DNA of 64,000 nt, taken from NCBI GenBank assembly GCA_026182355.1, contig JAPFBL010001617.1, positions 4,561,001-4,625,000 on the forward strand, given 5' to 3'. This document shows, one piece after another, positions 1 through 64,000 of this stretch. A program made the translations under genes and the position numbers. Source of the stretch: Hermatobates lingyangjiaoensis. Lineage: Eukaryota; Arthropoda; Insecta; Hemiptera; Hermatobatidae. Below the pieces are notes generated by a model. That model searched no databases and had not been told where the DNA came from. It was given only the letters and a program-made list of their open reading frames with translations. Position 1 is the stretch's first letter, and every line of letters begins with the position of its first letter.

Positions 1-196
1 CTAAATCGAAGAAGAGTAACAAACAAAGTGAAGAAACAGACTTACTAATTAAAAGTTTCAGATAATTCCGTCTTCAGGAGAAAAGAGGGAGGGTTGTGTT
101 TACAGTGTACTTATTCACACTGTCTCTTTTCTTCTGAAGAAGGATTTTTATTAAGTGTGTTTCTTTACTCTGTGTGTTATTCTTCTTCTATTTTGA
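1..196. repeat. Diverged foldback repeat with hammerhead-like core (family C)
   Basis: Two imperfect inverted arms, about 5-86 and 119-196, pair around a short centre; each carries CTGAAGA preceded by a CTCTTTTC-like run, and a GTGTTTCTTTAC-like tail. On the minus strand, 77 to 56 reads CTGAAGA, C, GGA-loop-TCT, GAAA, the same layout as the other ribozyme-like cores in this window. The tail matches the one after the core at 60.3 kb. The arms are too diverged for a recent insertion. Confidence 0.5.
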
Positions 197-1887
197 ACTC
201 ACAAATATCTTGATTTGAACAAACAAGTTAAAGTCAGTCACTTCACTATTTGCAGTGGTTTAGAGGTGGCATGATTTTGTTTTAGGAAACTTTTTTTTTT
301 GATGTTTGGAAGACGGCCTACCATATAATTGTGGTTCTACAATATAAAACTATACACTGAACAGACACCAGCTGGTACATACGAGTATACAACTAACCAT
401 CTGTTTCTAGTTTATACCTTTATATATTCATAACAAATGAAAGTGTTATTCTTCCACAGCTGTAATCTTATTGGAAGTTGAAATCATAACAGTCAAGTTA
501 TAGAGAATCGTGAAAACAACAGCTAGAACATTTGACACTCTAAACCAAACTCAGTAATGAAATATTTCTTAAGGTATAAAGTAAAGCCTGGTTCTGAGAA
601 AAATAATACCATTGAGATGTTATAAGATGGTATATTAAAAGCTATGTAATTCTAATATGAAGAATTACATACATTAATTAAGTAATTAATTGATTATTAA
701 TTATGATAATAAAAAATTATATTAATATTTATAAGGTTATTAATTCAATTACTACTGCAATAATGTAACTGAGGAAATTTAAGTTCTGGATTGATACTGC
801 AGTCATTTAAAAGAAAAACAAATATTAAAAAAAATGAACATTAATTTGTAATATAATCAAGTTTGCTTGTAATCAAACTGCCCTCAGGGCTGTAGGCATG
901 GACTCCCATAACCATATATAATCTGAAACGACATGAACCAGATCAGTTGGAAATGTATGTTTCATATTCTATTTGTGGATTATGAACGACGTCGTCATAT
1001 ACATGGTTTTTAAAATAGTTCCTGTTTTTGCATAGTATCTTCAATCATTTTAACGGGCAGTTCTCTCAACATCTATGCAGTAGTACTAGATACTAATCAA
1101 CTACTAATCTCTAGCTACTAAGATCTAAGCTAATAATAAACCCAATATGTATCGTTAATTTCATATTGACCCTATATGCAGGAATTTTCCTATCGTGTCT
1201 CTATCAACACATGGTCAATTACAAATATTATTCTATACAACTTTTATTGCAAAGATTCCTCTCTGTGGCGCCTCTAAGCCCTCAACATCTTAAACAACTA
1301 AAATTGGCGCTCGCAATTTGTTTAAACTTTGATATTAGCTTGGTGTTCTTACTAAGTATTTCTATTAATATTATTTAAAATCTAAGAATGTTTCATTCGA
1401 TGGAAACATTGAAAATTTACTAAACGACGACATTCGCTAAACGTAATCAATGACGGTATTTAGTATGCTGATTTATGATATTCGAATTAGATAAAAAAAA
1501 AATATTGCAGTGTTTTCCTTTGCAAACACTGAAAGTAGACTGCAAAAAGAATACCATATTGCATCCAAAATTAAAAAAAATATAATCATAAAAGAGTTTA
1601 CTATTCTTTGAAAATGTTTTTTCACTTTTTATATTAAAATACAAATTCTGTCCTTACACGAAGCCGAAGAAGAAATCCTTTTCGAGTTTCATCATTCGAC
1701 TAAACTAAACGTCAATATCAAAACTTATCTCTCCACCTCGCTTATCAATGTCGCAAAATCTTTAGTTCTTGCAACTCAACTAACTGTATCAATCAAGCGC
1801 TGTACAGAAAATTACTTTCTTATTATTTTGGGTTCACCTCAATCAATTTGAACCATCGTTCAAATTAAATCACGAGGCAATTACGAT
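197..1887. other. AT-rich intronic or intergenic DNA, nothing recognised
   Basis: AT-rich sequence with short runs such as TTAATTAAGTAATTAATTGATTATTAATTA near 675. The open frames here (for example 1166-1378 plus and 1447-1644 minus) have AT-driven composition and no recognisable domain. Confidence 0.5.
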
Positions 1888-1983
1888 AGTGACCATGACA
1901 AGGGTCATGGGTCACTGCTAGATCCGAATTCCGAACCTTCCGTGACAATAGTACGTGTGTTAACCACTAGACTACACAGAAAA
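1888..1983 (-). repeat. tRNA-like fragment, possible SINE head
   Basis: On the minus strand 1983-1921 resembles a tRNA 5' half and T-arm: a TAGTCTAGTGGTTAACAC A-box-like stretch followed about 25 bases later by GGTTCGGAATTCGG, a B-box with extra bases. The acceptor stem does not close, so this is not an intact tRNA gene. It is followed by a hairpin (AGTGACCATGAC, loop, GTCATGGGTCACT; 1888-1916). A tRNA pseudogene or the head of a tRNA-derived SINE fits. Confidence 0.5.
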
Positions 1984-2590
1984 GTAATTTTCCTCTCGAA
2001 ATCTTGGAAATTCCTTCAATAGTTCCGATTTTGTATTAATTAATTGATACTTCCAGAGTTTTGAAGAGGCCATACTGGGACCACAGTAATCTACACCTCA
2101 AGTGAATTGGGTCAAATAATATTACTTCATCTCTTTCCACCCGACTTTGATTCAGGCGGCAGGACAGCACTGCGTCCATTACTGTTTGATAACCTTAGTA
2201 TTTTAGCCTATGATTTTTCAATTCTAAAGTTTGGAATGACGTTAAATATACTAAAAACGAAAAAAATATACTTTACTTCACATTATTTTGTTTATTAATG
2301 GATATAGTTTATAAATAAAAACTACAACATATACTGAAGCACTTTTAATGTACCAAACTAGTAATATTAAAGAGCTCTTAAGAGATATTGATTTGAGGTC
2401 TACGTCGTAGGACACCATTCGACCATGACCTTACATTCTAGCGCAGAAAATTAGAAATAGTCATTCTAATTAAACTTTTATAGAGATGGAATTTGACAAA
2501 GTGCCAAATCTTGACCTCTTCTGTTGTTCATACTTTTTGCATTAAAATGTCTTTTTTTTTGTAAACATTTTGTAATTCATTTAGGTACAA
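1984..2590. other. AT-rich DNA, nothing recognised
   Basis: No repeat family from elsewhere in the window and no convincing reading frame is seen here; the 63-residue plus frame at 2107 has no recognisable features. Confidence 0.4.
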
Positions 2591-3700
2591 CTAGCAAATG
2601 TGCTCGTCTTTGACGGAATCAAAAATTGGATGATACATGGTTTTCCAAAATATCATTAGAAATTATAGAATAGTAGAAAATGTCATTATTAGTACAATGT
2701 TAAGCAAATGACTCTGTATATACTACATTAGCTGTCTGTCCTTCAGGTTCATGGTAGAACAAAGAGTTGGAACCTCTGACTCTTGGGCAAGAAAACTATA
2801 GTTGACTATGTGAGAAAAACTTGGTGTCACTCGCTTCAATTCCTGAGGTAGATAGAGTTTCCCCTTGCGACTTAGTTACCATCATTGCGAAACATACACT
2901 GTCGGGACATTGCAATCGTTTGGATGGAAACGGATAGTGGCTCGGAATCAAAGGTATACGTGGGATATACACACTCCCCAGTATCACACCCAGTCATGAT
3001 GTCCGCATCTATGGCATATCTGTGCAAAGCTCGAACTCAGAGTCGTGTCCCGTTGCACTCACGTTTCTTAACATGAAGTCTGTTACTGCTACTAAATCGC
3101 AGCATGATTGGTACTCCTACTTTAAGTTTTTACTGATGAGCAGGAACTGCTTCCTCATCACTAATCATTCACTCTACTGACTTGCAAGTTCTTTCTTCGG
3201 CTTGATATAGCGTAAGAACTTGTTTGTTGATTTTCCTGCCTGTTCGTAGTAAGCGTTGAGAATTGCTCACTTACAAAGCCATTAATTCTGAATAGATAGT
3301 ATATCTTGAACTCTGGGAAACACCTCTCAATAAGCTCAAATACGCAATATATTCATTTAAGCAAATGGAATTAAAATCAACTCAATACCTACTTGCTACA
3401 CCTGTATATTTTCAAAATAAACATGTCTGTGAAGTTAGCAAAATACAGTTTAAACGTCCATAACTTCGCTTCTATGTTGAATTTCTAACCCATTCAGAGC
3501 ATACAATTTAAGTTAAACATATACAAATCTACTGTCAGTTTCGTCTTGATATGTCTTATGGTGGCTGAATTTACTTGTGACAAAATTTTGCAGACAAACC
3601 GATAAACCAACAGACAGAAATTTTTCTAAGGGTGGATTCGGAAAATTTGAAATGAGTCAGTTTTAAGCAACGTACAGACAAAATCTTTCTTTTATTTATA
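2591..3700 (-). mobile_element. Helitron copy H1, truncated
   Basis: On the minus strand the element ends with a Helitron-type 3' terminus: TTGATTCCGTCAAAGACGAG, then CACATTTGCTAG followed by T (CTAG at 2594-2591). Its 5' end lies in a (TA)n tract near 3700, after TAAATAAAAGAAAG. Inside, a non-coding 5' segment (about 3380-3690) is shared with H2, H3 and H4, and the C-terminal part of the helicase is decayed (2780-3165). At 1.1 kb it is far shorter than an autonomous Helitron and lacks the Rep domain, so it is a deleted copy. Confidence 0.75.
2780..3165 (-). pseudogene. Helitron Pif1-type helicase C-terminal fragment (H1)
   Basis: Read on the minus strand from about 3165 downwards, with frameshifts, the translation follows the Helitron helicase C-terminus: KLKVGVPIML, then CNGTRL with HRYAIDADIMTG, then VYIPRIPLIPSHYPF, KRLQCP, CFAMMVTKSQGETLS and finally FFSHSQL. 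The FAM-x-KSQG block is the conserved late helicase motif of Pif1/Helitron proteins. The open part (2796-2987) is 63 residues; the region upstream has lost its frame. It is a dead gene piece. Confidence 0.8.
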
Positions 3701-4674
3701 TATATATATATATCATAAACCTGTATGCAATCAATTATACTTTAATCACGACGTTAAAATACTATGATAATCCTGCTCAGAGTTTACCAACATCATTTCT
3801 AGCAAAGAAACAAAAGAAGGTAACCTGTCACCTAGGACGACTGACTTGAGAGATAATCACTGATGTCACCCCAAAAACTCCTCAGTGATTTATTTATGAA
3901 TCACATTCATAAATGCATAATGATCTGTCAACAATAAGGTAAGGGAAGTAGAAACGATAATATTTATTCCAGTAAACTGAGTTTTCATCGATTAACTCAA
4001 AGGAAATGACTTTTAATATTTTAAAAGTCGATGAAAAGACAGAGTTTGTGTATAGTGAAGAAATACTTGAGTGGCAGAAGGGTGATTCGGTCTCATGCCA
4101 GGGGATTATTTGTGGCCGTGCCGCTCCCCAAACACTATTTCCACACGTATTTCATTGCTTTCATTTACTTTCCTAGTTTCACTCCTGTTTTCTTCTTTAG
4201 TAAATTAATATTTCTAAATCCGCTACAGATATTACTTGTTAATTAAGGATATAACTTGTGTAATTAAGAATATAATTGTATAATGTATTCCGATCTACGG
4301 CTCAAACGACCAACAAAATGATGTAAAAGTAGTACCTATAACTGATACAACATTTTCCCATCTACATCTATCTACACAAATCTTTTAAAGATGTAATGGT
4401 GTTTGCAAATATAGATAATTTTAACGTTTAAAAAAAAATCTGAAATAGTTTACCCTCAAATTTACTTATGTAGACATGTTATCAAACTGATTTGCAATTA
4501 TTATCTTAATTTTGAAACAGACTAAAGTGACCATTCAGAAGAGCAGGAAACATTAGTACCAGCTATGACATAAATTGCGTTCCCGTGCTTTAATATGCCC
4601 AAAAACAATAGTTTCTACACTAAAAACTACTTAACTCTTAAAAACGTTAAGATGTGTACAGGGTGTGACATGTA
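3701..4674. other. AT-rich DNA with one small hairpin
   Basis: No gene seen. A 9-bp hairpin, AATCACTGA (3855-3863) with TCAGTGATT (3882-3890), is the only structure noted. The 71-residue plus frame at 4031 has no recognisable domain. Confidence 0.4.
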
Positions 4675-4845
4675 TCGTGTTTACAAAAAATTTGATACAC
4701 CACCATCCACAATCATCCGTACATCACCAAAAATATGTCAAAAAATTATCGAGGGAACCTCATAACATGTAAATCTGTCAAAATCTATTGCTAAGAGTCT
4801 ATACACTACTTTACTATACTATAAAGTAAAAGAAGGGCAACAGTA
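4675..4845 (+). repeat. R1rep fragment, diverged end
   Basis: Weak copy of the terminal part of the dispersed R1rep family. It contains GAGGGAACCTCATAACATGTAA, TCTGTCAAAATCT and, near 4805-4830, TACACTACTTTACTATACTA followed by TAAAGTAAAAG. This corresponds to the family end seen at 28200-28294. Confidence 0.5.
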
Positions 4846-4951
4846 GGAAAGTATAGAAATGGTTTGTATACATATTTACGTGCGTATTCATGGAATAATG
4901 CAGTCATGGAATATTTAAATAAACTAAAAAAATCGTATTTGGCATTATCTT

Positions 4952-5445
4952 CAGGGCTCTGGAGTCGGAGTAGAGAGTAATTTATAGAGAAAAAAAATTA
5001 ATAAGAAACATAAACTGGTTTAGGGTCAAATTTGAAAAAAACCTTCACTCACACATCTGTTATTGTATTTGTACCTATTTGAACAAGAGAGGGACAAGGG
5101 AACGCATTATTTTATTTTTTATTTCAACTATGGATTTTTTATGATTACGTTGCTATTTTAGAATAATGTGGATGAAAATAGTCCTATATTAGAAACAGCA
5201 TTAAGCTACTTGATGTGTTCAATACATTAATTATGTGTTGATAAAGTTATTTATAAATACCATTAGACTGATCATTCACTTGGCAGTGATGAAATTGCAT
5301 TTTGGTTGATAGGTAACATAAAATGGGAAAACTGTATATGCATAAATTCCTGTCATTATTAACGAGTACGAGTCGAGTCGGAGTCGGTCCTTTCAAATAT
5401 CCAGGAGTAGGGGTGGATGTTAAGAGTCCCGACTCACCGACCTTG
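4952..5445. mobile_element. Non-autonomous hAT element (494 bp) with 8-bp target duplication
   Basis: The element begins CAGGGCTCTGGAGTCGGAGT and ends, on the opposite strand, CAAGGTCGGTGAGTCGGGACT, which form imperfect terminal inverted repeats of the hAT CAGGG type. It is flanked on both sides by the identical octamer ATTATCTT (4944-4951 and 5446-5453), the 8-bp duplication expected of hAT insertion. No transposase frame is present, so it is a MITE-like derivative moved by a hAT transposase elsewhere. GAGTCGGAGT-like motifs recur subterminally. Confidence 0.85.
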
Positions 5446-5969
5446 ATTATCTTATTGTGAATTTTTCATGAACTTACAACACTGGAAAAATAATAATATT
5501 ACACTAAAAATGGTAATTATTAAGTAAACATGAACTCACGTTCATGTTTTTCGTTTATTTATATGGTAATTGAGTTTTCCTTAAACCGACTTGTACTCAT
5601 TCATGAAATATTTCAAAATTAATATCAGGAGGTTAGCTACTATCTTAGGCGGATCCAACCAAAAATTATTAATCGATCACCCTAAAAAAATCCTAATGAA
5701 GGTGGATAAACGATAGTCAACTAAATTTACAACTTGTCATTCAAAAATATTCGTGAGAATTGATATTTCATTCTGCATATACATGTGAGTTTGAAACACA
5801 TCAAAAACAAGCTAGTCCTATTCAAAGGATGGAAAAGGGAATACAATTCAATGAGTGAATGAAGTTTACCCATACCGAGATAAACCAGACTACAAACCCA
5901 TCACCAAAACAATAGACCCATACAATTCACATTAATCATCCTGGTGAGAACTATGGAATTTATTATTAG
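5446..5969. other. AT-rich DNA, nothing recognised
   Basis: Apart from the target duplication at the left edge, no repeat or coding signal is seen. Confidence 0.4.
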
Positions 5970-6245
5970 TTAGGTTAAGTTAGGTTGCACTGGCCGTTCA
6001 ACAAGGGAACACACATAGGCCGAACATTGGCCCTTTGTGATACCACAAATGAAGATTGTTTCTACACTGTGAGTCCTAAATTTTACAACCTAACACAAGT
6101 TTACTTAGAGTAGGTACCTTTTGAGTACCTGACATCGTACAGGCTCAGGACCGTCGACTCAACTCCTCTCCGAGGGACGACGTGCAGTGATTTATTCACT
6201 TCCCGCGTAAATAAATCGAGGACTAGAGAGGGTGAACCAGTCCAA
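5970..6245 (+). repeat. Dispersed repeat S1 with TTAGG-like head (copy 1)
   Basis: Starts TTAGGTTAAGTTAGGTTGCA and continues with GGGAACACACATAGGCCGAAC, ATTGGCCCTTTGTGATACCA, a TACCTGACATCGTACAGGCT-like block and CTCCGAGGGACGACGTGC. The same ordered blocks occur at 63018-63240. Length, lack of coding sequence and 5' similarity to the insect telomere repeat suggest a SINE-like or telomere-associated repeat, but I see no clear Pol III B box. Confidence 0.65.
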
Positions 6246-9200
6246 AGGTTCATTACCCACTAAAAATAATAGTTAATTATTAGTTAACTTCCGTTAATCT
6301 TATCACAAGAATAAATTCAGAAAAACATCCACTGAAATTTTTCTTCATGAATAAAAAAATGCACACATTTAGATTTATTTAGTGAAAATGAAGTATGCAT
6401 ACAGACAGCTCCCACGACGATTATTTCAAACAATCTACTTTGCACAGCTCTTTCAACCCTAAAGTTTCCCTCCCACCACTGGGCTACAGGTCCATCTAAT
6501 CCTGATTTTTGTCAAACGGAATCCCTACGAAAAAATCATCGCAACTAAATTTAAAACTCTTCTGACCTAATTCTACACAATACGATTTAACGTACAAAAT
6601 TAAGTATACACTATAAAATTAACAACAAATCCTTACACATAAATTAAGCTTAACTCAAATTTAATTTTATACCAACAAATATTTTGAATTTAGCTTATTC
6701 CCATTCTATGATTTCTCTTAAATCTACTCTTGTTAAAGTTATGAACATTTATTTCACTCAAACAGATTTTCAACACATTTAAAACATGAAAGCATTCTTC
6801 TAATGAAGACTATCACAGGAGTAAGTGCCTTCAAATATTACGTTTTCACAAAATATAACTAAGAACCAATCAGACTTAACAGCCTATTTTCAAAAGTAGG
6901 AGCTGAAATGCATAAACATATTCTCATCAGCTCCCCTTTGAAAAAGACAGTAATACTCATTCATCAAGGAAATGATGAATTCGTTTCACTGAATGACGGA
7001 AGTTCACAATGTAGCACAGATTTTTTTTTTAAACAAATCCATTTATCTTCATTGATTATTATAGTTTTTTTTTTATTCACACAAAACTAGCTTTCTTCAT
7101 TTCTTTCCTCTGAGGTTTAAATGTTTTATTTTCTGCAAGTGCGGTTTATAATCTTCAACAGGTTAAGCGCTAGGTTGGAGTTCTCCTATTTCGGTCAGTT
7201 TTTTGTACTCTGAATCAGTTTTTGAATCTAAATCATTAATGATTAAGAAATGATAAAAGAAACTAAGGCAGTTTATAAAATGAGTGAATAAATTTAATAT
7301 TAAATTTATTATATAAACTTTTCTATATAATAAATTTTAAAATATAATATTCCTCAAAGTTCTCTAAATTCCTCATCCCTAAGAGATAAGGCCTCATGCT
7401 CACTACCTGGAGACATGACTGTAATGTTTTCTATACCACTGGCAGGTACAATGCTCTTCCTCTTACATAAAAAATAACGTTATGATGTTTCATACGTGCA
7501 ACAGAAATTAATTACGGTTTATAACTACATCGGAAGAACGAAAGCATACTACTTCTTTGTAAAATTACACTTTACATATTTTAGTGAATTGTGGAAAATT
7601 TTTTCTGCCATACAAAAAATTGAATAAAATCTACAATGCAATAAATAACAATAAACATTTGAGGAAGCAACAGTGTGCCTGACAAGAAGAAACTATCGTT
7701 AGTTCTTTTGACAAGACAAACTGGATGAACAGCCAGTTTGAGGACTATACAAGATTTTCGACGGAAAACACATTTTGTACTACCAGACTTCGCACGCTTA
7801 ATAGAATTATGTTATAGTAGCACTATGCCGTAGAGCAATGTTTCTCACTCAGGGCTCCTTAATGGTTTAGCTAGAACAAATGAGTTAAACTAATGGACTT
7901 TGGAAATTTTATTTAATCACACCTACCTAATATCATATTATTAGAATAAAGGCACACTATATTCTATAAAGTGATGTAGTTATCTGTTTTTGTTATGTTA
8001 CCATTTATGTTTTATAGTCATGTTATGATGGTTACCTATGTTTGTTTTTCATTATTCATCCATATTTTTAACGTTTTCTACGGTAAAAATAACTAATAAA
8101 AAATAATCAAAACAGTTATTATTGTAGAACTATGGTGAGGAGTGCTTCAAAAACCTCTAATCGTTAATGATAAGCGTCTAATATTAAAATAACTGGATCA
8201 TGAACAAGGTTATAACTGTTGTCATTAATATGTATCATATAATATGAACTTATATTATTTAAATCCAGTATATACAAAGAGAATTAGGTATTTCTGTAGA
8301 AGAAGCTGCGTGATCTTAATACTTATAGTATATTAAGTAAATTCATCAATCATAACTTCAATGAATAATTAACTAATTTATTTTTTAAAAAAAATACATA
8401 AAAGTGACCCTTTTATGGTATATAAAAAAAATTGAAATAAAGTTTTAAAAAAGTTTAAAAATTATTTATCATATATTACACTAGTAGCTCTCCCCGGATT
8501 CACATAAGTGATCAAAAAATAACAATGATAATAATAAATAATTTGACATGTTGTTTATTTAAAATACTGGTATGTCTGTTTTATCATTTCTATATTGTAG
8601 ATTATCAGCATTAAATTTCAAATGAATCAAAATTTGTTAGAATAAAACAATTGAGTAAAAACAAATATAATTCATACGAACAGAAAAGAACAGTTTTTAA
8701 CAATTTTGAATAATCCGGTAATGAGGATCAGCCGTAAATAAAATGGAAGCAAATGACAAATGAACAAAACCATCCACCCAATACTAGAAGAAAGCGAAAT
8801 GCAAAACCATATAAATGTGGCCGTTGGAAACAATTACTAACAATTAACTTCCAATGCATAATTTTACCAAGGAAATAAAATGCAAAAGGAATGAAACTTT
8901 ATCAGATTTGGCTGGTAAATGTCAAAATGTTAACAAATGACAAACGAAAATAAAAATATTACGAATAAAAGTCGAAGGGAATGAAATTTAAAAAGGAACA
9001 TGTAATTTAAGATTGCCTCTATTGCAATTGCCGCGCAGACGGTAAATGTCAAAAATACAAAAAAAAGATCATTTTTAAACATCTTGCATATGACGGTAAT
9101 TAGGCAAAGCACAAGTATAATGAGTGAATAAAAACATTTCCAAGTTTTAAAAACGTAAAGGAATATTTCCAACTAGACTGGTCAATGTAGTTTCAATAGA

Positions 9201-9297
9201 TATTAAACATAGACTTATATAGAAATTAAATTAAATTCCTTAAAAAAATAATCAGTGATAAGGTTTATTTATCACTCTTATAAAATAGTTTTTCAAA
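6246..9297. other. AT-rich DNA, nothing recognised
   Basis: About 3 kb of strongly AT-rich sequence. No reading frame of note, no copies of the window's repeat families and no clear simple repeats beyond short A/T runs. Confidence 0.4.
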
Positions 9298-9375
9298 ATG
9301 TTTGACCCTGAAGAAGAACTTTTACGTGGATCGCGCCGTACAGGTATACCAGTTAAATATGAAAAAAAAAGTTAG
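9298..9375 (+). CDS. Short coding-like segment, unrecognised
   Basis: An ATG after an in-frame TAG opens a 25-residue frame (MFDPEEELLRGSRRTG then IPVKYEKKS) whose codon use and CpG content (CGTGGATCGCGCCGTACAG) look unlike the AT-rich surroundings. The frame can also be read as a first coding exon ending at a possible donor, ACAG|GTATAC (9340-9344). It is on the strand opposite the Pumilio exon. I do not recognise it; it may be a transposon remnant or chance. Confidence 0.2.
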   Translation: MFDPEEELLRGSRRTGIPVKYEKKS

Positions 9376-10518
9376 AGCCGCAGCGAATTTAATCTAAATC
9401 GTGTAGACAGGTTTCTAACAAAAAGGAATTGTTATCATACAAGTACATCCTAGAAAGGCCGAATACACTTTACCAAGCTTGCTGTTTCATCTCAGGGATA
9501 ACAGTGAGTTAAATATTAAATTTAGTGATTAAACTCTATTGGTTTTGGGATAGACACAGGCACATCCTGCAGACAGACACTGACGCAGACAGGGATACAA
9601 ACACACACACACAACTAAGAGTCGATACTAACATGATTTCGTAACTAACTATCAATTTATTAAATAATAATAACACTAATTTATAAATAATTAAAAACAA
9701 ATTTGATGACGATGGTATCTAAAAAAACTTGAAATTCAGACTCTTAATTCATATACTTAATGTTAGATACCTACACTAATATATGGATCATTCCTATAAT
9801 GCCATGCGTACCAATGTTAAATCCTTTAACAATTATACTAAATTCGTAACATGATTCTAAAATGAATCAGAACTCCAGTTCTTTATACTTTTTATTCCAG
9901 TTGAGTACGCAAGTCCAGTTTCATTCAGGGCTGTGCTGCCAAATTTTCAATATCCTGTTCTCTCAGTGCCCAAACCTTTAAATAGAACTCACCTCTCCAT
10001 CAGGGGAAAATATTTAAAATTAATTTCCTTTATTGTGATAGATCACAAATTATTAAAGCATTGAAGTATTGTTTTTTTTATTGTTTCTTATTTCTTCCTT
10101 TTCTTAACTATTATTTATTATTACTAGGAAAGTGAGCCTAACTAGTTCTACAAATCGAAAACTTCAGGACTTCTTTAAAGGGAATAATTTGAGTGTCATA
10201 TTCAAAGTATGCTGTTGTTGGTTCTTTCATTTATGTATATACAAACATTATTTAAATAAACTGGGCATCTTTTAAAATTTAAAAAATAGATTTAATTAAA
10301 AAAAGTGTTCAATATCACCATTTATAATTTCTTCATTAATAACATGGCATTAATGGAATCACAACCGCTTCTGTTGTTTCAACCATTATTTATTGGTATC
10401 CATCGTGTAACTCACTTACCTAAAGGTATGTAAATACTTTTAGTTAACATTTTGGTTGTCTTTCCTTTATTTAACTTCAAAATGTTTATGAATTTTCGTG
10501 TTTCTATTGTAGATGTAC
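9376..10518. other. AT-rich DNA with a short (AC)n
   Basis: An (AC)n stretch lies near 9599-9612 after a GACAGACAC-rich segment. The segment just before the ribozyme-like core at 10519 probably belongs to the same relic. Nothing else is recognised. Confidence 0.4.
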
Positions 10519-10545
10519 CTGATGATAAACACTAAGTGTTCGAAA
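10519..10545 (+). ncRNA. Hammerhead-like core, family B, solo copy
   Basis: CTGATGA, one extra T, then AAACAC-TAA-GTGTTC (stem-loop), then GAAA and CGCA. The same core, with perfect stem GAACAC/GTGTTC and GAAACGCG, is in the palindrome at 22.0 kb. The order CUGANGA / stem II / GAAA is the hammerhead-ribozyme signature; the extra base between CUGANGA and the stem is non-canonical, and I did not identify a cleavage site or stem III. Confidence 0.5.
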
Positions 10546-11059
10546 CGCATTGTATAATTAAATCGTTGTGGTGACGACTTAATGTATTTTTCTTCAGTAA
10601 TCACTCTTATTTTCGAACAAACATCAGTTGTTCATACTAATTAGAATAATTTAAACTGAGAGTTTCTAAATTTTAACACTTATATATATTTAAAATTGGT
10701 AGCAATCCTACTTTGGTACGGTCTACACTATACATAGTGTATATGCTTGAATAATTAAAAGATAGCATTTTGGTGTAATCCTTATTTAAGAAGATTATGT
10801 TTGGACCGGTAGATGATCCAACGATTGATTGAAAAAATGTATGCATTACATAATACGGTAGTTTTCAAGTCAGTTACTACCTCCTAGCTTACAAAAATTA
10901 AAGTTGAGTCTGCATTGAAAAGAAGTTCCATTATCATACAATTTGTTTGGAATACTTGGTGATTGCTCAGGATAACCGCACTATGGAAGGTAAGCGACAG
11001 GGGTAGGCGGGTCGTCATGCCCTGACACGATTCATTCTGCTTCAAAATAGGTACGGATT
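10546..11059. other. AT-rich DNA, nothing recognised
   Basis: No gene or repeat beyond the tail of the preceding core. The 75-residue minus frame starting at 11111 runs into the neighbouring palindrome and has no domain. Confidence 0.4.
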
Positions 11060-11243
11060 TCTTTATTTTTGTATAAAAATATTTCACATAAACACGTGAA
11101 ATAACAATCAATGATCAAACTACAATAAGAAAATGGGAAAACAAGACTAAGATCTTTCAACCGTAACAAGAGGTCTTCGTCAGAGTCAAAAATCCAACAG
11201 ATCTTAGTCTTGTTTTCCCATTTTCTTATTGTGGTTTGATCAT
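11060..11243. repeat. Foldback P1: Penelope terminal repeat, family A
   Basis: Two 45-base arms, 11111-11155 and 11199-11243, are inverted copies differing at very few positions (ATGATCAAACYACAATAAG ... AAGACTAAGATCT). The 43-base loop holds a family A hammerhead-like core on the minus strand (11183-11155). Outside the left arm lies TTTCACATAAACACGTGAAA, the hairpin tail that also borders the 23.9 kb palindrome. The arm sequence is the 3' end of the Penelope element at 20.05-21.93 kb. Confidence 0.8.
11155..11183 (-). ncRNA. Hammerhead-like core, family A (in P1)
   Basis: On the minus strand: CTGACGA, A, GACC...loop...GGTT, GAAA, then GATCTTAGTC. One base differs in the loop region from the copies at 20.1, 21.9 and 24.0 kb. 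Confidence 0.5.
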
Positions 11244-11296
11244 TTATTTTTGTATGTGTAGATGTAAACTTTGTGAATTCTGTTTCTGTATATGTA
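11244..11296. other. Spacer
   Basis: Short AT-rich spacer between P1 and an R1rep copy. Confidence 0.4.
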
Positions 11297-12625
11297 AAAA
11301 TCTGGAGTGGCCTGCACTCAACTTTACTATAAGCAAACTTAATATCAAACTTCTTGGGTATATAATATATAATGTCTCATTTAAGCATAATGTACAAATC
11401 TAAATGGGAGATGTTTACTAGTCTTTCATTCCCCAGGTAATACAGATAGTGATTGATGAACTTATCAATATATAAGCTTATTTTTGTACATCACACAGCT
11501 GATGAAAATAATGTCATTAGTATAACTACAGCAGTAATAAAATTTTTGAAAAGCCAAAGTGAACATTTCTTAATACGAAATATTCTCCTACAAGAGAACA
11601 TGACTTTTCTTCAAATAGCCAGTGGATTCCTTACATCGTTCACTTGACCTCCTTCTACATTGAATATTTAAGTCAAATTTTCAAATTTAAAACAAGAAAA
11701 TACTCTTATTTTCTCTGAAAAACCCGAAGTAAAAATGTCGTTTCAAGATAATTTATAATTAAGGATGTACGATAATAAAATTTATTAATCTTCAACGAAA
11801 AGATTTCAATTTTGAATTATGTTCAACATTTGTGGTCTTTTAAGTATAGAAGTATTATACTGGGAAATTTATGGCTCCTTAGCATTTAATGAAATCATTT
11901 TCCTTCCCCTTTGTCAAAAAAAAAAAATCATATATAACAAATTTCTCTGAGTGAGAAACCTTTTTTCCTGCGTCTTGTACTTTATTACAAGAATTTTTTC
12001 ATGAATTTTTTATAAATTGCTAATTTTGTGTTACGTTTTTGGTCAAATTTTCATGATTTTTTAATGAGCCGTTTACAGAAATCGTACTATAACGCCCCTT
12101 AGAAGAATGTAATTTTAAAAAAATTATCTTAACTCATTCTCCACATAATGCTCTATCTCTCGGCATAGTTTAATTTTGATCCGTGAAACGGAATGGCTTG
12201 TATTGCTCTCACAGGCTTTGATATTGAATAATAAGTCAAAAATTTTATATTTTATTGAAAACACAGTATTTTTCCTTGCTTTAAAAATTTGAATATATTT
12301 TTCGTTTATTGCATTTGTAACCCCAAATACATGACAAAATTTCAGAACTCTAAAATTAGCTGTTTAGGAGAAAAAAAATGTTCTCTAAAAACCGGTTATT
12401 GACCACAAAAAAGTGACCATTTTTGTGTAAAATATCAACTTGATCTATCAAAGATTCTGGACCGTAGCATGGTAACAAGCAATGCTAACATACTCACCCA
12501 CACACAAACACACAGATATCATCGAAAAAACTTCATAAAACAACTTTGGGGACCTCAAATTTCGTCAAAAACTCGAGATGGAATTTTTCCACCATCACTA
12601 TACTTTACTTATAGAAAAGTAAAAA
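11297..12625 (+). repeat. R1rep copy, near full length
   Basis: Begins AAAATCTGGAGTGGCCTGCA and a TTTACTATAAGCAAAC hairpin, ends CTATACTTTACTTATAGAAA with AGTAAAAAG. Ordered internal blocks are shared with the other copies: CATTTAAGCATAATGTA, GAACATGACTTTTCTTC, GCCGTTTACAGAAATCGTAC, CCGTGAAACGGAATGGCTTG, and a CACCCACACACAAACACAC tract near the end. No coding frame is conserved between copies. The terminal hairpins and 1.3-1.9 kb length suggest a non-autonomous DNA element. Confidence 0.7.
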
Positions 12626-14339
12626 GTTTTATTCCGGGTTAAAATTTCCAAATCAAATTTATTATTTCCAAATCTTAATTTTTTAATTTAGTTTTAATTT
12701 TCCAAATCAATATACATTATCAGATTCTCTAAGTCTAATATTGTACATGGAACCAAAGTATTATTGTATCGAAATGCTTATGTACACACTACAGTCCACA
12801 ATCTACAGTCCTATAGATCTGCACTCTAAGTAAATTTCAGAAACAAATTTACAAATCATAATTAATAGAAGTGAAACTCTAATTAGTGAGTAGTTGAAAA
12901 GTAATATGGAATGTATTGAGGGATAAACTAGCTCATTACCATTGATTAGTAAAATAATATAAAACAACTGGACCAAAACATTAAATTATGCATTGTTAAT
13001 TACATTGTAAACAGTTTTATTTAAGTATTTCAAACAAATTATTTTATATTAGCTTTATAAATACTTGTACACTAAAATTTACATGAACCAATACTTTTTT
13101 GTTTGATATTGATGGATCAAAAAGAAGTAAAGTAACTTCCATTTAACTTTTAATACAGGTATAGTACATAAAATATTGTTTTCAATGTATGTGGAGGTAT
13201 GTATAAATAAAATTATGAAAAATAATATCATAGGACATGATCTATGAACAAATAGTCATACCTTAGCATGATGAGACATAATTTTGTTCTGTTCTGTCAG
13301 GCGAAGCGCGAAGGCAACTGACGTGTTAAGACATGTCTCTGACTATAGGGTTCAAAAGTACACTTTCATTCATTCTACTGAGAAAACTACCCCCACTATA
13401 TCTTAATAATGGCGTCTTAATTTATTAGGAGAGAAAATAAATGTTTCACAGAATTTCAATCAGAAATTGTATTAAACATTCTTCTGCTGTTTTCATCAAA
13501 CGCAAATAATATTTATGAGGTTTTCTTTCTTGCACTGATTCAAGTTCAATGCAATAAAGTAAGAAATAGAGCAATTATGTTCTAAGAAATAGAATAAAAA
13601 AAATGTCGTTTTCAGATAATTTTTGGTTTAAGATGTAGGATAATTTCTTACAGGTACAGGTTAAGCTTACACTCGACCTGTATGTGCTCAGCAACTTAAC
13701 TATAATAATTTATGTGTTGACCTTATTTATTCAATGTATAACAAATTGCAGGAAAATTATAAATGAAACTAGCTACAGTGAAATAAAGGTATGAATTGTA
13801 AGTATACAGAATATTTTAGCCAATGATTATCAAAATCAATCTGAATAAATTTTCTCTACAAACGTCAGGAAAAATATTGACTAAGTTAGAATAACCATCA
13901 TAAAAATAATAATATCTATTCTACATTATATTACTTTCTAAACTGGGCTAATACTCAAACCTTTGGCTGATTATACATTTTCATTAATATTCAAAGTATT
14001 GTGCAATTCATTTAAAAAATGTTCCATCTTTATGACAAAAAAATATTGGGTTTTAATTAAATTAAATGTTTTTGATGATATAAAAAAGCCAGAAATTTTT
14101 TTAGTACTATTTGTGAATCAACTGAATACAATTAATTACTAATTAATAGAGAATGCCATGTAAAATAAACATTTTAATAAATTGTGCAGCTAGTAACTAC
14201 CAACTATGTTTAAATAACATTCCTTCATCTGTAGTTAACATTAATTATTCTTATCCATTTATTACCCTGAAATTACCTGACTCAGTAAAGAAAGTATGAA
14301 AAATGTGTATTTTTAAAAGAGACAGGATTAGTAGGATCT
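12626..14339. other. AT-rich DNA with a short R1rep scrap
   Basis: Mostly featureless. About 13595-13650 (ATGTCGTTTTCAGATAATTT and following GATGTAGGATAATTTC) matches an internal R1rep block also at 38430-38480. Confidence 0.4.
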
Positions 14340-14752
14340 GCGTGGCATCCCTGATTTGACTTCTTATTCATAATTAAGCCCTGTCATTAATAAATTGTGA
14401 TAAAGGAAAAACATCAGTATTTCTCCTGTATCTACTGTTATTCTATTTCGTTTAGGTGAATAAAGAGTTCCTCCTACAATAAATAACCTGTCACTTTCTA
14501 CATCATTTAAATTTGTCATTAAAAGATCCAGAAAATTTTTATTGTACATTTTTGAGGGTATTAATCTCACTTCAAAACAAATGGAAGTATTGTTATTACA
14601 GTTTAAATAACATAAAAATCTAAGAAAATCGTAATGAAAGAATCGGAAATCTAGATTATTTATTAAGGATGCGGTTCCGACTCCCCCCAATAATACACGA
14701 TTCTTACGACTAACGATTCCGATTCCGATTAATCGTGCCAACACTAGTAAAA
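14340..14752 (-). pseudogene. hAT transposase C-terminal fragment with one element end
   Basis: A minus-strand frame of 126 codons (14744-14364) contains, near its end, ESDRLFIVGGTLYSPKRNR followed by LMFFLYHN, the hAT-family C-terminal dimerisation signature (ERxFS-x-AG-x-IYSxKRN...LxFLxxN). The frame begins in sequence that also reads as an inverted-repeat end (TAGTGTTGGCACGATTAATC, with repeated GGAATC), so its first ~25 residues are probably terminal repeat rather than protein. The rest of the transposase is missing. I found no matching target duplication. Confidence 0.7.
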
Positions 14753-15492
14753 GGGAAACTGTTAGAGGGTGTATACCTACAAGTAGGAACCTAGATTAAT
14801 CCGAAAAAGAAATCACATACATCTTTGTATATTATTTGCTGAACTAGTATGGCCTCCCTGCAATATAGGGTATTATGAATGGTCAGTTATGGGACTTACC
14901 ATAAATTAGAAAATCACTGGATTTTCGGTACATTTTAGTTGATTAGAAGTTAAACAGTTTCTTTGTGACTGGGATGAAAGAAATTGAATCCTGTTCGGTT
15001 GATATAATTGAATATAAACCCTTCATGAACATAAGACTATTTTAAGAAATTTTAACTAGTTGATCTCAGTTTAGAAGTTTTATTGTGAAAGTATACTACA
15101 GAGTAGTAAATTATTGTAGAACAAGTAAATAATAATAGCAATAGTCAAAATAAACTGAATATTAAAAGGAAATGTTATATTCAGAACATTATTAATACAA
15201 TACAATAAAATTAATTATTATATTATTTACTACGGAAATAATTTAAAGATACTTTGTTCTTGTCGGAACTATTAGATAAAAGAAATATATTTCATTAACA
15301 ATGCTGCTTTAGACAGAAGTTTTCAAAGAAATGAATCCTGATTAAACAGAGTAAATAAACTGATACCATCTTGCTCAAGTGTTCACCTCTCCATGCCTAA
15401 CACCTTTCTATTACATCCTTGTAATTGTATCCTTGTGTTAATGACCATTGTATTATAAAATAGTTCGTTTATTAATTCTTATCTGTCTGTTA
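14753..15492. other. AT-rich DNA, nothing recognised
   Basis: No coding or repeat signal identified. Confidence 0.4.
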
Positions 15493-15910
15493 ATTTACTA
15501 TAAAAAAAGTATAGTGATCGTGAAAAAATTCGATCTCGATTTTGACGGAATTACAAGTTTTGATGTAGCCAAAGTCGTTTTCTGAAGTTTTTTCGGTGTG
15601 TGTGTGTGTCCAAAGTTTGTGATCACACTATAGTCCAGATTCTTTGCTCAATAAAATAGATATTTTGCACAAAAATGGGCTTCATACTGTAGATGTGCTC
15701 TATAGTTTGGGAGCAATTATGCATGATGGGAAAATTACTTTTTTTGCCAAAAATATGTATTAAAAAAATATTTTTCTCTACAAAACTACTAATTCTAGAG
15801 TCTTGAACATTTTGCATTATCTTTGAGGCTACAAATGCAATAAAAGAAAAAAATCCTGAGATTTTTAAAACAGAATTATTTTTATACAATAAAATGTAAA
15901 ATTTTGACTT
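15493..15910 (-). repeat. R1rep fragment, minus orientation
   Basis: Starts with the family end in reverse (TTTACTATAAAAAAAGTATA, GTGATCGTGAAAAAATTCGA), then GTGTGTGTGTCC, AGATTCTTTGCTCAATAAAA and the TGGGAGCAATTATGCATGAT block. It breaks off before the opposite end. Confidence 0.65.
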
Positions 15911-16379
15911 AGAATTCAGTCTGAGTCATACTGAAAAAAGTGATGTAGGACATCTGGTGATGAATGGTAAGAGGATATTATTTTAAAGGTAAAGTGCAGG
16001 AAAAGGGAGACAAGACTGGGCTAGGGTCCAGAGAAACAAAGACGTTCGGGAAGAAATAAGTAAAAAGTTATCTCCTAGCTGTCAACCCTTGCAGACAAAG
16101 CTATTTCTCTGGTTAACACTGAGTCTAACCTGAACAGCCATTACTAATGTCTATGGTATTTGATCAATTAAATTCAATCAAAGAGGACTGGATATATTTC
16201 TTTACAACATCGGTTTGCATAGCATATCATTTTAGTTCTGTCAAATTTATATCATGATTCTCATTACTTAAATGCAAGAATAAGGCATCACGTGTTCACC
16301 TGTAATTACTATACATGTGTGCTGCTTGGACATATTTCTAATGATTTATCAGCTTGACCTATGTATATTTATTTTAGTA

Positions 16380-17575
16380 CTAGACTAAACGGTACCGTGA
16401 CCTGTGGGTCACCCAACACCTTCCTTTTTAATGCAATCATGTTCACATCAATATAGATAAACTCTAAATTAATTCCATTTTTAATATTGAACATATTTGT
16501 AAGACAGTTCTCTTTATTTACATTTTTTGTACAATTTGAATTTTCCAAAAAAAACTTTAAATGTTTTCTCTCTGTGAGAGCAACTTATAATTGGCCATGT
16601 TGAAATGCTGCTTTACATAAATGAACTAAAACTTTCTACAGTCTCTCCTTGAGACTTACGAATAGTCATGGCAAATGCTAACTGAATTGGAAATTGAATC
16701 CTTAAAAAAGGGATGTTTAGATAAAACGATTTTCAATCTTAGAATTAAAGCTATTTTCCCTTGATACTATGATGCGATAATTTTATAACAATGATAATAT
16801 CAGAAATTTTGAGTTCTAGCTTTCTTGGAGCAATCCAGAAAACAATTATGAGTCAAGAAATTCTTGAGGTTAATGTGCGGGTTCTGTTCCTACACAAACC
16901 AAGTTGTATGACAGATATTGTTTAATTTCTCCTGGAAACAATATTACATGTCTCCAATGATTACATGTCTTCGGGAAGTAATAATCTCTTTATTTCCATT
17001 CTTTTCAACTCTTTTCTTCACCAATCTTCACCAATATTTATCAGAAATTTAGAGTATTCCTCATCTTCTTCTTGAACTCTCATATAGTGAGTTAAATGGA
17101 ATTTAGTGAATTTGGGCCACAATTAAGACTGGTTCAGGTACTTTAGATATCAACATCAGTTCCTCTCTTGACACCTGGAAGAAGTTGTCAATTCCTGAGA
17201 CGCTACAGCCAATGCAATTAGTTCTGAACTCCTTAATTTAGAGAGGATTAGTTTAATTAAGAACTTTTCTGTTCCTTAAGATGCATTTTTTTATTGAAAT
17301 AGATATCAGAAGAATGAAACATAGGCATTATGACAGTGTCTTTTGATTACGGACATAATTGTGTGCTGTTAATATTTTACTTATATTAATGTGATAATTT
17401 CTAAAACTTTTGTTAATTATAATAAATATCATTCGTTGATATATTAAATAATTATTTCATATTCTCATCGATTATTCATTAGATTTTCTCTTTCTAAATT
17501 TATTATAATTAAACCAATATAATTTAGGTCGAAAAACTATTATTTAATGCTTTGACGTCATTCATATCAGGTTTT
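16380..17575 (-). mobile_element. Helitron (second lineage) nested in the Penelope relic
   Basis: Its minus-strand 3' end reads GTGACCCACAGGTCAC (hairpin) then GGTACCGTTTAGTCTAG followed by T, a typical Helitron terminus ending at 16380. The Penelope homology stops there and resumes near 17576. The 5' TC end could not be placed exactly. The interior holds a decayed helicase (16560-17150). Sequence differs from H1-H4, so this is another Helitron lineage. Confidence 0.7.
16560..17150 (-). pseudogene. Helitron helicase fragment (second lineage)
   Basis: Minus-strand translation, with frameshifts and stops, gives an MRVQEEDEEYSKFLINIGED segment around 17085-17025, equivalent to the helicase LTxNMRV...FxxWLLxIGxG region, and further down RIQFPIQLAFAMTIRKSQGE (about 16700-16640), the conserved late helicase motif. 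The middle of the domain is scrambled. It is a fossil of a Pif1-type helicase. Confidence 0.75.
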
Positions 17576-18133
17576 GGAAGCTAATTGTACAAAAGTCCCA
17601 CTATATTCCAGTTCCCTAGGTTAAGGGAAATTAATGTTAATTAATTAACAAATTACCTACGATGATACTATTAGAAAAAACTACATCAAAAACAAGATTT
17701 CGAGCAAGCCCAGGAAGTGGGTCCAATTGCTTATGATATGGTAAAACTATATCATTTGACACAGAATGGGTTTCCATAACAGCATTGGAGAACATTTTTT
17801 TAGCATTCTTCAAAGCTTTGATTATATAAGTGGCGGGGTATTTTAATCAGCTAGCAATAGAAGTTAAGTTATTAATTTCATCATTAAGGCATTATGGAGA
17901 GCAAACTCTTAAAGCCCTCAGAAACATATGTCTAAAAACTTAACACCCTTTAAAATACCTCTCTTGACTCCATCCATTCTCAATACATCAACAGATGTAT
18001 TACATGTTTTTGTATGAGTGAGACTGTGATGAAACTACTTGTATTGGTTGAAAAATTGGAGTTACATTACTGATTTTTTTATTGTGGTTTAGACCACTAT
18101 TATTATTTCACGTGTTCACTGTGAAATCTTATC

Positions 18134-18298
18134 ACTACATATATGTAAAATTAAAATCTGTCAATTCTTCTTATTTTTGTATAATACATTTTTTCCAGGT
18201 GTTTTATTAATATTTCCTATGCCTTACGTATTAGTGTAAATACTCACCAAATGATTGATTTCAAATTCCATGTATTGTATAAACACCATAAACCAACG
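18134..18298. other. Short AT-rich spacer
   Basis: May belong to the family D element whose core follows on the minus strand; nothing recognisable in itself. Confidence 0.3.
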
Positions 18299-18322
18299 TT
18301 TCGGTCTTCCTATACCATCCTT
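18299..18322 (-). ncRNA. Truncated hammerhead-like core, family D
   Basis: On the minus strand: AAGGA, T, GGT-loop-ACC, GAAA, CGTTGG. The CTGANGA half is cut off exactly where the (TA)n tract starts. The remaining layout matches families A and B. Confidence 0.4.
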
Positions 18323-18325
18323 ATA

Positions 18326-18395
<70 letters not shown>

Positions 18396-18491
18396 GCAGA
18401 TTCAATAATATATCGACCGTTTGATAGAACAGGTGTGTTCTCTAATCGGGATTCGGTCAACCTAATATATATATATATATATATATATATA
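18318..18491. repeat. (TA)n tracts with a 44-base hairpin between them
   Basis: Two (TA)n tracts (about 18322-18394 and 18466-18491) enclose a segment, 18415-18458, with nested complementarity: GACCG/CGGTC outside and AGAACA-GGTG-TGTTCT inside. The insert may be another small structured element in a (TA)n target. Confidence 0.6.
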
Positions 18492-18567
18492 CGTATATAT
18501 TATTGAAAATGACACCAAATTTAGCTGATACCTGTTTCTTAACAAGTTTCTCAATTTTTCTAAATAA

Positions 18568-19925
18568 CACTCTCGTCTTTATAAATAAAATAATGATTTT
18601 GTCTGTACATTGCTTAGAACTGACTCATTTCAAGTTTTCTTTACGTTTCATACATTGGAGAAACCGAATCCACCCTTAGAAAAATTTCTGTCCGTTTGTC
18701 GGTTTGTCCGCAAAACTTTGTCACAGGTAAACTCAGCTACCATAAGACATATAAAGCTGAAACTTTTACAGTAGATTTGTGTAGGTCTAACTTAAAATAT
18801 AGGCTATGAATTGATTGGAAATTCAACGTAGAAGTGAAGTTATGGACGTTTAACGCAAAAATGTTTGTCACAAGTAAACTCAGCCACCATAAGACATAGC
18901 GAGCTGAAACATTGACACTGGATTTGTGTGTGCCTAACTTAAAATATGGGCTCTAAATAGATTATTAATTCAATACAGAAGCGAAGTTATGGGGCTTTTA
19001 GCTGTATTTTCCTAACTTCACAGACAAGTTTGTTTTGAAAATACACAGGTGTGGCAAGTAGGTATTGTTAGTTGATTTTAATTTCAATTGAGCACATGAA
19101 TATATTGCGTATTTGACATCATTGAAATGGTGTTTCACAGAGTTAAGGATGTACTATCTATTGAGAATAAATGTTTTGTAAACGAGCAATTCTCAGCCCT
19201 TAATATGAACAGGCATGAGAAATCAACAAACAAGTTCTTACGCTATATGAAGCCGAGGAAAGAACTTACAAGTCAGTAAAGAGATTGGATTAGTGATGAA
19301 GAAGCAGTTCATTATCTAATTGAATTTCTTGACTCTGAATTTATTTCTCCTGGACTGCCTGCTCATGAGTAAAAACTTAAAGTAGGAGCACCAATGATGC
19401 TGCAATTTATAGCAGTAACAAATTTCATGTTACGAAACATGAGTGACCCAAAAACTGTGCAACGGGACACGACTCTGAGTTCGTGCTCTACACAGATATG
19501 CCATAGAGGCGGACATAATGACTGGATGTGGTATTGGGGAGTCTTCCGAACCACTGTCTGTTTCCATTCAAATGATTGCAAGGTCCCCTCAGAGTCTATT
19601 TCGCAATGATGTTAACTAAGTCGCAAAGGGAGACTTTATCTAACGCAGGAATTCAAGTTAGCGAAACCAAGTTTTTCTCACATGGTCAACTGTAGTTTAC
19701 TTGCTCAATAGTCAGAGGTTTCAACTGATTGTTCTTCCATGAACCTGAAGGACAGACAGCTAATGTAGTGTATACAGAGGCATTTGTTTAACACTGTACT
19801 AATAATGGTGTTTTCTACTATTCTATAATTTCTAATTATAGTATTAGTATAATACTATAATTGATATGTTGGAATACCAAGTATAATAGAATTTTGATTC
19901 CGTCAAAGACGGGTACATTTGCTAG
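18568..19925 (+). mobile_element. Helitron copy H2
   Basis: Runs from near TCTTTATAAATAAAATAATG (about 18576; the exact 5' base is uncertain) to GACGGGTACATTTGCTAG at 19925 followed by T, the same 3' end as H1. The 5' part (18590-19100) is the non-coding block shared with H1, H3 and H4 (CGAATCCACCCTTAGAAAAA; AAACTCAGCCACCATAAGAC, which occurs twice in tandem here). The rest is a decayed helicase C-terminus. Internally deleted and non-autonomous. Confidence 0.75.
19320..19720 (+). pseudogene. Helitron helicase C-terminal fragment (H2)
   Basis: Plus-strand reading across frameshifts: EFLDSEFISPGLPAHE, a stop, KLKVGAPMML, LRNMSDPKTVQRDTT, CSTQICHRGGH, then by frameshift a KRLQ-like and FAMMLTKSQRETLS region and SETKFFSHGQL. 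These are the ordered motifs of the Helitron helicase C-terminus (LNSL-x-PSGLPPH, LKVG-PIMLLRN, KSQGxTL, CFSHGQLYV). The long open frames on both strands here are by-products of this decayed gene. Confidence 0.8.
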
Positions 19926-20088
19926 TTATTTATAAAAATTGAGAAACTTGTTAAGAAACAGGTATCAGCTAAATTTGGTGTCATTTTCAATAATGTGTGT
20001 CAAAGAAGGACTGCTACCAAAATTTACGAATATATATATATATATATGATCAAACCACAATAAGAAATGGGAAAACAAGACTAAGATC

Positions 20089-20117
20089 TTTCAACCGTAA
20101 CAAGCGGTCTTCGTCAG
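20089..20117 (-). ncRNA. Hammerhead-like core, family A (left Penelope end)
   Basis: Minus strand CTGACGA, A, GACCG-CTTGTTA-CGGTT, GAAA, GATCTTAGTC, about 170 bases beyond the ORF stop in the element's 3' region. Penelope-like elements are known to carry hammerhead motifs in their terminal repeats. Confidence 0.55.
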
Positions 20118-20290
20118 AGTCAAAAACCCAACTGAACACTAGATGCAGAAAACATCTGGTGAGGAGTTGAGAAGAGTGGGAGGGAAGAGTGGTATTTTAA
20201 AAGGGTGAAAGCACAGGAAAGGACTAATGTCCAGAAAGGGATGTTTGGGGAAACAAAGGAGTACAGTAAGAAAAAGTAAAAAACTATCCG

Positions 20291-21136
20291 CTAGCTGTCA
20301 ACCCTCTTTGAAGAGGCTATTGCCCTCGTGACGAAAGTATCAAGTTTGAAGAGACCGTTACTAATGTTTATAATATTAGATCTATTAAATTTAATTAGAG
20401 ACGATTCAATAATATTTCTTAACAACATTGATTTTTCATAGGTAATAAATTTAGCTCCTGTCCAATCAATATGATGATTTTCATTTTTTATATGCAAGAA
20501 TAAGGCACTACTGTTTTCCTGTCTACTTACGTTATATTGGTGTTGTTTTACACGTGTTTTTAATGATTTACCAGTTTGACCAATATAAATTTTATGGCAA
20601 TTTTTGCACGGAATTTTATAAATACCAGCGGACTCCAATTCGCTTGGAGAGTTTTTTATTAACATATTACCCACGTTATTGCGATTAGAAAACACTATAT
20701 TAAAATCAAGTTGTTTGGCTAATCTTGGAAGGGGGTCCAATGATTCGTGGTATGGCAAAACTATAGAATTTGATAATAAAAGGGGCTCTTTTGAAGTATT
20801 AGAGAAAGTTTTTTTAGCACCCTTCAAAGCTAAATCGATATAAGAAGAGGGGTATTTTAATGAAAGGGCAATTGACCTAATGTTATTAATCTCTTCATTA
20901 AGAAATTCTGGAGAGGAAACTCTTAAGGCTCTCAAAAACATATTTCTAAAAACAGAAATTTTAACATTTTTTGGATGCGATGAATAAAAATGAACGTATG
21001 CAAGTACATTCGTAGGTTTTCTATATACACTAAAGCGTAACTCATTAGGTAACCTATGGATCAGGACATCTAAGAAGGGCAAATTACCACTTATTTCTTC
21101 TTCCATTGTGAATTTGATTGTCGGCACTAATTTCAT
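20291..21136 (-). pseudogene. Penelope-like polyprotein C-terminus (RT thumb + GIY-YIG), 5'-truncated
   Basis: A 281-codon open frame. Residues about 1-110 (VPTIKFTMEEEISGNLPFLD, VLIHRLPNELRFSVYRKPTN, VLAYVHFYSSHPKNVK) match the end of the Penelope reverse transcriptase, where IxFTxExE...LPFLDxxI...VYRKPT...YxxFxSxHP is typical. Residues about 175-225 (IYKIPCKNCHKIYIGQTGKS, LKTRVKQHQYNV) are the GIY-YIG endonuclease: KIYIG supplies the GIY/YIG strand, R in LKTRVKQH is the usual catalytic arginine, and CxxC precedes it. The RT catalytic palm lies upstream and is missing; the ATG used is an internal Met at the inversion junction. The frame ends normally (SKRVDS, stop). Cannot transpose alone. 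Confidence 0.85.
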
Positions 21137-21705
21137 TAAAATACCCCTCTTCTTATATCGATTTAGCTTTGAAGGGTGCTAAAAAAACTTTCTCTAATAC
21201 TTCAAAAGAGCCCCTTTTATTATCAAATTCTATAGTTTTGCCATACCACGAATCATTGGACCCCCTTCCAAGATTAGCCAAACAACTTGATTTTAATATA
21301 GTGTTTTCTAATCGCAATAACGTGGGTAATATGTTAATAAAAAACTCTCCAAGCGAATTGGAGTCCGCTGGTATTTATAAAATTCCGTGCAAAAATTGCC
21401 ATAAAATTTATATTGGTCAAACTGGTAAATCATTAAAAACACGTGTAAAACAACACCAATATAACGTAAGTAGACAGGAAAACAGTAGTGCCTTATTCTT
21501 GCATATAAAAAATGAAAATCATCATATTGATTGGACAGGAGCTAAATTTATTACCTATGAAAAATCAATGTTGTTAAGAAATATTATTGAATCGTCTCTA
21601 ATTAAATTTAATAGATCTAATATTATAAACATTAGTAACGGTCTCTTCAAACTTGATACTTTCGTCACGAGGGCAATAGCCTCTTCAAAGAGGGTTGACA
21701 GCTAG
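21118..21705 (+). pseudogene. Penelope-like polyprotein C-terminus, inverted second copy
   Basis: A 195-codon frame whose residues from about position 7 (LKYPSSYIDLALKGAKKTFS) are identical to the C-terminal 189 residues or so of the minus copy, including the whole GIY-YIG domain (CKNCHKIYIGQTGKSLKTRV) and stop. The first few residues (MSALI) come from the junction, read across antisense sequence of the other copy, so the start is not natural. The intact frame reflects youth rather than demonstrated function. Confidence 0.8.
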
Positions 21706-21878
21706 CGGATAGTTTTTTACTTTTTCTTACTGTACTCCTTTGTTTCCCCAAACATCCCTTTCTGGACATTAGTCCTTTCCTGTGCTTTCACCCTTTTAAA
21801 ATACCACTCTTCCCTCCCACTCTTCTCAACTCCTCACCAGATGTTTTCTGCATCTAGTGTTCAGTTGGGTTTTTGACT

Positions 21879-21907
21879 CTGACGAAGACCGCTTGTTACG
21901 GTTGAAA
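21879..21907 (+). ncRNA. Hammerhead-like core, family A (right Penelope end)
   Basis: CTGACGA, A, GACCG-CTTGTTA-CGGTT, GAAA, GATCTTAGTC; identical to the left-arm copy. The element stops 22 bases later at CCCAT against (AT)n. Confidence 0.55.
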
Positions 21908-21987
21908 GATCTTAGTCTTGTTTTCCCATATATATATATATATATATATCATTAGTTGTGCAATCCGTAATTGTGTGGTATTTACTC

Positions 21988-22155
21988 ATTCTGAGGTAAA
22001 ATGGATAAACCAACAAAAGTCTCCACACAAATGAAGTTTTATTCAACGCGTTTCGAACACTTTGTGTTCATCATCAGGAAGACAAAGTGTTCGAAACGCG
22101 TTGAATAAAACTTCATTTGTGTGGAGACTTTTGTTGGTTTATCCATTTTACCTCA

Positions 22156-22159
<4 letters not shown>
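21988..22159. repeat. Palindrome P2 with family B core
   Basis: Arms 21988-22065 and 22082-22159 (78 bases each) appear perfectly complementary, with a 16-base centre (GTTCATCATCAGGAAG). Arms contain AAAATGGATAAACCAACAAA and TTCAACGCGTTTCGAACACT. The right arm ends directly in (TA)n (22158-22200). The centre belongs to one intact core on the minus strand; the other arm carries only the GAAACGCG half, so the palindrome is two inverted copies joined inside stem II. Confidence 0.85.
22051..22077 (-). ncRNA. Hammerhead-like core, family B (in P2)
   Basis: Minus strand CTGATGA, T, GAACAC-AAA-GTGTTC, GAAA, CGCGTTGAA. Six perfect base pairs in stem II. Confidence 0.55.
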
Positions 22160-22202
<43 letters not shown>

Positions 22203-23886
22203 TAAATTTATTATGAAATGAGTTTCATTTAAACCTAATACAGTGGTTGCAATTTTTTATGGCTAATATTGTGTCATACTAGAGTTCAAAGTTAGTATGT
22301 TCTACTAAAATGTCCATTGAGTTTACTTGAACCTTACTCCCAAGTACAGATATAAATCCTTGGTTGAGTGATCCCCGATTAATTGCCGTTTCGAAAGTAA
22401 GCTTGATTATTAACAGTGGGAATAACTGAACATATATAACAATTTCATTGAATTTTAGTTGTAATATAATAATAAATAAATAAAATAACAATCAACAAGT
22501 CTGACTGTTTGATATGTCTTGAGGATATTTGACGGAAATAGTCTATTCTGTGATAAAGAAACCCTTTTCTTTAGAGTAAATTGAATTTAATACAAAAAAC
22601 AGGTCCTAATTTTTTAACCCATTCTCCATGTGATTCTGAAACATTTAATTTTCTCTTTAAGTACGATCTTAATATTGATACTGAATTGTAAAAATTTGAT
22701 GAATTTCAAATATTGAAAGTGGCAAGATTAGGCTAAAAAAGAAAACTACTGAGTTTACCTGTAGTAGTCACTTGTCATCATCTACTTGAACAATTATTAA
22801 ATCTTCGTTACGACTGACAAATTAGATAATAGCCACATTCATTACAATCAATGACGAGATTAAATTTATTATTAATAAGCTAATACACTTGATACGCATA
22901 TAATGGTATACGTTAACTCATAGTGAAGTAGACTAGTACCACTCTAGATTTTTACACTTACCTTTCCCCAAGTTCAACTTAAAAATTACACATATTCAAA
23001 TGAACTTTTTCTCGCGCCAATATTAACCTATCGAAAAAGAATAGACCAGAGAAATTTTTGTTTCAGAATTTATTACGTCCGTATTATTTTCATTTAAATA
23101 ATTCCTCTAAACCACTAATACAAAATAGGCAAATTCAGAAAATCTACTGTTCATTCTGAAATACGGTGTCCTCGACATAACATTTAAAGTACTTCAATTT
23201 GATTATTAACAGTTCTTTCAATGTTTAGTGGATTTTTTCAAGTTGTTGCTGACAGCTTGTTAGTTAATATGTTTCTAAATAAATAAGTAAAAATACTGTA
23301 TATAAAAAGAAAAAAAAATGCCTGATTAAGAAGGCATTGATAGTTGAAATGGTTGGTCATGATATCGGGTATCTGGATATGAAGTCTGTTTAGTTTAGTA
23401 TAGAGTTCATTAATGAGAATACTATACCTGCACCCAGTATCTACCATGAATATTTTTTTCTTATCCTTGAATGTCTCTAACGGTTTACCTAGAGTGGCAT
23501 TACTTCTTTTTAAAAATTGATATATTGGCTTTAATACAGTTAATTTTAATTTTTTAATGTTGCTTTACTTTTAATTGATTAAATTTTTGCCAGCATTTTC
23601 GTACTGCTTAATAGCGAAAACCAAGGACACACTCAAAAACACGATAGGCTCAATCACTATATTTACTGACTATCTATACAGAAAAAGAAAATGAAGACAT
23701 CTTACACAAATCTGCTGTAAGACGCTATATTAACTTTCATATTACTTCATACTATAGTACAGTCATTTACCTCATTTAAACTAGTGATTAATTAACATGG
23801 GTGAGCAAAGAACAGTAATAATAGTAATATTTAACTTGAAAGGAATTTAATTTAATGTCTGGAAACATGTATATATATATATATAA
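22160..23886. other. (TA)n then AT-rich DNA, nothing recognised
   Basis: (TA)n continues to about 22199. The remaining 1.6 kb shows no repeat family or coding signal; the frames at 22279-22491 and 23238-23447 (minus) have no domain. A short (TA)n at 23869-23884 precedes P3. Confidence 0.4.
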
Positions 23887-23963
23887 AAAGATTTCACATA
23901 AACACGTGAAACAACAATCAATGATCAAACCACAATAAGAAATGGGAAAACAAGACTAAGATC

Positions 23964-23992
23964 TTTCAACCGTAACAAGCGGTCTTCGTCAG
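23964..23992 (-). ncRNA. Hammerhead-like core, family A (left arm of P3)
   Basis: Same sequence as the Penelope cores at 20.1 and 21.9 kb. Confidence 0.5.
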
Positions 23993-24008
23993 AGTTGGGT
24001 TTTTGACT

Positions 24009-24037
24009 CTGACGAAGACCGCTTGTTACGGTTGAAA
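24009..24037 (+). ncRNA. Hammerhead-like core, family A (right arm of P3)
   Basis: Inverted partner of the 23964-23992 core. A transcript through P3 could instead fold into one long hairpin, which would compete with the ribozyme-like fold. Confidence 0.5.
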
Positions 24038-24075
24038 GATCTTAGTCTTGTTTTCCCATTTCTTATTGTGGTTTG

Positions 24076-24078
<3 letters not shown>

Positions 24079-24129
<51 letters not shown>
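24079..24129. repeat. (TA)n microsatellite
   Basis: Uninterrupted (TA)n between palindromes P3 and P4. Confidence 0.9.
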
Positions 24130-24130
<1 letters not shown>

Positions 24131-24131
<1 letters not shown>

Positions 24132-24258
24132 AATAAGCAGTGACACATAAACTGAAACACAACAAAGACTCACTTTTCAATATTTCGACCGTAATGGCGG
24201 TCGAAATATTGAAAAGTGAGTCTTTGTTGTGTTTCAGTTTATGTATCACAGCTTATTT
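24131..24258. repeat. Palindrome P4 with truncated family E core
   Basis: Arms 24131-24191 and 24198-24258 (61 bases, few mismatches, all near the outer ends) enclose the loop TAATGG. The centre reads TTTCGACCG-TAATGG-CGGTCGAAA, that is a stem II hairpin followed on both strands by GAAA and TATTG. As in P2, the CTGANGA half is lost at the join. Outside the right arm is CTGTCCTGCCGGACCG, a small hairpin, and then (TA)n. Confidence 0.8.
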
Positions 24259-24299
24259 TAATTGTTATCTGTCCTGCCGGACCGTTTTTCGTTTATCAT

Positions 24300-24301
<2 letters not shown>

Positions 24302-24358
<57 letters not shown>
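24302..24358. repeat. (TA)n microsatellite
   Basis: Long (TA)n tract bounding the palindrome cluster on the right. The reading frames through it are artefacts of the repeat. Confidence 0.9.
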
Positions 24359-24362
<4 letters not shown>

Positions 24363-25499
24363 CAATATGCCGAAAAATCACAAAAAGTTTGACAACTTAT
24401 TTTTAAACCATGTTTCTATCTGACGTCATATAATCATAAAAACATCATTTTTTTAAATTTGAAGCTTTAAAATACTTAGATATAATTGATCATTGCATGG
24501 AATATTAACTAGCAACTATGGAAGTTATAAACTAGCAACGTAACTAATCAACTCTTAAACCTCTTAAAACATTAATGAAGAATACAAAAAGCAGACTGAT
24601 AATGAAAATGAAACCTGAAAGAAATGTGAAAAAAAGCAATAACAAAATAGTAATTACGACTGACACACAAACTACTCAAACATACCACGAAGATAGCCAG
24701 CAGGCTGCCGAGAGGATATGAACGGACAGACCAACCTTTGTTACTATATATAATAATAATAATAATAATAATGTATTCATTAACAGTTGACAAACTCAGT
24801 CAATAATCAATGATACGTAATTTAATAATAATTAAAAATCAATGTGTCATTCCATTATGGGGAATTAAAATTAGATCTACTTTATTGTTATTATTATTAC
24901 ACCAAAGGCGATATGTTAAAGAATGAATTAAAAAACAAATATCTGCAGTTTTTTGAATAGCTAATAACAGTTTGAGCTCAACTTAAATTTGAGGCTCAAA
25001 AAAGTTTAGCTTCTTTATATTGCAGGGCCACATGTAACTAACTCGGGAACCATAGGTCACCGACTTTAGGTTTAACTTACCCATTCAGGCAAATTGTTTG
25101 AGTAAATAAATAGGCTATATAGTGTAAATCATCAATAATGAGTATCAACTGGATGTTTCTTCAACGAGTGAATGATGGTAACCTCATAATTTGTAAACTG
25201 ATCATTAAATTTAAAGGATTAGATTGAAAGGTTTAGTATAAAACAATAAAATTTACTCACTGATATAATTTTAGCTCAAAAATCCAGATTCACACTACGC
25301 CAATATTAACGCCATATATTTGATGAAATTAACTTAATACCATTGAGTGTGATCGTTTCATAATTAATTCATCACTCAAAAGGTAAAGAAAAAATAAATG
25401 CCAGTGAAATGTAGTATACAACCATTCAGCATCTACGACATTTAAATCAAATTGGTCTAGCGATTTATAATTGTAGGTGTAAGAAGTTGGATTTCAGTG
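24359..25499. other. AT-rich DNA with short (TAA)n
   Basis: (TAA)n at about 24750-24772. Otherwise nothing recognised. Confidence 0.4.
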
Positions 25500-25915
25500 T
25501 TTACATTCAATGATAGTTAAACACTGCCGGGCTAATACATCCCTAACTACTACACTCCATTCATCGATACCACTCGTGTGTATTGCTACAGATAACATGT
25601 CAAATTCTCATTCATCACTCATTGAGAGTCAGATAATATTAAGATGTGGAAACATGTCAGTTTCCGATTCTACATCCAACAATAATGAGAAACGTTACGG
25701 TAACATCTGGACTTCACAGTGTGATGTTGCTAGGGTAAATATGATTATTTCCTACACTGCACTCTTCGATAGTAAGAAAACGTAAATGTAACACTCGTTT
25801 ATAAAGTGGTAAGGCTATGAACATATCAATTTCCAATTCTAGATTCATTGATAGTGAGACAGCTCGGGATAAACATGACATTTCCAATTTCACACTCATC
25901 CAGCTGTCCTTATCC
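25500..25915. repeat. Diverged minisatellite
   Basis: Repeated, diverged units of roughly 40-60 bases share the pattern CATGTCAATTTCC, then a TCTACACTCATTC-like stretch, then GATAGTGAGAAA. Examples: 25596 (CATGTCAAATTCTCATTCAT), 25651 (ACATGTCAGTTTCCGATTCT), 25740 (ATGATTATTTCCTACACTGC), 25821 (CATATCAATTTCCAATTCTA), 25875 (CATGACATTTCCAATTTCAC). The 91-residue plus frame crossing it is not a convincing gene. Confidence 0.55.
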
Positions 25916-26631
25916 AGAATACTGTGTGAATGCTCAACATACTTCATAGTTATCTTCAAGTTTCATCTACTCTTAACTGTACTTCTACTTTAAGCTGCGA
26001 CTGTAAGGAGATACACAGAAATATGAAGTAACTATTATTGCTAAAAGCTCCAATATGATTCTATTTAGGACAATACGTTTGATATCCCAATTTTATTTAC
26101 CATAAAATATTCATATAATTCTTCGCACATTTACTACACAAGAACTGATATCTCTCACCAACTACAATGAAAACCTTTGACAGACCAACACACTATCATA
26201 CTCAAACAGGAAGGCATCAACAATTATAACTTTGATTGCTGTTGATTTTTTAGATGAAATAATTTTTATTCTCATAAAACTAATATTGAGTCATTAAATG
26301 ATTTCAAATTTTGTCTTAAACCTCTAAACTTCAATTTTATTCCCGTGTATTAACTGAAAAAATGTCAATATAACTGAAAAGTCAATATAAACAATGTAAA
26401 TAAATGACAACAAATGCGATAAGTATAGCAGGTGATCCATTTGTCCAGGATGAAAATTCAGTTTTTATAGCTCTATTTTATATTTTATTATTTATAGCTC
26501 TTTTATAGGTTTATTTCTCTTTGCCGAAATTTAAATTTAACAATTTTTCTTTATAGATTAATAATTTTTTGTTCAACTTTTGGGAAAAATTTCAAAATTT
26601 CGTTGTTTATTAATGAGGGAGGCGCTTAAGT
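25916..26631. other. AT-rich DNA, nothing recognised
   Basis: Its last 300 bases (GCAGGTGATCCATTTGTCCA near 26428) resemble internal R1rep blocks, so a decayed R1rep copy may begin near 26340. Confidence 0.4.
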
Positions 26632-28294
26632 CAAAAAAAAAAATCTGGAGTGGCCTACACTCTACTTTACTATAAGTAACTTAATGTCAAATTTCTAGAG
26701 TATATAAAACATAACGTCTCATTTAAGCATAACGTAAACATCTAAATGGGATATAATTATTAGCCTGTCATTCCTGAGGTAGTACAGATATTGATTGAAG
26801 GACATATCAATTTATAGGCTTATTTTTCTACATCACAAATAATTTATTATTTGCAAATAATTTCATTAGTATAACTACAGCAGTAATAACATTTTTGAAA
26901 AACCAAAGTGAACATTTCTTGAAACGAAATAGTATCCTACAAGAGAACATGGCTATTGTTCAAATAGCCAGTAGATTTCTTACATCGTTTACTTGACATC
27001 CTTCTACATTGAATATTAATGTAAAATTTTCAAATTTGAAACAGTAAAATACTCTTTTTTTCTCTGAAAAACTTCTTAAACAGCGAAGAAAATGTTGTTT
27101 TAAGGTGATTTGTTAATTAAAGATGTACGATAATTACAGTTATTAATCTCTAAACGAAAGATTTATATTTGGAATTATCTTTTACATTTTTGGTTTTTAA
27201 CAGAATTATTATACTGGGAATTTTATGGCTTCTTAGTATTTAATAAGACCATTTTCCTTCCCCTTTGTCAAATAACATATATACGATTTTTTTTTTAATG
27301 AGTGTTATCATTTACCTGCACAGTATTATTCCTCTTACATCTCTGATAAGTCAATAATATATTTTCATTTTTCCATTGGAAACATCAATTTTATCTCAGT
27401 GGATTCGCTCAAAAGATTTCTAAGTCAATGTAAACAATGTAAAAAAATACAAAAAATTCGACAAGTATAGCAGGTGATCTCTTAGTCTAGGATAAACAAA
27501 GAGTTTTTATATCGTTATTGCTCTTTCCCGTAATTGAAATATCATGATTTTTTTTTTATGAATTGCTAATTTTTTGTTCCATTTTTGGTGAAATTTTCAT
27601 TATTTTTTAATCAGCCGTTTAGCGTCAAAAAAACATTTTCTGAAAACAGAAATCGTACTGTTACGCCCCATTAGCGAATGTAATTTTGAAAAAAAATATC
27701 TCAACTGATTCTACACATAATGTTCTATTTATAGGCATAGTTTCATTCTTGTCCGTCAAACAGTATGGCTTGTATCACTCTCACAATGTTTGAGATTGAT
27801 TTATAAGTCAAAATTTGTACATTTTATTGAAAAAAAAATATTTCCCGTTGTTTTAAAATTCTGAATATATTTTTCGTTTGTTTCATTTGTAACCTCAAAG
27901 ATAATGTCAAAATTTCAAAACTCTAGGGTTATCAGTTTAGGAGAAATAAAAGTTTAAAAAAAAACGGTTTTTGGCAAAAAAAGTGACTTTCCCATCATGC
28001 ATAATTCTTCGCAAACAATAGGGATCTTCCTCCCTATGAGGCCCATTTTTGTGTAAAATATCAACTTGATCCATCAAAGATTCTGGACCGTAGCTTGGTA
28101 ACAAGCAATGCTAACACACGCACCCACCCACGCACCCACCCACCCACCCACCCACCCACCCACACAAACACAGACATCATCGTAAAAACGTCATAAAACG
28201 ACTTCTGGGACCTCAAAACATGTAATTCCGTCAAAATCTCGAGATCGAATTTTTTCACGATCACTATACTTTACTTATAGTAAAGTAAAAAAAA
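26632..28294 (+). repeat. R1rep copy, full length (1.66 kb)
   Basis: Best-preserved member. Begins AAATCTGGAGTGGCCTACAC plus TTTACTATAAGTAA and ends GATCACTATACTTTACTTAT followed by AGTAAAGTAAAA. A (CACC)n stretch at 28118-28165 lies near the end. No conserved frame; the GWVGGW-type minus frame at 28061-28264 is the microsatellite. Confidence 0.75.
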
Positions 28295-28570
28295 TTCTGG
28301 AAACAGAAAATGTTCTATATCACTCCATTGGTTAATTTAATTAAAAAAAAAAACATCAACTCAGTTCGTACATAATGCTCTATTTTAAGATATAATTTCA
28401 TTTTGATCCGTCAAACGGTATGGCTTATATCACTCTCGTAAGCTTTCAAATTGAATTACAAGTCAAAATTTTTACATTTTATTGAAAAAATATATTTTCA
28501 GATGATTTAAAAATCTGAGGATTTGTTCAGTTATTGCTTTCGTAGCCCCAAAGGTAATGTCACCGATTAA
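28295..28570 (+). repeat. R1rep internal fragment in tandem
   Basis: Directly after the full copy, internal blocks recur (ATCCGTCAAACGGTATGGCT, TCACTCTCGTAAGCTTT, TTTTACATTTTATTG), indicating a second, truncated unit in the same direction. Confidence 0.6.
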
Positions 28571-30879
28571 AAAAATAAAAAGTAACTGATTAAATTAAAA
28601 CTAACAATTCATATAATATGAGGAACAAAGATCTAGAAAAGAGTTTTATGTACAATGACGTGAAAGGAATTACCTGTGTTGGGAATCTAAACAGGTTAAC
28701 ACAAAGAAATTGAAAACAAATTAAACTCAATAATTTCTTTAATGTAGCAAAATTAGGTTACTTTTTCCAGTCGAAAAAGGATTCAATCATACCAGCCCAA
28801 TACAAATATTTAATATTGGTTCAACAAGTGAACTGCCTTAGCATTTAAAATTTCGCCTTTGTCATTTTGTATCAAAATAGGAAACATATATTGCATAGGT
28901 ATTCATTTCTCTTTGACTATTAAATTAAATATGAACCGATTTGAAGGATTTATCTGGAATATTTTAATTTTTTTTTCTTTCAACTTATATGAAAAGTAAT
29001 AATTTACAATCCAAGGGAGTTAACCCAGGGAATGAGAAATTACTACTAAATAATAATAAATTGCAGCTCACAAGTATATATACATATAAGTAGTTTATAT
29101 CTTATATTTATTTAGATTTACTTGGCTAATCACCTGAACAAATATCATGTTCTAATTTTATGCGACAGTACAATTTGTACAATATCTATCTCTGTACAGT
29201 TTACACAGATTATTCCTCAGAATAAGCGATCAAGTTAATAAGCTTCCTCAAATAATGTGCAAACATGAGACAAACAATGGAAAACAGCAATCCAATTAAC
29301 AATGCATTCAAATAAAATTACACTTTTTATTATGTAAAATGAGTAAATCGCGACTTCTTTTTTGCACTAATATTTTAGGCATTATATTTAGCAGTTATTG
29401 AACATAATTAACTTTTTTATGCATTAAACAAAAAATGTACCACTTAATTATACAATTTAGAAATATGCATGCAATAATAAGAGTTTTTAATCGAAACGAA
29501 AGGGATCTGTCAGTTTTCTAGTTCAGAAACTCACTTTCAAATTTGAAGTTTTAGATTTAAATCATTCTTCTTAGGCAGAAGTAAATAATTCGGAAAACAA
29601 AAACAGGAGTATTACAATAAAGGGGTTTAACAACTGAAGCTTACAATACGGATCGGATCGATCAATCCTCCAACGAACAGAATCTAGTCCTTCGAACCTT
29701 CTAGACTTGATATGTGTTAGTTGAAAGATTACACATTAATTTCCTGTGGTTGAATGCATATACCACATTTAATAATTTGTATTAATAAAACCAAAATGTC
29801 GGATTTGAATGTTTGATTTGAACCAAAAAACGAATTGCCTACTATGCAGAGTAGATAATGACAAAATAAATAAAAAAAGTCTTAACTATTCTTCCAAAGA
29901 AATATATGTAGCACGACTAATATTCTGAGAACCAAGTTAATTCTAATATTATCAAGTACGTCTTTCTAAACAGTTGAAGAAACAACAGTATATTTCCCCT
30001 GTACATAGCTTAAACCGCTGTCACTCATGTCGGTAGGATGTTAAAACGAAGCAGTCCTCTCTTTTTCTAAAGCTGTTACTGTGATCCCCTTAATTCAGTG
30101 CACTCCTGACGCTAGAAGGAACGTGAGAACTAACGGCATATAATTGTTCATATCCTTGCAACTTGGCTTAAGAGTTATACATATTTTTACTATTTTATAC
30201 TAACAACAGTTTTTTTAGCAGTTGAAAGCAAAAAAAATTACAATAAAATCACTTAAAAATACGACGACGGTGTCAAAAGTTACTCACGAAATCAAAACAA
30301 CTGATGACAACTTAGTCAAAATATACTCATTTTCCTATTTACGACTTTTTTTTCCTGAACATATGGACGCACTAAAATAGTAAAGTAAATATTTAAAAGA
30401 TCTACTGCTTTCTGAGTTAACTTGCATTAATTTTTAGAACCAGTCATTTCCAAAAGCCTGAGAGCTTCTCAGTTTTTCTTCATATTATTGTGGCGATTTC
30501 TTTAATTATAATGTCAGGTGTTTATACTGTGGCATTGAGTGAAAATAAATAATACTTCATTGTAGTGCCTATCATGCGTGGGCGTGTGTCAACCAAAACA
30601 CAGAATGTCTTGTGTTTTGGTGAATGAACTAAAGAGAGAATAAAATTGAGAAAACGAAAAACGATGATAGAGTCGGTAGAGGAAGTTGTAGGACTGTATT
30701 AATTTTCATGATGAAACAAAATTCTTTACAGTCAAAAGAACATTTATAAAATAACTTTCAACATCACCAAAATCCAAAAGTATGAACAAATATTTGGCTC
30801 GTGAAATGAGGTGCAATAAATGTTGATGATAAGTTAAAACATAGTAGGAAACTTCAGGCAGGAGCACAAAGAAAGGAAA
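28571..30879. other. AT-rich DNA, nothing recognised
   Basis: About 2.3 kb without a recognised repeat or coding signal. Confidence 0.4.
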
Positions 30880-31000
30880 TAAAAAGGGAGTGTGTGGGAG
30901 TTCCAAGGCTGGAGTAGCGTAGGCCCGCCAGCCACCCTCAACACAACGAGCACCTTCTGCGGCGACTACCTCTATCACTGCACCACATCATCATTTAGAG
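30880..31000. promoter_or_regulatory. GC-rich island, possible exon or regulatory element
   Basis: A short block (GGCTGGAGTAGCGTAGGCCC, GCCAGCCACCCTCAACACAA, TTCTGCGGCGACTACCTC) clearly richer in G+C and CpG than its surroundings. On the minus strand it is open (30978-30706) but I recognise nothing in the protein. No splice pair is convincing. Confidence 0.25.
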
Positions 31001-31548
31001 TTCTTATATTCATTCCAATTTAAATTATTCAGTGATCCTTTCTCTCCACGCGCAAGCTGTACAACTCAGCAAATTAACAAAAAAAATAAAGTTTAGACCA
31101 TTGGACAGGGATATTAGAGTACACTGAAATAATTCTTTTATTGGTAACATGACGGAGGGTATATTGACTATAGGACTAAAAAGGGACAGTCGAATGACTG
31201 CGATACCATCCATTTCATAATGTAAAATGAAAAATAATAAACTATTACATTGCATGTTAAAAATGTTTCAGGAATGAAATTTAACAAAAATGTCCAGTAT
31301 TGACATGCTGCCACTCTGAATATATGAAGCTAAAGGAGAGACCGTTACTAAGCAGTAAAAAATTACTCTAGCAAATACGAGGAACCAACAATTTTACTTA
31401 ACTTAATAGTTTTTTTAATTGAATATTTAAATTTGTAACACTAGGTTAGTTTTGACTGGTATATGCTTTCTCAATCAAATGATAAAAAAGGTTTCAATAA
31501 AAAAGAAACATCGACTTCAAAAGTTTCATACAATATCAGTATTATATT
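31001..31548. other. AT-rich DNA, nothing recognised
   Basis: The 76-residue minus frame (31255-31025) has no domain. Confidence 0.4.
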
Positions 31549-31655
31549 CTGACAAAGACCACTTGTTTTGGATGAAAGATTTTAAGTAATTTTTCTGATT
31601 TCTTACTGTGGTTTTAGACGTTGATTTTTGTTTCACGTGTTTATTATAAAAATAT
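31549..31655 (+). repeat. Penelope terminal fragment, family A, diverged
   Basis: CTGACAA, A, GACCACTTGTTTTGGAT, GAAA (31549-31577), then TTTCTTACTGTGGTTT and TTGTTTCACGTGTTTATTAT. This is the complete order of the family A tail (core, TTCTTATTGTGGTTTGATCA, TTTCACGTGTTTATGTGAAA) with substitutions. An old solo copy ending in a short TA run. Confidence 0.65.
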
Positions 31656-32326
31656 ATATAGTCAAATACATAATGAGAAGCAACACAACTAGAAGGAGAT
31701 TAGGTAAAGTTGTACCAGTCTTTTCTATGCAATTTCAAAATATCTGCTCGAGGGCCTTTTTTTTTTGTTTATAAATATCAAAATCAAAGTAAGAAATCGA
31801 AAAATTGGTCTAACAGTTTAGTCGGTCTGTCTAGACCGCAATGGGTCTAGGTCGCAATCATCTGTACAGAAATTTAGCAGTCCAGGTTACTTCACTATGG
31901 GATTCATGGCCGGTTAAAATTATTTGTAAACTAAAAAAATGATAATCTAAAAGTTTATAATAGAGCTTATAAGAAGTAGTCTGAGGAAATCATAATTATA
32001 CCTTGGGCATCATTTATTCATCTTCGTACAAAAATCTTGTTCATTATTACAAATACTATTATTGTCTTTACATTACATTATTATTAATTTACATTACTGA
32101 TATCTGGAATGGAACTGATATCTGGAGTCTCACATCAACCCACTAGGAAACAACAATGCCAGCCGTTATAGATATGCCTAGGACAATAGGTTTCAAAAGT
32201 TTTTATTATTATTATTCTGATGTGCATTCAGCATTAAAGAAAAAACTTAAAAAAATGTCTGGAAACATGACTTACTGATATTTCTGAATAGTTGTCACAT
32301 AATTATATAAATTAACCGTCTATCTC
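31656..32326. other. AT-rich DNA, nothing recognised
   Basis: Short (TTA)n near 32203-32215. No coding signal. Confidence 0.4.
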
Positions 32327-32433
32327 GTACGTCTTTCGTACAACTTGAACTGTTTCAGAACAATTTCATTCCTGTTTCAAGCAACTTCAGAATAGAATTG
32401 TTCCGAAACCAGTTGAGCTGTTGGAAGACGTAC
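32327..32433. repeat. Imperfect 45-base hairpin
   Basis: Left arm 32327-32371 (GTACGTCTTTCGTACAACTT ... AGAACAATTTCATTCCTG) pairs with right arm 32388-32433 (CAGAATAGAATTGTTCCGAA ... GGAAGACGTAC) at roughly three quarters of positions, with a loop of about 16 bases. The size and bulged stem resemble a microRNA precursor, but a small decayed foldback element is at least as likely. Confidence 0.5.
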
Positions 32434-33100
32434 AAGGAAAACTGTGAATATACCAAAAAATAATTGTAAAAAAGAGTGAAAGTAAGTAGTGATTAGTGAC
32501 ACGGACAGGAATTTAAAGAAACAGAGATTATGGAGATGACATATTGATGACGGCTGTAGAAACGAAACAGAAAACAGTGCATGTTCGATTCAATGAAAAC
32601 ATTAATTAAGCAGATGGTTGACTTGCATATCACTGCCTAAATTTTTCCATACGTTTCAAGAACCTAGGTAAGAATGGCATCAAATATAAAGTATGTGACA
32701 ATTAGGACAGGACGGTGTGATCGATACAGGGTGTGGTGCAAGGTAAGTAACCTCGCCAGTATTCATTCTATGTGAAAGAAGCAGTATACAGTGTCAACAA
32801 GTGTTTTACATTCAACTAACCACCTGTCAACAATGGAAACAACACAAGTCACAGTTGTATGACAACATAGTCATAAAAATTTCTCAATACACACTCATCA
32901 ATTTTCCCCTGTAAGAATATTTATTGGAGGGCAAATTTCTCAGAGAAGGTAGTGACTTCAAAAAGTATTAGTTCAAAATAACCTCCTACATTAATTTTTA
33001 ATATAATAAGTATTTAGTATAACCAACATGAACAGTTAATAATTTAATTCTTATTAACTGTATTTTAAAGTAAAAACGTTGTTCCAAGAGATTTATTTTT
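32434..33100. other. AT-rich DNA, nothing recognised
   Basis: No coding or repeat signal identified. Confidence 0.4.
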
Positions 33101-33264
33101 AAAAAAATCTGGAGCAGCCTAACTCAACTTTACTATAAGTAAACTTAATATCAAACTTCTTGGGTATATACTGTCTCATTTAAGCATAATATAAACATCA
33201 AAATGAAAGATGTTTATTAGTCTTTCATTCCTGAAATAATACAGATAGTGATTGATCCAATTAT

Positions 33265-33313
<49 letters not shown>

Positions 33314-33659
33314 TATTTTTGTATATCACACCACTGATGTAAATATCAAACTAATATAAGTACGGGAGTAATAACATTTTTGAAAAGCCAAAGTGGAAAA
33401 TTCCTGATATAAAATAATCTCCTGCAATAGAACAATAGTAAATGATACAATTTGTTCCAATAGCAATTGGATCTCCTACATAGTTTATCTGACTTCCTTC
33501 TACATTAAATATGACAAATTTTCCCATTTAAAACTTGAAAATATTTCTATTTTATCTGAAAAATGTCAGAAACACCTAAAGAAAAAATGTCGTTTTAGGA
33601 TAATTTTTAATTTAAGATGTACGATATTACATTAATATTTCTTCAAACAATGTTTTCAA
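33101..33659 (+). repeat. R1rep 5' part with (TA)n insertion
   Basis: Starts AAATCTGGAGCAGCCTAACT with the TTTACTATAAGTAAAC hairpin and proceeds through the family's first third. A (TA)n tract (33267-33311) has expanded inside it. It is cut where the next, inverted copy begins. Confidence 0.65.
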
Positions 33660-34186
33660 TTTTTACTTTACTATAAGTAAAGTATAGTGATCGTGAAAAA
33701 ATTCGTGGGTGGGTGGGTGCGGGTACATGCGTGGGTGGATGGGTGAGTATGTTGACATTGCTTCTTACTACGCTACACTCCAGAATTTTTGATGGACCAA
33801 GTTGATATTTTACATCGAAATGGGCCCCATAGTGTAGATGATCCCAATTTTTTGGGAAGAATTATGCATGACATTTGTTAGACAAAACAGAAACATTTTG
33901 AAGTTTTAAAAGGGAAAATTTGTTTTCAATATTCAATGTAGAAGTAGGTCAGATTATACTAATGATATTATATGCATCAGTGGTGTGATATTCAAAAAAT
34001 AATTATAAATATTGATAAGTAAATTAATCACTATCTGCACTACCTCCAGGAATGAAAGACTAATAAACATCTCCCATTTAAACAATTATATTATAACTAA
34101 ATGGAACATTATTTATTATATACCCAAGAAGTATGATATTAAGTTTACTTATAGTAAAGTTGAGTGTGCCACTCCAAATTTTTTTA
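33660..34186 (-). repeat. R1rep copy, internally deleted (527 bp)
   Basis: Both family ends are present: TTTTACTTTACTATAAGTAA then AGTATAGTGATCGTG at 33660, and TTTACTTATAGTAAAGTTGA then GTGTGCCACTCC at the right edge. A direct jump from the GAATTATGCATGAC block to the first-third blocks shows a large internal deletion. This is useful for defining the ends of the family. Confidence 0.75.
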
Positions 34187-34640
34187 CATTGTTTACATTG
34201 ACTTAGAATTTTTTTCATTGAATTCACCGAAAAAATATAATATTTAAAGTATAAAGAATATTTTAAAGTGATTTAACGACTTATAAGTTATGTAAGAAGA
34301 ATAAAATTCTGATATGTAAAAATTCAACGACAATAGTGCATATTAAACATGTAATTTCTGATTCTTTTCATGGTAGGATGGGTTTCTCTAACAAAATGTT
34401 TTAATCGAGCTATATGTTGCACAATACTACAAAGCTCAATATCAGATGCAGACTTTTTTACGTTTATGAATGACATTATTATATTAAATGTAGAAGGAGG
34501 TCAGATAAACTATGTAAGAGATCCACTGGTTCTCTTCACTTTGGCTTTTCATAATGTTATTACTGCTGTAGTTATACCAATAATTGTATATCCATTATTG
34601 TGTGATATAATAGCTTATCTCCATCTATAAAGTTCGTGAG
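34187..34640 (-). repeat. R1rep internal fragment
   Basis: Minus-oriented internal blocks (TTACATTGTTTACATTGACT; TAGAAGGAGGTCAGATAAAC; CACTTTGGCTTTTCATAATG). The compact copy to its left may have inserted into this one. Confidence 0.6.
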
Positions 34641-35294
34641 TTTGTTTCATTTCCCGTGGAGATAGAGACCTGAAATTAAATATATATTATTTATTACCTG
34701 AATAATGTTAAATAAAAGAAAATGATCACTATATTCCCAAAATTGGAGACAAGGTAGCAAGTGTCTTGCGGGCTCACCGATGATAGTAGTGCAAATGTAT
34801 TATAAATAAATGTAACAAATATATAAAAAACTACTACATTAGAGGTTAAAAATGAATGATTTTAGAAACCAACTTGAAAACAACTGTCAGATAAAATACA
34901 AATGATCTAAGGTAATATTATAAAGACACATTCCTTCTAATAATGTTATTTTATGTTGGGTAAATAAATTGAATACTTCAATTTACAAGTTTTGTTTGTT
35001 TTAAATATATTTCATTGTGTATATAACTTGAATTGAAGTTTCATTTATTTATATGATAAAATAAATGATTTTTTTCCCTTTTAAATGGTTTTTATTTTGC
35101 TGAATATATTTAATACTTACTGTGTATATATCTTGAATCATGTTAAGAATACTATATCAAAAGCTAGGGACATACAAGAATCTGTTTCCGTGCCTTAATA
35201 ACAAGAAACAACAATTACAATTATCCCTGTCAATCATGTTCAGTGAATTAATTTCAATACCTATTGTTGTAATTTCTGAGTGACACAAAGGGTC
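34641..35294. other. AT-rich DNA, nothing recognised
   Basis: No coding signal or repeat family identified. Confidence 0.4.
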
Positions 35295-35495
35295 ACGGGT
35301 AGTCAAGTATATTGATAAGTTGATCAATCACTATCAGTACTATTTCAGGAATGAAATACGAGTACTAATAAACATCTCCCATTTAGACGTTTATATTATG
35401 CTTAAATGAGACATTATATATTATATACCCAAGAAGTTTAATATTAAGTTTACTTATAGTAAAGTTGAGTGTAGGTCACTCCAGATTTTTAATTA
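35295..35495 (-). repeat. R1rep 5' fragment
   Basis: Minus-oriented first segment, ending on the plus strand as TTTACTTATAGTAAAGTTGA then GTGTAGGTCACTCCAGATTT. Confidence 0.65.
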
Positions 35496-36982
35496 TGTTT
35501 TACAGTTTTGGTCTTTTATAGAATTATTATACAGGGAATATTATGTCTTTCTAGTATTTAATAAAAATCACTTTTCTTTCTCATATATTTCCATTTATTC
35601 TGAGGGAGAGTTAACTTTTTCCTGCGTGGTGTACTCTGTTATAAGGTAGCTTTAAATGTATATAGAGAAACAATTTTTTTTAGTAATTATCCAGTTTTGT
35701 ATACTGAAATCAAAGTCGGCTATTCAGTATAATTTAAAACTTTTATAGTTGGAAGCTTGAAATTTTTAAAAATTATTGATATGAACTATTAGACTAGAAT
35801 AGTGAAAAAACTGAATATTTGTCAACAAACATAACCAACTCTCTTTCTTGAGGAAAGAGTCCATTTCTCACACTTCAATATTATCCAATGATACTATGAT
35901 TCATAAACACAATAAAATTTTCATCTGATATTAAGTTTTTGTTCAAGGGTGCAATCTGTACATCGATTAATTTTGAGAAAAAAATCCATCATACCATTGA
36001 AAGCAATAGAGATTGGTGTTTATTGGCAGTGATTTTTTACATGTAAAAATATTATTCGTCTTATATCTCATATATGTCAATAAATTATTTAAAATTTTCC
36101 ATTATAAACATGAATTTTATTTCAGTGGATTCACGCAAAAAATTTCTGTCAATGTAAACATTGTAAATAAATATCAATAAAATTGACAGGTATAGTAGGT
36201 AATCGGTTAGTCTAGGATAAGTAATCAGTTTTTATCGCATTATTGTTCTTTGCCGTAATTGAAATTACGAGAAAATTTTTTTTATAAATTGCTAATTTTT
36301 AGTTGAATTTTCGGAAAATTTTCATGGTTTTTTAATGATCCGTTTAGCGTCAAAAAAACATTTTCTGAAAATAGAAAATGTACTGTAACGCCCTTCTGGT
36401 GAATGTAATTTTGAAAAAATGTATCTCAACTAATCCTTCACAGAATGTTCCATTTTTAGGTATAGTTTCATTCTGATCCGTCAAACTGTGAGACTTGTAC
36501 CGCTCTCACAAGCTTTTCCGGTTGAATTATAAGTCAATTTTTTTTTCATTTTATTGTAAATAAATATTTTTCGTTGTTTTAAAAATCTGAGGTTATTTTT
36601 CATTTGTTGCTTTTATAGCCTCAATGATAATGCCATAATTTGAAGACTCTAGGATTAGTAGTTTAGGGGGAAAAAAATATAGTCTAAAACATCTATTTGG
36701 CAAAAAAAATTACTTTCCCCTCATGCATAATTGCTCCCAAACAATAGGCCTCATCTACGCTATGAGGTCGATTTTTGTGTAAAATATCAACTTGATTGAT
36801 CAAATATTCTGGACCATAGCGTTTCCACAAACTTTGGACACAAACTCACTCACCCACACACAGATATCATCGAAAAAACTTCACAAAACGACTTCTGGGA
36901 CCTCAAAATATGTAATTTCGTCAAAATCTAGAGATCGACTTTTTTCACGATCACTATACATTACTTATAGTAAAGTAAAAAA
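35496..36982 (+). repeat. R1rep copy lacking the first segment
   Basis: Plus-oriented from an internal block (TTTTGGTCTTTTATAGAATT) to the family end (CACGATCACTATACATTACT, TATAGTAAAGTAAAA). It abuts the preceding inverted fragment, so the 5' segment of this copy may have been inverted. Confidence 0.7.
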
Positions 36983-38091
36983 TAAGAGATGATTTAGAAA
37001 AAAGCAAGCTAAATCAGAATGTTGCATGCGTCTGGACTGAGTGTTGAAATTCTGGAAAGTCGTTTAAGCTGATGTTTTAGGCAGAAGTTCTAGCGAGCCT
37101 GCTGTGAGACCAAACAGTTAGTGCAAATGTAACTCTCTCATAGTCCTTCCCCAATATATTTAGCATGTATGTACAAGGACATTCAATGAGGACTCGTCTT
37201 AGACATGAAAACTTCTTTGGTTTAAAACAATTGAACAACAAAATGTAGCATATACATTTCTTCCACAATCCCCGCTAAACAAGAACCGAGAGTTCTTTAA
37301 CATATATTTCACTCCTGACGATATTATTATTTGAAGTTAACTTTTTTCCCGCGAGTGTTAATGTTAGAAAAATTAATGAAGCCCACTCGTAACTCGGTCT
37401 TAGCACAAAGCACGTAAACCATAGGCATTAGTTTGTAAAGTCCTACTAAACTACTAGTGGTTAACTCACTAACTAACCCAATAATATGTATTATACATTT
37501 CTCCTTTCACTGCTTATCTGATACGAACGATGGCATTAAATTATGAAATAAATTCAATGTAAACAACCAATGTTCTAATAGAAGAAACATTACAATGATA
37601 TGTATAACATTTTTTTTACATTAAAGTGCGGTAATAATTTAGTTTTTGACAGATATCAATGTACTGAGGACTTTTGAACAATTTTCAAAACATCTTTGAG
37701 GATTCAAAGTGTGTTTCCCAATCATAAACACGCCACGAGGTCGCAGAGATCCACGTACCACAATCAAATTAATCATTTAAACAGTCCTTCATGTCATCAC
37801 AGAAACCATTTTTATTTCACTCAACAAACAATCAAGATTATTGAAATTCTGTATCTGATATTCTCCGAATATGTTACGATATAAATTATATGAATTCCGA
37901 TTCATAGGAAGATAATCAACCATATTAAAATTATTAAAAACACTCTCCACTCGTCCATCCCTGTCAGAAATGCTTTATTAAATATATAATGGAGATTTGC
38001 GACATAAGTGAATTATACTTAAAGAAATCATATAATACTTTTCTGAATTCGAGAAAAACTTTAACCGTAGCAACAAAACAATAATTTAAAA
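36983..38091. other. AT-rich DNA, nothing recognised
   Basis: No repeat family or coding signal seen; the short frames at 37077-37268 and 37696-37884 have no domain. Confidence 0.4.
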
Positions 38092-39953
38092 AAAATTTGG
38101 AGTGGCCTACACTCAACTTTACTATAAGTAAACTCAATATAAAACTTCTGGGGTATATAATATATAATGTCTCATTTAAGCATAATATAATCGTTACAGC
38201 AGTAATAACATTTTGAAAAGCCAAAGTAAAATTTGCTTATACGAAATAATTTCCTACAAGAGAGCATGGCTTTTGCTCCAATAGCCTGTGGACCTCTTAC
38301 ATAGATCATCTGACGTCCTTCTACATTTAATACTTAAGACAAATTTTCCCATTTAGAAATTGAAAATATTTTTAGTATTTTAAAAACATTACCAAGTTTT
38401 CGTCTGAAATGTCAAAAACATGTAAGAAATAATGTCGTTTTCAGATAATTTTTAATTTAAGATGTAGGATAATTTCATCTATTATTTTTAAAAGAATTTT
38501 TTTTTAATTCTGAATAATGTTCTACATTTTTCATCTTTTATCAAATTATTTTACTGGAAATTTCATAGCATGCTAGAGTTTTTTAAAAAACTCACTTTTC
38601 TTTCCATTTGTGAAAAACCATAAAAACCCAATTTACTCTGAGGGAATGTTATTTCTTCCCACGTACTCTACTCTATTATAAGTTCGCTGTAAATGTATAT
38701 TGGGAAAAAATATATTGGTAATAAGCCACCTTTTCTGTATAATTTTAAATTTAAAAGCTGGAAGCTTGAAATTTTTAAAAATAATGGTATGAACTATTAG
38801 ACTAGCATAGTGAAAAAACTGGAAATTAGACAAAAACATAGAAACCCTTCTATAGGACGTACAAGTTCATTCCAAAAACTTCAATATTACCCAATAATAA
38901 TGTAATTCATAAACGCAAAAAAATCAGCATCTGATATTAAGCTTTGTAGAATTGTGCAACATATAGATTGATTAGAACAATTTGTTAGACAAACCCATCA
39001 TACTATAAAAAGGATCAGAAATTATATGCTTCATATGCTCTAATGTTGTTGACTTTTTACATATACAAATTTTATTCTTCTTACTTCACATATAAGTCGT
39101 TAAATCATTTAAAAATTTTCATTATACCTCTAAACATTATATTATATTGGTGAATTCACTGAGAAAATTCTATGTCAATGTAAGCAATGCAAACAATATA
39201 AAAAAATTGACAAGTATAGCAGGTGATCCCTTAGTCCAGGATAAACAAACAGTTTTTATAGCTTTATTGCTCTTTGCAGTAATTGAAATTTCATGAGTCT
39301 TTTTTCATGTAGTAAATTGCTAATTTTGTGTTCCATTTTTGGTCAAATTTTCATTATTTTTTAATGAGCCGTTTAGAGTCAAAAAAACATTTTCTGAGAA
39401 CAGAAATCGTACTTTAACGCCCCTTTGGTGTATGTAATTTTGAAGAAAATTATCTCAACTCATTCTCCACATAATGTTCTAGTTTTAGGCATGGTTTCAT
39501 TTTGATACGTCAAACGGTATGGCTTGTATCGCTCTTACAATCTTTGAGATTGAATTATAAGTCAACATTTTTACATTTTATTGAATAAAAATATTTCCCT
39601 TTGATTCTGAATATATTTTTCGTTTATTCCATTCGTAACCACAAAGACAATACCCAAATTTCAAAACTCTAGAGTTAGCAGTTTAGGAGAAAAAAATGTT
39701 TTCTAAAAAACGGTTTTTGGCAAAAAAAGTGACTTTCCCGTCATGCATAATTCTTCCCAAACAATAGGGATCATCTACACTATGGGACCTATTTTTGTGT
39801 CAAATATCAACTTGATCCATCAAAGATTCTGGCCGTAGCGTGGTAAAAAGCAATGCTAACACACACACACTCACCCACACACACAGACATCATTGAAAAA
39901 ACTTCATAAAACGACCTTTGGGACCTCAAAACATATGATTCCGTCAAAATCTG
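38092..39953 (+). repeat. R1rep copy, longest (about 1.86 kb), end truncated
   Basis: Starts AAATTTGGAGTGGCCTACAC plus TTTACTATAAGTAAAC, passes through all internal blocks and the CACACACACTCACCC tract, and stops at CCGTCAAAATCT before the terminal hairpin. The sequence then changes abruptly to more GC-rich DNA. Confidence 0.7.
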
Positions 39954-40310
39954 GAGGACTGGCATACGTCATTAAAATTGACAGGAGCAACTTTGGCAGT
40001 AAAAATCATTTCTCCTCTCTGTATGTTATCCTCATAGTAGTACCAGGTAGCAACAGCTTTACCTCCAGCAGCGGGTAAGAAAATACTACGAACACTGGTA
40101 CTCATCTTGCATGAGCACTGGCCGGGACTCCGAAAAAAAGAACCATAACCCAACAGACTATTAGTAAGTAAGCAAATGTTTCCTTATTATAGGTAAGCAT
40201 TTCTTGAACACTGGCACTCATCTTGTCGTGGTCCAGACTAAGTGGCAGGAAGAGGCTACCAAGAGTTATGTTCATAGGACAAAATATAACATCAGTAATA
40301 ACTACTGATA
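39954..40310 (-). other. Coding-like segment with a duplicated motif, unrecognised
   Basis: Minus-strand frames here have a non-repeat look: FLPAAGGKAVATWYYYEDNI then QRGEMIFTAKVAPVNFNDVC (about 40085-39965), and, in another frame further up, GSLFLPLSLDHDKMSASVQE (about 40265-40205). A GAACACTGGYACTCATCTTG motif occurs twice, about 120 bases apart, so the segment contains a tandem duplication. On the plus strand a possible donor, AGCGG|GTAAGA, lies at 40073. It could be an old retroelement or gene fragment; I do not recognise the protein. Confidence 0.2.
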
Positions 40311-41204
40311 CTGTAATACTCAATTAATTAAACTGATAGTACTTCAGCATATAGATAGTAAGTTTAGCTATTTGATTAAAACAGGATCTGTAAACTTCAA
40401 TATTCTAGAAAAACCAGATTGAAAAATTCAAATGGCGATGTTATGATTATATTCTCGACACAAGAGGTTTTTTCTATGTTATGTTTCTCACCTTAGTCCC
40501 ACATCTGTAACGGGTACTTTTGTCAAAAACAGTCACTATTAACAAATATAAAACAATTACATCAAATAAAAGATTAAAATGTAGAAGTAGAAAGTATTTT
40601 TTTTTTTTAGTTTTGGTTATAAGGAAGGAAAACCGCTTGGGTGATAATCTCTGTACTTAAAACTAATTCACATTACAATTTTGATGCTTAAATATTTGAT
40701 GAAACAAATAAAAACCAGATATAATTTATTCCTTTAACTTTAAATAGTAAAATCATTATTAATGGCGGCGTCAGCTTAAGTTGCGTACGAACCTTTAATA
40801 GGGTATTTATGATGATATTATTCAAATACGTAAAGGCCGTCAAAATAGAGGTTCCACAGGATATACAGACTTCGGATGTCATTAAATCTACCCATTACAA
40901 ATAATATAATACATTATAGGGTTGTGTTATATACGCATAGGTGTGTTAAATATACTGTAATGACAAAAAATACTATATTAAAACATTAACCCAGTAATAT
41001 GGTTTTATAAAAATAGAGGTAAAAATAACATACGCAATCAGGAAAACTAATACATAAGCAGCCTTGAGAACAGATTGCGTTACATATTTCGTAAAGGTAC
41101 AAGTATACAAAAGATTTCAATGTTAATAGGTCTGAGAATTTTTATTTTTAAAAAATATATTTTCACTACAAACAATACACAAACTTAAAAAATAAAATCG
41201 AAAG
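40311..41204. other. AT-rich DNA, nothing recognised
   Basis: No coding or repeat signal identified. Confidence 0.4.
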
Positions 41205-41400
41205 TTTGTGAAGATGGAGCAAGAGCGAAATGAAGGCGTCATTACGAAAAGGGAAGGGCGTGTCCGTGGCGTCTGCGTCCATGGCAACCGTCGACGGCAT
41301 CCTCAAGTCAAAACAAATCCATCATAACCACCCCCGCACCCATCACCTCTTACCCTAGACCAGTTGTTTCCGCAGTCTCCTCTTTCACTATTCAATATCT
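41205..41400. promoter_or_regulatory. CpG-rich island with RFX-like and GC-box motifs
   Basis: About 190 bases rich in G+C and CpG: GAAAAGGGAAGGGCGTGTCC, GTGGCGTCTGCGTCCATGGC, AACCGTCGACGGCATCC. On the minus strand GGTTGCCATGG is an RFX X-box half site and GGACACGCCC a GC-box type motif. A minus-strand splice donor candidate, CTAGG|GTAAGAGG, lies at about 41356. Short ATG frames exist on both strands but none is recognisable. A promoter with an untranslated first exon is plausible; unproven. Confidence 0.35.
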
Positions 41401-44400
41401 GTATCTGCACACGATACCATAATTCCACAAATTTTAATATATCCAAATAAAAACTTCACTTTGTTGTAAAATGAAAATAAATACCCATGGTTATATATAA
41501 TATGGTATCTTAACAATTACTAAAATCTTTTTTTTCAGGCAATAGTTAAACAGGCTTGTAAGCTTCTTAGTACTTTGTATGTTATTTTCTAAAGCAACGC
41601 AAAAGAACTGTTGAAAGCCAATGCTGGAAGCAAAGACTGAAGGATTGTGAGTTGCGACGAGATTACTACGCTCTACATGAGAGTATTTGTCATATTGATA
41701 CCTACATAGATTCAATTTGAATTGAAATCCTCATTGTGGGTACGAGGATGAAAGTGAGGATAGATTCTTCACGAGTTCTCTGGTACAGTTGCTGTTTGCG
41801 ATGCGTTCGTAAAAATATAGTATTTCAATAAGAAAAATTAATACTTTGGGAATACAAGACCATTTTATTTGTTAGAGCCTAATTTGATTTCCATAAAAGG
41901 TATTAAAATTAGTACTGGACAATCGCAATTCAAGGAATACACTTTCTGCACAGAGACGTCGCTAGTATGTCACATGTGGTCTCCGACCCACCGATGAGGC
42001 CTAGCATGCTTACTGCTTTTAGTGCCAAAGCTTACAGGTTTCAATGGCGTCCAACTTCCAAAGTTGGGTTTGGTGGAGTGCTAAATCACGTATAAAGAGT
42101 GATTAAAAGACCTCTTTTCTAATAAACTTGTCTTTGGCAAACCTACCTAGACTCCAATAAGAAAACTGGGAGCCGAACAATAAATGAGCCACACTTCCCC
42201 CCTTCCTAGAACAGCAGGCAATGTGCAGAAGCCTACTAAGAAAATTCAGCCAGTAAATTTAAAAAAAAATAACCTCTAGATTTTAAATTATGAAAGTAAC
42301 TTGTTTATTTATATGACTACTTGACTAAAAATAAACCAATAAAAAGGTTTTGATGTAAAATAAACCAAGAAAATTACCATTGATGTAGTTAATATTGCTA
42401 TACATCAACACTTTAATCAACACCTCCGTTTAAAAAAACAGAGAAGTTCCTGCTAATGAAAATTGATGTTTAAAACTTTATCACGCCTCTTATTTTTAAA
42501 AGTACCAAAAAAAAAAAGCTATATTTACATTCTGGCATCATACTGGACACTAAAATGTTGAAACAAAAATAAATAAAGTGGAATAAAATTGCAAAGGAAC
42601 ATTTCACTATTGATACTATTGTATCAATACAATATATTGTATCAAACATTGTGGTGGCACAATGGACACCCATTGAACAGTGCATACTCTGAATAATCGT
42701 TTAAAGTTTGAGATACATAGAATTGATGACAAATAACTCTAAAGTAAGAGTATATTAAGGAGTCATAAAAATAATTATTAAATAATTGTAAAATTTCAAA
42801 ACTTTGTCAATCGTGTTCAAAGTTATCAGTATCACTTTTACTAAACTTATCAACAAACTCATGCATGATTAATTTACTTAATTTTCGATTCTATCAGAGC
42901 AAGTGAATAATTTTGCCTGTTGAAATAATGTCTCGAATTTGGGATTAGCGACATCAATTCTTTAGAGATCTTAAATTTTCGCAAGGAAGATCGACATCTA
43001 ATACCTCTTTTTCAAATATTTCATAAAGAGGACATTCGGATCGAGTTATGGTCCACTGAGACTTAATAATGTACATCATCCGTATTTGGAATAGCACTTG
43101 AACCTTCTACTCTTTGGCATTTTTATTAAGTATTTACAGCACTTGGGTTCCTATACTTCTACTATATGCAGATATTCTAAAAGAAGATAAGGAAAAATTA
43201 GATGCATCATCCTCTAGAGTACATCCCTTTAGCAATCTGATTGACTGAATTTTGTACTCACCAGATCAGGGAACAATAACTTGAGACTGAGGCAATAACA
43301 AAACCAAATATTTATAAATTTACTTCTATGAAAGCCATCTTTCACTCTTTTTTTTATATTACTATTTAATTATTATTATTATTATTAGTATTTAAAGAAT
43401 AAATACTAAAAAATATTCTTTTCAATAACGCTTTATTGAACATAACCAATAACACATTGAATATTTCTCAGATGGACGATCAAGTTTTTGCATGGTTCCC
43501 CTGAAGTCCTTGCAGTCTATCTAAGCTTCATTAACACACAAGGGCTGAACGTGATGGTAGGCAGGTCTTAATATTTTTTGGAAGCGATTAGAACTATTCA
43601 GATGTATATGTAGAGCCGAGCAAAACATGGCAATATTCTCGACTTGACTGGCGTCAATCCAGGCCAAGCTATATATTTGACCATTTCATTGATGAAAATT
43701 TATCAGTCAGATTGTAATACCTCCTCTTTCTATGAAGTGAAATAAATACCTGTATTCATTCATCATGAAATGTACAACACTGCTATTCTCTTTGGCTTAA
43801 CTTATTCTTGTTTAGAATATTTTTCCGCGAACCAGAAACCGTAGTAACCGTAGTCACGAAGCTCACGAAACATGAAGTGTTTCATGTAGAATCATGTCTC
43901 CTAATCAAGACAGCTCTTATAATTATTGCTCTTTTAAAAAAAGGTGAATAATTTCTCCTTTTGTTATCAACTTATCATTTGTAATAAAAAGTACAACGGA
44001 ATTTGTCAAGTCATTCGAGTATAATATAGTAATATTTCAAAAATTCAATTAATCCTTCTTCGTTGAAGTTGAGCGTTCAATAAGCACTACAAGCAAATAA
44101 AATACTTAAGCCCACTGAATACTGCTTCAATATTAATGAAGAAGCCTTCTCTAACCTCCTACTCAAAACAGAAATATGAAAAAGGAACTCCAACTAACAA
44201 CTTTGAATTCTGTTACAGTTAAATAACTGCGATCGAACGTTCAGAGTAAAACCTTTTGAGAACAGCAGTAATATCATAATTAAATATGCATATCCGAAGC
44301 AGTTGAATAAATAAGCTTGCACTATCAAGGACAATCCGATAGAAGAGAGCTCTTTTAAACTTGGTGATAAAATATTCTCGTACTCTGACTTTTCAGTGAC

Positions 44401-44869
44401 GCCACATCATGCTATGAATTAATGAAACCATTAGGGCACAGAGTCCATATGTTATTCATTAGATACAAAATTAACTGTATTAAAATCAATACAAAAGTGT
44501 CATTTGTATCAAAGATCATTCGTGAATTTATCGTACTGCTTTTTAATCACATCAACGTCAGCAGACATTGGTAGTTGTACTAAGATATACTATTTATTTA
44601 CTTGGAAAAACGTATATGGAGCAATTAAATACCAAATAAATCAATTATTCACATATGAAACCTATTCCCAATTTTGTTTTCATTCATCGTACTAAATGGA
44701 CTATTTAATCAGGGGTGGAGGGGATACGACTGTCAGACCGGCAACCCTATGAGCCAGGTGAATGAGAACAGTCATATTTTTGTTTTGGAAGAATAAGAGC
44801 AAATTATTTTAAGTTATCCGCTAAAGATTAAATGTGTTTGCTTATTTACTTTTCTGTAAGGATAGTATT
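41401..44869. other. Mostly AT-rich DNA, nothing recognised
   Basis: 3.4 kb without an identified repeat family. 41985-42110 and 44700-44760 are somewhat less AT-rich. TTGATACTATTGTATCAA near 42610 is a small palindrome. No coding frame is convincing. Confidence 0.4.
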
Positions 44870-45640
44870 CACAAAATATCCACTTCCATATGTTGAAAAT
44901 TTTGGGGGACTCCCGAATTTCACTGAAAATTAGATCCTATAGTGTCGATGTACCCTATTGTTTTGACGCATTATCATATCAAGGGAAACTCACTTTTTTG
45001 ACTGAAATATGTTTTACACAATATTTCCTGAACTGCTAAATCTATAGTGTTGCAACTTTGGAATAACTAAGGAACTGATAACATTCACTGAAAAAAAAAC
45101 TTCAGAATTTTTCAATAAACGCAAATACTATTTTTTGCAATAAAATGTAAAACTTTTGACTTATGAAGGAGTCTAAAAATTTGCGGTCACCATACAGGCC
45201 ACTGTTTGACAGATCGTAGTGAAATTATACCCAAAAATAGCATATTTTCAGGTAATGAGATAAATTAAAATGCCTTTTAATTAAAATTACATCGAGAAAA
45301 ATTAGGAGAGATGGTACATTTTTGGATTTCAGATTTTTTTTAACGCTGAAGACTAACTATAAAAAATAAAGTTTTTTGTTATTTTGTCCCAAAAAATCAC
45401 ATTAAAAAATGTTGATCTATAAAAATAAATTTCATGAAATTGCAATCACTGCAAAGATTAATAAAGCTATAAAAACTGAACTTGGGCTAACAAATTACCT
45501 GCTGTACTTGTCCGATTTGTTTAAACTGGTAAGAAATTGTTACTCAAAATCAAGTCAAACATAATTTTTGTTGTAATAGAAGAAATTTGAAGATATCTTG
45601 AACAGTTATTACTATATGTAACATCAATAAAATCCTTAAA
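44870..45640 (-). repeat. R1rep copy, old, minus orientation
   Basis: Diverged blocks in reverse family order: CTATTGTTTTGACGCATTAT, TTTTTTGCAATAAAATGTAA, CACTGTTTGACAGATCGTAG and finally AACAAATTACCTGCTGTACT. Both ends are lost. Confidence 0.55.
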
Positions 45641-47817
45641 ACTATAAAAAGGAACAACGAATAACCATGTCATTTATTATGTCGAATAGAGAGAACAATT
45701 GTTCTCTAGTGCTGTGGTGTAATAAATCTAAGTGTAACAGGCTTTTACAGAACTCATTGTCACACAACATGTTCTAAATGTCTTAACCTTATATAGAACA
45801 ATTAATATTATATTAAAAATGAAAAATCCTCTACCCGTAATAATATGAAAATTCAAGTCAAATAAGTAACCCAGGTAAGAAATGACAAGTTCAGTCAAAA
45901 TAAAAAATCTTGAAGTCTTAAAGGAATCATCTTGGCTTGGCAATTAGATATGGAAGGAGCTGATAATAAAACGCCTTCAAACTAATGAATCAACACGAAT
46001 ATATAGACGAATTAACCCACAAAACTATACACTCAATTACTGTAACCAACCTAATAGAAGAATAATGTGAATAAGCATTCGATCTACCTCCATATACATT
46101 GAGAATACCAAAGACTGTTTTCAAAGAGGTGTGTGTATGACTCCTATTGTAGTGATTAGTCGTGAATGACCTACTACTCGTACTCTAAATAATAAAGGCT
46201 CTGATACCCAAGGATGTGCAGATGACCTTGTTGGAAGAAGAGGAATGATTGATAGTAGGCCTTTATGATTATTTCAGCATGCCGTCTTAACTGTTGAAAG
46301 ATGGGTGAAGGAAAAAGTTGTGGATATAAATCCACCTAAAACTATCCTTACATCCATCAAGGGAAATGAAAGTAGGGGGTGCGAAACGCTCTCATTAAGA
46401 ATATTAATCTACACTATCAAAGATAAAAACATTATCTTGTTGAAGATTAAATGTAACATATACATTGGCAAAAATTTGGATTTCATGAACAAAAAAAGAC
46501 CATTTTAGTTGTGTGTTGCGTTTACTTTAGTATATCTCTCATTAATAAGCTATTTCATTTTTTCAGAAACGCGATTCTCAGACCTATGGACTGTCTGGAC
46601 ACAATGTAAAGTAAGCAATGCCTAATATGGTTAAAGAGAAATTTTCAATTTACTGTTTTGATTACATTTCCTTACTAGGTAATCACATTGGCAGAACAAA
46701 TTATTTCAGGGTTAACCACAAACAAAACAGGTGTATGTTATCTCTAAAGGTCCCATGATGTAAATATTGATAAATACATTAGCACAGTAGACAAGAAAAA
46801 GAAAACAGCTAACAGCTGACAATGGCACAAAATACACATTGAATACCAAGAAAATGTATACAGAAAGAACACAATTAGCCTCTTCATGAATATTCAGTAA
46901 TCAACACAAAACTATTATCACTAGAAAACTAATAAATGTAACAATTCCCCCTTCAATTTTTTTCAAGAAACATTATCAAACATGGGTTTTCTTGTTTTTA
47001 AATTAAAAAATCTGGTGTATAGAATTTCCAAAAACGCGATTGCATATGAAAGCGAGCTGAGAGCTGATAATACAGTGATAATACATGAACTACTGTGACG
47101 AAACACAGTTCATGTCTTGATTTAGTTAATCACTGAGGTCAAATTCAAACTAATATCCTATCTGTACATACAGCTGTTATTATACATTAATTGTTAACAA
47201 TTTTCGAAACCTATGGTTCCAAGACTATAATTGGTTTATATATTCAATAACTTTGAAAAGTCTTGCGACACCAAAATATTGAACACTGTTATTATTTCAA
47301 AAATATGAAAGCGTCCACTAATCCTACATTTGGTTTAAAGAAATCAGCACTGTAATCTGAAATAATATAAGCCGACTCAAAGTAGCCATATACACCAGAA
47401 GCTTCTTTTTCATCTTTTTTTATCATGAATTTACAAAAAAAAATTCCTAAAAACCTAAATGAATTTAAAAAAAAAATGTAATTTCTAAAAATCTGCGGAA
47501 AACAGTATCTGTACGAAATGCTTCTTAAAATATTTTTTTTTAAAATAATAAAATCTTTAATTTTTTTTTATTAATTTTCTTAAAATAATAAAAAAACTTT
47601 CTTACAATAAACTTTTCCTTCTAAAAGAAAGATATTATTTAATTGTAACCAGTTGTAGTGATTTTTTGGAGGAAAAAACAACATGTTATGAAAAGTAGTG
47701 CTCTTTTCAGATTTAAAGAAGTAAAATATATTCTTTTTATTTCATTAATTTTACTTATTTTATTTAAGATAAAATGAGTAAAATAAATTAAGAACAAGAA
47801 ATAAAATTGTTCTTGTA
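45641..47817. other. AT-rich DNA with a small hairpin
   Basis: ACATGAACTACTGTG and CACAGTTCATGT (about 47082-47116) form a hairpin with a three-base insertion. Otherwise nothing recognised; the frame at 46305-46508 has no domain. Confidence 0.4.
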
Positions 47818-48074
47818 AGCTGTTTGAGAGAATAAGTAAAACATTTATCACTCATATTCAAAGTCTCATGGTTGAACTGTTAGATGAAAGCAAATCCAAA
47901 ACACTGATTTCAAGATTCATGAAAAAACAACTCATGAAATCACGAAATGAAGGACTGTTTGGAAAGATTCACACTACGACCAATCATTCCTTAAAAAAAT
48001 TGTCTGGATTAGATGTACTACCTGTGGGAACTGTATATTCTGATGAGAAGAATACAAATAACAAAGAAACTTAA
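47818..48074 (+). CDS. Coding-like open frame, unrecognised
   Basis: An open stretch of about 85 codons (ATG at 47868; upstream open back to an in-frame TAA before 47806) with balanced codon use: MVELLDESKSKTLISRFMKK, QLMKSRNEGLFGKIHTTTNH, LKKLSGLDVLPVGTVYSDEK, ending NNKET and stop. It is basic and lysine-rich, without a signal peptide or membrane segment. It lies on the strand opposite the Pumilio exon. It could be a retroposed fragment, a terminal exon of a nested gene, or chance. I do not recognise a family. Confidence 0.3.
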
Positions 48075-48235
48075 TTTGCAAAATGAATACTTAGGATAAT
48101 TACTAATAATACAGTGAAATAATTAACCCAATCAGGTAAATACTGGAAATAACTCAAACTTAGGTATCTCTTATTCATAAAAATACAACCTCATGGTTGA
48201 TATCCATATAAGGGGTTTTCTCAAAGAGGTCCACG

Positions 48236-48675
48236 AGTAAAAAAAAACGAGAAAAACTTGGTCTCACTCACTTCAATTCCTGCGGTAGAATGAGTTTCTC
48301 CTTGCAATTTAGTTACCGTCATTGCAAAACATAACACTGACAGCACATTGCAATCGTTTGAATGAAAACGGATAGTGGCTCGGAATCAATGGTATGCCTG
48401 GTATACACACAGACTCCCTAGTACCACACCCAGTCATCATGACCGCCTCTATGGCGTATCTGTGCAGAGCACGAACTCAGAGTCGTGTCGCGTTACACAT
48501 TTTTGGGGCACTCGTTTTTTTTGTTTGTTACAAAATGAATTTTGTGGACAAACCGACACACTGAAATTTTTTTAAGGGTGGATTCGTTTTCTCTAATATA
48601 TGAAAAGTAAAGAAAACTTGAAATGAGTCAGTTCTATGCAATGTACAGACAAAACCTTTCTTTTATTTATATAGA
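48236..48675 (-). mobile_element. Helitron copy H3, internally deleted
   Basis: The minus-strand 5' end is clear: an A at the flank followed by TCTATATAAATAAAAGAAAG (TC at 48675-48674), the canonical A|TC Helitron start. After about 170 bases of the shared 5' block it jumps into the helicase C-terminus (RALHRYAIEAVMMTGCGT, CIPGIPLIPSHYPFSFKRLQ; 48500-48300) and stops at 48236 without the CTAG end. The helicase part has frameshifts. Confidence 0.75.
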
Positions 48676-49117
48676 TTACCAATGAAACAATATTCTCATT
48701 AGTTTGTCATAATGTGCTAATATGTTAAAATATTTATCTGGACTTTATATGCTCTATCCAAATTTAGTCTTTTTTAAAAATTCTTTTAAAAATGTAAATA
48801 AGATTATATTTTTGTTATTTTAGAAATATTATTGGATTTTTGTATTTGAAATTCATTTTATTATTCAATGGAATTATTTGTTAGGTTTTTATTCACCTAC
48901 ACCCAATAGCTTTTTGAGATTAAACGTTGAGAAGTCCTCATCCATACTATTTAATGTTCTTATATCATACATAATTAAAAAGAAGAATAAACCAGCATGT
49001 ATAAACATGTTTTGTTTAAAGAGTGTATACTAGTCACAAATATCGAAACGAAAGGATTTGATATCTATAACTATTTTGGTGTAAAAAATATTGAATACAA
49101 CTACATAGAAAATTTAC
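48676..49117 (-). other. Intron sequence 3' of the Pumilio exon
   Basis: AT-rich, starting (minus strand) with the donor GTAAATTTTCTATGTAG. No other feature recognised. Confidence 0.5.
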
Positions 49118-49232
49118 CTGAAGTACTCCATGTGGTGTCTCTCCACATTTGATGTTCATTCAAGTTCAGTATGCTTTTAGGCTCATCTTTCGTTTCTTCT
49201 ACTCCCCAAAGTTTCTTCGCTGATGGTGCAAT
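49118..49232 (-). CDS. pum: Internal exon of a Pumilio-like RNA-binding protein
   Basis: Minus strand: acceptor TTATCTTGATTTCAG|ATTGC and donor ACTTCAG|GTAAAT bound a 115-base exon open in one frame: IAPSAKKLWGVEETKDEPKS then ILNLNEHQMWRDTTWSTS plus one base of the next codon. KK-(L/F)-W followed about 20-25 residues later by WR(D/E)(T/S)xW(S/G)TS is characteristic of the conserved N-terminal region of animal Pumilio proteins, which continues in the next exon. Pumilio represses translation by binding 3' UTR elements through its C-terminal PUM-HD repeats, which are not in this window. Insect pumilio genes are known to span very large introns, which fits. Identity is from memory of the family pattern only; the exon itself is well supported. 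Confidence 0.75.
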
Positions 49233-49289
49233 CTGAAATCAAGATAAGAAAATAATGAAAATCTTTGATTTGTATAGATTGGTTGAAAT

Positions 49290-49820
49290 ATAATATCATG
49301 GTGAGTTTAATTGACGGCCCTAGAAGTCAGAGGAGCGGAGTTAGACACCGCCTGGTGGCCAACAACATTTGCAGTTACAAAAATTCAACTACTCCATAAC
49401 TTGCATATGCTCACCCAGAATTATTTTTCAAATAGACAGCCTACTCTCAGTACAAATACCGCGAACATCTCTGGATGTCATAAAGTACCATACTGAGGGA
49501 TCGTGATTTGGGTCGGGCTTCTTGACCATCCCATATGACTCCCTCCTCAGAGACAAATTCCCTGAAGGAATAATAGTTGTTTCATTTGCAGATGACCTGT
49601 TAAAAGCTATGGAAGGTTGTGACGAGCTTGAGGTCGAGTGCTAAGACAATCTAAGATTACAGAATACAAAGAGAGTTGAATACTGGTTGAATACGAATAA
49701 AGCAGTCTATAACAATGATAGTCTCAGTGCTTGATGGTCTGTAAAAGGAGGCGAAAGTCGATGAGTTATGTGTGCCTGGATTTAAGATTATCTTAGAATA
49801 ACTATATATATGGTAATTTA
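49290..49820 (+). pseudogene. Non-LTR retrotransposon RT fragment (palm, FADD)
   Basis: Plus-strand translation across frameshifts: ALEVRGAELDTAWWPTTFA (RT motif A, usually ALDVxGAFD), then LHMLTQNYFSNRQPTLSTNT, then a degenerate GCPQGS region, then PEGIIVVSFADDLLKAMEGC. FADD at 49585-49596 is the RT active-site box. Stops and frameshifts show it is dead. Jockey/R1-type LINEs fit best. It sits just upstream (higher coordinates) of the Pumilio exon in the opposite orientation. Confidence 0.8.
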
Positions 49821-49849
49821 CAACTGGAAGAAGTATGCTATGAAAAGTT

Positions 49850-50640
49850 AAGACAGAATATACTCCAAGAACATGCCAGAAAACTGCTACAGAACTGATG
49901 AATAATTTCGCCCCGGAAAATGAAGGATCAGACTCAGACAAACTGGAAGACAAAATTGAAATAGACAGTTACAGAGACTCCCTAAATGACAAAGAACTTA
50001 CTACTTAAGCAATTAGGAATGCTTAAAAGGTATACAGAGAACATAAAACCCCTGGATCAGACAGACATACAAGTGTTTAGTTATTTCTAAATTTTTTCAC
50101 AACACTTGTACTGTTGTACAAGTAAGCAATTCTTGTTTAGTAAAAGAATGGAACTCTTCCCTTATATCTGGAAGAAATGGAATATAACTTTCCTGAAAAA
50201 CCTATAAAAAGAAAGTAATAAAAGTCGATCCACATACCGACCTATTGGTCTCCTACCTTGAGTTGGTAAATTTCCAGAAAAGTTACTGATTTCCAGAATA
50301 TAGTTTTGGAGGAATAAAACAAAAGTTTTGTATAATCACCAATTTATAATCCAGAGAGGAACAGTAGGATGAACTAGTTGCGATTGAAGATGTAAAAACA
50401 ATATTAAATGAGAAAAAGCAGGCAGAAGCAATCCTTACGGATGTCACAGGAGTTTTTGATTCTGCAGAAATAATTTTATTCTGCATAAAGTAATAGCATA
50501 TAATTGTCCGAATACCTAATTTATGCTTGCTAAAAAGTATTTTAAAAATAATACTACTCTCCTCTGCTATTGACATATCCATAAAAAGCACAACTCTTTC
50601 ATGAATCTCGTTTGGTTAGCTTTTTTTTTGTAACTTTCAA
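49850..50640 (+). pseudogene. Non-LTR retrotransposon fragment (N-terminal RT)
   Basis: Decayed plus-strand frames give SDKLEDKIEIDSYRDSLNDK (linker before RT), YREHKTPGSDRH (K-x-PG-x-D, the start of RT), YRPIGLLP (50234-50257; LINE RT motif 1), and, after a frameshift, VKTILNEKKQAEAILTDVTG with VFDSAE (motif A). These motifs belong upstream of those in the preceding fragment, yet lie downstream here, so the two are separate copies or a rearranged element. Confidence 0.75.
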
Positions 50641-50815
50641 GATTGCCCAGGATTCTTAAACATTCTCACCATCCCACCTCCTTACTAATTCATGACTCAA
50701 CTACTCTTATCCATTTACCATATCTTAGAATTTGGTACAGTATTTCTCGGTTGCTAAGATACCAAAATTGCTCTCAAAAGTCTTTAAGCGAATACATCTC
50801 AGTCTAGAGAACAGA
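50641..50815. other. Spacer
   Basis: AT-rich sequence between the LINE fragment and a minisatellite. Confidence 0.4.
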
Positions 50816-50998
50816 AGCGTCACAGTACAAAATCTTTATATTGCCTCCTTACAAAGTGTGACAGTACACAATGGTTGTATAGCCTAATCGCAGAGTGTCA
50901 CCTTTATACAATAGTTATATTGCCTTCTTACAGAATTGTCGTACTCTTAGAGAATGTACTCGTACACAATCTTTATATTTCCTACTTACAGAGAGTAA
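50816..50998. repeat. Minisatellite, about 39-bp unit, four to five copies
   Basis: Consecutive diverged units of the form AGTGTCACAGTACACAATCT, TTATATTGCCTCCTTACAG start near 50816, 50855, 50895 and 50935, with a partial last unit. The plus frame at 50875 lies in it and is not a gene. Confidence 0.7.
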
Positions 50999-51599
50999 GT
51001 AAACCCATGCTCAATGTAAAATTCTGTTACATTCAATCAAACCCAGTATTTAAAAAAAATTTTTTTTTTTTGTTTTAAAGAACCATATGTAGATACATAC
51101 TAAAATACATCTACAAACTAATCAACTATTACAATGGACTGTACCCTATTTTCTTTTTTTTTCCATCATCATGACTTCCTTTTTTTTATTAAAACCAATG
51201 TTGAGCCTAAACTCTGTAATATACTGAGTATTACCGTTTATACTTTAATAAACTGAGTTCAATATACGCCCTGAACTCAGAAAGACTGGAAACACTATGG
51301 TGTGTGGACATTTTTTTTCCGTAAACCTAAAACCATGTTAGTGTAGGATAAAAATAGAGTTGTCTGAGTTCTTCAATTATGAAAATAACAGAACCATTTG
51401 TGGAATGGAAAGAAAAAAATAAACAAGTATCTTGTGATAGTATACTATATAAACGTATTAACTTCTAATTATAATAATTAGTTAATCTGATAATGATTAA
51501 CTTCTTTGGTCAAAGGAAATATTTATCAATCAATAAATAACAAGTAAGTAGTAGAAGAAGACATGTTCAAAGTACAAATGGAATATTTAGACAAGTAGA
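50999..51599. other. AT-rich DNA, nothing recognised
   Basis: Short A/T homopolymers near 51052-51075 and 51150-51190; no coding signal. Confidence 0.4.
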
Positions 51600-51785
51600 A
51601 GATGAGACAATGGGACAGCTGCGGGTCCGAGTCATGTAACGGTGGACTTGCGCAGCCGCCTTACTTAAGGCACACTGTCATTGTGGCCATCATCTTTCTC
51701 CCGACTTGGAACAGTAGCTGCAAATGGCACCACTCCGCATTATATCCCAGCCTCTTGCAGCATATTGCACAACACTCTTTATTCA
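51600..51785. promoter_or_regulatory. GC-elevated block, possible exon or regulatory element
   Basis: ACAGCTGCGGGTCCGAGTCA, GTGGACTTGCGCAGCCGCCT and CTCCCGACTTGGAACAGTAG give a locally higher G+C content in an AT-rich setting, with an E-box (CAGCTG). A 70-codon plus frame starts at 51602 but is not recognisable. Confidence 0.2.
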
Positions 51786-53038
51786 ATTATCATTATGTAA
51801 TCAAGTTATGCTAAAACTCATTTTTGTAAACTAATCACATTAAATTATAGGTAAAATTATTTCTTTCAATACGGAAACCCAATTGACATTAGGCAAATAA
51901 CTCGTTTAGAACAAAGTGATAAGTATAATTGTACTAGGTTATGTTAATTTTAAATAATTTTCAAAAAAACATATTTACAGGAAACCAAATTACGGATAAA
52001 CTAATTGTTTTCACTTATGATATGAAATTTACCCCCACTGTTACCATCATGCTTTTAAAGACGATACAGAAAAGGATTTAAGATAACCTTTACATAATTC
52101 TACCACTGGGAGAATTTGCTCAAACGAATGCATACGAAATAGTAGAGAATACGAAAAGTGAATGTTTTCCGTTTATCTATAAACCTATATAACTAAATAT
52201 CTAGACATCTACCCAAAAAAGTTAAATAAGTTATATAATATTTTATTTTATAATATTTAAATTAATATAATAATATAATATAATATAATAATATAATAAT
52301 ATAATAATTATAATATAATAATTTTATAATATTTAAATAAGTTAAATAGAAATTGTAATGTACCAAACAAGTATAACATTGCTCGTTAGCATTAACGAGA
52401 CTCGAATCATATCTTCTAATAAACCAGTAGTAATAATCTCGACAGGTCTCTATTTACTGTTTCTGCCATCCTGGAGATAGATCTATCATGAAGGGTAATA
52501 CATGATAGAAAATTGAAAGTTGTATACGAAAGATGAGTTTAACAGGCTACAACAGACGGTAATAAATAACGGTCAGGGTGTTGTACAGGAAGAGAAAGAG
52601 AATTGCTTATAAAATTTGTAACCAAATGTCCTAAAATGTATTATAGGTTAGTTAAGTATCTGTGATTGAGCAAAAACATCGGTCTACATGCTGACATAAC
52701 TTACAATTAAAAAACGAATATTCCTACAGTTTCCATGGGTTCGTCCTGTGGACAGACAAAGTTCTTACCACTGTTGAACATATTTGTTCAACAGTTAGAA
52801 ATTTGAAATAAACAAATTAATAATTCCGTTATTAATACCACCACCCTGTTGCACGCAATTAAAATATTAAGTATACAATTACATAAGTAAGTAATATACA
52901 TAATTAAGGAGGAATAAAAAACTTATAGAAATAGGCGAACAGATATAGCGACATATAAGAATAAGTTAGCACCCATTTAAATACAAGTAGGGATGAAAAT
53001 ACTCTCATTGAGTAGTAAGTAGGACAAGTATATCTTAC
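51786..53038. other. AT-rich DNA with an (ATAATAT)-type simple repeat
   Basis: 52250-52335 is a run of TATAATA/TAATA units. No gene recognised. Confidence 0.5.
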
Positions 53039-53410
53039 TCCATCAGTGCAGTAATATATGGCCAGTACCGGACACAGCGGTCGGCAGTACCCACAAAGCT
53101 GCTCGCACTCAAGGCTCAGCCAGCGGCTGGAGGACGCAGCTTGAAATTGCTGCAGAGAAGTTTACAGGGTGGAAGGGAAGGGGTGGGGGTAATGACGAGT
53201 GAGTGCTATGTGTGAGTGAGGGCAGGAGTGGGGCCAGGGTAATGGACGTGACAAGGTCACGTGCTGCCGCCACGGTCAGCAGACCTGCAGCGCAGGCCAC
53301 TTCACGTCGTTTTTCTCTAGGGCCTCCTTGACCACTCGCAATCATATTCCACTTGACCAGGATATCTAAATGTAGTGTACTTCTCAAAAGACTCTCCTCT
53401 TTGTCACGTT
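53039..53410. promoter_or_regulatory. CpG/GC-rich island with E-box and nuclear-receptor-like site
   Basis: The most GC-rich segment of the window (GCCAGCGGCTGGAGGACGCA; GTGGGGCCAGGGTAATGGAC; CGTGCTGCCGCCACGGTCAG). It contains GTGACAAGGTCACGTG: an AGGTCA half site preceded by CA (FTZ-F1/ERR type), an inverted GTGAC/GTCAC pair, and a CACGTG E-box. On the minus strand a donor candidate, TGGA|GTAAGAT, lies at 53033-53039, so a minus-strand untranslated first exon of the same gene is possible. The minus frame of 101 codons (53414-53109) is probably a by-product of base composition. Confidence 0.4.
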
Positions 53411-53807
53411 TCAATATACAAATTTTTGTTTAAACCTACTATTAGTTATTGAATTTAAACAAAAAAAATGAATGAAATCTATGGATTGAATCTATATCAT
53501 AAGCACATATAATACTAAAACAACAGTATTCTTTCAGGAATGTCGCATTTCTATAAATGAAATCAATCATTCGTGATATAATGAGATATTAGTTTATTAA
53601 ATACTAATGAACGGTACATATTCCATAATAACAGCAAGACTGATATGTACTACGGGGTTTTGGTTTTATTACAATTTAGTAGGTATTAGGTATGAAAAAG
53701 ATCGCGAGTGTATTACAGGTAATCTATTTTATACCAAAAGTTCATGATCAGGGTGCAAGTACATTTACGGTGCCATCGATTGAGCACTAAATATGTGTCG
53801 CACCTCC
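53411..53807. other. AT-rich DNA, nothing recognised
   Basis: Nothing identified before the hAT target duplication. Confidence 0.4.
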
Positions 53808-53815
53808 CTCTAGAA

Positions 53816-55182
53816 CAGTGGTTCTCAAACGGTGCGCAGTGGAAGGTGGCCAGGTGCGCCCAATATAACAGAAAATTCTAATTATATAAGATTATATTTT
53901 ATTTTTTAAAATTCATATGATTTTCATATATTTTAGACACCAAGAATGTTGTATTCATGTCAATACAGACATCGCAATTTGACATTTGGAACTGGAAAAA
54001 TTTAAATTCGTTAATCTTTAAGAGGCAATGGATAATCCTTTCTTTTTCTCTTTCCTCGGGGATCAAATCGGTCATTACCTACCTCTTTGAATCTTAATTA
54101 AAAATTTAAGTACTCTGTTTATTTTTGATAATTCCCCTGGGGTCAGTTGGCAATAGACTTAAGTAGGACTAAGTAAAATATGGTAATCCAGATAAGCGAC
54201 CTGGTTTTATCTGTGAATGACTAGTCAGATCCGAGACATTGACCTTTTCGTCCAATATAAAATGGAAGGTTTTTGGTCAGACCATCAGTACCTGTGTAGA
54301 TGTCCAAGTGCAGCCAGATTACTTTTTACAGCTCTCGTTCGTTACACTCAGTGAATTATAATGTGTTTTTTTATTTCTTATATATTATAAAAAAGGAATT
54401 GCCCATACAATGGATAGATTTCTAAGCAAGAAACGTACCAGCGAAGAACTTTCTTCTAATAATGAAATTACTCCAAGTGACATAAAGCCTCCAGCCAAGA
54501 AAAATAAGAGCAGACCCAATCGCAAATATGACAAAAGTTATTTAAGTTATGGTTTCACGTGGGATAGCCATTAAAATGAAGTCACATACTCTTGCTGAAT
54601 CTTTTATTTTGCCCGCTTGCAAAAAGATGGTTAAGACTATGTTAGGAGAAGATGCAGAAAAACACATAAGTAAAATTCCATTATCAAATGATACTGTTCA
54701 TAGGCGCATTCTGGAAATGTCCAACGATATTGAAGAAAATGTTTGCATTAATAAACTTCAAGATTCATACTTTGCTTTCCAAGTTGATGAATCAACCGAC
54801 ATAACCAAAAGCACTACTCGCCTTTATTCGCTTTGCAGTTTTCCACATCGTATCTCTGTGAACAAAGATTTTCTGTGCTAACTAACATTAAATGTAAAAA
54901 TAGATCAAATCTAAAATGCATAGATGAAGAGAGTATCTTTATCACAAATAAGGCCAAACATTCACAAAATTGCAAAATCTCACCAATCGCATGTTTCCCA
55001 TTAAGATTTTGAATGTAAAATGTATTGTCTAAAAAATAAATGGTTATTTCAAATTAATTCCTTATAATTTTCCTATTTTTAAATTTCATGACTAATTTTT
55101 CTATATTAATAACAATGGTGCGCCTCTAAGTTATGATTGTTTCATAGGTGCGCCCTGGGTTAAAAAAGTTTGAGAAACACTG
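53816..55182 (+). mobile_element. hAT element (ZBED5-like), internally deleted, with 8-bp target duplication
   Basis: Starts CAGTGGTTCTCAAACGGTGC and ends TTTGAGAAACACTG, 15-bp inverted repeats with one mismatch. It is flanked by perfect 8-bp duplications CTCTAGAA (53808-53815 and 55183-55190). Second, subterminal GGTGCGC motifs are inverted at both ends. At 1367 bp it is well short of an autonomous element. Mobilisation would need a full-length relative. Confidence 0.9.
54410..55020 (+). pseudogene. hAT transposase remnants (ZBED5/SCAND3-like)
   Basis: Three surviving pieces in different frames. (1) ATG at 54410: MDRFLSKKRTSEELSSN to NRKYDKSYLSYGFTW, the N-terminus, stopping before the BED zinc finger, which is deleted. 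(2) 54549 on: IKMKSHTLAESFILPACKKM, VKTMLGEDAEKHISKIPLSN, SYFAFQVDESTDITKS, the start of the catalytic domain with its conserved D in QVDESTD; the frame then runs into unrelated sequence by deletion. (3) about 54925-55010: MKRVSLSQIRPNIHKIAKSH then QSHVSH, the C-terminal tail. No functional transposase is encoded. Confidence 0.85.
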
Positions 55183-55190
55183 CTCTAGAA

Positions 55191-56000
55191 TAATGAAAGT
55201 ATGAAATCAAGTCTTTCACCCATTATCGTCACACAAATTATCTTTTAAGATCTCTACGCTGTCATTTAGGAAATAAAGTTATAAAAAAGTGAAAAGTATA
55301 AATTAAATTAGAGGGAATGGGTTTCAAATACCATGAAACTTACAAAGCATTCATAAAAGACCATTGTCTTCACTGAACTTCAAGTAAGCATTGTCAAGTT
55401 GGATGGTCACCATTAAATACCATGATTTATCCCGTCGAAAAGAGAACATGATTATGAATACATTCTTTTGTATATCTGAAATCTACAGAAGTTTAAAAAT
55501 TGATTGAACCTTGATTAACATCAGCCCTGGTTTACTTAAAGTGGATGGTCATTTGCTTTTAAGAAGACTGCGATACAAGGTGGCTGAAGATATGGATTTA
55601 CATTTTCAGAAAGAAATCCTTTCCATAAGATGTCGTTACTACAAATGACTTCTATAGGATATCTACACTAAAAAATGTCGATAACACTAAAACCACATAT
55701 TTTTGAAAACCAAGGAATCGTGCGATCTCATCACAATCTCATTAATTAATCACAATTAATTAATTAATCTCAATTACTCATCAATCTTAATTCTAAAATT
55801 TGCTAAAAAAGTAACAATGCAAAAACTAATTGCCAAAATTACTGACAAAGTGACATACTGATAATCTGAAGTCACACAGTAGGCTCTCCATAATGAACAC
55901 GTACAGAAACCGATCGAGTAGAGATTAACATTTATGAGGAACGATGAGTTTATATTCTGACATCATATCTAATAATCCCTGTGAAGTTATTCATTATTTC
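55191..56000. other. AT-rich DNA, nothing recognised
   Basis: Short TTAATTAATTAATC-type runs near 55745. No coding signal. Confidence 0.4.
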
Positions 56001-56053
56001 AGTAATATCAACCCCCCCCCCCCCTATCCATTGGAGGTGGGGTTGATATTACT
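56001..56053. repeat. Perfect 15-bp hairpin with poly-C loop
   Basis: AGTAATATCAACCCC (56001-56015) pairs exactly with GGGGTTGATATTACT (56039-56053). The loop begins with a C run (about 14 C in total, including arm bases). Could be a tiny foldback remnant. Confidence 0.7.
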
Positions 56054-56779
56054 AGATATTATTTCACACTTAGAAAGTAAAAATAATAGCATATGGAGAA
56101 AATGAAAGTCAAATGTACGACTTTTTTAATGTAACTAAATAAGCTTACATTATTTTCTAATGTAATAAAGAAAAAAAGTGAATTGGGATAAAATAATCGT
56201 ACATTAAAACTCAGTGAACCATATCTATTACTAACATGTTATTTATTAGCAACCCTCTGATCACTGAATAGAGTAAGACGAATACGTTGATAAAGCGACA
56301 TTTCACATGCGAGTCATTGTAGTTTCTTTAGAGCATAGAACAGGCAGTAAAGTGGTATACTACAGAAGTAATATACATGACTTCTAAGTAAGCATAAGCC
56401 TGTAATCTGATAGGTATGATTTGTAATGATCAAAGTCGATAACATCTGGAGTGATAAAATAAATGTAAATGTGGTATTACGTTATTATTATTTGAGTATT
56501 ATTCGAACTTAATACAGTTTATTGCAAAATTTTCGCCGAATTTGTTTAATTTTAAACAAACAAAACAACGTAATACATTGCTGATGATAATGATAGTGGA
56601 GGCAATTAAGAAAAGAACTAATTCTTAAATTAGTTTAAGATTTAAGAATTAAGAATTTAAGATTTAGTTTAAATTTAAAATTCTTTTAAAAGAAACTACT
56701 AAAATAAAATAAACAGGGGAATGAACATCCAATAATTTATCATTATCATTTTTTATTTATTATATTATCATTTAATTTA
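56054..56779. other. AT-rich DNA, low-complexity stretch
   Basis: 56620-56700 is built from TTAAGAATT and TTTAAATT-like pieces; otherwise nothing recognised. Confidence 0.4.
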
Positions 56780-57010
56780 CTCCTGATTAGAATGGGGGAA
56801 GAAACACCAAGTCTTCTGGCAAAAGATTTTATACAATGTCGACGCGTTTCAAACATTTAAGGTTCATCTTCTGTATGCAGTTTCACATTTTCTATAAATA
56901 TTTTATATTATATATGTAACCTTAGGATGAACACTAAATCCTCGAATTGCGTCGACGTTGTTTAAAAACTTTTGTCCTGAGACTGATTTGTTTCCCTCAT
57001 TGTAATCATG
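56780..57010. repeat. Foldback P5, diverged family B element
   Basis: Left arm about 56780-56850 (GATTAGAATGGGGGAAGAAA ... ACAATGTCGACGCGTTTC) and right arm about 56945-57010 (GCGTCGACGTTGTTTAAAAA ... GTTTCCCTCATTGTAATC) are imperfect inverted copies. Each carries a degraded family B core: minus 56872-56847 (CAGAAGA ... GAAACGCG) and plus 56921-56948 (CTTAGGATGAACAC ... CGAATTGCG). An older relative of P2. Confidence 0.6.
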
Positions 57011-57059
57011 AGAAAATGAACAAAATAAAAATTACGTAATTTAAGAATGTGATCACGGA

Positions 57060-57560
57060 AGAATAGTAATAAGCAGGTGGTCTGCCCCAATAAATCTTTT
57101 AGCCATATCTTCTTTAGACGTCTTTGTGGATTTTGCGAGGTACTAAGGGAAGAGATGCTTAGAACCGAGGGGATTTCCTCGGATATAAGGGACCTCACCT
57201 TAGAACCAAAGGGATTAGAATTTTGAGAAAGTTATTTATGGAGAGATTTATAAAAGAATATTGCTACTTCATTAACTATTTGAATCTTTAGGTCTGAATA
57301 AATGTTTGAATTTGGGATGTAGAAAGCATTTTGAAGAATTTTACGAAGGTTTTTAGATTTTAGGGATTGTATCCTTTCGGAGTTGGAACGCTCTGTTACT
57401 CCCCATAACTCAAAGTAATAGTTTATTCTAGTCGTTAATTTTGAGAGTTGCTTAAGTATGTGAAATAGAACTTTGTAGCACCTATCAAGATCTTTCCTTC
57501 TAATTCCAGTTTAGGGAACCCATGTAAGATGTCTGTCAAGATGCAGTCCTAATTAGATTC
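57060..57560 (-). pseudogene. Jockey-type LINE C-terminal fragment
   Basis: Minus-strand translation, with frameshifts: LKQLSKLTTRINYYFELWGV, TERSNSERIQSLKSKNLRKI, LQNAFYIPNSNIYSDLKIQI and, lower down, NPQRRLKKIWLKDLL. This is the end of Jockey-clade ORF2 (Y-x-x-x-LWG, ... IQ-x-x-Q-x-KxLRxI ... A-x-YxPNxxIxxDL ... RRLKRxxPxDLL). The usual YG before LWG is replaced. RT and endonuclease regions are absent. Confidence 0.8.
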
Positions 57561-58940
57561 ACTCCAGAAGCAACGAGCTAATTATACACAAAACTCATAT
57601 GCAAAATTCATTTAATGGAAAAGTTTCATGTATTTTTTTCACAAATACTGAATAAAATATTTAGTATTCACAAATTATATTACTGATTATTATTTGTCAT
57701 AATAATAAGAAAGATAAGCACATACAAGAACTGGTATATTTTGACACTTGGCATCAAAGGGAAAGTACCGCGGTTAAGTGAGAGTAGTCAACTTTCAGTG
57801 TTATTTTTTAACTAAAAATGTACATTAAGTTGAAAGTGTATATATTACCACATAATGTGAACCTCATTTCTAAATTACTTCTAAGAGTGAAATCAGAGAA
57901 ATAAAATGTTTTTCTTGAATAACAAGGAAGGAGCTTACAACTTATATCAATCAGGGCTACCAGTTATAAGATGAGCAAGCTTTATTCAAAAAAATGGGTT
58001 AAGGTGTGTTCGATAATTGGTTTTTTCACGTTTAATATCTTTAAGGACTGAAGCCAAATTATGGTAATTGTTAGAAACTTTTTATATATTCCTATAAATT
58101 ATATTCATTTTTATTTGACAGGTTAATTATATAAAATTTGAATTTCTTTAAAATTAAGCTTAGACACTCAATACTACAGAAATAACAAAACAATTATACA
58201 AGTATTTTAACCATAAAGCCTTGTTAATTATTTATTAATGTTAGGTGAGAGCTACTAGTGTCTGTTATTATATGCTGCCTGGTCTGGTCTTATCTAGACT
58301 CCGTCTTCCACCAGATCTTTTCACTTTAGTTTTGTAAACACTAGCAGCATTTCAACAAGTTAGCATTTTAATGCGTTTTTTTAACGTTATGCATACGTTC
58401 CATGTTTTGACGGGCTCTAAATATTAAATGCATTGTTATTCATTTAGATATACGAATTGTAGTCATGTTCTATCAAGAAAACATTTAATAGTTGGAGACC
58501 CAAAAAAACATATCAAATATATACATAATACAAAACTAACTTCAAACACTGGTACAATAAGAAATAATAAAACAAGAAAAAGATTTAAAAATTCTAAAAA
58601 TCGCTCTTAATCAAAAAATTAAATCATCAATAAATTTTCAAATAGGAAATAGTCCTTAAATTTTAAATCTCTTTCAAATAAGCGAATACTATTAGGATTT
58701 CAATGGTCCAATGCCAGCGCCGATCTCTGAGGCAACTCAGGTCAGAGGATTAACAACTAATTAAGAACCAATCTCCCCATTACTTTCACCAGCTTATGTA
58801 AACCAAAAATTGAAAATAAGACTAGACACGTCCTGATGGTGTCTGTGAAACCTCTCAATATTAACAAATTTATTATAGTTTGTAGATGATGTAAGGAGAG
58901 TTCAACAAAAAAAAGCTTATTAAGAAATAAGTGAAATATG
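57561..58940. other. AT-rich DNA, nothing recognised
   Basis: No coding signal or repeat family. The lysine-rich plus frame at 58428 is compositional. Confidence 0.4.
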
Positions 58941-59239
58941 GTCATATTTTTAAAAATATATGCATTGAAGAAGGATCTCTACCAAAATTCAATGTTCGTA
59001 CAAAATTCAAATTCGTACATATAACCAATTAGATGAAACGATTCTTCGAACAGAATAAACTAGAATTTTCAAAAGAACACACAGAAAAGAAATCACTGAA
59101 CTCACTACTAGATTTCGATGTCGTCGTCAGGAATAGATGTGAATCGCTCCAAAGGCTGATAACGACTGGCTTGGCCTTCAAACTGAAGCACTCAAACAGT
59201 GTAGACAACTTTCAGAGGAAAGGGAGACAAGGAAGATAG
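58941..59239 (+). pseudogene. Coding-like segment, probable retroelement N-terminal piece
   Basis: A 68-codon frame from ATG 59033 (MKRFFEQNKLEFSKEHTEKK, SLNSLLDFDVVVRNRCESLQ, RLITTGLAFKLKHSNSV) is preceded out of frame by IEEGSLPKF (about 58965), similar to a motif at 19996 (VKEGLLPKFT-like). The charged helical composition and its position about 180 bases from a GIY-YIG fragment suggest the N-terminal region of a Penelope-like or related protein. I am not sure of the family. Confidence 0.35.
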
Positions 59240-59359
59240 AGAAATAAAAGCCAAATAAAAATTAAATGAATGAAAACATTTAACTAAAATAACATTAAAA
59301 GCTAGTAGCAACTTCTAGAAAATAAATAAATAAATAAAATAAATTAAATTGAAAAATAA
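59240..59359. other. Short AT-rich spacer
   Basis: (AAAT)n-like run at about 59318-59362. Confidence 0.4.
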
Positions 59360-59800
59360 ATAAAGGAAAAATCAACGATTGAGGTTAAGCCCAGGAGCAG
59401 ATCTACCGCCCAGAAGACTAATAAGTGCTTCTTCTGAAGCTCTCAGAGTGACTCGAATTAGTCTCATCAATCTGCCTCAGGACTTGTACACGGAAACAGT
59501 CATTGAAACTGAGTCCGTGTGAACCGGCATGAGTAACAACGGGAAGGTCAGTGCATTTGCCAACGGACGACCTGTGATTATTCATACGCAGGCTTAGCTT
59601 GGTGGATGCTAAACCCACATAAAAGGAATAACACTGGGTGCAATCCAAACGGTAAACGCAGTTACCAGAGGTACAAGAGGTCTTGTGAGAGATAGGGTAG
59701 GTGCGTTTACTATGGAAAGAGGTAATTCTTCGGTTATGAGGTCTAAGTCGTTACATTATATGAATCTGATCACTAAATGGATAGGTGCGTCAACTAAATA
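59360..59800 (-). pseudogene. Penelope-like GIY-YIG fragment, second lineage
   Basis: Minus-strand reading from about 59700: THLPYLSQ or, in the better frame, TYPISHKTSCTSGNCVYRLD, CTQCYSFYVGLASTKLSLRM, NNHRSSVGK, THAGSHGLSFNDCFRVQVLR, ending near SESFRRSTY then stop. The C-x-x-C before FYVG, the arginine in LSLRMNNHR and the H-x-x-x-GLSF block are typical of the GIY-YIG domain in Penelope-like elements. It is clearly different from the 20-21 kb element and starts without its RT. Open for 76 codons from the internal Met (59648). Confidence 0.75.
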
Positions 59801-60276
59801 CGTTGTGTGAAGACAAAAGTATTCCTGCTGCCTACTACTACGCCTATCCATACCTCCTCCTCTTCTCCCTATGACAAACTACCTGTTCAAAATATTGGTC
59901 CCACTAATTAAGCTAAAGAATTCAACAGCCAACGCTTCCTGGGCAGATCTACCCTGATTACAATACTGACCCTTAGCCTCCGAGGATGCACACATGGAGC
60001 ACTATGGATGCACACTAAGGAGTGTAGTGCACCTGGCTTAAACCTTAAAAGATAGTTTTTATTGCTCACTCATTTTTTTCCTTGCGTCTCATTTTTGTTT
60101 GAATTTTTTATTAGCTTTACTCCGATTATCAGTGTTTAAACTTCATCATTTTCTATTCATTATTACTTTTTTTTAAGTAAATTTTATTTTGCCCTTTTCA
60201 AATTTTCAAATCGTCTCTACTTTATGACAGGACATGCATAACAGCACTGGCATGCATCTTCGGCATACATAGTTTC
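59801..60276. other. Possible 3' region of the second Penelope lineage
   Basis: Less AT-rich at 59830-60050. GGATGCACAC is repeated (59981 with one change, 60005), and TGCACACTAAGGAGTGTAGT, GCACC forms a hairpin near 60008-60034. No frame recognised. Confidence 0.3.
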
Positions 60277-60291
60277 CCTCTCTTTTCTATC

Positions 60292-60360
60292 CTGAAGATG
60301 GCTTATACGAAAATTATAGTTAGCGAGTGTGTTTCTTTACCGTGTTCGCTACTTTTTAAT
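60292..60360 (+). ncRNA. Hammerhead-like core, family C, with tail
   Basis: CTGAAGA, T, GGCTTATAC, GAAA (60292-60312), then ATTATAGTTAGCGAGTGTGT, TTCTTTACCGTGTTCGCT. The stem between CTGAAGA and GAAA is weak in this copy, so the core has probably decayed. The GTGTTTCTTTAC tail matches 155-170. Confidence 0.4.
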
Positions 60361-61519
60361 ATCTAAACAACTTATATCTGACTAGGATCATTCATCCGAA
60401 ACTACTGATCTTAATGAAGTGGATTTCAGTTCAACACAGTTCAGTTGAGATGCACTTCAATTCAAATAGGACTGGCAAAAACAACTTTTCCTATCTAAAG
60501 AACTTAGTTTCATTTCTCAACTTAAAGCGGGTTAGATATTGATTTTTATTTCAAGTTCTTATTGTGAAATCTTGTTATTTATACATCTGATTGGCTTCTC
60601 GATGGCTAAATAGAAAACTGTGTTTGGAGTGGTGTAGTCCAGATCAAATTGAATAGTCAGTCGTCCTTTAAAGTTCTGTTCTTTATAGTTCTAAAAGAGA
60701 CCATAAATTCAATGAATCCTCTCGTTAGTGGAGTGAACAGTTTTCATGTCAAAGGATTTAGAGGGCTCCGGCTTCTTGTGACCCCACATTCATTATCACC
60801 TCAACTAACCTACTCCATAAAATAACTTAATTTTGTCATTAACCTTCATTGAGACATCACCTATGGACGACTAATATCATAAGTCCATTTATCACCATAT
60901 CATTTTTGTATTATGGATATTTAAATAACTTTGGTGTAAGCTAATATCAGTTATTTTGGTTTCAACCCAATACATTAATTTGCTACATATTAATTAGTAT
61001 GGTAACTGAAACATTAATTTGCAATGCAGCTTCATGTAAGAGAGTTCTAATGTTTCATACACAACCTTTTTTACGGTTCCACCAAAATAGAAATTACAGA
61101 CATGCGACTTCCTTCACTTTTAAAATCCAGTAAAGGTATTGTAAGAGGCTAACAACGAAAAAGCTGTTTTTAGGCAAGTCGAAGTTCTTGAGAAGAAGCT
61201 CATAGACAGGAACTACTCTGTCGTGTTCAACAAAGCATGCATTCGAAGGACTACTGCCAAAATACACTAATATAACTATGATTAAATATTCAAACAAAAA
61301 AATATTACCCCAATTGGCTAGTATTAATGCACTTGCAAAATTTTGTCGTGGGAGTATACCATGTTTGAGTTACATTATTCTATGTCTAGTACAAACTCGA
61401 TTGCTGGAAACCTGAAAACACAATAAAAGCAATCACGGGAGAAATTGTCTATTGAAGTAAAAAACCAACCGACCGAACAACCACCCTCGATCTCGAACGA
61501 AAATCCTGGATCTGTGTAC
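60361..61519. other. AT-rich DNA with a Penelope tail scrap
   Basis: 60540-60592 (TTGATTTTTATTTCAAGTTC, TTATTGTGAAATCTTG) is a diverged family A tail. No coding frame is convincing in the rest. Confidence 0.4.
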
Positions 61520-61611
61520 CACAGAAGCCTAGTCAAACCGTCTGAAACATGTTGAAATAACGTGATGAATTTGTGAAATTCTCTCACGGTTACCACTGGA
61601 ACATCACTCCA
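61520..61611 (-). CDS. Candidate exon, unrecognised
   Basis: Minus strand: a good acceptor, TCCCTTGTTTCAG|TGGAG, opens a frame WSDVPVVTVREFHKFITLFQ, HVSDGLTRLL before a possible donor CTGTG|GTACAC. The frame stays open beyond it to 61378 and a second acceptor-like site (TTATTGTGTTTTCAG) lies within. It is on the same strand and upstream of the Pumilio exon, so it could be an earlier exon, but I do not recognise Pumilio sequence in it. Confidence 0.2.
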
Positions 61612-62520
61612 CTGAAACAAGGGATTTTAATAATTTTAAATATTGTTATCAATAATAATACAATAATGTTAATGAAATGATGTGTGCAAAGTTTACCATT
61701 GACTGATGTGGAAGTACTGTAATTGATTAATTGTTGTTAGAACCTTAGTAGAAAACTAACTATATAACGAAGCAATTATTACAAGAAAGCAATATAATAC
61801 ATGAAAGAGACAGGGTCCATGACCTTCACTAACAGATAATATGTTAGATAATCACTAATTATCTTGAAAACTATGGAAGGCGTTGTCATTGAAGCAATAC
61901 TAATGAACACAAAACAATGCCTACTTCTGCATGGAACACTTGATCTGACTTGTTAATACACTGCTGATCCTTTACTAGAATGAATGGAGTATTACGGATT
62001 TTGGCATAAATATGGGTATGTTTCATTTACACCAAGAGATATTCAACCTAATCCTAAACATTTAATTATTTATATTCGGAAATAGAGATCATACGCGAAC
62101 CTTAAAGAATGTTATAAGTAAAGACTTAATAGCATATGGATATCTCAGTAATATTTAATCCACACGCCACCGATTGGGCTTAAAAAATTTATATATTTGA
62201 TTCACTGATTCAATATAACTAAACATTATTTTAATAGAACTACTTAACATTTGTTATTGATGGAATCCAATGAATGTCTAACAATATTTAATACAACGAT
62301 CAATAACTAACTTTTTTTTAATCATGAATTGTAACGTCGATGTATTTTATGCAAATATAAATGTTAAACTCATAGAGCGTTCAACACTATATATGTAACA
62401 CTCAGACAACAATCAGTTAATTTTGGCTGACTCACAATGTTTATACAGAAGACGTAGGTACTGAACTGTTAATAATTATTTTTTTAGAAATTTTAAAGAT
62501 TTAGTTAAATTATTTGAATT
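61612..62520. other. AT-rich DNA, nothing recognised
   Basis: No coding or repeat signal identified. Confidence 0.4.
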
Positions 62521-62715
62521 ATCAATTAAAGTTAGTAATTATTTTATTTGCGCCATATAATTGTAGGCTGCCGCCATTAGTTGTCACAAATAATTCATAA
62601 ATAAGAGTATCTTTCACCGAACAAGTTATCCATAAATCATATGCCGTTGGGCATATTGGACAATCACGCTTGCTCGTGATTCCTATGCGGCACTGATACC
62701 TTGGTATATATACTA
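62521..62715. other. Block with two adjacent perfect hairpins
   Basis: ATATGCC-GTTG-GGCATAT (62639-62656) and ATCACG-CTTGCT-CGTGAT (62663-62680) are followed by CTATGCGGCACTGATACCTT and a TATATATAC run. The block is less AT-rich than its flanks and the minus strand is open (62725-62522), but nothing is recognisable. A structured RNA or the end of a DNA element is possible. Confidence 0.3.
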
Positions 62716-62879
62716 TCACAGCCAAGGATGAGGTACTGTAAAGAATGACACAAACTCAAGTCTAGACAGATCCTAACACTTTTCCACTTTTATGAGACCG
62801 CAGTAGGGTTTACTCCCATAAGAAAATGTGTGATGAGACTCATGAGGTATAGTAATTCCATATATTGCATCTGGCCTGG

Positions 62880-62931
62880 AATATATATCTATCTCTCTAT
62901 CTATAAATCTAACTATCTATCTATCTATCTA

Positions 62932-62985
<54 letters not shown>
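62880..62985. repeat. (TATC)n / (TA)n microsatellite
   Basis: ATCTATCTATC units (62886-62934) grade into (TA)n to 62985. Confidence 0.9.
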
Positions 62986-62989
<4 letters not shown>

Positions 62990-63017
62990 AAAGTTACAAC
63001 TAGAAAACTCAAAAAAA

Positions 63018-63240
63018 AGAGTAGGTTAGGTTAGGTTGCAGTGGTAGTCCCACAAGGGAACACACGTGGGCCGAGCATTGGCCCTTTGTGATACCATTCA
63101 ATGCAGATTGATTCTACAGTGGGAGTCCTGAATTTTGTCTAACTCAAGTGTATTTAGAATAGGAATCTTTAAAGAGTACTTGACATCGTATAGACTTGGG
63201 ACCGACGGTTTAACGTCCTTCTCCGAGGGACAACATGCTC
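63018..63240 (+). repeat. Dispersed repeat S1 (copy 2)
   Basis: Begins GTAGGTTAGGTTAGGTTGCA, then GGGAACACACGTGGGCCGAG, CATTGGCCCTTTGTGATACC and CTCCGAGGGACAACATGC, colinear with 5970-6175. It breaks directly into Helitron sequence, which suggests one inserted into or recombined with the other. Confidence 0.65.
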
Positions 63241-63244
63241 AAGA

Positions 63245-64000
63245 TTTATTTTGTCACAAGTAAACTCAGCCACCATAAGACATATCAAGCTGAAACTTTT
63301 ACACTAGATTTGTGTATGTCTAACTTAAAATATAGGCTCTGAATAGATTGATAATTCAGTGTAGAAGCGAAGTTATGGGGCTTTAAGCTGTATTTTGCTA
63401 ACTTCACAAACAAGTTTGTTTTGAAAATACACAGGTGTGGCAAGTAGGTATTGTTAGTTGATTTTAATTTCATTTGATCATAAGAATATAATATTTATTT
63501 GACATCATTAAAAAGGTGCTTCCCAGAGTTGAGGCTGTACTATCTATTCACAATAAATAATTTTGTGAACGAGCAATTCTCAACCCTTAATATGAACAGG
63601 CAGGAAAAATCAACAAAACAAATTCTTATGCTATATCAAGCCGAGGAAAGAACTTACAAGTCAGTAAAGAGTGATTAGTGATGAAGAAGCAGTTTATTAT
63701 CCAACTGAATTTTTTGAATCTGAATTTCTTTCTCCTGGACTGCCTGCTCTTGAGTAAAAACTTAAAGTAGGAAGACCAATCATGCTGCAATTTAGTAGCA
63801 GTAACAAATTTAATGTTACGAAACATGAGTGCCCCAAAACCGTGCAACAGGACACGACTCTGATTTCGTGGTCTGCACAGATATGCCATAGAGGCGGACA
63901 TCATGACGGGGTGTGGATTGGGGAGTCAGTGTGTATACCACGCATACTATTGATTCCGAACCACTATCTGTTTCCGTTGAAACGATTGCAAAGTCCTGTG
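63245..64000 (+). mobile_element. Helitron copy H4, runs off the window
   Basis: The shared non-coding block (AACTCAGCCACCATAAGACA from about 63254; AATACACAGGTGTGGCAAGT) is followed from about 63700 by the helicase C-terminus: SPGLPALE, stop, KLKVGRPIML, ECPKTVQQDTTL, SAQICHRGGHH, then by frameshift CIPRILLIPNHY. The 5' end is missing and the 3' end lies beyond 64000. The minus-strand frame 63904-63626 is a shadow of it. Confidence 0.75.

Follow-up and report, generated by a model that had tools for sequence, protein, structure and literature searches.

Penelope-like elements insert in a mode that is largely open, and their inverted pLTR with an optional tail has so far lacked a rule. In Adineta vaga, Penelope elements are reported to prefer simple AT-rich targets, and their palindromes were attributed to an antisense template that primes itself (Arkhipova et al., 2013; PMC3846280). 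The A. vaga elements share with those reported here a GIY-YIG endonuclease, pLTRs including an inverted one, a tail on one of the inverted pLTRs (31 bp there), junction palindromes in head-to-head order, target duplications (8–10 bp there) and an initiator-like word in the pLTR. In A. vaga, however, a few copies were described and the tail was called optional, whereas in the genome studied here exact tail words number in the tens of thousands, solo pairs predominate, and almost every examined pair combines a short with a long tail.

The Poseidon element PAc of Anolis carolinensis cuts and extends both strands of AT-rich sites in vitro, with two start sites on the RNA delimiting the tail, and is predicted to act as a dimer (Frangieh et al., 2024; PMC11167929). 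The present elements resemble PAc in that AT-rich DNA would be cut on both strands, two starts would bound the tail, the start site is non-homologous to the cut DNA, and a hammerhead, here a hammerhead-like core, lies at the pLTR-ORF junction. In contrast, PAc is known from in vitro tests, and the accessible portions of its description give the same start site for both strands, without coordinated starts or a rule that ties both starts together in one insertion. Metazoan retrozymes are likewise short elements with hammerhead-type cores, but as far as their description was available they consist of direct repeats that yield RNA circles (PMC7229834), whereas 59 of 72 family A neighbors within 60 bp were inverted here, in head-to-head order. 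Tandem direct repeats bounded by hammerheads were not the arrangement found, as same-strand neighbors accounted for 5 of the 72.

Tens of thousands of short insertion products in one genome suggest a rule by which every insertion combines a short start with a long one. The same genome suggests a test of the target, namely (TA)n and AT-rich sites, and both rule and target can be checked in the published in vitro system. No such rule was found in the literature by title or by the start of abstracts, a search that does not show its absence from print.

Layout of the cluster

The window is the whole 64-kb stretch of DNA that was analyzed, and 10 of its 13 pure TA runs of at least 10 bp fall within positions 18299–24358. 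The initial annotation placed five elements in these 6 kb (D, a 799-bp pair, P2, P3, and P4), each with at least one edge in (TA)n. All five were found, and a TA tract adjoins all ten outer edges, the left edge of P3 reaching its tract (23870–23885) only past the longer tail. D, a 69-bp minus-strand fragment (18396–18464) between two TA tracts (18322–18395 and 18465–18491), has relatives in C1 stretches 552153 and 611113. It had been described as a truncated core of a family D, but contains no CTGANGA core, and the motif scan also found none beside its relative in stretch 552153; D is probably the tail of another family. The second tract leads to an inverted pair that was missing from the earlier list, family F (18499–20029). 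Its left copy (18499–18568, minus strand, 70 nt, short tail end) matches 19925–19994 inverted at 99%, and its right copy (19925–20029, plus strand) carries a tail about 35 nt longer. The pair is split by an insert that, judging by its end features, is Helitron-like.

A TA tract (20030–20047) separates family F from the family A pair, whose inverted arms (20067–20865 and 21131–21929; 799 nt, 100% identity) lie 265 nt apart. The longer left copy (20046–21130, minus strand) has the short end GATCAT, and the right copy (21131–21929, plus strand) the extra-short end CCCAT. The next tract (21928–21949) is common to the pair and the family B palindrome P2, with arms at 21979–22069 and 22078–22168 (95%, spacer 8). 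The left copy of P2 (21950–22077, minus strand, long tail) contains a full core at 22051–22077, and its right copy (22078–22159, plus strand, short tail) starts within the stem II loop and is followed by a tract at 22158–22199. P3, of family A, has arms at 23921–23995 and 24006–24080 (100%, spacer 10), formed by a left copy with a long tail (23880–23995, minus strand, full core 23964–23992) and a right copy with a short tail (23993–24080, plus strand, full core 24009–24037). P3 shares a tract (24079–24128) with P4, of family E, whose arms (24127–24191 and 24198–24262; 95%, spacer 6) belong to a short-tailed left copy (24127–24204, minus strand) and a long-tailed right copy (24185–24301, plus strand) that overlap at the palindrome center, each with half a core; a last tract follows at 24302–24359. 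Two diverged copies elsewhere in the window (18075–18130 and 31548–31644) lacked clean tracts.

Penelope-like identity and hammerhead-like cores

The palindromes consist of Penelope-like end repeats (pLTRs) in inverted, head-to-head order, with hammerhead-like cores, and several families have this anatomy in common. A GIY-YIG endonuclease lies at the C-terminal end of the ORFs in the family A pair, with 23.9 bits in the right ORF (21118–21705, plus strand; cut-off, 22.6) and 21.5 bits, under the cut-off, in the left one (20291–21178, minus strand). The window covers only the region past the main reverse-transcriptase domain, and this domain (PF00078) is present in many of 131 homologues. Inverted pLTRs with an extended tail on one of them and short target duplications of varied length, both detailed below, are likewise typical of Penelope-like elements. 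Viral contigs yielded no match to the GIY-YIG protein, to one exact core of family A, or to one gapped core pattern, and plasmids gave none either; these collections are nearly devoid of eukaryote DNA, and the result carries little weight.

Cores were sought with the hammerhead consensus, CTGANGA and GAAA joined by a pairing stem II. Full cores occur in both copies of the family A pair, both copies of P3, the left copy of P2, and one copy of P1, a palindrome outside the cluster. The common core layout that the initial annotation ascribed to all five elements holds for the pair, P3, and the left copy of P2, but not for D or for P4, which has only the 3′ half, although a family E relative of P4 elsewhere contains full cores in both arms. 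Over 340 kb, the motif scan gave 102 hits vs. 1 in the reversed sequence, and apart from that of family A, some ten other stem II sequences retained their pairing. No Rfam hammerhead model matched at gathering score or at E ≤ 5, so the call rests on the conserved motif with its pairing stem II, and the cores are named hammerhead-like only. Rfam matches below gathering were mostly to long-hairpin models such as miRNA families.

Paired tails and the proposed insertion mechanism

A 32-mer of the family A tail has 32,728 exact matches in the 910-Mb source genome, and a family B 31-mer occurs 4,573 times. Among the 100 family B places listed of these 4,573, neighbors within 3 kb were head to head in 25 of 27 cases. 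One short tail was combined with one about 35 nt longer in 50 of 52 family A pairs (49.9% expected), and the tails of other palindromes with tracts on both sides differed by 27–42 nt in 13 of 14. This combination points to reverse transcription that starts twice in a coordinated manner, with both target strands as primers and perhaps a single RNA as template. An extra-short end was present in 7 of 59 family A pairs, and two pairs were long/long; the 799-bp pair itself is short with extra-short. One of the extra-short ends was cut by the end of its stretch and others occurred in old copies.

Inner ends of family A copies fell at query positions 1–11 in 61 of 104 cases, 21 of them exactly at TCAGTT, which we take to be an initiator-like word. 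The two arms of a pair had 17 of 142 variants in common (1.2 in shuffles), and the other 125 were private. Palindrome centers showed varied joints and inserts, and most differed between insertions, which rules out the palindrome as a fixed mobile unit. The P3 center recurs in C1 stretch 2117000, with one base changed in 260313 and mirrored in 2100200, and a GTCTT/AAGAC joint is common to three pairs.

Read from the genomic sequence, each palindrome is likely to be one Penelope-like insertion made of two strand-primed copies joined head to head. The element endonuclease would cut both strands of an AT-rich site, mostly (TA)n, as the target duplications and family A enrichment given below indicate. 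The in vitro work on PAc, in which both strands are cut and extended, fits this reading (Frangieh et al., 2024; PMC11167929). Both freed 3′ ends would then prime antisense copying of the element RNA from internal starts spaced by about 35 nt, with a short and a long start used in each insertion as the tails show; such coordination would be simplest if an enzyme dimer held a single RNA with both starts. Judging by the observed end points, most copies would run to the TCAGTT boundary just upstream of the core, probably the RNA 5′ end, or end inside the core. The two copies would meet in head-to-head order at a junction with a few bases that are shared or added, consistent with the varied centers, and the product would be a solo inverted end-repeat pair, hence a palindrome around the ribozyme sequence. 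Long pairs are less common, and those like the 799-bp one may have started at a downstream repeat and stopped inside the ORF.

A stricter version, to which we give slightly less than even chances, makes the two starts obligate. One RNA in an enzyme dimer would be copied from the short start on one strand of the cut site, (TA)n or AT-rich, and from the long start on the other. The "optional" tail would then show how the starts were divided between the strands, and the default product would be a solo inverted pair. The extra-short ends (7/59), the two long/long pairs, the 125 private variants of 142, and a shuffled null for the duplications that once reached 6/9 were counted against the proposed mechanism. 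The likeness of PAc start sites on both strands, as far as described (PMC11167929), also speaks against coordinated starts.

An improbable alternative is that a single copy forms a fold-back at its end and serves as its own template. Such self-priming would account for the head-to-head order, perfect arms, central hairpins, and variants common to both arms, and it has been proposed in print for A. vaga, with an antisense strand as template (Arkhipova et al., 2013; PMC3846280). However, the combination of a short with a long tail (50/52), the varied joints and inserts at the centers, and inner ends that are unlike between the two arms are not expected from self-priming.

TA tracts as probable insertion targets

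The initial annotation held that several families insert preferentially in (TA)n and called for a comparison with matched sites. The analyzed stretches, which were chosen around family A copies, contained 105 ends of this family in copies with at least 90% identity to the query. Of these ends, 71 ran into alternating TA vs. 19.5 expected at A+T-matched sites; the alternating-TA background was 1.2% of 271,582 positions. The preference thus stands for family A and may extend to other families, as TA flanks were seen on both sides of 14 of 20 non-A palindromes.

Of nine insertions away from TA, seven had AT-rich target duplications that were near-flush and lacked a TA tail, with words of 8–22 bp, the 22-bp one in a TATATG-type repeat. 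P1 (11063–11255; long tail left, short right) is a family A palindrome without a TA tract, and its target duplication, TTATTTTTGTAT, lies at 11063–11074 and 11244–11255. Among insertions into tracts, 1 of 14 had a shared word outside the tracts, which is chance level (null, 0.43). Because of these duplications and the near absence of outside words, the tract looks like a target rather than a tail, in support of the proposal that (TA)n serves as a landing pad.

It is accordingly quite unlikely that the element makes the (TA)n itself, its reverse transcriptase slipping on a UA-rich start and adding TA tails. Both outer ends are element 3′ ends, TA lies on both sides in 34 of 57 insertions, and the long end itself reads CTTTTTATATA, all of which would fit slippage. 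An added TA tail is nevertheless disfavored by the near-flush duplications without intervening TA, by the lack of excess in outside-tract words, and by an insertion in C1 stretch 812933/1496 with a long TA run outside the target duplication on one side only.

We give equally little credence to insertion at random, followed by survival or expansion in TA-rich neutral DNA. The two diverged window copies without clean tracts would agree with it, as would the selection of stretches around family A copies. Nevertheless, the enrichment persists against A+T-matched sites among copies close to the query, and published enzymes favor AT-rich DNA, according to the available text (PMC11167929). No clean empty allele was found among the analyzed stretches. 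The best candidate was an uninterrupted TA tract (L001:2735–2915) whose borders recur beside family A insertions; other repeats border this tract, so it is not clean. With (TA)n as target, the tracts between neighboring insertions would be remnants of landing sites.

Priming by TA overlaps, which had also been suggested for these elements, is not needed, as identical end points occur at non-TA sites, for example where GTTATTATAT comes immediately after GATCAT. Overlap priming could still apply to the less frequent CCCAT|ATAT ends.

Organization of the TA-rich cluster

D, the 799-bp inverted pair, P2, P3, and P4, which the initial annotation had named within 18299-24358, were all confirmed; pairs and palindromes here are two head-to-head inverted end repeats (pLTRs) with a hammerhead-like core. 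Between 18322 and 24359, TA tracts precede D, separate it from a family F pair, separate the latter from the family A pair (799-bp arms) and this from P2 (family B), and follow P2. After a gap of ~1.7 kb, P3 (family A) and P4 (family E) are likewise bounded and separated by TA tracts. All 10 outer edges of D, the 799-bp pair, P2, P3, and P4 adjoin such a tract, which bears out the claim that each element has at least one edge in (TA)n. The cluster holds 10 of the 13 pure TA runs of at least 10 bp in the window, and two of the three outside it (33267-33310 and 62934-62985) are not beside any detected family A, B, E, or F copy. The first of these, a 44-bp tract, lies within another repeat and is possibly unoccupied. 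Elsewhere in the genome, an unbroken TA tract (L001:2735-2915) has another repeat on either side, and the border sequences of these repeats turn up again next to family A insertions in other stretches.

D (18396-18464) had been read as a truncated core; it contains no CTGANGA core, its relatives in stretches 552153 and 611113 (C1) run on into other sequence, and we infer that it is a tail fragment. The family F pair (18499-20029), unnamed in the initial annotation, has ~1.36 kb between its arms. This interval (approximately 18566-19926) is Helitron-like, terminating at its right end in a hairpin (CCGTC..GACGG) and CTAGT. A second such end lies at 2590-2616 (-), and parts of the insert are repeated at 48.4-48.7 and 63.2-63.5 kb.

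Element identity and ribozyme-like cores

A GIY-YIG domain is encoded in each arm of the 799-bp pair (score 23.9 bits on the right; 21.5 on the left, below the cut-off of 22.6), and a protein search gave 131 matches, with reverse-transcriptase domains in many of the 120 listed. These domains, taken together with the tails, the inverted repeats at the ends, and the duplicated target sites, fit a Penelope-like element. P3 and P1 (11063-11255, outside the cluster and without a TA tract) are solo end-repeat pairs of family A, the family of the 799-bp pair. Of 170 matches to family A, just 11 extend upstream as far as the ORF. The source genome (909,949,117 bases, 1,629 contigs) has 32,728 exact occurrences of the family A tail 32-mer, 4,573 of a family B 31-mer, and 2,186 of the family A long end running into TA repeats; the control for each, with a reversed pattern for the 32-mer, gave 0. 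An ORF at 59418-59750 (-) carries a GIY-YIG-like stretch (FYVGLAST) by eye and gave no Pfam match. The family A pair has an older and diverged relative at 17641-18130, made up of pieces in both orientations with a degraded core region and tail, without a clean TA flank. An interspersed repeat of several hundred bases has at least four copies, 60-82% alike (12113-12327, 27685-27899, 36410-36624, 39439-39653, and neighbours).

A core motif with at least four paired bases in stem II matched 102 times, versus once in reversed sequence. Family A accounted for 75 matches; the other 27, a few of which may be chance, included about ten further stem II sequences with pairing kept. Rfam hammerhead models gave no match to the cores. 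P2 has a full core in its left copy alone, and P4 retains the 3' half, the 5' half being absent and the palindrome centre forming the stem II loop. Full cores occur in both arms of a family E copy (C1 stretch 812933), and a family F copy (C1 stretch 436952) contains two. A lone family-B-like core (CTGATGATAAACACTAAGTGTTCGAAACGC) at 10519-10557 lacks a partner arm and an adjoining TA tract.

(TA)n and AT-rich sites as probable targets

Family A copies stop at a short end (GATCAT or GATCATTGAT) or at a long end near CTTTTTATA, 33-37 nt further; some ends are extra-short, such as the CCCAT end of the right copy of the 799-bp pair. Besides the window, the first set took in 30 loci and 20 stretches of 10 kb (331,936 non-redundant bases in all); 11 short stretches enlarged it to 340,197 bases. 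Family A is over-represented because stretches were chosen around 73 of the first 100 listed exact 32-mers (of 32,728; the other 27 not included). As short ends and long ends both contain the 32-mer, sampling should be unbiased between them, but copies that end before that word are left out.

The first set contained 152 family A matches, of which 105 (at least 90% identity, 35 nt, short or long end) were used and 47 left out. At least 10 alternating T/A bases in the next 30 nt were found beyond 71 of the 105 ends (36/51 short, 35/54 long), versus 19.5 expected at A+T-matched sites (maximum 36 in 100,000 simulations). The background rate was 1.2% of 271,582 positions, and the test is conservative because this background still contains tracts of other families. 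Among 57 pairs with readable flanks, TA runs were present on both sides in 34, on one side in 14, and on neither in nine. Shared words of at least 8 bp, not plain TA, and a few bases at most from each end, occurred in 7/9, 3/14, and 3/34 pairs with no, one, and two TA sides, respectively. The means in shuffles, which can retain true partners, were 1.4, 1.2, and 2.5 (maxima 6, 4, and 8), so the excess is confined to the no-TA class. The seven words measured 8, 8, 11, 12, 12, 14, and 22 bp. The longest lies in a TATATG-type repeat; that of P1 is TTATTTTTGTAT. The first set as a whole had 50 pairs, nine of them with such a word, versus 2.3 expected; outside TA tracts, one of 14 delimitable insertions had a shared word (null 0.43, maximum 3). 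For family A, the proposal that (TA)n and AT-rich sites act as a landing pad is supported; for the other families it looks likely. It is known in kind, since Penelope reportedly favours simple AT-rich targets (Arkhipova et al. 2013; PMC3846280); duplications of 8-10 bp are described there too.

Pairing of short and long tails

The 59 head-to-head family A pairs in the larger set comprised 25 short/long, 25 long/short, no short/short, and two long/long combinations, plus five extra-short/long, one short/extra-short, and one extra-short/short; the 799-bp pair is an exception, with a short and an extra-short end. Among pairs with only short and long ends, 50/52 were discordant, versus 49.9% expected (P ~3e-13). 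When 90% identity to the query or more was required of each copy, 43 pairs were discordant and one long/long, and five had an extra-short end. A family-independent palindrome search gave 58 entries, with some overlap among them, of which 20 lie outside family A. TA tracts lay within ~100 nt on both sides of 14 of these 20, several being from one family and most not established as Penelope-like; their tails differed by 27-42 nt in 13, with one misfit (27 and 100). Two of the remaining six are family B pairs; their match to P2, weak in one of them, gives each pair one short and one long end. The part of the Penelope literature surveyed makes no mention of near-obligate short and long end pairing; Arkhipova et al. 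(2013; PMC3846280) describe the tail as optional and on one inverted pLTR, and propose self-priming for head-to-head palindromes.

These insertions are best explained by target-primed reverse transcription on both sides of the target, with two coordinated start sites; priming by TA overlaps, suggested in the initial annotation, is not needed. According to Frangieh et al. (2024; PMC11167929), who studied Anolis PAc in vitro, both DNA strands are cut and extended at AT-rich sites, from a start without homology to the cut DNA and alike on both strands, with the tail bounded by two start sites and a dimer predicted. Both starts may lie on one RNA. Variants common to both arms numbered 17/142 in 50 pairs with enough overlap (500 shuffles: mean 1.2, maximum 7), and 10/110 among rare variants (0.25, maximum 4); 125/142 were private to one arm. 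This sharing fits one template, but it also fits conversion of one arm by the other, or copying from templates that are closely related.

Inner starts in the first 52 pairs fell at query positions 1-11 in 61 of 104 arms, 21 exactly at TCAGTT, and the other arms end within or beyond the core. Family A centres were mostly unlike, their joints showing a handful of shared bases or inserts as long as 47 nt. In three pairs (C1 stretches 1744600, 721332, 962236) the joint is the same and falls in the core region: GTCTT meets AAGAC, which would suit joining guided by short complementary words. Family A matches within 60 bp were arranged head to head in 59 cases, tail to tail in eight, and on the same strand in five. 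Family B neighbours within 3 kb, among the first 100 of 4,573 places, were head to head in 25 cases, on the same strand in two, and tail to tail in none.
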